Below are positions 1 to 20,418 of a stretch of 20,418 nucleotides of DNA, piece by piece. The DNA comes from a virus, in the IMG/VR virus record IMGVR_UViG_3300042565_001030, positions 1 through 20,418 of that record; one strand, written 5' to 3'. The notes below the pieces were generated by a model that worked only from the letters and a program-made list of their open reading frames with translations, made no database searches and was not told the DNA's origin. Positions within the stretch are counted from its first letter, which is position 1, and each line of letters begins with the position of its first letter. A program made the translations under genes and the position numbers.

Positions 1-275
1 ACCTTGCCTGCGGCTTGGAGTTGCGCGGCGAGGTCGAGGAGTGTGACCAACTGGGTGGGGCCGTAGCCTTCTTTCTCCAGCCAAGCATTCGCTGTGTATG
101 TAGGAGCGGGTGGAATGATCCAATATCCCGGCCCCCATGTGGCATTCTCCGATGGTTTGGCAGGAGTCAGCGCATACTCGTCCAGCTTCGGGTTGCTCGT
201 CTCTGTCCAAAGGTCAATCGTTTCTTGGGCGATGTCTTTGCGCTCAAAGTTTGTTTTGTTGTAATAGTTAGGCAT
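1..275 (-). CDS. Partial virion-associated protein, runs off left edge
   Basis: Open frame read from the ATG at 275 down to base 1 with no stop, about 91 codons seen, so the C-terminus is missing. The protein begins MPNYYNKTNFERKDIAQ and contains a W/P/Y-rich stretch (WGPGYWIIPPAPTY). I do not recognise the family. Its start overlaps the end of the LamG-like gene by 8 bases (TATGCCTAA context), the tight packing seen throughout this strand, so it is probably the next gene of the same tail/virion operon. Gene reality is supported by the unbroken frame and the coupled start; function is unknown. Confidence 0.6.
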   Translation of the reverse strand, partial: MPNYYNKTNFERKDIAQETIDLWTETSNPKLDEYALTPAKPSENATWGPGYWIIPPAPTYTANAWLEKEGYGPTQLVTLLDLAAQLQAAGK

Positions 276-906
276 AGACTCTTGGGTGGGTTGCTACGGT
301 TGAGTTGGTGTTGGTGAGTGTCATTCCACGAGCGAGGTCTTGGATGTCGCGGATAAGTGGGGTGTAGTAGACGAGTGACTGTGGGCGGATTTTATCGCAT
401 GTCATTCCGTCTGCTAAAGAAGCGATTTCATCAGCTGTCAGGGTTGCTTGCCATACTCCAACTTCTGCAATGTCACCAGTTGTTGATCTACCAAAAGCTC
501 CAATTTCTCTTCCGATTGTAAATGTTTCCATATCAGCACTATTGCTTGTTGTTGATGGAACTGTTCCGGAAAAAGACATTGTTGCATTCGCGCCATTTAC
601 ATAAGCCTTCAACCTGTTTGAATTTCCAGATTGAGAACCATCAAAAGTTTGTGCGAAATGATTCCAGCCTGTTACAGAAGCTGCCGTTTCCCCGTAAACA
701 AGAGAACCATTTGAAATTAAAGCGTAAAAACGCTCATTGCTATTATGAATCATATAAAAATTATGATTTTCTTTTGAAAAACCACAGATTTGCAAAGTTC
801 CATTTGATGGTCTTCTAAACCAACATGCCAATGTAAAATATGTCTGATTTTTACCAACCGTAGTTGTTCCTTCGATTTTTTGATTAGTTGCAAATGCCCG
901 TGCCAT
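268..906 (-). CDS. LamG/concanavalin A-like virion protein
   Basis: A 212-aa protein with the pattern of a laminin-G-like jelly-roll domain: an early YFTLACWFRRPS strand, a central GWNHFAQTFDGS segment, LKAYVNGANA, and the late FTIGREIGAF...GDIAEVGVWQATLTADEI block typical of LamG_3-type domains. Such domains bind glycans or other surface ligands and occur in phage tail and fibre proteins. The start ATG shares one base with the stop of the preceding gene (TAATG), indicating translational coupling in the tail operon. A role in receptor binding or virion decoration is inferred; the fold call is from visible motifs only. Confidence 0.72.
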   Translation of the reverse strand: MARAFATNQKIEGTTTVGKNQTYFTLACWFRRPSNGTLQICGFSKENHNFYMIHNSNERFYALISNGSLVYGETAASVTGWNHFAQTFDGSQSGNSNRLKAYVNGANATMSFSGTVPSTTSNSADMETFTIGREIGAFGRSTTGDIAEVGVWQATLTADEIASLADGMTCDKIRPQSLVYYTPLIRDIQDLARGMTLTNTNSTVATHPRVYA

Positions 907-1538
907 TACGCCGCGCTCCTTACTTCGACTGCGATGAGTTCGGCATCGCCTGTCATAGTGTCGCTTCCGTTGTTCGCATCGCGGTTGATCTTGAGGCGGA
1001 ATCCGTCTCCGGCAGTTACCGAGTCGATGGTAGTGAGCGTAATCTCCGAGTAGTTCGGCACTCCGCTGGTTCCGTTTGTGGTAGTGGTGACGCTGGCGGC
1101 GGTGTCGAATGAATCGGTATCAATATCGGTAGTCATGCGCTCCAACGAGGCATCCCACACACAGGCTCCAGATGTAGCTGTGGTGGCAGTCCAGATGAGG
1201 CGAATCTTGAGTCCGCTTCCCAGCACGGCGGCTTCGGGGATGATGCCAAGGAAGATTGCGCTCTCGTCTGTGGCATCGTCAAAGTCGAGGATTGCGATGC
1301 TGTTACGGGTATCCAGAGTGGCGAAGTTTGTGGCTGGAGGTTGGTTGTCTTGCGCGTTGAAGACTGCGTAGGTTTTTGTTCCTCCACCTCCGACTGCCGT
1401 CTCCGTTCCGCCCGAATCTTTGATATAGGCTTTATTATCACTCTTGATGTAGAGGGCTGCGTCACCGCTGTTCGGGGTAAGCCCAGTAGAGTGCGTGAAG
1501 ATCGCGGCGTTTGCAAAATGTCTGTCTGGTGATGGCAT
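906..1538 (-). CDS. Beta-rich virion/tail protein
   Basis: A 210-aa protein. The N-terminal part (ALYIKSDNKAYIKDSGGTE) resembles short tail-fibre attachment segments. The C-terminal two thirds contain IAILDFDDATDESAIFLG, a WTATTATSGACVWDASLE strand pair and a terminal GFRLKINRDANNGSDTMTG block. From memory this combination recurs in small virion proteins of phages beside fibre genes. No catalytic motif is visible. It follows the preceding 81-aa gene after 5 bases and runs into the LamG gene with a one-base stop/start overlap. Its leader (AACAACTAAAAGCC before ATG) has no Shine-Dalgarno sequence. Confidence 0.65.
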   Translation of the reverse strand: MPSPDRHFANAAIFTHSTGLTPNSGDAALYIKSDNKAYIKDSGGTETAVGGGGTKTYAVFNAQDNQPPATNFATLDTRNSIAILDFDDATDESAIFLGIIPEAAVLGSGLKIRLIWTATTATSGACVWDASLERMTTDIDTDSFDTAASVTTTTNGTSGVPNYSEITLTTIDSVTAGDGFRLKINRDANNGSDTMTGDAELIAVEVRSAA

Positions 1539-1543
1539 GGCTT

Positions 1544-1789
1544 TTAGTTGTTAATTGGTTCCCATTTCACTTCCACGCGGTCATCGAACCACTCAAGGTG
1601 GCTCACCCATTCACTCTCCGGCCCCGGAGGATCGGCTTTGATGAGCGGAACGAGGGTAGGGTCAACCCAGTCTTCTGGCACAGGATATGGGCGAATCGTG
1701 TCGATGCGGGGATTGCCTTCATCATCCAGCACAACGCTGGAAAGATACTTGTCCCCGTTTGCGAATATGAGTCCGTATGTTTTTAGCAT
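1544..1789 (-). CDS. Small hypothetical tail-operon protein
   Basis: An 81-aa protein starting MLKTYGLIFANGDKYLSS. A start 33 bases further upstream is possible but would overlap the fibre gene; the ATG at 1789 lies 4 bases after the fibre stop and shares the AATACTATG start context with the capsid gene, so I prefer it. The protein is rich in W, P and D (PVPEDWVDPTLVPLIKADPP), has no membrane segment or signal peptide, and is not recognised. Its position directly after the tail fibre suggests a fibre-associated or chaperone-like role, which is only a guess from context. Confidence 0.55.
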   Translation of the reverse strand: MLKTYGLIFANGDKYLSSVVLDDEGNPRIDTIRPYPVPEDWVDPTLVPLIKADPPGPESEWVSHLEWFDDRVEVKWEPINN

Positions 1790-1793
1790 AGTA

Positions 1794-4226
1794 TTATGTT
1801 CCGTAAGCAACTTCCACGGCATCCACAGACGCTACCCACCTCCAAGTTTCAGAGGCGATACCTGTCACAAAAATGCGGAGCGTGTCGTCTGTGTTATTTG
1901 CAGAAAGCGCAATCGTCGTGCCTGCCGCGTTATCGGTTCCGATAGTCACCGGAGCGTAGACCTCGCTGGAGGTGCCTCCCACATTCTTCACGCAATACTG
2001 GCGAAGATAGTGCGCCACCGCAGAACCGTCTGACTTGCTTCCCGTAATATTAATAGTGCAGGCTATGATCTTTCCAGATGGGATGCCGAGATATGTTGTT
2101 GCTCCATCTAGTGCCATCTCGACTCCGGTGTTCGTAGTGGTCTTGCAGCGAAGGACGAAGCGGGCGCGTTGGGCGTCGCCTTCAGCAGAAAAGCGAGGAC
2201 AACCATGTGCAAGCATTCCCCTTCTATTTGCTTCAGCGCCACCAAAGGCAATAGAGGCAGTGCCGCTTGCAATACTATATGCCAAGCCAGAAATTCCACC
2301 AACGGCAAAAGAACTTTGTCCTGTTGCGTATCCTCCAAATCCCATTCCAACAGATTGCGAACCAGAAGCTGAACATTCGCTTCCAACACAAAAAGAGTTA
2401 GCTCCGCTTGCAACTTGTATAGCAGAACCACGAGATATCTGCAAGTCCACCGCATTTGACCCACGCGAATTTCCGCCGCTTGCAGTGCCGTTCGGTTTCG
2501 GCCCAAGAATAAAAGGCCCCGTGCCTTTTGGTGAGAGGACGAGCGCGCTGTTGGTTTGACCAGAGTGCTGGTTCGTGATGGCGACATTGTTCTGGGTGCT
2601 TGTTGTAGCATCATCTATAACGATGTCACTCCCCTGCGCTGTAAACCCGCCTGTGCCATCTGCCCTAGGAATCGCATTATCAACCGTGCCGAGAGTTCCA
2701 CCAATGCCTGTGATGTTTCCTCCAGACACTGTGATGCCAACGGGAGTGAGTTGCTCCATCACGCCTGTTCCCGCTGTGCTGCGACCTACGATGCGGTTGG
2801 TGTCGATACTGGTAGAAATGTCTGGGGTGGCTCCACCAGAGCTAGTTAGCGGAGCGGTAGCGGTGACGGATGTTACGCCAGATGTTGCCGCTGTAGTTTG
2901 AACCGTATTGTCTGAAAACTTGATTCCAGTAGAATCAAGCTTTAATCCTACCGTTGCGTCAGGCGCAGTCCCGATGCCAACCCTTCCTGTGTTGGAAACA
3001 ACAAAAGCAGTTGCATCTGGAGTTGTATCGTCTTCAACCCGTAACGCTTCACCGCTTCCTTCTTGAGTGATTCGCAACGCTGGCAAAGTAGTAAACGCAT
3101 CAGCAGTTATCGTTTGTCTTTGAGTAAAAGTATTTGGTCTATTTGTGTCTGCGACGAATCGGGTTACGCCCGATTGATCTCTATATCGCAGCGATCCATT
3201 CAGCCACAAGTCTCCATTAACTGGTGATGACGGGTCTGTTCCGTGAGGAATATTTAATGGCGCGGATAATGCTGTTGATGCCGGAAGAATCAATTTTCCG
3301 GTCATGGTGTCTCCAGTCCTTGCTACTTTTGAAGAAAGGTCTGTAGTAAGATTTGCTATTTTGCTTTGATCAATCGCTGCGGATGCAGACACATCAGAGT
3401 TTACGATTGTCGTAGCTGGACTTTGGAATACTCCATTGACCACCTTGACCACGCCAGTTCCAGTAACGGATGGCATGGTGCTATGGGTGTGAGAAGGATA
3501 TTGGCCTCCGAAGTGGAATGTAAGACGATTGTTATTCTGATGCGCCCGTCCATATAAGTAAACGACGATTCGATCAGTGGCGAGAATCGTGGTTTGCGGC
3601 ATCACTACAGATGCTACTTGTTGTGTAATTTCAGAAGGATCGTAGATGTATGTGTCGTTAGAAGTCGCAAGCAAAACTGGGGCATTGACGCCATCGTATT
3701 TCAGAATCTCAATCTTGAAATAGACTTGGTTTGCAGAGTTTGTAGTAGTGCTTTCGACAAAAATATTGAAGTCCCAGATTCCAGCAGGGATTGCTGTGGC
3801 TGATGGGACATTCAGATCAGTTACAAACGAGGCGAGGAAGTCATAGCTCGCTGTAGAGAGGATGGGGGAGAGGTAACTGGTTGCGGTAACATCTGCAATG
3901 ATTCCGAGTTCCTTTGAGGCATTCGGAGTTTGCGGGATGTTTGTCAGTGGGGCGTCTGCTGCCGTGTTGAAGTTGAGATAATAAACAACTCCACCACCAC
4001 CAGACCCTCCCGACGGGATACTGCCCGGAACCCAGTTTGCTCCATCATATTGTAGAACTTGTCCGTTGACTGGGGTTGCATTGCTGACTGGCCTACCCTG
4101 TAAACCATCAACTGTCGGGTTTGGGTATGTCCCAGAAAGATCACCACCAGCAGGCCCAGTTGGCGATCCGCCCCCTGCTCCAGTTATATCAAGTTTTCCA
4201 GTAAACGGATTAAATTTCCAGCCCAT
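1794..4226 (-). CDS. Tail fibre protein with trimeric-adhesin-like head repeats
   Basis: An 810-aa fibre-type protein. The N-terminus carries the widespread phage fibre module GDLSGTYPNPTVDGLQ (about residues 28-43) followed by NGQVLQYDGANWVPG. The middle has DLWLNGSLRYRD, a VSNTGRVGIGTAPD repeat element and KFSDNTVQTTAA, all common in fibres. Around residues 590-660, repeated AxGxxSxAxG-type units (SGSQSVGMGFGGYATGQSSF) resemble the YadA-like head of trimeric autotransporters. A beta-rich C-terminal domain follows (ARFVLRCKTTTNTGVEMAL). Host-surface adsorption is the likely role. A weak relative of the dispersed palindrome lies at 1930-1945. The gene starts 2 bases after the preceding stop. 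Confidence 0.88.
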   Translation of the reverse strand: MGWKFNPFTGKLDITGAGGGSPTGPAGGDLSGTYPNPTVDGLQGRPVSNATPVNGQVLQYDGANWVPGSIPSGGSGGGGVVYYLNFNTAADAPLTNIPQTPNASKELGIIADVTATSYLSPILSTASYDFLASFVTDLNVPSATAIPAGIWDFNIFVESTTTNSANQVYFKIEILKYDGVNAPVLLATSNDTYIYDPSEITQQVASVVMPQTTILATDRIVVYLYGRAHQNNNRLTFHFGGQYPSHTHSTMPSVTGTGVVKVVNGVFQSPATTIVNSDVSASAAIDQSKIANLTTDLSSKVARTGDTMTGKLILPASTALSAPLNIPHGTDPSSPVNGDLWLNGSLRYRDQSGVTRFVADTNRPNTFTQRQTITADAFTTLPALRITQEGSGEALRVEDDTTPDATAFVVSNTGRVGIGTAPDATVGLKLDSTGIKFSDNTVQTTAATSGVTSVTATAPLTSSGGATPDISTSIDTNRIVGRSTAGTGVMEQLTPVGITVSGGNITGIGGTLGTVDNAIPRADGTGGFTAQGSDIVIDDATTSTQNNVAITNQHSGQTNSALVLSPKGTGPFILGPKPNGTASGGNSRGSNAVDLQISRGSAIQVASGANSFCVGSECSASGSQSVGMGFGGYATGQSSFAVGGISGLAYSIASGTASIAFGGAEANRRGMLAHGCPRFSAEGDAQRARFVLRCKTTTNTGVEMALDGATTYLGIPSGKIIACTINITGSKSDGSAVAHYLRQYCVKNVGGTSSEVYAPVTIGTDNAAGTTIALSANNTDDTLRIFVTGIASETWRWVASVDAVEVAYGT

Positions 4227-4228
4227 GA

Positions 4229-4534
4229 TTAGGATTTGGTTACAGTGTCAATAAGTGCATCATTAGATGTTGGAACACCACCAACATAAGTGAAAGTAAG
4301 TGTAGCCACTATGGTCCCACCAGAGCCGCCGATTTTATATACGACAGTAGAAAGGTTGTTTGTGGAACCCACGTAGTCAAGGTCGATGAAGTCGTAGGGG
4401 GGAATTTGGAACCCTTGGGCGGCTTGGACTGCGGAAGCAATCTCATCACCCGATGCCTCAATTTGGTTTAGTATCTCCCAGTTTTGGGAGTCTTCGGTTC
4501 CTTCTTTGAAACAGGCTGCGGAAATAGTAGGCAT
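4229..4534 (-). CDS. Small hypothetical structural-operon protein
   Basis: A 101-aa protein starting MPTISAACFKEGTEDSQNW, with a YVGSTNNLSTVVYKIGGSGGT beta-like stretch near the C-terminus (residues about 54-74). No family recognised. It lies 2 bases upstream of the tail fibre gene, so it is probably co-translated with it and may be a fibre adaptor or attachment protein; this is inference from position. No Shine-Dalgarno is visible; the leader carries the tRNA T-arm-like hairpin (4557-4588) and a perfect copy of the 16-bp palindrome (4593-4608). Confidence 0.6.
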   Translation of the reverse strand: MPTISAACFKEGTEDSQNWEILNQIEASGDEIASAVQAAQGFQIPPYDFIDLDYVGSTNNLSTVVYKIGGSGGTIVATLTFTYVGGVPTSNDALIDTVTKS

Positions 4535-4556
4535 AGCGAATCTAAAATGTGTTGTT

Positions 4557-4588
4557 GGAAGCGCAGGGGGATCGAACCCCTACGCTCC
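4557..4588 (-). other. tRNA T-arm/acceptor-like hairpin
   Basis: On the minus strand the sequence folds as GGAGCGTAGGGG, loop TTCGATC, CCCCTGCGCTTCC. The inner five pairs plus seven-base TTCGATC loop match a tRNA T-arm exactly (G53, T54, T55, C56, G57, A58, C61), and the 3' strand then continues like an acceptor strand. No D-arm, anticodon arm or matching 5' acceptor strand is present upstream, so it is not an intact tRNA. No U-run follows, so it is not a standard terminator. It may be a tRNA remnant, an RNA-processing mimic or an attachment-site relic. Confidence 0.55.
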
Positions 4589-4592
4589 AAAG

Positions 4593-4608
4593 TTATCGTT
4601 AACGATAA
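4593..4608. repeat. 16-bp dispersed palindrome, copy 1 (perfect)
   Basis: TTATCGTTAACGATAA, 16/16, abutting the stop codon of the 203-aa virion gene in a short intergenic gap. Part of the seven-copy family. Confidence 0.9.
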
Positions 4609-5220
4609 TTACCAGTAGATGCCGGTGGCGTAGGCGTTAACCTTGAGCGCACCAACACGACCAGCGGTATCTGCTCCGGATGCAACATCGGGACCAGCGT
4701 TCTCGTAGGTGAAGGTCGTGGTGTCCACAACAGTCACGCAAGCGTCAACGGCGTTGAAGCTGGTGTCGGTCATCGAAGCGATGGTGATGAGGTCGCCAGT
4801 AGCGAAGCCATGGGCGGCACCAGTCACGATGGTTGCAACACCATTTGTGCGGGCGCGGGTGGCGGTAGCCTGACCAAGACCAACGACAACTTTCTCAAGG
4901 GTGAGGGTGTCGGTTCCGGTGACAGTCGGGACGGGGTTGGCAACGAGCGCGAGGTAGTTCGCGCCGCCAACGTTGTCGAGAGCATCGGTGATGGTGAGGG
5001 TCGAGGTGATCGCATTGGTTCCATCGGTGGCACGGACTTGTGGGTCGGTGGCGGTGGTTCCTTTGGCGTAGACAGTTTCGAGAATCACGTCTTGGACGAT
5101 GAAGCGGGTGTCTTGATCGTTCAAACGAACGAGGACAGCGTTGCCAGCTTCCAAGAGATTCACGGTTTGAGGACCGAACAGGACTGTGCGGTCGGGTGTG
5201 TAAGGACGGCGATTAGACAT
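4609..5220 (-). CDS. Virion protein with FCCH-like repeat module
   Basis: A 203-aa protein (MSNRRPYTPDRTVLFGPQTV...). The C-terminal half contains a module recurring in many phage structural proteins: GVATIVTGAAHGFATGDLI followed by DTSFNAVDACVTV and TTFTYENAGPDVASGADTAG, about residues 127-188. It looks like the beta-rich 'E1 FCCH-like' element found in tail and fibre proteins. The N-terminal region (FIVQDVILETVYAKG) may be a separate beta domain. It sits between the 90-aa gene and the fibre genes; a decoration or tail-adaptor role is inferred. The leader is SD-less and CAA-rich (AACAACAACCAA). Confidence 0.65.
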   Translation of the reverse strand: MSNRRPYTPDRTVLFGPQTVNLLEAGNAVLVRLNDQDTRFIVQDVILETVYAKGTTATDPQVRATDGTNAITSTLTITDALDNVGGANYLALVANPVPTVTGTDTLTLEKVVVGLGQATATRARTNGVATIVTGAAHGFATGDLITIASMTDTSFNAVDACVTVVDTTTFTYENAGPDVASGADTAGRVGALKVNAYATGIYW

Positions 5221-5244
5221 TGTATTATATTAGTTTGGTTGTTG

Positions 5245-5517
5245 TTAGAGAGGAGGTGGCGTGAAGGCGTCCAACAGGGCTTCGTTAAGAAGGTTCCATT
5301 GGGCATCTTCAGTCAGTTGCTCAAAGCAGTTTTGGTTCAACGCATCCTCGTAGCCAGCGATGAGGGCGAGCTTGGAATAGAACTGGAACATCTTTCCAGA
5401 GTTATTCATCTCGGCGTAGCATCCCAACGCAATCGGATTGGTTTCCGAAATCGTTGCGAGCGTCCTCAGCAACTGGTAGCTGCGGTCTGCGTAGTTTAGG
5501 TCTGTGAAGCAAGCCAT
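5245..5517 (-). CDS. Small hypothetical protein downstream of major capsid gene
   Basis: A 90-aa, largely helical protein (MACFTDLNYADRSYQLLRTL...) with several cysteines and a prolyl-rich end (FTPPPL). Not recognised. It has one of the clearer Shine-Dalgarno sequences on this strand (GGGGGAAAGGAAAACAAAATG). A 26-base hairpin separates it from the capsid gene and could set the relative expression of the two. Position after the capsid gene would fit a head-completion or capsid-accessory protein, but nothing in the sequence proves this. Confidence 0.6.
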   Translation of the reverse strand: MACFTDLNYADRSYQLLRTLATISETNPIALGCYAEMNNSGKMFQFYSKLALIAGYEDALNQNCFEQLTEDAQWNLLNEALLDAFTPPPL

Positions 5518-5538
5518 TTTGTTTTCCTTTCCCCCGTT

Positions 5539-5564
5539 GAGGAGCGGGAGTATTCCCGCCCCTC
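5539..5564 (-). other. Intergenic hairpin after the capsid gene
   Basis: On the minus strand GAGGGGCGGG, loop AATACT, CCCGCTCCTC: a 10-bp stem with one G.U pair. It lies between the capsid stop and the SD of the next gene. No U-tract follows, so it is more likely an mRNA stabiliser, processing site or attenuator than a strong terminator. Confidence 0.65.
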
Positions 5565-5579
5565 ATTAGGGTTTATTGG

Positions 5580-6986
5580 TTAGGGAGCCACGATGTCGCC
5601 CACCCCTTCGCAGGAGTAGCAGTCGGGCGAGGTGTTGCACGGCGTGTAGGTGTTCAGTTCGCAGCAGGAGCCGTAGAGGTTACGGGCTTTCGGCATACGA
5701 TGCAGGAACACGTGGATGAGGGTCGGGTCTTTGACCTGAGCCGCGAGGCGGAACTGGGCTTGGTAGAAGCCCGATTTGCGCCAGCGGTTGCACTCCCAAT
5801 CCGGGTTCTTCCACTCCCAGTCCCCAGCGTAGTTCTGGGTCATCTGCTGGGCTTGGCCGTATCCCGTGGAGGAAGGCATCGTCCACTTGACCATCGCGTT
5901 GTTGACGATAGCGGCAGAGATCGCAAAGTCTGCGTTCTGGTAGTCGCGGTTCGGAACATACGCGCAGCCGTTCTCGAGATTCGTCTTGACGTAGCGGGGA
6001 ACGCGGATGAGGCGTGGCCATGTCGAAGAGTCGCTCGCATTGAAGGCGGGCAGGGTGGCGTTGAAGGCAGTGTCGGCGTTGAAGCGGACGCTGTTGATGT
6101 CGTAGCCGAATGCGTAGTCACCGATGATGCGGTTGACACCCAACTTGAGGCTCGTAAGGCGAGAATCGAAGTCGGTGTTGGCATCCCAGTAACCATTGTT
6201 GCGCTTGGCTTGGAAGTAGAGTCCGCGACCAACGCGGGGATCGGGGATAACGATGTCGAGGAGCGGCATCCCGGTTGCCTCGGAGAGGTCAAGGCGGAAG
6301 GCATCGTCTTCGTTCTGGAGTTCGACCAGAGCGTCATCCAGCATATCCAGCGACAGGTATGCGATCTTGTTGAGGTCGGCAACGGCAACCTTGACGCGCA
6401 CGGCGCAGAGGTCGTAGCCAGACTCGTTGTTGGTGGTGTGTTCGGGAATGAACCAAGACTGGTCGTCGAGGAGTCCGCAGTAGACACCATCGTCGTTCAC
6501 AACGCCGAGCCACTTGTGGCCAGCGCCGCCGATGTAGTTGGCGCGGAGGAACTCTTCGTGGACGTTCTTGGTGATGCGGGCATTCGACTCCTCGAACTGG
6601 AGAATCTCTTCAGCGGGGAAGAGGCGATAGAGAAGGCTCTCCACGCAAATCCAGTCGGTGGTCATTTCCTTGCGGAGAAGCTCGAAAGTGTAGCTCTCGG
6701 TGCCGGGGCGTTCGATGACCTCGGGCTTGCTGTCGCAGGAGTCCGTGTTGCAGTAGGTGTCAACGATCTTGCGGAACGGGGTGCAGGGATCGTAGAAGCC
6801 GCGACCGAAGCGGAAGGCTTTCTGCTCGGTGGTATGGTTAAGCGGCCAAGGTTGCTCGTCAAAGCGAGTGAAATACGTCGAGTTGGTGACGAGCTTCTTC
6901 ACATAGAGATCGTTGAAGTATTCACGACCTTCGCGGAAAAAGCTGTCAATCTCGGCGCACGAATTGAAATAGAGCTGTTCGCCCAT
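5580..6986 (-). CDS. Probable major capsid protein
   Basis: A 468-aa protein called by position: it follows portal and scaffold, has its own promoter-like site and long leader, and precedes small head/tail genes. Its length fits HK97-fold capsid proteins with insertions. Helical ELLRKEMTTDWICVESLLYRL and later LAYLSLDMLDDALVELQNEDD-type regions (approximate wording of residues 220-245) would fit the spine helix and P-domain, but I cannot confirm the fold. It is unusually cysteine-rich, ending in SCCELNTYTPCNTSPDCYSC (residues about 440-460), which suggests disulfides or metal binding. The ATG follows an SD-less, CAA/ACC-rich leader (CCAAAATCAATACTATG). Confidence 0.68.
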   Translation of the reverse strand: MGEQLYFNSCAEIDSFFREGREYFNDLYVKKLVTNSTYFTRFDEQPWPLNHTTEQKAFRFGRGFYDPCTPFRKIVDTYCNTDSCDSKPEVIERPGTESYTFELLRKEMTTDWICVESLLYRLFPAEEILQFEESNARITKNVHEEFLRANYIGGAGHKWLGVVNDDGVYCGLLDDQSWFIPEHTTNNESGYDLCAVRVKVAVADLNKIAYLSLDMLDDALVELQNEDDAFRLDLSEATGMPLLDIVIPDPRVGRGLYFQAKRNNGYWDANTDFDSRLTSLKLGVNRIIGDYAFGYDINSVRFNADTAFNATLPAFNASDSSTWPRLIRVPRYVKTNLENGCAYVPNRDYQNADFAISAAIVNNAMVKWTMPSSTGYGQAQQMTQNYAGDWEWKNPDWECNRWRKSGFYQAQFRLAAQVKDPTLIHVFLHRMPKARNLYGSCCELNTYTPCNTSPDCYSCEGVGDIVAP

Positions 6987-7200
6987 AGTATTGATTTTGG
7001 TTTAGGTTGTTGGTTGTTGTTTGGTTTACTCGCCCAACAATTCACAGAGGAATGCCAAGCGAGTGCTTGTTTCCTCTGCTGGAACCTACCCAGAGATGCC
7101 TTGCGGCTCAGTCCAGTTGCCGTTTGTTTGCGAGGTCGGTAACTCGCCAGTCTGGGTGCGACTGAATCCCTAACGGCTCACGCCTTCGGATTTCCCATTT
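6987..7200 (-). ncRNA. Highly structured 5' leader of the capsid gene
   Basis: Non-coding stretch of about 214 bases. Read on the minus strand it can form, in order: AATCC/GGATT enclosing GGC-GUGA-GCC, a GNRA-type tetraloop (7165-7192); CAGTC/GACTG (7148-7164); GCGAG/CTCGC (7130-7147); CGGC/GCCG (7104-7122); CTGG/CCAG (7079-7093); and an 8-bp stem CAGAGGAA/TTCCTCTG enclosing a second 5-bp stem CAAGC/GCTTG (7045-7078). The last 35 bases are unstructured CAA-rich sequence before the ATG. No coding frame is credible on this strand. Role unknown: translation control, mRNA stabilisation or a packaging-related RNA are all possible. Confidence 0.55.
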
Positions 7201-7206
7201 GCACGC

Positions 7207-7234
7207 AAAGTAATCGATGAAATAAATGTGTCAA
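7207..7234 (-). promoter_or_regulatory. Promoter-like site for the capsid operon
   Basis: Minus strand: perfect -35 TTGACA (7234-7229), 16-bp spacer, weak -10 TACTTT (7212-7207). It lies directly after the scaffold terminator and before the structured leader, the expected place for an independent capsid promoter. Confidence 0.5.
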
Positions 7235-7245
7235 ATCTTTTTTTC

Positions 7246-7286
7246 AACAAAATGAAAAGGGGGATGGTTTTTCGCCACCCCCCTTT
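7246..7286 (-). terminator. Rho-independent terminator after scaffold gene
   Basis: Minus strand stem AAAGGGGGGTGG, loop CGAAAAA, CCATCCCCCTTT (12 bp with one G.U), followed by TCATTTTGTTG. The stem spans 7256-7286 and begins 21 bases after the scaffold stop. Confidence 0.8.
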
Positions 7287-7307
7287 CAGCTTGGCTCGGA
7301 TGTAAGG

Positions 7308-8606
7308 CTATGCGTTCACAAGAGTGCGGCCGGATGGCGAGAACTTCGCCAGCTTTGCCGCCAGTCCTTCGGTGATAGTCACCCGGCGTTGCTGAGACTC
7401 GTTCACCTTCGGGGTGCTGTCCACACGCGAGGCACCCTTGAGCGATTTGATGTAGGAGTCTTTCTCCTTCACCATCTCTTGGAGTGCTTTGACCTGTGCC
7501 TGCAATTTCTTGTAGGCGCGACCTTGGTTGATGAGTCGGTTCATTTCGTCCACTGATGCTTCATCGTTGGACTGCTGGGTGGCTGAAAGTGCAATGGCGT
7601 CATCGCGGCTGGTGTCGAATGTGATGCCTTTCTCTTTCATGTAGGTTTGGATGTCTTCGGAGATGCTGATCTCGTTTTCGACTTCCTCTGCCTGCTTCTT
7701 GTAGGAGTCGCGCCATGTGTTGATGAACTGGCTGCGGGCTTCCTGTGCTTTGCGCTTGGCTTGGGCTTCGATATCCTGCTTGGTCTGGGTGTGGTTGATC
7801 AATGCCTGCGCGTGTTGGACTGTGCTGTCCAGATAGTCTTTGATGGCATCCGCGAACCGGACTTGCTTGAATGTTCCCAAGCTATTGGTGATCTCTTCAA
7901 ATGCCTCGTCCCTGTCGCGCATTGCCGCCGCACGATCCTCTTCGGTCGAGTGGTTGAATATGGATGCGTTTGCGTTGATCGCCCGCTGGAACATATTCAG
8001 CAGTGTATTATCGTTGCCGATAATCTGCCGGGCTGCGTTGTAGCTCTTTTGGATCGGTTCCACGAATTGCTTCTGGAAGTCGGGGTTCGTGGTCAGGTCA
8101 TGGAAGTCGAGCTTGCTGCGGAGTTCTTGGATTTCCTTTGATAGGTTTTGCTCCAATTCAACCTTCTCCTCGTTGGCTTTATTAAGCTGTGATTGGTAGT
8201 GGTTGGCTTCCGCCGTGGTTTCGCTGTTCTGGACGAGCTTCTCCAACTCCGCGATCTTGCCCTCGTATTTCGGAATCTCGTCCTTCTTGAACTTCTCCAA
8301 CTCCTCCTTGAGGCGGCGGTTCTCCTCAATCTGCTTCTGGACAAAGCCACCCTTTTTGACGTTCAAGTCCTTTTTGGGTTCCTCGGCGTTATCGTTAACG
8401 ATAATCTCTTCCGCAGGCTCTTCCTCTTGAACCTTGGGCATACCAAGCGTGGGATCGCCAACATTGGTTCCACTTGGCTTCCCGTCATCAGCCTGCTGTT
8501 TGCTGAACTTCTTGAGGAAGTCAGTCGTGTTTCCCTTGATGGGGATTTGTGGTTTGCTCTGGAGGTCTTTGATGATCTCCGCTGTTTCGTTGTTGGTGTC
8601 GCTCAT
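7308..8606 (-). CDS. Scaffold-like coiled-coil protein
   Basis: A 432-aa, charged, helix-rich protein between portal and capsid genes, the usual place of a capsid-assembly scaffold. It has an acidic/proline N-terminal region to about residue 75, a strong coiled coil at about 90-165 (KQIEENRRLKEELEKFKKDE...LEKLVQNS), more helices, and a basic C-terminal end (QQRRVTITEGLAAKLAKFS) of the kind scaffolds use to bind capsid protein. Two copies of the 16-bp palindrome lie inside the gene and encode IIVNDN (around residue 70) and IIGNDN (around residue 197), both outside clear coiled-coil cores. The start is coupled to the 81-aa gene by ATGA, and a terminator follows the stop. Confidence 0.78.
   Translation of the reverse strand: MSDTNNETAEIIKDLQSKPQIPIKGNTTDFLKKFSKQQADDGKPSGTNVGDPTLGMPKVQEEEPAEEIIVNDNAEEPKKDLNVKKGGFVQKQIEENRRLKEELEKFKKDEIPKYEGKIAELEKLVQNSETTAEANHYQSQLNKANEEKVELEQNLSKEIQELRSKLDFHDLTTNPDFQKQFVEPIQKSYNAARQIIGNDNTLLNMFQRAINANASIFNHSTEEDRAAAMRDRDEAFEEITNSLGTFKQVRFADAIKDYLDSTVQHAQALINHTQTKQDIEAQAKRKAQEARSQFINTWRDSYKKQAEEVENEISISEDIQTYMKEKGITFDTSRDDAIALSATQQSNDEASVDEMNRLINQGRAYKKLQAQVKALQEMVKEKDSYIKSLKGASRVDSTPKVNESQQRRVTITEGLAAKLAKFSPSGRTLVNA
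8008..8023. repeat. 16-bp dispersed palindrome, copy 2 (14/16)
   Basis: TTATCGTTGCCGATAA inside the scaffold gene; two central changes from the consensus. Confidence 0.6.
8389..8404. repeat. 16-bp dispersed palindrome, copy 3 (perfect)
   Basis: TTATCGTTAACGATAA, 16/16, inside the low-complexity acidic N-terminal region of the scaffold gene, where it encodes IVND(N). Confidence 0.9.
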
Positions 8607-8848
8607 ATATCTTGTAGGTCGGGATCGCTAATGGGTTCTTCCTGCTCTTGGGTGGAAGGCTTTTTGCCTTTCTTGAATGGCTGGGTGGGTGTGTCTTCGC
8701 CAATCGAATTGATGCGGTTGAGTGCATCCCGGATTGTGTCTATCCCGCTGGATGGCTGGACAGTCATCAGTAGGTAGGTTTGCAGCGCATTCCAATCGTC
8801 ATGGTTGGCGATGGACGCACATAGGCTTTTTACTTTGTCTGTGTTCAT
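8603..8848 (-). CDS. Small hypothetical protein between portal and scaffold
   Basis: An 81-aa protein (MNTDKVKSLCASIANHDDW...). The first 50 residues look helical; the rest is charged and disordered (KKGKKPSTQEQEEPISDPDL). Not recognised. Both ends are coupled: its ATG overlaps the portal stop and its stop overlaps the scaffold ATG, each as ATGA. That argues for a real gene translated with the head-assembly genes. It may be a head-assembly cofactor, by position only. Confidence 0.65.
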   Translation of the reverse strand: MNTDKVKSLCASIANHDDWNALQTYLLMTVQPSSGIDTIRDALNRINSIGEDTPTQPFKKGKKPSTQEQEEPISDPDLQDI

Positions 8849-11355
8849 GTGGTTTGCGGCGGGGCGGGTTGGGTAGCTTCTTCCTCAACTCCCTTCATCT
8901 CTTCAATTTCCTCTGGCTCCTCGACCTCTACCTCTTCAGTCTCCTCTTCCTCTTCCATCTCTGGTTCTTCCTCTTCTTCCATCTCTGGAACTTCGGGAGC
9001 CTCTTGCATGGGTTTTGCCTTTGCCATGGTCTTCTGGATTTCGGCGCGGGCTTTGGCTTTCTGGAGCGCAAGCTGGGTGATACCCTGCTGCTTGCGTTGC
9101 TCGGTGCGCTGGGCGTGGCTGATCGATGCCTTGCCAACTGCGATATCCGCGAGCTTCTGTTTGGTGTCGATTTCGATGCCGGACTTGGCGGCGAGGTATT
9201 GGAGTTTGATGTCTTCCTCTGTGCTGGGCTTGCCCTGCTGGCTCTGTGCCATTTCTTGGTAGACCGCAGAAATCTCGTCGCCCATCTTGCCTGCTTGGTT
9301 CATTCCGTCCATGAACTGCTGTAGGAAATCTTTCTTGGTTGGGTCTTTGGAGATGTATTCGACGTGCGCCATGATGTGGCCGCCCTTGAACTGGATTGAG
9401 CGCACAACCTTGGCGAGTTCGTTGAGTTCCGCAGCACCCATCTGGATCGCCTGCATATTGGTCTGAATCTGCATCATCAAGTCTTGGAAGTGACCTGTGA
9501 CGTGTTCGATATGCGGGTCGGTTGGCAGGACAGGGAAGTTCGCAGGGTTGACGAATACATCTGTCATGCCAGCATTCTCGAAACCGATGATCCTGTTGGT
9601 GTCATCGATCTTGCTCATCTTGAACTCGCGGTAGCGGGCTACGTTGTCCCGCCCTGCCAAAGCTGCGATGGCGTCCTTAATGGCATTTTCTTGTCCTTCG
9701 TTGGCTGGTGTGATCGAAGTAAGTTGAACAAGTTTCTCCGCAGCGATGAGCTTGAAGGATGGGCTTCCTGCTCCGTTGATGAGGTTGCTTCGGATTGAGG
9801 TGATGTTCTTAAAGGCAGCAGCCTCCTTCGGAGTTCCAAGTTCCTCCAGAATCTCATAGAATTTTCTGACATATTCGTATCCTTCATCGTTTCGTGTGGA
9901 TGAAACAAAGCGCCTGTATAGCTCGCGGAAGTAGAGCGTTTCGCACTCGTTGAATCGGCGGATTTGGGTGCCGCTCAGTTTGGCTGATTCCGCTGCATCA
10001 AGCTCCGCTTCGCCCTTGGTGCGCTGGACGCCGCCGCTTGTCGGTGCGTTGATGCGGTATTGACCCAGACCGCGATAAAGGTCGCCCATGTAGAACTGCA
10101 TGAATGCCATGCCTTCTTGGACTGGGAGCGTGAATCGGTTCTGCGTGAACTTGGCTCCGTCCGGCATGACGCTGATCGGGAGCCACTCCATCTGCTTGAG
10201 CATCTTGGTGGAGTCCGGTGATCCGCCGTCCAAGAGGAGCATGGAGTTGAGGCGAACGGCGTCCACAAGCCCGTTCATCGTGAAGTCATACTGGCGGCAG
10301 GCTACGAACGCAGCTTCCGCTTGGGACTTGATGTCGTGGAATAGTCCGCTACCCACGGAGTCCGTGAGCATATAGAGGATTTGGTCCCAAGATTCAAAAA
10401 GACCGACGTTAAGCTGGAGGAATCCATGCTGGTCCCGAACAACATCTTCGGAGATGCGGTCTTTGCCTTTGACGAAGCTGTTGATGTGTTGGCTGATCGG
10501 GTTGTAGTCTTGGAGGATGACTGCCTTGCTGATCGTGCCGTCGAATTCCCTCCAGTAGATTTCGTAGAGGTCGATCTTTTGGTTGACCGAGAGCGACCAG
10601 TTGAATCCGCTTTCGCTGATTGTGCGGAAGAAGTCTTCGCGGGTTTTGTTGTGTTCTGAAAAAGCCTTGTGGAATCTAATGGCGTCCACGACTGCATCAA
10701 CATTCCACCCAAGGTCTTCGGCGGCTGATCGGTTTTCGATGACTTTGTAGAGTTGATACGGGGTGAGTCGAACTCGCCGCACAAACTCCTCCAGATTAGA
10801 GAGATCAACCTTGATATCGTCTGGAAAGAGAAGGTCGGAGAGAGGAACGGCCTCAGGCATCCATCCGAGGGGGCTGTGCCACATCCCGATGCCTTTTCCG
10901 TAGAGCAGCATCGATTCAAGGTCTTGCTCTTTGTTGTAAAGGTATCCGGGCCATTCGCGGATCGCTTGATCGAACGCTTTTGTGATGTTTTCCGAGTGGA
11001 CGAGTCTTTCTTTTTCATTGCCGAACTTGGTATCGATTTGAGCGCAGGCTTGCCTTTCGGTGATAACATCATAGTAGGAACTCTTCTGGTTGTTGACGAT
11101 GAACTCCATCTGGCCCCAGTTCACATCGGCTTGCCAAGGCAACTTCTTCTCTGCCAGTTTGCTATAACCAGTAGGAGGGAAGCGTTTGTATGATTTGTAA
11201 ATTCGGATGCGTTTGTTCTCCCGCCCCACATTGCTAAGGGATAGGTTATTTGCGATGTTCCAAGCATGATTTGCTGAAACAATTCGTGTTGCGGGAACCG
11301 CCCCGTCTGGTCCGAGGGTTGCGAGGCTAAAGTTGTCTGAGCCGACAGTAATCAT
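8845..11355 (-). CDS. Portal protein
   Basis: An 836-aa protein, long for a portal but in the range of podovirus/P22-like types. The call rests on size, position before scaffold and capsid, and on segments typical of portals: a YKSYKRFPPTGYSKLAEKKL start region, an E/D-rich helical middle (QAIREWPGYLYNKEQDLESM; LLYGKGIGMWHSP), YQLYKVIENRSAAEDLGW, a MQFYMGDLYRGLGQYRINAP block and a long helical stem/barrel around residues 620-760 rich in Q, A and K. The extreme C-terminus is very acidic (EMEEEEEPEMEEEEETEE). It forms the ring through which DNA is packaged, partnering the terminase. It starts 2 bases after the 125-aa gene. Confidence 0.8.
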   Translation of the reverse strand: MITVGSDNFSLATLGPDGAVPATRIVSANHAWNIANNLSLSNVGRENKRIRIYKSYKRFPPTGYSKLAEKKLPWQADVNWGQMEFIVNNQKSSYYDVITERQACAQIDTKFGNEKERLVHSENITKAFDQAIREWPGYLYNKEQDLESMLLYGKGIGMWHSPLGWMPEAVPLSDLLFPDDIKVDLSNLEEFVRRVRLTPYQLYKVIENRSAAEDLGWNVDAVVDAIRFHKAFSEHNKTREDFFRTISESGFNWSLSVNQKIDLYEIYWREFDGTISKAVILQDYNPISQHINSFVKGKDRISEDVVRDQHGFLQLNVGLFESWDQILYMLTDSVGSGLFHDIKSQAEAAFVACRQYDFTMNGLVDAVRLNSMLLLDGGSPDSTKMLKQMEWLPISVMPDGAKFTQNRFTLPVQEGMAFMQFYMGDLYRGLGQYRINAPTSGGVQRTKGEAELDAAESAKLSGTQIRRFNECETLYFRELYRRFVSSTRNDEGYEYVRKFYEILEELGTPKEAAAFKNITSIRSNLINGAGSPSFKLIAAEKLVQLTSITPANEGQENAIKDAIAALAGRDNVARYREFKMSKIDDTNRIIGFENAGMTDVFVNPANFPVLPTDPHIEHVTGHFQDLMMQIQTNMQAIQMGAAELNELAKVVRSIQFKGGHIMAHVEYISKDPTKKDFLQQFMDGMNQAGKMGDEISAVYQEMAQSQQGKPSTEEDIKLQYLAAKSGIEIDTKQKLADIAVGKASISHAQRTEQRKQQGITQLALQKAKARAEIQKTMAKAKPMQEAPEVPEMEEEEEPEMEEEEETEEVEVEEPEEIEEMKGVEEEATQPAPPQTT

Positions 11356-11357
11356 AG

Positions 11358-11735
11358 TTATTTGTTGAAGAGGTTGTTTAGTGCTTGTCTGCGCTGCCTA
11401 CAAGAACTACAACCTTTGGCTCGACTTTCAAGGTTTGTTTTGAATACTTTGTCCACAGCCCTCGCGGCGGTGTGGATTGCAATCGCTACATGGTCGCCTG
11501 CCCCGCTCCAACACCTGTCTGCTGGCTGGCGTTCGCAAATCTGGTCTTCGACAATTTGTGCCAAGTCTACTGGCACATCAACTCCGTTTGACCTCATGTC
11601 TTTTGTGATATTCTCAATGAGTTTGTTCAAGGATTCCCCATAGACTGTGGCTGGGAAGTCATTTTTGAAGCGATGTATCGTGTAACGATACCACCAGCCG
11701 CCTACCGGAGCGCGTCGAGGTTCTTTAAGTTTCAT
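11358..11735 (-). CDS. Small CxxC protein, first gene of the structural operon
   Basis: A 125-aa protein beginning MKLKEPRRAPVGGWWYRY and ending in a CSSCRQRRQALNNLF motif (residues about 108-122). From memory, a CxxCxxRRxxLN tail recurs in small phage proteins of unknown function near packaging genes. Not assignable further. It is the first gene behind a good promoter (11751-11778) and is followed by portal after 2 bases. It also contains a D/C-rich central region (EDQICERQPADRCWSG). A role at the head/packaging stage is a contextual guess; a small terminase subunit is possible but unsupported. Confidence 0.62.
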   Translation of the reverse strand: MKLKEPRRAPVGGWWYRYTIHRFKNDFPATVYGESLNKLIENITKDMRSNGVDVPVDLAQIVEDQICERQPADRCWSGAGDHVAIAIHTAARAVDKVFKTNLESRAKGCSSCRQRRQALNNLFNK

Positions 11736-11750
11736 CTTGCCTTGCGCGGA

Positions 11751-11778
11751 AAGATAGGTTTTGATCTTTGCGTGTCAA
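11751..11778 (-). promoter_or_regulatory. Promoter of the minus-strand structural operon
   Basis: Minus strand: -35 TTGACA (11778-11773), 16-bp spacer, -10 TATCTT (11756-11751), about 16 bases before the first ATG (11735), with AAGG upstream of that start. It lies in the divergent gap between structural genes and terminase. Confidence 0.65.
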
Positions 11779-11813
11779 GAAAAATTGTTTCTCAAGGTAT
11801 TCGGAAATACGGG

Positions 11814-14579
11814 ATGGTTTTCCCGGACAACATGAACCCGCTGGAGATTGAGCTTTTCTGCTACGCAATCACCCGTGGAAGCTACGGCAAGACCTACTGC
11901 GTAAAGAACAATATTGAGCTTGGGGACTTCAAGTTGCTCAGTCCCTACGAACACTTCATCCAAGCGGTCCAGTATATGTGGCCCACCGATGTTGTCATCA
12001 AGAACAGGGGCTATACAAACACCCAATTGTTGAGGACGCTGGAGGAACTCTGCAACAATGACGATGTGGTTCTCGCTGGCGCGGCTTCGATGGGAAAGTC
12101 GTTTCCTGTTGGACTGTGGGTTTACTTGGACTGGTGTGCCGCCCCGCACTGCACATCCGCGTGGGTAGCGACTACTACACTTGGCGCGTCCGAGGACCGT
12201 ATCTGGGGTATCATCTCGAAACTCTGGAAGTGTGCGTCAAACCAGATCGGAAACCTTGTGGACTATCGGCATATGATTGTGTGGGGTGGTGCGTCCGGTG
12301 ATGATGAGAAGGACTACCGGAATGCGATCAAGGCTATTGCGTTCCCGCCGGGGTCCGAGGGCCAGAAGGCAATTGATACCACCCGTGGGCGCAAAAACGA
12401 TAGGATTCGCGTAGCCTTGGACGAGTTGCCCGAAATGGAGATGGGCGCGATCAATATCAGGCAAAACCTTTCTTCCAACGATGACAAGGTTTTCATTGGT
12501 ATCGGAAACCCGAGCGCGGGGGACAATCCCCATACAAGGTGGGCGATGCCAAAGGGGCATACCAACTTCGATTCGGTCAATGCCGACATGGACAAATGGG
12601 AGACGGAGACTGGGGTTTGTTTGTTCTACAATGGATGCAAGTCCCCGAACTTTGCCGCCCCGCCGGATGAGCCTTCACCATTCCCGTTCCTTATGGACCG
12701 CAGGAAGCAGGCGGACATCCTTAAAATGTCCTACGGGGACGAGAACTCCGTGGACTATGTTCGCAACGCCATTGGCTGGTGGCCCAAGTCCGGGTTTGCC
12801 CAAACAGTCCTTACTGCCGACGTCATCCGAAATGCCGATACTTTTACGGAGCCGATCTGGGACTACAATGAGATTGTTCGCATTGCGGGATTTGATACCG
12901 CTTTCACGGCCGGCGGGGACAGGTGTGTGCTGACGATCTGTAAACTTGGCTATGTCCGTGGCACTTCACAGAAGGTGATGTATCTGATGAATCAAGAAGT
13001 GATCCAGATTGCTGCTGGTGTAGCCGCAGAGTTTGATGTTCAAGTTGCAGCAAAGGTGGTTGACCTGTGCAGGAGGTATGAGGTGAAGCCGTCGAAGTTT
13101 GGCATGGATGTGAGTGGTGATGGCGGGCGGGTCGGGCAGGCTATCATGCGCGAATGGATGCGGCATGACAAGGATGGGTCTTCTATCGCCCTTATTTCCT
13201 CTATGGGTCGCCCGACTGATCGTATCGCCGCCGATGTGGACAAGCGTCCATGCAATGAGGTCTATGATCGCTTGATATCTGAATACTGGTATTCTGCATT
13301 CCATGGATTCAAGGCACGGGTGATTTATGGTGTGGAACCATCTGGCGAGCTTGGGCGGGAATTGTGCCTGCGCAGGTATCGCTTAAAGAATAAGAAGATT
13401 TCTGTAGAGACGAAGGATGACTACAAAGGCAGGACGGGATTCTCGCCCGATTGCTTTGTAGAAGGAACTTTAATTCTGACACCAAATGGAAATGTAAAGA
13501 TTGAAGACTTACGAGTCGGAGATGATGTTGTTACTCCATTTGGTATTACAAAAATTGCATTTATCCACGATGAAATTCATAACGAAATTTGTAAGGTTGA
13601 GTTTAATGATGGTCGAGTTCTTGAGGGAAAAGGAAAGCATAGGGTTTTTACTTGGGAAGATGGATGGGTTAGACTTGACAAGCTCTCCAGCGCATATACA
13701 ATAGAGTCTGAAGAAAGACTAATTGTATGGAACATTCTAAATTCATTATTCACAATAAATCCAAATATCGCATTCAAACATCTGGTAGATATTATCAAAA
13801 CGAAAACAGGAATGCGTCAGAGAGACTTTTACACAGAGTTATATGGGTTGAAAACAATGGAGACATTCCTGATGGTCTTGAAATCCATCACATCAATGGT
13901 GATTGGACTGATAACAGAATTGAAAATCTTACCCTTCTTACGAAGAAAGATCATATGCGGCTACACATGCAAGAGAGATTCAAAGACAAGCACTATTATG
14001 CAAAAAATCTGGAGTCTCTTAAGTTGGCTCAAGAAGCTGCAAAAAGGTGGCACTCTTCAGAAGAGGGAAGAAAGTGGCATAGTCAACATGCATACAATAG
14101 TATTCTCAAACGAGAAAAGCATGAGGGAAGTTGCAGGCATTGCGGGAAGCCCGTCATTACTCAAAACAAAAGCAAATCCAAGTATTGTAGTGGGGCGTGC
14201 TTTCAGTCGGCTAATAGGGAAAAATACAAAACAAAAACTTATAGATGCGTGGAATGCGGCAAAGATTTTAATGGCAACACTTATCGTAAGAGGATTTGCT
14301 GCTCCAAGCGTTGTGCGATCATCAAAAGAAACAAGGGTCGCGCGGGTATTAAACTTGGTCCTCGAAAACCAAAATGTGTATTATGCTAATGGAGTCTTGG
14401 TAGATAATTGCGCCGACTCATTCCTCTATAGCTTGGAAATGGCGCGGAGAAACGGACTCGTTTTTATCGGTAACGATAAACCTGTCCCTACTGATCGGTT
14501 CTGGGCGAGGCGCGAGAAGGAAGTCTCTGTCATGTCGGACGATGATTACTATATGTCCGATGATGATGGGGAGGATTGA
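11814..14579 (+). CDS. terL: Terminase large subunit, intein-containing precursor
   Basis: ATP-driven DNA-packaging motor and nuclease. The precursor is 921 aa; removing the 319-aa intein leaves 602 aa, a normal size. Walker A is GAASMGKS (about residues 89-96) and Walker B RVALDE (199-204). The RNase H-like nuclease acidic residues are in AGFDTAF (D361), FGMDVSGDGG (D432) and the split motif SPD|CADSF (D546). The intein starts at C547 immediately after SPD, and splicing would restore SPDCADSFLYSLEMARRNG. A longer reading frame from 11673 would overlap the divergent 125-aa gene, so I use the ATG at 11814, preceded by GGAAATACGGG. It is the only plus-strand gene in the packaging/structural half. 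A palindrome copy lies in the C-extein. Confidence 0.88.
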   Translation: MVFPDNMNPLEIELFCYAITRGSYGKTYCVKNNIELGDFKLLSPYEHFIQAVQYMWPTDVVIKNRGYTNTQLLRTLEELCNNDDVVLAGAASMGKSFPVGLWVYLDWCAAPHCTSAWVATTTLGASEDRIWGIISKLWKCASNQIGNLVDYRHMIVWGGASGDDEKDYRNAIKAIAFPPGSEGQKAIDTTRGRKNDRIRVALDELPEMEMGAINIRQNLSSNDDKVFIGIGNPSAGDNPHTRWAMPKGHTNFDSVNADMDKWETETGVCLFYNGCKSPNFAAPPDEPSPFPFLMDRRKQADILKMSYGDENSVDYVRNAIGWWPKSGFAQTVLTADVIRNADTFTEPIWDYNEIVRIAGFDTAFTAGGDRCVLTICKLGYVRGTSQKVMYLMNQEVIQIAAGVAAEFDVQVAAKVVDLCRRYEVKPSKFGMDVSGDGGRVGQAIMREWMRHDKDGSSIALISSMGRPTDRIAADVDKRPCNEVYDRLISEYWYSAFHGFKARVIYGVEPSGELGRELCLRRYRLKNKKISVETKDDYKGRTGFSPDCFVEGTLILTPNGNVKIEDLRVGDDVVTPFGITKIAFIHDEIHNEICKVEFNDGRVLEGKGKHRVFTWEDGWVRLDKLSSAYTIESEERLIVWNILNSLFTINPNIAFKHLVDIIKTKTGMRQRDFYTELYGLKTMETFLMVLKSITSMVIGLITELKILPFLRRKIICGYTCKRDSKTSTIMQKIWSLLSWLKKLQKGGTLQKREESGIVNMHTIVFSNEKSMREVAGIAGSPSLLKTKANPSIVVGRAFSRLIGKNTKQKLIDAWNAAKILMATLIVRGFAAPSVVRSSKETRVARVLNLVLENQNVYYANGVLVDNCADSFLYSLEMARRNGLVFIGNDKPVPTDRFWARREKEVSVMSDDDYYMSDDDGED
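13452..14408 (+). mobile_element. Intein in the terminase nuclease motif
   Basis: A 319-codon in-frame insertion. The N-terminal splicing block starts at C1 (CFVEGTLILTPNG, then VKIEDLRVGDDVVTPFG), block B is GKGKHRVFTW with its histidine, and the C-terminal blocks are VLNLVLENQNVYYANGVLVDN followed by Cys+1 of the extein. The last residue is Asn as required; the usual penultimate His is Asp. Splicing-domain parts total roughly 125 aa, mini-intein size; about 190 codons between them coincide with an HNH gene in another frame. The region is visibly AT-richer than the exteins, which points to recent acquisition. A protein-splicing element is strongly supported; splicing activity is inferred. 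Confidence 0.88.
13727..14389 (+). CDS. HNH homing endonuclease overprinted within the intein
   Basis: A 220-aa protein in a frame different from the terminase/intein frame. The HNH core is HRVIWVENNGDIPDG followed by LEIHHINGDWTDNRIENLTL and KDHMRLH (about residues 36-80), the classical phage HNH layout. Two zinc-finger-like cysteine clusters follow (CRHCGKP...KYCSGAC and CVECGKD...CCSKRC). It has its own ATG with a purine-rich AAGAAAG upstream and its own TAA, which overlaps the intein's C-terminal splicing block. It probably nicks or cuts intein-less terminase alleles to drive homing. The unusual point is the out-of-frame location; in known bifunctional inteins the nuclease is normally fused in frame. 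Confidence 0.82.
   Translation: MEHSKFIIHNKSKYRIQTSGRYYQNENRNASERLLHRVIWVENNGDIPDGLEIHHINGDWTDNRIENLTLLTKKDHMRLHMQERFKDKHYYAKNLESLKLAQEAAKRWHSSEEGRKWHSQHAYNSILKREKHEGSCRHCGKPVITQNKSKSKYCSGACFQSANREKYKTKTYRCVECGKDFNGNTYRKRICCSKRCAIIKRNKGRAGIKLGPRKPKCVLC
14464..14479. repeat. 16-bp dispersed palindrome, copy 4 (15/16)
   Basis: TTATCGGTAACGATAA in the terminase C-extein tail, encoding FIGNDK; one change at position 7. Confidence 0.75.
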
Positions 14580-14596
14580 ATTGTCGTTGGCGATAG

Positions 14597-14812
14597 CTAT
14601 TCCAACTCGCCTTGCAATTCCATGAGGTTTGCCAATTCTTCGCTGAGTGTGATCTTGCAGTAGTTCCCGCCCTCGGGGGTCTTCAGCCCGATTGTTAGAT
14701 TCTTGATGTCGCTGCGCTTGATCCAGCAGTCCACCCAGTCTTGGCGGAATCTGATCTTCTGTGGGTTCTCGTCTGCTATGACGCCTTCGCAAGTGATGAG
14801 TGATTTGAACAT
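14597..14812 (-). CDS. Small hypothetical protein
   Basis: A 71-aa protein starting MFKSLITCEGVIADENPQK. A longer frame from 14890 exists, but the ATG at 14812 gives a more natural N-terminus and a smaller overlap (37 bases) with the HNH gene. Alternating polar and hydrophobic residues (IRFRQDWVDCWIKRSD; LTIGLKTPEGGNYCKITL) suggest a small beta-rich domain. Not recognised. It ends 17 bases from the convergent terminase stop. Part of the minus-strand trio with HNH nuclease and XRE regulator, probably co-transcribed. Confidence 0.5.
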   Translation of the reverse strand: MFKSLITCEGVIADENPQKIRFRQDWVDCWIKRSDIKNLTIGLKTPEGGNYCKITLSEELANLMELQGELE

Positions 14813-15126
14813 TGGAATTCGTAGATTAGGTAGCCTTTTTCCCGCGCCCAGCCGGGGTTGTTGTGGCATCGATGGTGGCAGGGCCTGCATAAAGCCATGA
14901 AAGTATGCTTCTTTGTGGTGTTACTGCCACGGCCCCTTTTATGGTGTATGTCCGTTGCTTGCCCCCCACATATTTCGCAGCGGTAGTTTTTTTCTTCAAG
15001 GTATTCTTTCCTGACTTTGCCGTATTCTTCATTCAACTTCCTCCTGCGCTTGCTGACGGGGTTGAGCCTGCCTCCTCTTTTCTTGAATCCGGTTCTCGCT
15101 TTGAGCGGGGTTTTTCGTTTGAGCAT
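14776..15126 (-). CDS. HNH-type nuclease
   Basis: A 116-aa protein with a basic N-terminus (MLKRKTPLKARTGFKKRGGR) and an HNH core: CEIC (C50/C53), ATDIHHKRGRG with the catalytic His pair at 61-62, ALCRPCHHRCHNN (C80, C83, H84, H88) and GWAREKGYL. The two CxxC pairs would hold a structural zinc. Small phage nucleases of this type act in recombination, DNA processing or packaging; it is a stand-alone HNH, not obviously related to the intein nuclease. Its first 94 bases overlap the end of the XRE-type regulator gene in a different frame, and its end overlaps the next small gene. Confidence 0.75.
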   Translation of the reverse strand: MLKRKTPLKARTGFKKRGGRLNPVSKRRRKLNEEYGKVRKEYLEEKNYRCEICGGQATDIHHKRGRGSNTTKKHTFMALCRPCHHRCHNNPGWAREKGYLIYEFQCSNHSSLAKAS

Positions 15127-15368
15127 AGTTCGAGAATCTTGATGATGTGGTCGGCTTTGAGGACGCTGCGGCAGTTGGTTTCGACTTGGTTGATCAGGCT
15201 CCCTGTCACCCCGATCTTCTCCCCAAGCTGGCGGACAGTCAATCCGAGTTTGCTCCTCGTCTCCCGAAGCGACAAGCCGAACATCCTCCGCGCACTATTC
15301 TTGATTGCCTTGCTCTGCTCCATTGCGGAGATATAGTTGTGGTATGCCACTTCCAGCGGATGATTCAT
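15033..15368 (-). CDS. XRE-family helix-turn-helix regulator
   Basis: A 111-aa DNA-binding protein. The HTH domain is at about residues 35-80: LRETRSKLGLTVRQLGEKIG, then VTGSLINQVETN with the recognition helix, then ILEL. This is the lambda-repressor/XRE fold. The C-terminal tail (KPRSKREPDSRKEEAGS) is charged and lies in the part overlapping the HNH gene. Possible starts are TTG at 15401, ATG 15389, ATG 15368 and ATG 15320; I use 15368, uncertainly. It is divergent from the 128-aa gene, and the shared gap carries TTGAC-AA-GTCAA, a possible operator. It is also the only visible candidate regulator for the dispersed 16-bp palindrome, which is speculative. Confidence 0.72.
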   Translation of the reverse strand: MNHPLEVAYHNYISAMEQSKAIKNSARRMFGLSLRETRSKLGLTVRQLGEKIGVTGSLINQVETNCRSVLKADHIIKILELCSNEKPRSKREPDSRKEEAGSTPSASAGGS

Positions 15369-15394
15369 TTGGGTGGCAAGTCTATACATTATTG

Positions 15395-15441
15395 TTGACA
15401 AGTCAAGAGTATTTTTGTTATCGGAAGCGTTAATGGATAAC
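15395..15441. promoter_or_regulatory. Divergent control region with inverted repeats
   Basis: On the plus strand TTGACA (15395-15400) is followed by only weak -10 candidates 15-17 bases downstream. The same bases form TTGAC-AA-GTCAA (15395-15406), giving TTGACT on the minus strand, with TATAGA 14 bases away. A second inverted repeat GTTATC...GATAAC (15417-15422, 15436-15441) brackets the SD and start codon of the plus-strand gene. This would suit autoregulation by the adjacent XRE protein. Confidence 0.4.
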
Positions 15442-15819
15442 GCAGACTCCCAGATCGACTATGACATGGCTTCCTTCAAGCTTATGGACTTTGCCCGGAA
15501 GTCGGTCCTCGTTACCAATATGGCTTTGGCCGAGTCCATGGGGGAGGGGATATTCACGGAGTATGAGGTCTTTCGCGGGAATGGGGGGATTCTCTGCATG
15601 GGTGTCCGCCCGAACTCCACGGCTGTCGCTGCCGCCTACTCGGGGAAAAGGATACTCTGGTCCGAGATCATGCTCATCCGCGAACCAGAGCTTGCCGTCA
15701 TCCACAAGCTCAATGTCTATGAAGTTCAGTCGGCGGGCGAGGCGGACGTAGCGTGGGTTGACTTGCTCGACCAGATCGAAGAGTGGGTTCGCTGCGAGCG
15801 GGAGAAGATTGCGCTGTGA
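15433..15819 (+). CDS. Hypothetical protein divergent from the regulator
   Basis: A 128-aa protein beginning MDNADSQIDYDMASFKLMDF. I use ATG 15433, which has GGAAG 6 bases upstream; a start at 15373 would run into the divergent regulator. No family recognised. The sequence is mixed alpha/beta, with a glycine-rich centre (SMGEGIFTEYEVFRGNGG) and helical C-terminus (VDLLDQIEEWVRCEREKI). No membrane segment. Its stop abuts a perfect palindrome copy. Being the first plus-strand gene beside an XRE regulator, it may be an early gene; nothing supports a specific function. Confidence 0.6.
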   Translation: MDNADSQIDYDMASFKLMDFARKSVLVTNMALAESMGEGIFTEYEVFRGNGGILCMGVRPNSTAVAAAYSGKRILWSEIMLIREPELAVIHKLNVYEVQSAGEADVAWVDLLDQIEEWVRCEREKIAL

Positions 15820-15835
15820 TTATCGTTAACGATAA
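15820..15835. repeat. 16-bp dispersed palindrome, copy 5 (perfect)
   Basis: TTATCGTTAACGATAA, 16/16, directly after the TGA of the 128-aa gene and 12 bases upstream of the -35 of the replication promoter, a position suited to control. Confidence 0.9.
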
Positions 15836-15847
15836 AAAAGATTGTTC

Positions 15848-15875
15848 TTGACTGTCCCAAGGGGTCTGGTATGGT
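15848..15875 (+). promoter_or_regulatory. Promoter-like site for the replication operon
   Basis: -35 TTGACT (15848-15853), 16-bp spacer, -10 TATGGT (15870-15875). It is preceded by palindrome copy 5 and followed by a 150-base leader before the first replication gene. Confidence 0.5.
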
Positions 15876-15898
15876 CTGAATCGTGCGAGAAATCGTGC

Positions 15899-16020
15899 CG
15901 TCTGCGTGAAGAACAGACGATAAGCAAAAGAATAAATTGAATAACAAATAATATATCGCTGCTCCCTTACCGATAATTCTTCACCCGTCAGTTCGCCGGT
16001 CTTTTGGTCGGTAAGGGAGC
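15899..16020 (+). other. Hairpin / AT-rich / hairpin block, possible origin or regulatory leader
   Basis: Order of elements: a 6-bp hairpin CGTCTG/CAGACG (15899-15919); a strongly AT-rich stretch of about 38 bases (15920-15957); then a perfect 13-bp inverted repeat GCTCCCTTACCGA / TCGGTAAGGGAGC (15961-15973 and 16008-16020) around a 34-base spacer. The left arm runs into TTACCGATAA, which matches one side of palindrome copy 6. Lying just before replication genes, this could be a replication origin with an unwinding element, or an attenuator in the replication mRNA. No U-tract follows. Confidence 0.5.
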
Positions 16021-16035
16021 GCGGCCCTCTAAATA

Positions 16036-16332
16036 ATGAAATACCATAAATGTCCGCTTGTAGAAAATGGCGGGATATTAGTAAGCCAACGTGTATTTAA
16101 CATGGTTGGTCTAACTCAACTACAGCAAATGCTGCTGGCATATATTGAGAATTGCGATCAACCATGCACCGCAAGTGTAGAGCATTTTGCTTCAGTCTTG
16201 CGATGCACGAAACAAAGAGTCAGAAACGCATTGGATGCATTGGCTGCATATGGGTTCTTCAAACTTGATGAAGAGTCTTTGAAAGAAGGAATCTATCTCA
16301 ACAATTACGCAGAGGCTTGGGACAGGGTATGA
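16036..16332 (+). CDS. Small winged-helix-like replication-operon protein
   Basis: A 98-aa protein (MKYHKCPLVENGGILVSQRV...). Residues about 45-80 (TASVEHFASVLRCTKQRVRN, ALDALAAYGFF) resemble a winged-helix DNA-binding domain of the type used in phage replication organisers and MarR-like modules; the rest is helical. It starts SD-less (CTAAATAATG) after the hairpin block. Its stop overlaps the next ATG as ATGA, so it is translated with the initiator/loader. A DNA-binding role in replication initiation or its control is inferred. Confidence 0.6.
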   Translation: MKYHKCPLVENGGILVSQRVFNMVGLTQLQQMLLAYIENCDQPCTASVEHFASVLRCTKQRVRNALDALAAYGFFKLDEESLKEGIYLNNYAEAWDRV

Positions 16333-17246
16333 AAGTAAGAAAACTTGGAAAAATGGTATTGAGGGAGGAGTTCTTTGCCATCACGGGATGCTTGGAAGAC
16401 GCAATGATTCTAAATCAAATGTGCTATTGGTCGGAGAGGGTAAAGGATATCGACAAGTTCTTGGAGGAAGAATACACCATGCTTGTTGACCATGTGCCTA
16501 TTCTCGCGCACGGGTGGATATACAAGTCAGCCTCTGAACTTACGGAGGAGATGTTTGGCGCCATAAGCGAAAAGACGATGAACCGTGTTTTGGATAGATT
16601 GGTGAAAAACAGCTTTCTTCGCCGCCGAGTAAACCCAAACCCAAAATACAGGTTCGACAAGACCTACCAATATCGGGTCAACTTCGTGGAGATAATTATC
16701 AAGTTGCAGTCAAAAAATATGCCGCTTAGTGGATACCAAATTATCCAAGAGTGTGCCGAGAGGATTAACAATGGAGTCGCTCCGATCCGTCAAAATGACG
16801 CTTCGGATACTCAAGTTGACGGAGCTATACCAGAGATTACAACAGAGACTACAAACAAAGAACTACCCCTAACCCCTTCAAAGGGGAATGTTGATTCATT
16901 GCAGGTAGCTATCGCTGCAAATGGTGCTGGCGCACAGGTTGGCAAAGCTGACGCTTTGAGTTCACGACCTTCCAATAGTGTTAGCACGCGAACTCCGTTT
17001 CGTGCGCCTAAATCCCCCCCAACGAAACCCGCCGATATTTCCGACGAAACTTGGGCGGCATGGTGCGACCTCCGCAAAGCCAAGCGGGCTGCGGTCACCG
17101 CCCCTGTGATAGCCATGCTCCGCAAGGAAGCCGACAAGGCGGGATGGTCCCTCAACTCTGCCATGGAGGAATGTGTCCTTCGGAACTGGCAAGGCTTCAA
17201 AGCCGACTGGCTAAAGAAGGTTCACAGGCAGGAGTCACAACAATAA
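16329..17246 (+). CDS. Probable replication initiator / helicase-loader protein
   Basis: A 305-aa protein with an N-terminal winged-helix-type region (about residues 1-125, including SASELTEEMFGAISEKTMNRVLDRL... spread over residues 65-90), a disordered Thr/Ser/Pro linker (about 155-235), and a helical C-terminal domain (ISDETWAAWCDLRKAKRAAV, SAMEECVLRNWQGFKADWLK). From memory that C-terminal pattern is common in phage replication proteins that hand the helicase to the origin. I use ATG 16329 (ATGA overlap with the upstream stop) rather than 16317. The DnaB-type helicase is encoded downstream, fitting an initiator/loader. The alternative, a purely regulatory wHTH protein, is less likely. Confidence 0.68.
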   Translation: MKVRKLGKMVLREEFFAITGCLEDAMILNQMCYWSERVKDIDKFLEEEYTMLVDHVPILAHGWIYKSASELTEEMFGAISEKTMNRVLDRLVKNSFLRRRVNPNPKYRFDKTYQYRVNFVEIIIKLQSKNMPLSGYQIIQECAERINNGVAPIRQNDASDTQVDGAIPEITTETTNKELPLTPSKGNVDSLQVAIAANGAGAQVGKADALSSRPSNSVSTRTPFRAPKSPPTKPADISDETWAAWCDLRKAKRAAVTAPVIAMLRKEADKAGWSLNSAMEECVLRNWQGFKADWLKKVHRQESQQ

Positions 17247-17252
17247 CCCAAA

Positions 17253-17268
17253 TTATCGTTACCGATAA
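17253..17268. repeat. 16-bp dispersed palindrome, copy 6 (15/16)
   Basis: TTATCGTTACCGATAA in the gap before the methyltransferase, ending one base before a possible ATG at 17270. One change at position 10. Confidence 0.78.
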
Positions 17269-17269
17269 A

Positions 17270-18034
17270 ATGAAAGGACAAGACAATGGCATGGTTAATC
17301 AGCAAAGCAATGATGAAGGAATGCGCGAACTCGCCCTCTTTGCGGGAGCGGGTGGCGGAATACTCGGCGGCAAACTCCTCGGATGGCGAACAGTCTGCGC
17401 CGTCGAATGGGACGCCTACGCAGCAAGCGTTCTTGTGGCAAGGCAAAACGATGGCTGCTTGGAAGCGTTTCCCGTCTGGGATGATGTGCAAACATTTGAC
17501 GGAAGACCTTGGAGAGGACTTGTTGATGTGGTATCGGGAGGATTTCCTTGCCAAGACATTAGTTCTGGAAACATTAACGGAAAGGGAATTGAAGGGAAGC
17601 GATCTGGAATGTGGAGCGAAATGGTGCGAATCATTTGCGACATTGAACCAGAGTGGGTCTTCGTGGAGAACTCACCAATGCTCCTTGTTCGTGGAATTGG
17701 AAGAGTCCTTCGTGATTTGGCCGGAAGCGGGTATGATGCAAGGTGGTGTGTGTTGGGAGCAAAAGATGTCGGCGCACCACACCAAAGAGAAAGAATTTGG
17801 ATCGTGGGCCACTCCACAAGCAAGCGACCAGCGTCGAGTAATAAGCACATTCGGAAGCACTTTGAGAAACCGAAAGAATATACCGGAGCTTGGAACGGAA
17901 AAAGGATGGATCAACCCGGAATTGTCGGAGTGGTTGATGGGGTGGCCAACCAAATGGACAGACTTAAAGCCGCTGGAAACGGACAAGTTCCAAGAGTGGC
18001 GGCAACTGCATGGAGAATTCTCGGAGGAATCTAA
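17270..18034 (+). CDS. C5 cytosine DNA methyltransferase
   Basis: A 254-aa protein transferring a methyl group from S-adenosylmethionine to cytosine C5. Motifs in order: I FAGAGGG (24-30), SAM-binding acidic residue in AVEWD, IV GGFPCQDIS with the catalytic Cys (residue 94), VI VENSP (132-136), VIII QRERIWIVG (172-180) and X GNGQVPRVAATAW near the C-terminus. It is short for the family, with a compact target-recognition region, as in many phage enzymes. Possible starts are 17270, 17291 and 17321 (MRELALF, the family's usual beginning); the start is uncertain. It probably protects phage DNA from restriction. Almost the whole gene is overlapped by another ORF. The stop TAA touches the helicase ATG. 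Confidence 0.88.
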   Translation: MKGQDNGMVNQQSNDEGMRELALFAGAGGGILGGKLLGWRTVCAVEWDAYAASVLVARQNDGCLEAFPVWDDVQTFDGRPWRGLVDVVSGGFPCQDISSGNINGKGIEGKRSGMWSEMVRIICDIEPEWVFVENSPMLLVRGIGRVLRDLAGSGYDARWCVLGAKDVGAPHQRERIWIVGHSTSKRPASSNKHIRKHFEKPKEYTGAWNGKRMDQPGIVGVVDGVANQMDRLKAAGNGQVPRVAATAWRILGGI

Positions 18035-18038
18035 ATGA
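17286..18038 (+). CDS. Overprinted ORF in the methyltransferase gene
   Basis: A 250-aa frame on the same strand as the methyltransferase but in a different phase. Evidence that it is real: SD AAAGGA (17273-17278) sits 7 bases before its ATG, better placed than for the methyltransferase starts; its stop overlaps the helicase ATG as ATGA; and it contains ECANSPSLRERVAEYSAAN, WPEAGMMQGGVCWEQ and EWLMGWPTKWTDLKPLETDK, which I recall from phage hypothetical proteins annotated beside or over such methylases. That memory cannot be checked here. The function is unknown. The alternative is a long spurious frame kept open by the composition and constraint of the methylase gene. Confidence 0.55.
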   Translation: MAWLISKAMMKECANSPSLRERVAEYSAANSSDGEQSAPSNGTPTQQAFLWQGKTMAAWKRFPSGMMCKHLTEDLGEDLLMWYREDFLAKTLVLETLTERELKGSDLECGAKWCESFATLNQSGSSWRTHQCSLFVELEESFVIWPEAGMMQGGVCWEQKMSAHHTKEKEFGSWATPQASDQRRVISTFGSTLRNRKNIPELGTEKGWINPELSEWLMGWPTKWTDLKPLETDKFQEWRQLHGEFSEESK

Positions 18039-19267
18039 AAAAAGTCCCTATCCGCAGCAACAGCGAGCAGGCTGCACTCAGCCTCCTCGTCCAAGATCCA
18101 GACATCTTAGCCAAACAGCACTGGGAAGCCTCGCTTTTCGCCATAAAAGCCCACCAGACGCTTTTCACCGCCATCAAGGCCTTCCATAGCCGAAACGGCA
18201 TCTGCGACGAATTTACGGCGATTTCGGAGCTTGAGAACATGGGGGAACTCGAAAGGATGGGCGGGCATACCGCCGTCCTCGACATCTTGAAGTGCATGAA
18301 CATCCCCGCAGGCAGGGTCGCCCAAGATGTGGCAAACGACTTCCGAAAGGAACTCTGGGAGGCCAAAGGCTACCGCGATCTCCTTGTCCAGATGGAGGAG
18401 ATGGAACCCGAGATTCGCCGTGGGCAGGCTGACCTCCGCAAATTATCGTTAACGATAGAATCGGTTTCCAACCATGACCACAAACCCAAGCGCACAAAGA
18501 AGGAAATGCTCACCCAGATCATTGACGAGATGGAGGGCAAGGCCAAGAAGGAGACTTTGCCTACGGGGTTGCTCAAACTGGACAGATGCCTCCAAGGCGG
18601 GATGCACAGGGGGGAGATGATGACTGTCGCCGCAGAGACTGGGGGAGGCAAATCCATCCTCCTCGTCCAAGCTGCCGTGTCCGCGCTCCTCGAAAACAGG
18701 CCCGTCCTCTTCTTCTCTCTTGAGATGGCTGGGGAGGATATCTACCGCCGAATGGCAGCGAACTTGGCCGGAGTCCCAATCCGCGAGATGGAGGACTACA
18801 AGGAAAAGCATGGGGCCGAACTGCCCAAGATCAGCCAAGCCCTGATGAAACTACACTCCATGCCAGTCGAGGTCGTTGACCACCTCCACGACATATCCGA
18901 CATAGAATCGGAGATCGCAAGGTTCTCCGGCGAAAACAGGACGGATGTGGTGGCTGTGGACTACCTGCAAATCATCTCCCTGCCGAACAGCGACAACAGG
19001 GAGAACGCGATCAGCGAGGCGGCAAGGAGGCTCAAGACCGCAGCCATGAAGCACAAAATTGTGATGTTTACGGCATCGCAATTGAACGACGAGGGCAGGC
19101 TCCGCGAGTCCCGCGCCATCGGGATGCACTCAGACCAAGTCGTCCACATCGAACACGGGAAGGACAAATCGCGGGTAGTTGTGAAGAAGAACCGCCGTGG
19201 ACCGAGGAACTATACCATTGATGTGGCCATGCGCGGGGAACTCTCGAAACTGGAGGAAGTATGGTAG
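18035..19267 (+). CDS. DnaB-family replicative helicase
   Basis: A 410-aa hexameric 5'-3' helicase. The N-terminal domain (about 1-110) is DnaB-N-like (SEQAALSLLVQDPDIL...). A linker at about 130-175 contains one palindrome copy. The RecA-like ATPase core follows: Walker A AAETGGGKS (199-207), FFSLEM (226-231), Walker B VVAVDYLQI (305-313), TASQLN (346-351) and the basic KKNRRGPR near 384-391. It is slightly shorter than bacterial DnaB (about 450-470 aa), normal for phages. A strong SD GGAGGA (18023-18028) lies 6 bases before the ATG, inside the end of the methyltransferase gene. It would work with the upstream initiator/loader. Confidence 0.92.
   Translation: MKKVPIRSNSEQAALSLLVQDPDILAKQHWEASLFAIKAHQTLFTAIKAFHSRNGICDEFTAISELENMGELERMGGHTAVLDILKCMNIPAGRVAQDVANDFRKELWEAKGYRDLLVQMEEMEPEIRRGQADLRKLSLTIESVSNHDHKPKRTKKEMLTQIIDEMEGKAKKETLPTGLLKLDRCLQGGMHRGEMMTVAAETGGGKSILLVQAAVSALLENRPVLFFSLEMAGEDIYRRMAANLAGVPIREMEDYKEKHGAELPKISQALMKLHSMPVEVVDHLHDISDIESEIARFSGENRTDVVAVDYLQIISLPNSDNRENAISEAARRLKTAAMKHKIVMFTASQLNDEGRLRESRAIGMHSDQVVHIEHGKDKSRVVVKKNRRGPRNYTIDVAMRGELSKLEEVW
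18443..18458. repeat. 16-bp dispersed palindrome, copy 7 (15/16)
   Basis: TTATCGTTAACGATAG inside the helicase gene at the interdomain linker (LSLTI); one change at the last base. Confidence 0.75.
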
Positions 19268-19440
19268 AGACAGACATACAATTCCTAAAGGCAGACAGGC
19301 TCCTTGACCGGGCGATAAGCATCATAAAGTCTGGCAAAAACACCCACTTTGCAGAACCTTATGTTAGGCAAGCCAAGGAGATTCGTGACTTGTATTTTTC
19401 TGAAAGAAAAGTATTGACAAAGGAAGAAGACCCATTTTAG
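19261..19440 (+). CDS. Small hypothetical protein after helicase
   Basis: A 59-aa protein, MVETDIQFLKADRLLDRAIS followed by a helical, charged remainder ending KVLTKEEDPF. Its ATG overlaps the helicase stop by 7 bases (ATGGTAG), and it ends just before the nuclease gene, so it fits the operon's coupled style. Composition resembles the neighbours (K, E, R and D rich, no odd codons). Not recognised; perhaps a small helicase or nuclease partner, from position only. Confidence 0.6.
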   Translation: MVETDIQFLKADRLLDRAISIIKSGKNTHFAEPYVRQAKEIRDLYFSERKVLTKEEDPF

Positions 19441-19450
19441 GATTTGCACC

Positions 19451-19786
19451 ATGCCAATCAACTCCAGATCAAAGGGAGCCAGAGGCGAGCGCCTATGGAG
19501 GGACGAACTCCGCGCAGAGGGTTTCACCGCCCGTAGGGGACAACAGTTCTCTGGCTCCCCGGACTCGCCGGATGTGGTCTGCGAGGAACTCAAGAACCTG
19601 CACATGGAAGTTAAGTTCGTGCAGAACCTCAACCTTGATAAAGCCTGCGAACAGGCTACTAAAGACTCTGGCGGTAAGCGATGGATAGTGGCTCACCGCA
19701 AGAACAACAAACCGTGGAGGGTAACGATGTCGTCCGATACCTTCTTCGCAATCCTAAGAGACGGCATGGAAGGTATTAACAAATGA
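19451..19786 (+). CDS. PDDEXK nuclease, Holliday-junction-resolvase-like
   Basis: A 111-aa protein with the layout of small PDDEXK nucleases: N-terminal SRSKGARGERLWRDEL with the conserved Glu (residue 13), a GSPDSPDVV turn with the metal-binding Asp (38 or 41), and MEVK (E53-x-K55), followed by a helix (ACEQATKDS) and KRWIVAHRKNN. The overall look is Hjc/archaeal resolvase-like. It probably resolves branched DNA during replication or packaging. SD AGGA (19439-19442) lies 8 bases before the ATG. Its stop overlaps the next ATG as ATGA. Confidence 0.78.
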   Translation: MPINSRSKGARGERLWRDELRAEGFTARRGQQFSGSPDSPDVVCEELKNLHMEVKFVQNLNLDKACEQATKDSGGKRWIVAHRKNNKPWRVTMSSDTFFAILRDGMEGINK

Positions 19787-19962
19787 AAAAATGGATCCAA
19801 TCCGCGATCAAAAAGCCGGGCGCTCTTCGTAAAGCACTTGGAGCAAAAGCAGGCAAGAACATCCCCGCTGGCAAGCTTGCCAAGGCGGCTAAAGCCAAAG
19901 GTAAGATGGGACAACGCGCCCGTCTCGCTCAAACCCTCAAGAAGATGTCCAAAAAGAAATGA
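19783..19962 (+). CDS. Small lysine-rich basic protein 1
   Basis: A 59-aa protein starting MKKWIQSAIKKPGALRKALG and ending in QTLKKMSKKK, about one third Lys/Arg, with AGKLAKAAKAKGKMGQRARL in the middle. From memory, very similar small proteins (KPGALRK...KLGQRARLAQTLKK) are frequent in tailed phages with no assigned function. The ATGA overlaps at both ends place it in a tight chain of basic genes. Nucleic-acid binding or a virion DNA-condensing role is plausible from charge alone. Confidence 0.7.
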   Translation: MKKWIQSAIKKPGALRKALGAKAGKNIPAGKLAKAAKAKGKMGQRARLAQTLKKMSKKK

Positions 19963-20147
19963 AAAAGCCAACCACCAAAAAGGGCCAGCAAGCCAAAGTA
20001 GCTAAAGTCATGCGCGAATACAAGGCGGGTAAACTCAAGGCAGGCATCAACCCCAAGGGGCCGAAGAAGGCTCCTATGGCGAAGAGCCGCGCCCAAGCCG
20101 TCGCCATTGCCCTTCGATCCGCTGGAGTTCCCAAGAAAAAGAAATGA
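19959..20147 (+). CDS. Small lysine-rich basic protein 2
   Basis: A 62-aa protein starting MKKPTTKKGQQAKVAKVMRE and ending in RSAGVPKKKK. Strongly basic, with a PKGPKKAPMAKSRAQAVAIA segment recalling a motif (KSRKQAIAIALSEAG) I know from phage and bacterial proteins of unknown function. It is linked to the genes on both sides by ATGA overlaps. No membrane segment or catalytic motif. The function is unknown; DNA or RNA binding is suggested only by charge. Confidence 0.7.
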   Translation: MKKPTTKKGQQAKVAKVMREYKAGKLKAGINPKGPKKAPMAKSRAQAVAIALRSAGVPKKKK

Positions 20148-20290
20148 AAAAAGGCCTCTACTACAACATTAATCAGAAGAAAAAGCGTATAGCAGCAGGT
20201 AGCGGAGAGAAGATGAGAAAGCCCGGAAGCAAGGGCGCACCTACCGCCAAAGCCTTCCGTGAATCCAAGAAGACTGCGAAGAAGAAATGA
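20144..20290 (+). CDS. Small lysine-rich basic protein 3
   Basis: A 48-aa protein: MKKGLYYNINQKKKRIAAGS, then GEKMRKPGSKGAPTAKAFRE and SKKTAKKK. The AGSGEKMRKPGSKGAPT core is, from memory, a widely conserved signature of small phage proteins with no known function. Its ATG and stop are each fused to neighbours by ATGA. The conserved core in such a short protein suggests a structural or nucleic-acid-binding role. Confidence 0.7.
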   Translation: MKKGLYYNINQKKKRIAAGSGEKMRKPGSKGAPTAKAFRESKKTAKKK

Positions 20291-20418
20291 AACCTCCAGC
20301 ACTCAAGCGGGCTGGCGTGGCCGGGTTCAACAAACCCAAAAGAACCCCATCCCATCCCAAGAAAAGCCATGTCGTTGTTGCCAAAGAGGGCAGCAAGATA
20401 AAAACCATTAGGTTCGGT
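20287..20418 (+). CDS. Basic phage protein 4, truncated by window end
   Basis: Open from ATG 20287 to the last base, 44 codons seen: MKPPALKRAGVAGFNKPKRT, then PSHPKKSHVVVAKEGSKIKT, then IRFG. The last stretch is, from memory, the N-terminus of a common phage protein of unknown function that starts with KRAGVxGFNKPKRTP and runs on beyond VKTIRFGQ. It is coupled to the upstream gene by ATGA. The C-terminal part is outside the window. Confidence 0.68.
   Translation, partial: MKPPALKRAGVAGFNKPKRTPSHPKKSHVVVAKEGSKIKTIRFG

Follow-up and report, generated by a model that had tools for sequence, protein, structure and literature searches.

The window, the whole 20,418-nt stretch of viral DNA analyzed here (IMG/VR record IMGVR_UViG_3300042565_001030), carries a complete intein whose DNA also encodes an HNH endonuclease in another reading frame; this arrangement is real and widespread, being found in numerous phages and prophages related to it, and is not a sequencing error. 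We favor, with a probability of about 0.85, a reading in which an HNH homing gene is overprinted on the intein linker, is initiated internally, and usually has its stop lent to it by the intein C-terminal block. The parts of the locus are as follows.

11814 to 13451, plus strand: N-terminal extein, a divergent terminase large subunit (ORF; phrog_2, TerL, matches in its family; empty homologue L018).
13452 to 13685, plus strand: N-terminal splicing segment of the intein, with Cys1 at 13452 and block-B His63 (Hint_2, intein-end profile, pLDDT).
13727 to 14389, plus strand: HNH endonuclease ORF, 220 aa, in frame −1 to the intein, with an ATG start (HNH_3, pLDDT, I-HmuI profile).
13728 to 14345, plus strand: double-coded linker, the intein frame through the HNH gene, not conserved as protein (stop shuffles, pLDDT, substitutions).
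14346 to 14408, plus strand: C-terminal splicing segment of the intein, blocks F and G, ending in Asp-Asn (intein-end profile, pLDDT).
14409 to 14579, plus strand: C-terminal extein, with Cys+1 as its first residue (Leu, CTT, at that position in the empty relative L018).

The sequence-only reading had described a host frame open from 11814 to 14579 with splicing blocks flanking a 319-codon insertion; those coordinates hold, and the ORF reading of the window places the opening ATG at 11673. The intein runs from C13452 to N14408, is open throughout, and is followed by Cys, so that C1, H63, N319, and C+1 of a Cys1-type intein are all present. Cys1 recurs in all 88 relatives scored, C1, T28, and H63 are invariant across the intein structure alignment (A4, 42 of the 88 inteins), and the +1 residue is Cys in 76 and Ser in 8 of 84 scored. 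The window has Asp in place of the penultimate His (DN in 5 and HN in 48 of the 84), which is not obligatory in inteins. The intein matches Hint_2 (E 4.5e-9) and, below that model's cut-off, Pfam Intein_splicing (E 0.012); its best PDB sequence match is the gp41-1 intein, and the AlphaFold model built from the intein frame hits intein structures, the best at E 3.1e-6. The model predicts a confident Hint fold built from both ends only, with pLDDT of about 90–98 at residues 1–90 and 92–96 at residues 291–319, and values below 70 across most of residues 101–290, the double-coded middle. The intein ends of L072 and of the 132-aa mini-intein L051 are nearly identical.

The HNH ORF had been placed at 13727–14389, in a different frame, with its own ATG and a TAA within the last splicing block, and every element of that description is borne out: the TAA (14387–14389) falls inside intein block F (YYANG), and the DNA of 14346–14408 doubles as coding sequence for the HNH tail and stop. 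The stop lies inside the intein C-terminal block in 70 of 87 relatives. The HNH product matches HNH_3 (E 1.5e-18) and retains the HNH motif; its AlphaFold model has a mean pLDDT of 91.9. I-HmuI (1u3e) is its only PDB profile match (E 5.9e-4) and ranks first, albeit weakly (E 0.11), in a Foldseek search with the model.

Identification of the host as a terminase comes from relatives that match the TerL family phrog_2, not from the window itself. Eight of the 13 members of the extein family match phrog_2 (best E 7.9e-7), whereas the window's own extein matched no PHROG or Pfam terminase model. The extein profile matches other terminases weakly (prob 27, 68 columns), and a PDB search with the window's extein gave only two weak non-terminase matches (E 0.014). 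In L013, one of the close contigs, the extein contains a stop upstream of the intein.

The arrangement recurs well beyond the window. Relatives were taken as the best 80 of 374 matches in one search and the best 80 of 87 in another; among the matches listed, 209 sequences yielded 179 loci with an HNH match, a count that includes the window, its copy L001, and duplicate contigs (L002–L007 overlap L011–L017) and that was obtained with a scanning alignment (A2) of 12 overprinted and one free-standing HNH, which favors the overprinted class. Both intein ends were recognized in 114 of these 179 loci, again among the matches listed; because eight overprinted inteins served as the seed for the intein-end profiles, which can miss other ends, such shares are not unbiased frequencies. 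One open frame runs +1 through the HNH gene in 102 of the 114 and not in the other 12, and in none of the 114 is the HNH in frame with both intein ends. The 102 overprinted loci comprise 92 distinct HNH sequences, or 89 after removal at ≥90% nucleotide identity; 13 loci in which just the N end was recognized and the +1 frame was open were excluded from that count. In one of these 13, L189, the weak N match sits in the HNH frame. Both frames are open in seven of seven close contigs (L011–L017, five distinct inteins) and also in dissimilar terminases, some of them from named phage records (L008–L010, L043–L045, L049), and a read-level indel in the window is unlikely because seven contigs and named phage records share the layout. 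A second terminase clade uses the opposite frame: its 21 contigs (not dereplicated) have no stops in +2, where 7.7–12.2 are expected in each, while +1 carries 7–12. The N-block profile matches 20 of the 21 and the intein-end profile finds a C end in none of them; a typed motif (VVSHNC or IVSHNC) locates the C end in 15, and L227 has a similar C end by eye.

Selection had been proposed to act on both frames, and it does so unequally. Judged by substitutions among relatives in both frames, the HNH protein is constrained and the intein frame merely has to stay stop-free. Within the close family, HNH codon positions 1, 2, and 3 show 0.148, 0.091, and 0.255 differences per site (each the mean of 15 pairwise comparisons among six related sequences), and HNH position 3, which is intein position 2, evolves as fast as the third positions of IntN (0.267); it is this pattern that indicates a constrained HNH and an intein frame that is only kept open. 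A functional domain in the intein-frame overlap was rejected, given the low pLDDT and the failure to see amino-acid constraint there. The slow HNH positions 1 and 2 also speak against the best-surviving alternative, that the HNH has become a relic, leaving the intein as the only part that matters. Decay does happen: in L053 and L153, two of the 102 overprinted loci, the HNH match is interrupted by stops well within it although the intein frame is open, and the HNH of L052 ends 33 nt early. Yet the Cys residues and those of the HNH motif do not vary across 69 aligned genes (pre-filtered for intact frames; alignment A5, 69 of 72 usable genes, with L081, L108, and L168 left out), and we regard a dead element as improbable.

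A shade less probable still is programmed −1 frameshifting from the host frame, which would fuse the HNH to the N half of the intein and dispense with internal initiation. The HNH is indeed −1 to the intein throughout the large class, but it occupies the other frame in the second clade, and in-phase slippery heptamers occur in the interval from where the HNH frame opens up to its start in 3 of 89 loci, versus 9 of 89 for a control span; with slippery sites not enriched, we rejected this mechanism. The starts themselves also argue against it: 81 of 86 are ATG, and SD-like matches of ≥5 nt precede 27 of 86 HNH starts versus 6% of 874 control ATGs, although the window's own start has a match of only 3 nt.

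Could the intein frame be open by accident? The sequence-only reading had put the chance at (61/64)^220, about 3 in 100,000, but that null is too simple: with HNH protein and codon usage fixed, the window overlap has 0 stops versus 4.84 expected, 0 of 500 shuffles are open, and synonymous shuffling gives this single locus a chance of roughly 1% at most of having an open frame. The proof of selected openness comes from the relatives. Synonymous shuffling of the 89 dereplicated overprinted genes predicts 201 stops, where 0 are present (0 by class definition), whereas 19 free-standing HNH relatives carry 144 stops versus 142 expected; these controls are matches of >380 nt without an open covering frame, a definition that removed 16 short matches by length and no long ones by the open-frame condition. 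Stop-making codons for Leu, Ile, or Val before an A or G codon number 0 of 1,093 in overprinted and 123 of 275 in free-standing genes, and for Met preceding an A codon the corresponding counts are 0 of 151 and 21 of 55. On the hypothesis that a free HNH gene merely sits in a mini-intein, composition or HNH amino-acid bias would leave the intein frame open. Fewer stops are expected in shuffled overprinted genes (2.26 per gene versus 7.5 in free-standing relatives) and their GC is higher (0.443 versus 0.390), so openness stems in part from protein and composition, and L135, whose intein is non-continuous, is also open across the HNH stretch (1 of 19 in that group). Yet the median open-frame probability is 0.038 per gene, and of the 105 loci whose two splicing blocks both lie in the +1 frame, 102 are open; none of the 19 free-standing relatives is open, and the second clade opens the other frame while +1 holds its expected stops, making chance a very poor explanation. 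Phage introns commonly carry HNH enzymes of this type, and the single PDB profile match is to I-HmuI. A group I or II intron that carries the HNH and is removed from RNA, its intein likeness being secondary, is nonetheless just as hard to credit and was rejected, since intein residues are conserved at both ends, the frame is kept open, and Rfam gave no gathering-level match in the window and no intron-type match at E up to 1 in 13300–14600.

We posit that a mobile intein, with an HNH gene in the −1 frame on its linker, occupies the SPD|xADS motif of the phage large terminase, presumably a nuclease motif. Ribosomes from the terminase start would translate through the intein frame to yield a 921-aa precursor, in which the N- and C-terminal Hint halves could fold together with the linker of ~200 residues looped out, and splicing would then release a 602-residue terminase. 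Other ribosomes would initiate at the internal ATG at 13727 and make the 220-aa HNH enzyme, whose stop comes from the intein's own C-terminal block; the enzyme would cut intein-free terminase genes, and repair would copy the whole element in. Stops in the intein frame would be purged because they would destroy an essential protein, the frame being otherwise free. The two frames and their conservation can be read from the sequences, as can the opposite-frame clade and an empty site with clustered flanking changes; from these we infer splicing, internal initiation, cleavage, and homing. The intein is absent from L018, an intein-free homologue of 602 aa, and from other near relatives, and the element is sporadic. 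L018 is 98.0% identical in nucleotides to the window upstream of the insertion site. Differences lie 1 and 4 nt before the site and 0, 1, 2, and 5 nt after it, the next being at 79 and 158; these flanking changes may in part be adaptation to Cys+1. GC is 0.36–0.39 in the element and 0.53 in the N-extein. The HNH enzyme probably spreads the intein element.

Splicing and homing would thus be divided between two proteins from one DNA stretch, tied by reading frame, and the 89 dereplicated loci in one frame and 21 contigs in the other form a large natural set for measuring the cost of overprinting to a gene. Such endonucleases can escape gene annotation: phages TJE1, Highwayman, and LS06-2018-MD07 have only the terminase annotated at that place in their records.

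In bifunctional inteins, the endonuclease lies in frame between the splicing halves. The window shares with them splicing halves that flank a central endonuclease, but its nuclease is a separate protein in another frame. Fractured genes, which Dassa is said to have described in 2009, reportedly combine split inteins with a free HEG between the intein halves; here too the HEG is a separate ORF between halves, but in the window these stay in one continuous frame (11673–14579) through the HEG. The earlier claim that neither arrangement applies is thus upheld. The fractured layout itself occurs in L066 and L132, and by eye in L058, whose C end the profile missed. I-HmuI shares the HNH homing endonuclease profile and is presumably intron-encoded, unlike the window HNH. 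Another close system is the hidden HNH of ShiLan, likewise an alternative-frame HNH ORF inside an insertion open in the host frame, with homing proposed and a host-frame product predicted with poor confidence. Its authors found no splicing motifs and predicted that a dispensable methylase retains the insert, whereas the insert in the window interrupts a terminase, is an intein whose splicing blocks are conserved, and has a layout that recurs in 89 dereplicated loci. Among the matches listed in full-text literature (including PMC8228797, PMC5050341, PMC10448857, and PMC12613952, with few subscription journals covered), we found no out-of-frame endonuclease inside an intein; a preprint on actinobacteriophage inteins with a "non-canonical architecture" (10.1101/2025.01.02.630785, cited by PMC11855218) may hold prior cases. 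What had been put forward as an intermediate or new class is a large class with a second, opposite-frame clade rather than a single intermediate. We give even odds to a broader view, in which "overprinted inteins" form a third standing intein architecture alongside the bifunctional and fractured kinds, commonest (among the matches listed) in phage terminase inteins with this HNH family, present also in bacterial and archaeal genome bins, and reached at least twice, in opposite frames. They would then be the usual start from which nonsense mutation and reinitiation lead to fractured, naturally split inteins, a testable route on whose order the unrooted HNH tree is neutral.

This viral record of 20,418 bases carries, within one continuously open host frame, an intein that itself encloses an out-of-frame HNH endonuclease gene, and re-reading returned exactly the coordinates that the sequence-only reading had given for all three.

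11673-14579, + strand: open host frame, start taken as 11814, encoding the intein-interrupted protein
13452-14408, + strand: intein of 319 codons; first residue Cys, last Asn, next residue Cys
13727-14389, + strand: HNH endonuclease of 220 aa, inside the intein, in the -1 frame

The HNH stop, TAA, lies in intein block F, where its T closes an Ala codon and its two A's open an Asn codon. We take the host gene to be a divergent large terminase: the terminase family phrog_2 is matched by eight of 13 members of its family (best E 7.9e-7), and a Walker-like motif, GAASMGKS, was found by eye. Terminase models gave no match to the window's own extein, the window's terminase-PHROG match covers the intein part (residues 538-761), the extein profile aligns weakly with seven other exteins (prob 27, last 68 columns, ending at a shared SPD motif), and a PDB search with the extein returned two weak matches, both non-terminase. 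A close relative of the host gene (89%; L037:4001-6847) has nothing inserted where the window's intein sits and, by eye, a different in-frame intein-like insertion at a Walker-A-like GAASMGK|C. The opposite strand carries a second small HNH endonuclease close behind the terminase (14776-15126, - strand, 116 aa; phrog_740, E 1.8e-9), next to what is probably a transcriptional regulator (15033-15401; phrog_8, E 1e-8). Four long - strand ORFs (8845-11355, 7308-8606, 5580-6986 and 1794-4226) lack a PHROG match at E 1e-4, placing the phage far from well-described ones.

Gene and intein recur together in seven viral contigs at 72-74% identity (best segment); two near-copy pairs reduce these to five distinct inteins. 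Both frames are open in all seven, the stop in one (L013) lying well upstream, in the extein. HNH relatives at greater distance (34-42% identity) lie in dissimilar terminases that are also double-read, as are three named phage records (Rhodobacteraceae phage LS06-2018-MD07, Tetrasphaera phage TJE1 and Acinetobacter phage Highwayman) in which a terminase is the sole annotation at the overprinted place. Members of the terminase family phrog_30251 probably include such a reading, since its match to intein residues 1-215 of the window reaches far into the double-coded part. An HNH alignment scanned against viral and prokaryote contigs, with earlier loci added, gave HNH matches in at least 179 loci of 209 sequences, counts that are not unbiased frequencies because the search seeds were themselves mostly overprinted. 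Two profiles, one per intein end, recognised both ends in at least 114 loci, at least 102 of which have one continuous frame, +1 to HNH. Among the matches listed, 12 of the 114 are non-continuous, including three with both ends in the +1 frame (L118, L119 and L135), and in none do the two ends share the frame of the HNH. At least 12 further loci have the N end in the +1 frame, open through HNH, with the C end unrecognised. Among the non-continuous loci, L066 and L132, and by eye L058, are fractured genes in which IntN, HNH and IntC each have an ORF of their own. Among the matches listed, one terminase PHROG is matched by 60 of 83 N-exteins scanned, and the 89 dereplicated overprinted loci come from viral contigs (56), genome bins (28, including the archaeal L138 and L146; bins may contain stray viral contigs), phage records (4) and the window.

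Selection rather than chance keeps the intein frame open. When synonymous codons are shuffled so that the HNH protein and its codon usage stay fixed, 201 stops are expected in the intein frame of the 89 overprinted genes and none is observed, the median gene having a probability of 0.038 of being open; because openness defines the class, independent evidence is needed. Among the matches listed, the +1 frame is open in 102 of the 105 loci that carry both intein ends in it, a set picked by splicing blocks and so independent of the class definition. The 19 free-standing relatives have 144 stops versus 142 expected, none being open, and another 19, in which intein pieces are present and a covering frame is absent, have 132 versus 127, one (L135) being open across the HNH stretch. 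Where a synonymous choice exists, stop-making Leu/Ile/Val codons number 0/1093 in overprinted genes, 123/275 in free-standing ones and 120/264 in those with intein pieces; Met before an A-starting codon, where no synonymous change at the Met itself can avoid the stop, occurs in 0/151, 21/55 and 13/45 cases, respectively. The higher GC of overprinted genes (0.443 versus 0.390 and 0.417) accounts for part of the openness at most. In a second clade of 21 contigs (L209-L229, where L209 and L124 are one contig) the intein frame is instead +2 to HNH, with 0 stops versus 7.7-12.2 expected per gene and 0/200 shuffles open, and the +1 frame has 7-12 stops. Its N block is matched by profile in 20 of 21, the exception's contig starting within the HNH gene, and its C block only by motif, in 15 of 21, or by eye; its host genes are read as terminases from phrog_2 matches at E 1e-36 or better (L124, L214, L218 and L227). 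A further terminase (L170) is +2 overprinted, as is, singly, a non-terminase host (L182:1531-3210; phrog_24776, unknown function; minor-head-like by eye). That different clades keep opposite frames open is beyond what composition can explain. Recurrence in the seven contigs and named phage records makes an assembly error unlikely.

Selection on both frames, as originally proposed, stands in part: the intein frame is held stop-free, but its amino acids within the overlap look free. Across six close sequences, differences per site are 0.148, 0.091 and 0.255 at HNH codon positions 1, 2 and 3, and 0.075, 0.025 and 0.267 at intein positions in the intein N part; the fast HNH position 3 is intein position 2. 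AlphaFold agrees, modelling intein residues 1-90 and 291-319 confidently (about 90-98) and most of 101-290 below 70; the well-modelled residues match intein folds (MchDnaB-1, E 3.1e-6; gp41-1, E 6.7e-6). The HNH-frame model has a mean pLDDT of 91.9, with a profile match to I-HmuI (E 5.9e-4) and a weak structural one (E 0.11). Cys1 is kept in 88/88 scored inteins and the +1 residue is Cys or Ser in 84/84; the penultimate residue varies (Asp in the window).

Internal initiation would be the better explanation of HNH production, because 81 of 86 genes with a called start begin at ATG, 27/86 starts follow an SD-like match of 5 nt or longer versus 6% of 874 internal control ATGs (the window's, at 3 nt, is weak), a stop located after intein residue 1 closes the HNH frame in 88/89 loci, and in-phase slippery heptamers show no enrichment (3/89 loci; control, 9/89). 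The endonuclease also borrows its stop codon from the intein: this codon lies within the C block in 70/87 genes, at offset 5 in 31 (nearly all at Tyr/Phe-Asp/Asn codons) and at offset 17 in 17 (mostly Val-Glu or Val-Asp); this borrowing may be one reason for the prevalence of the -1 frame.

An intein-free copy of the gene (L018) is 98.0% identical upstream and 96.9% downstream. Differences are concentrated at the junction, 1 and 4 nt to its upstream side and 0, 1, 2 and 5 nt to its downstream side; beyond these the nearest fall at 79 and 158 nt. Either a short co-conversion tract or adaptation to Cys+1 would be expected to leave this pattern. GC is 36-39% in the element versus 53% in the N-extein. 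The intein ends of L051:1193-3139, a 132-aa mini-intein, and L072:3645-4679, with an overprinted HNH, are nearly identical; the intein at that site thus does not need the HNH module, and the two form a natural pair for testing its gain or loss. The homing cycle predicts endonuclease decay, apparent in L053 and L153, where the HNH frame has stops and the intein frame is intact. A free-standing HNH directly after an uninterrupted terminase (L055:2046-4258) has the overprinted L053 as its nearest tree relative and may home to the same site. An unrooted tree built from 139 HNH proteins shows the +1 label (borne by 99 rows, N-end-only loci among them) to be clustered and to have switched more than once or twice, with 20 changes needed, at least five forced by starred branches, versus a mean of 34.7 when shuffled; with no root and 63 of 135 inner branches weak, gain and loss of the layout are indistinguishable. 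The window belongs to a starred group of five whose members are all overprinted.

Among the papers listed, our literature search found no prior case; an actinobacteriophage-intein preprint describing a “non-canonical architecture” may contain some. Bifunctional inteins carry the nuclease in frame, whereas the window's HNH is in the -1 frame; in fractured genes the host frame is broken, whereas here it is continuous. In the ShiLan element an open insertion carries an HNH gene out of frame, and the authors report no splicing motifs (PMC11855218), whereas the window insertion keeps its splicing residues. The window element thus fits none of these three definitions fully, and we file it, on its sequence, as a putative intein with an overprinted homing gene.

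Follow-up and report, generated by a model that had tools for sequence, protein, structure and literature searches.

C5 cytosine DNA methyltransferases made of two polypeptides are already known, and in one of them, M.EcoHK31I, the open reading frame of the β subunit lies within that of the α subunit, in another frame. In M.EcoHK31I (YGGCCR), the larger subunit carries motifs I-VIII and X, and motif IX is located on the second, smaller polypeptide (PMC3404938). M.AquI (CYCGRG) is also split: its variable region is divided between one polypeptide with motifs I-VIII and another with motifs IX-X (PMC3404938). Motif IX and the target-recognition domain make the small domain of C5 methyltransferases, and complementation between an N-terminal and a C-terminal half is known for other C5 methyltransferases (PMC3404938). 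Moreover, out-of-frame HNH insertions, described as the ShiLan domain, occur in phage methylases (PMC11855218). Here, we analysed a viral DNA of 20,418 nucleotides (IMG/VR record IMGVR_UViG_3300042565_001030), which will be hereafter referred to as the window, and in which a C5 methyltransferase frame, α, shares its DNA with a second open frame, β.

Two frames of the window locus

The two frames lie on the same strand and overlap over about 740 bases, β being in the +1 frame and α ending at 18034. The elements of the locus, in window coordinates, are as follows.

17253..17268, no strand: operator-like 16-bp palindrome TTATCGTTACCGATAA, immediately before the common α/β ribosome-binding site
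17272..17277, + strand: Shine-Dalgarno sequence AAAGGA, by direct reading apparently common to the β ATG at 17286 and the α ATG at 17291
17286..18038, + strand: β, overprinted ORF in the +1 frame, 250 aa, intact; proposed target-recognition/motif IX subunit
17291..18034, + strand: α, predicted catalytic subunit of a C5 cytosine methyltransferase, 247 aa from ATG 17291 (17270 and 17321 are alternative starts, and the mechanical ORF begins at TTG 17051)
17339..17359, + strand: α motif I (FAGAGGG)
17540..17554, + strand: α motif IV with the catalytic Cys (GFPCQ), invariant in alignment A2
17666..17674, + strand: α motif VI (ENS), alignment A2
17783..17800, + strand: α motif VIII (QRERIW), alignment A2
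17913..17957, + strand: motif-IX-like segment of β, NPELSEWLMGWPTKW, near the β C-terminus
17936..17947, + strand: α DGVA codons GAT GGG GTG GCC, read as M-G-W-P in β; synonymously frozen
17960..17992, + strand: α motif X (RLKAAGNGQVP), overlapping the C-terminal helix of β

The α frame matches Pfam PF00145 with an E-value of 4.3e-32, over profile positions 2-182 of 324 only, and phrog_363 with an E-value of 7.2e-60. Motifs I-VIII and X are present in this frame, as seen in alignment A2 and in the Pfam match, and motif IX and the target-recognition domain are absent from the α chain in the window and its relatives, as judged by Pfam and the alignments. The first-pass annotation of this DNA had called the methyltransferase motif-complete, which it is not, and had overlooked the probable role of the second protein as the source of the missing motif. 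The AlphaFold model of α (pLDDT 80, pTM 0.77) matches M.HhaI in Foldseek over 174 columns (E=6.4e-14). Modelled alone, α corresponds to the large domain of M.HhaI with the motif X helix, and residues 188-231, where the small domain would sit, are modelled with low confidence.

The same annotation had reported β as an open frame of 250 aa, preceded by AAAGGA 7 nt upstream of ATG 17286, with a TGA stop that overlaps the start of a helicase gene as ATGA. These readings all hold, the DnaB-like helicase ATG being at 18035, and the +1 frame covers the region from motif I to the end of the methyltransferase. α probably starts at ATG 17291, using the ribosome-binding site of β, and not at 17270. The +1 open stretch in the window is 252 codons long, compared with a mean of 134 in synonymous shuffles of α (P = 0.010). 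On sequence evidence, the dual coding at this locus is real, and the evidence from the family is far stronger than that of the window shuffles alone.

Copies of the palindrome TTATCGTTAACGATAA are found at 4593-4608, 8389-8404, 15820-15835, 17253-17268 and 18443-18458, with a degenerate copy near 8008. These 5-6 copies are dispersed in the window, where 0 are expected by chance, and they resemble a set of operators or stoperators for a repressor. The window also has a gene for an HTH protein at 15033-15401 on the minus strand.

Occurrence of the second frame and probable nature of its product

The dual-frame arrangement is kept in more than 100 related phage sequences, and all 18 IMG/VR loci found with β also have α in the other frame. 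The best 80 relatives were chosen by α alone, avoiding selection on β. A single +1 ORF covers at least 95% of the motif I-X region in 78 of the 79 loci with a recognisable α ORF, and 90% in the remaining one. In relatives, the overlap has a median length of 807 nt and a maximum of 1299 nt. Stops in the second frame among close relatives, which had been named at first pass as evidence against β, are thus nearly absent. The exceptions observed are one TAG in L002, one stop in L014, stops confined to the N-terminal part in L028, and an insertion or indel in L019 and L031. In L019 (2760-4200), the WLMGWP of β is the insertion site of an HNH-type endonuclease, which swaps the frames, and motif X comes after the β frame. 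In L031 (mycobacteriophage Ochi17, 1429-2188), an apparent indel splits α and β, and each of the two α pieces has its own annotation as a 'DNA methylase' (genes 73 and 74).

Classical bacterial C5 methyltransferases (controls L227-L240 and L216) have no comparable +1 ORF, and motif IX is in their methyltransferase frame wherever it was scored, which is in most of them. Homologues of β are also found over quite different C5 methyltransferase types in gammaproteobacterial genomes (L209-L221, L254, L259). The C5 methyltransferase of L217 (3-2003) has an intein-like segment at the catalytic PC motif (GSCP / CFPEGT ... VHNC / QPFS), and the β ORF is still present in the +1 frame. In most loci of more distant viral sets, motif IX is absent from the α frame and LMGFPxxW or LQGFPxGW stands at the end of the +1 ORF. 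In the methyltransferases L293-L298, α stops before motif X, and segments like motifs IX and X follow downstream in other frames; this layout is possibly frameshifted, inserted or further split. A search of 369 gammaproteobacterial genomes and a plasmid collection showed no stand-alone β, and the genome matches that were opened overlap a C5 methyltransferase. Whether β homologues always overlap a methylase had been raised as a check on the first reading, and at every locus inspected a C5 methyltransferase is in the other frame.

β matches phrog_1008 ('DNA methyltransferase') with an E-value of 4.9e-18, and it is matched by no Pfam or NCBIfam model. Its C-terminal end is composed of NPELSEWLMGWPTKWTDLKPLETDKFQEW and a short tail, and M218, P221 and W224 are invariant across 70 sequences. 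The AlphaFold model of β alone (pLDDT 60, pTM 0.24) has no match in the PDB and weak matches only in BFVD, two of which are annotated as methyltransferase or methylase. Such a poor fold would be expected for a partner-dependent protein, yet it is not evidence for one.

Aligned to classical methyltransferases with hhalign, the window-type β lands exactly on motif IX, with a weak E-value of 0.67. With a divergent β set the E-value is 0.014, again at the motif IX position, and the window β profile against the single-chain methyltransferase L301 alone gave nothing meaningful. In the sister family L300/L221, β ends with VRRLLPSECETLQGFPKGWTV. L301 has VRRLTPLECEGIQGFPTNWTV in frame ahead of motif X, and this in-frame motif IX and the sister-family segment are 65% identical (E=5e-7). 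Furthermore, a second conserved block of the L221 β matches the C-terminal domain of the single-chain proteins L301 and L302. Judging by these alignments, the sister-family β plainly carries motif IX. For the window-type β, we infer through the family that it supplies this motif, because the direct support consists of its position and a weak profile score.

β could also be a real overprinted protein that is independent of the methyltransferase, with for example an anti-restriction or regulatory role, and that shares the locus by chance. The weak similarity of the window-type β to motif IX would fit such a protein, as would the lack of a matching solved structure. However, β was never seen without an overlying C5 methyltransferase, itself without an in-frame motif IX, and the motif is plain in the sister-family β; we regard an independent function as rather improbable.

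The starts of the two frames lie side by side. An α-frame start is located 4 nt before the β ATG in 65 of 76 homologues, typically as ATGAATGA, and 5 nt after it in 9 of the 76, like in the window (17286 and 17291), and a Shine-Dalgarno-like sequence is found upstream of the starts in 63 of the 76. Since the α and β starts are 4-5 nt apart, one ribosome-binding site can serve both. The +1 relation between the frames is constant in all loci, which is also what could be expected if programmed ribosomal frameshifting joined them into one α-β fusion. However, β is conserved from a start codon beside that of α, upstream of motif I, and one shift would gain motif IX yet lose motif X, which is downstream in the α frame. 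We hold a fusion of this kind to be very improbable.

Selection on both frames

Selection was assessed in 21 overlap pairs, about 80-99% identical, in which substitutions were sorted by their effect in each frame and compared with a neutral expectation. Relative to this expectation, substitutions that are silent in both frames stand at 4.8-fold, those that alter both at 0.58-fold, and the α-silent/β-changing and β-silent/α-changing classes at 1.5-fold and 1.2-fold, respectively. The omega of β, from α-silent changes, is 0.32 (0.25-0.40), and 0.26 in pairs that are at least 90% identical, while the omega of α in the same 21 pairs is 0.25; these values are approximate because some loci recur across pair neighbourhoods and each substitution was scored by itself against a single background. 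For comparison, the +2 frame of α has an omega of 1.05, and 16 flanking ORFs taken in their +1 frame have an omega of 0.85. The pairs consist of relatives, and no relative close enough to the window was found for repeating the test there. In the mycobacteriophage branch, the omega of β is 0.63 and that of the control frame is 0.72, with very few changes.

The position of the substitutions within codons is also altered. In the overlaps, substitutions at α codon positions 1, 2 and 3 are in the ratio 38:19:44, compared with 21:18:61 in flanking genes (P ~1e-11), which is a move from α position 3 to position 1, the wobble position of β. In the DGVA segment, 93 out of 95 α genes use GGG for Gly, a codon that makes 18% of Gly codons elsewhere; Asp is GAT in 76 of 76, and the fourth codon is GCC in 87. 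Normal synonymous variation in the methyltransferase had been proposed as a sign against β; with GGG at this level, and with the omega of β at 0.32 where the controls are near 1, the synonymous sites are not free. By these substitution patterns, the β frame is under purifying selection in the family.

In 20 of 21 loci, the absence of stops from the β frame goes beyond what synonymous shuffles give. Control frames are likewise raised in shuffle similarity, with a mean z of 1.5-4.3, and shuffle similarity alone is insufficient for this reason. A passive shadow of α is excluded at the family level by the two-frame substitution classes, taken with the control frames and flanking genes. Least probable of all is an untranslated β frame whose openness and similarity are a by-product of methyltransferase coding: some similarity is passed on to every frame of a conserved gene, as the control z-scores show, but such a frame fits neither the low omega of β nor its freedom from stops beyond the shuffles, nor the codons frozen exactly at its MGWP, nor its own start and Shine-Dalgarno sequence. 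The first-pass annotation had left a choice between a long overprint and a false protein family derived from methylase genes, and the conservation of both frames, the omega of β and the constant overlap of its homologues with a methyltransferase settle this choice for the overprint.

A proposed superimposed enzyme and its known counterparts

We read the locus, with a probability of about 0.8, as superimposed genes for the two polypeptides of a C5 cytosine DNA methyltransferase, which would form an active heterodimer. The sequence data that support this reading are the open and conserved frames under purifying selection, the partition of the motifs, the geometry of the starts, and motif IX in the sister family. 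α would be the large domain: it has the AdoMet site, the catalytic Cys and a motif X helix folded back against this domain. β, translated from the +1 frame, would supply motif IX and probably the target-recognition segments, and would correspond to the M.HhaI small domain. The single ribosome-binding site with two closely spaced start codons would lead to co-synthesis of the subunits, which would assemble into one active orphan methyltransferase with its own specificity, presumably shielding phage DNA from host restriction. No endonuclease partner gene was recognised beside α/β, and an anti-restriction role of this orphan enzyme is probable for this reason.

In each of 11 annotated phage records examined, one frame only is annotated, α in 8 and β in 3 (PP083311, MG592659 and PP079418), and sometimes under the name 'hypothetical protein'. 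Gene callers forbid long overlaps, and annotated phages would therefore carry half an enzyme. Recoded cloning of the annotated gene would destroy β; if our reading is right, the product would be a dead methylase, and activity or specificity assays of such phage genes would therefore mislead. In addition, over 700-1300 nt, each of the two conserved proteins, which probably cooperate, limits the codons available to the other. The chances are about even that a large share of viral C5 methyltransferases, in several distant lineages (FAGAGG/GNGQVP, FSGIGG/GNAVVP, FAGIGGW and the L221/L300 type), consists of heterodimers whose two subunits are dual-coded on the same DNA. If so, they would be among the largest classes of long same-strand overlaps outside small viruses, and the second subunit would be missing from most annotations. 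No paper describing β in phages was found in the literature searched, and, as far as this literature goes, the near-complete superposition of the genes, the common start region, the spread among phages and the dual purifying selection are new.

Like β, the proteins of the ShiLan domain type are encoded out of frame in phage methylase genes; however, they are inserted homing endonucleases, whereas β covers the conserved coding sequence of the methylase itself. An intein-like Hint segment (PF13403, E=3.6e-8) is found elsewhere in the window, in a 968-aa ORF at 11673-14579 (+) whose sequence suggests the large subunit of a phage terminase. Nested inside it in a different frame, at 13727-14389 (+), is an ORF for a 220-aa HNH_3 endonuclease (E=1.5e-18), which resembles the out-of-frame HNH insertions (PMC11855218).

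α has the same large-domain fold and catalytic motifs as M.HhaI and M.HaeIII, but in these single-chain enzymes the one chain also includes motif IX and the target-recognition domain, and α is without both. M.AquI is, like the proposed enzyme, a natural two-polypeptide C5 methyltransferase; here, in contrast, motif X remains on α and is not with motif IX on the second subunit, and the coding regions are superimposed.

The likeness to M.EcoHK31I, compared by motifs alone, is in the same division, with motifs I-VIII and X but not IX on α, and in a second polypeptide that comes from an alternative frame of the first. The placement of motif IX on this second polypeptide is clear in the sister family, from the 65% identity to an in-frame motif IX; for the window-type β, the position is right and the statistics are weak. 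Unlike M.EcoHK31I, the genes described here are phage-borne orphans, found across diverse phages, with no adjoining endonuclease gene recognised. Moreover, the two genes overlap along nearly their entire length, about 740 nt in the window and up to 1299 nt in relatives, and the start region is common to both.
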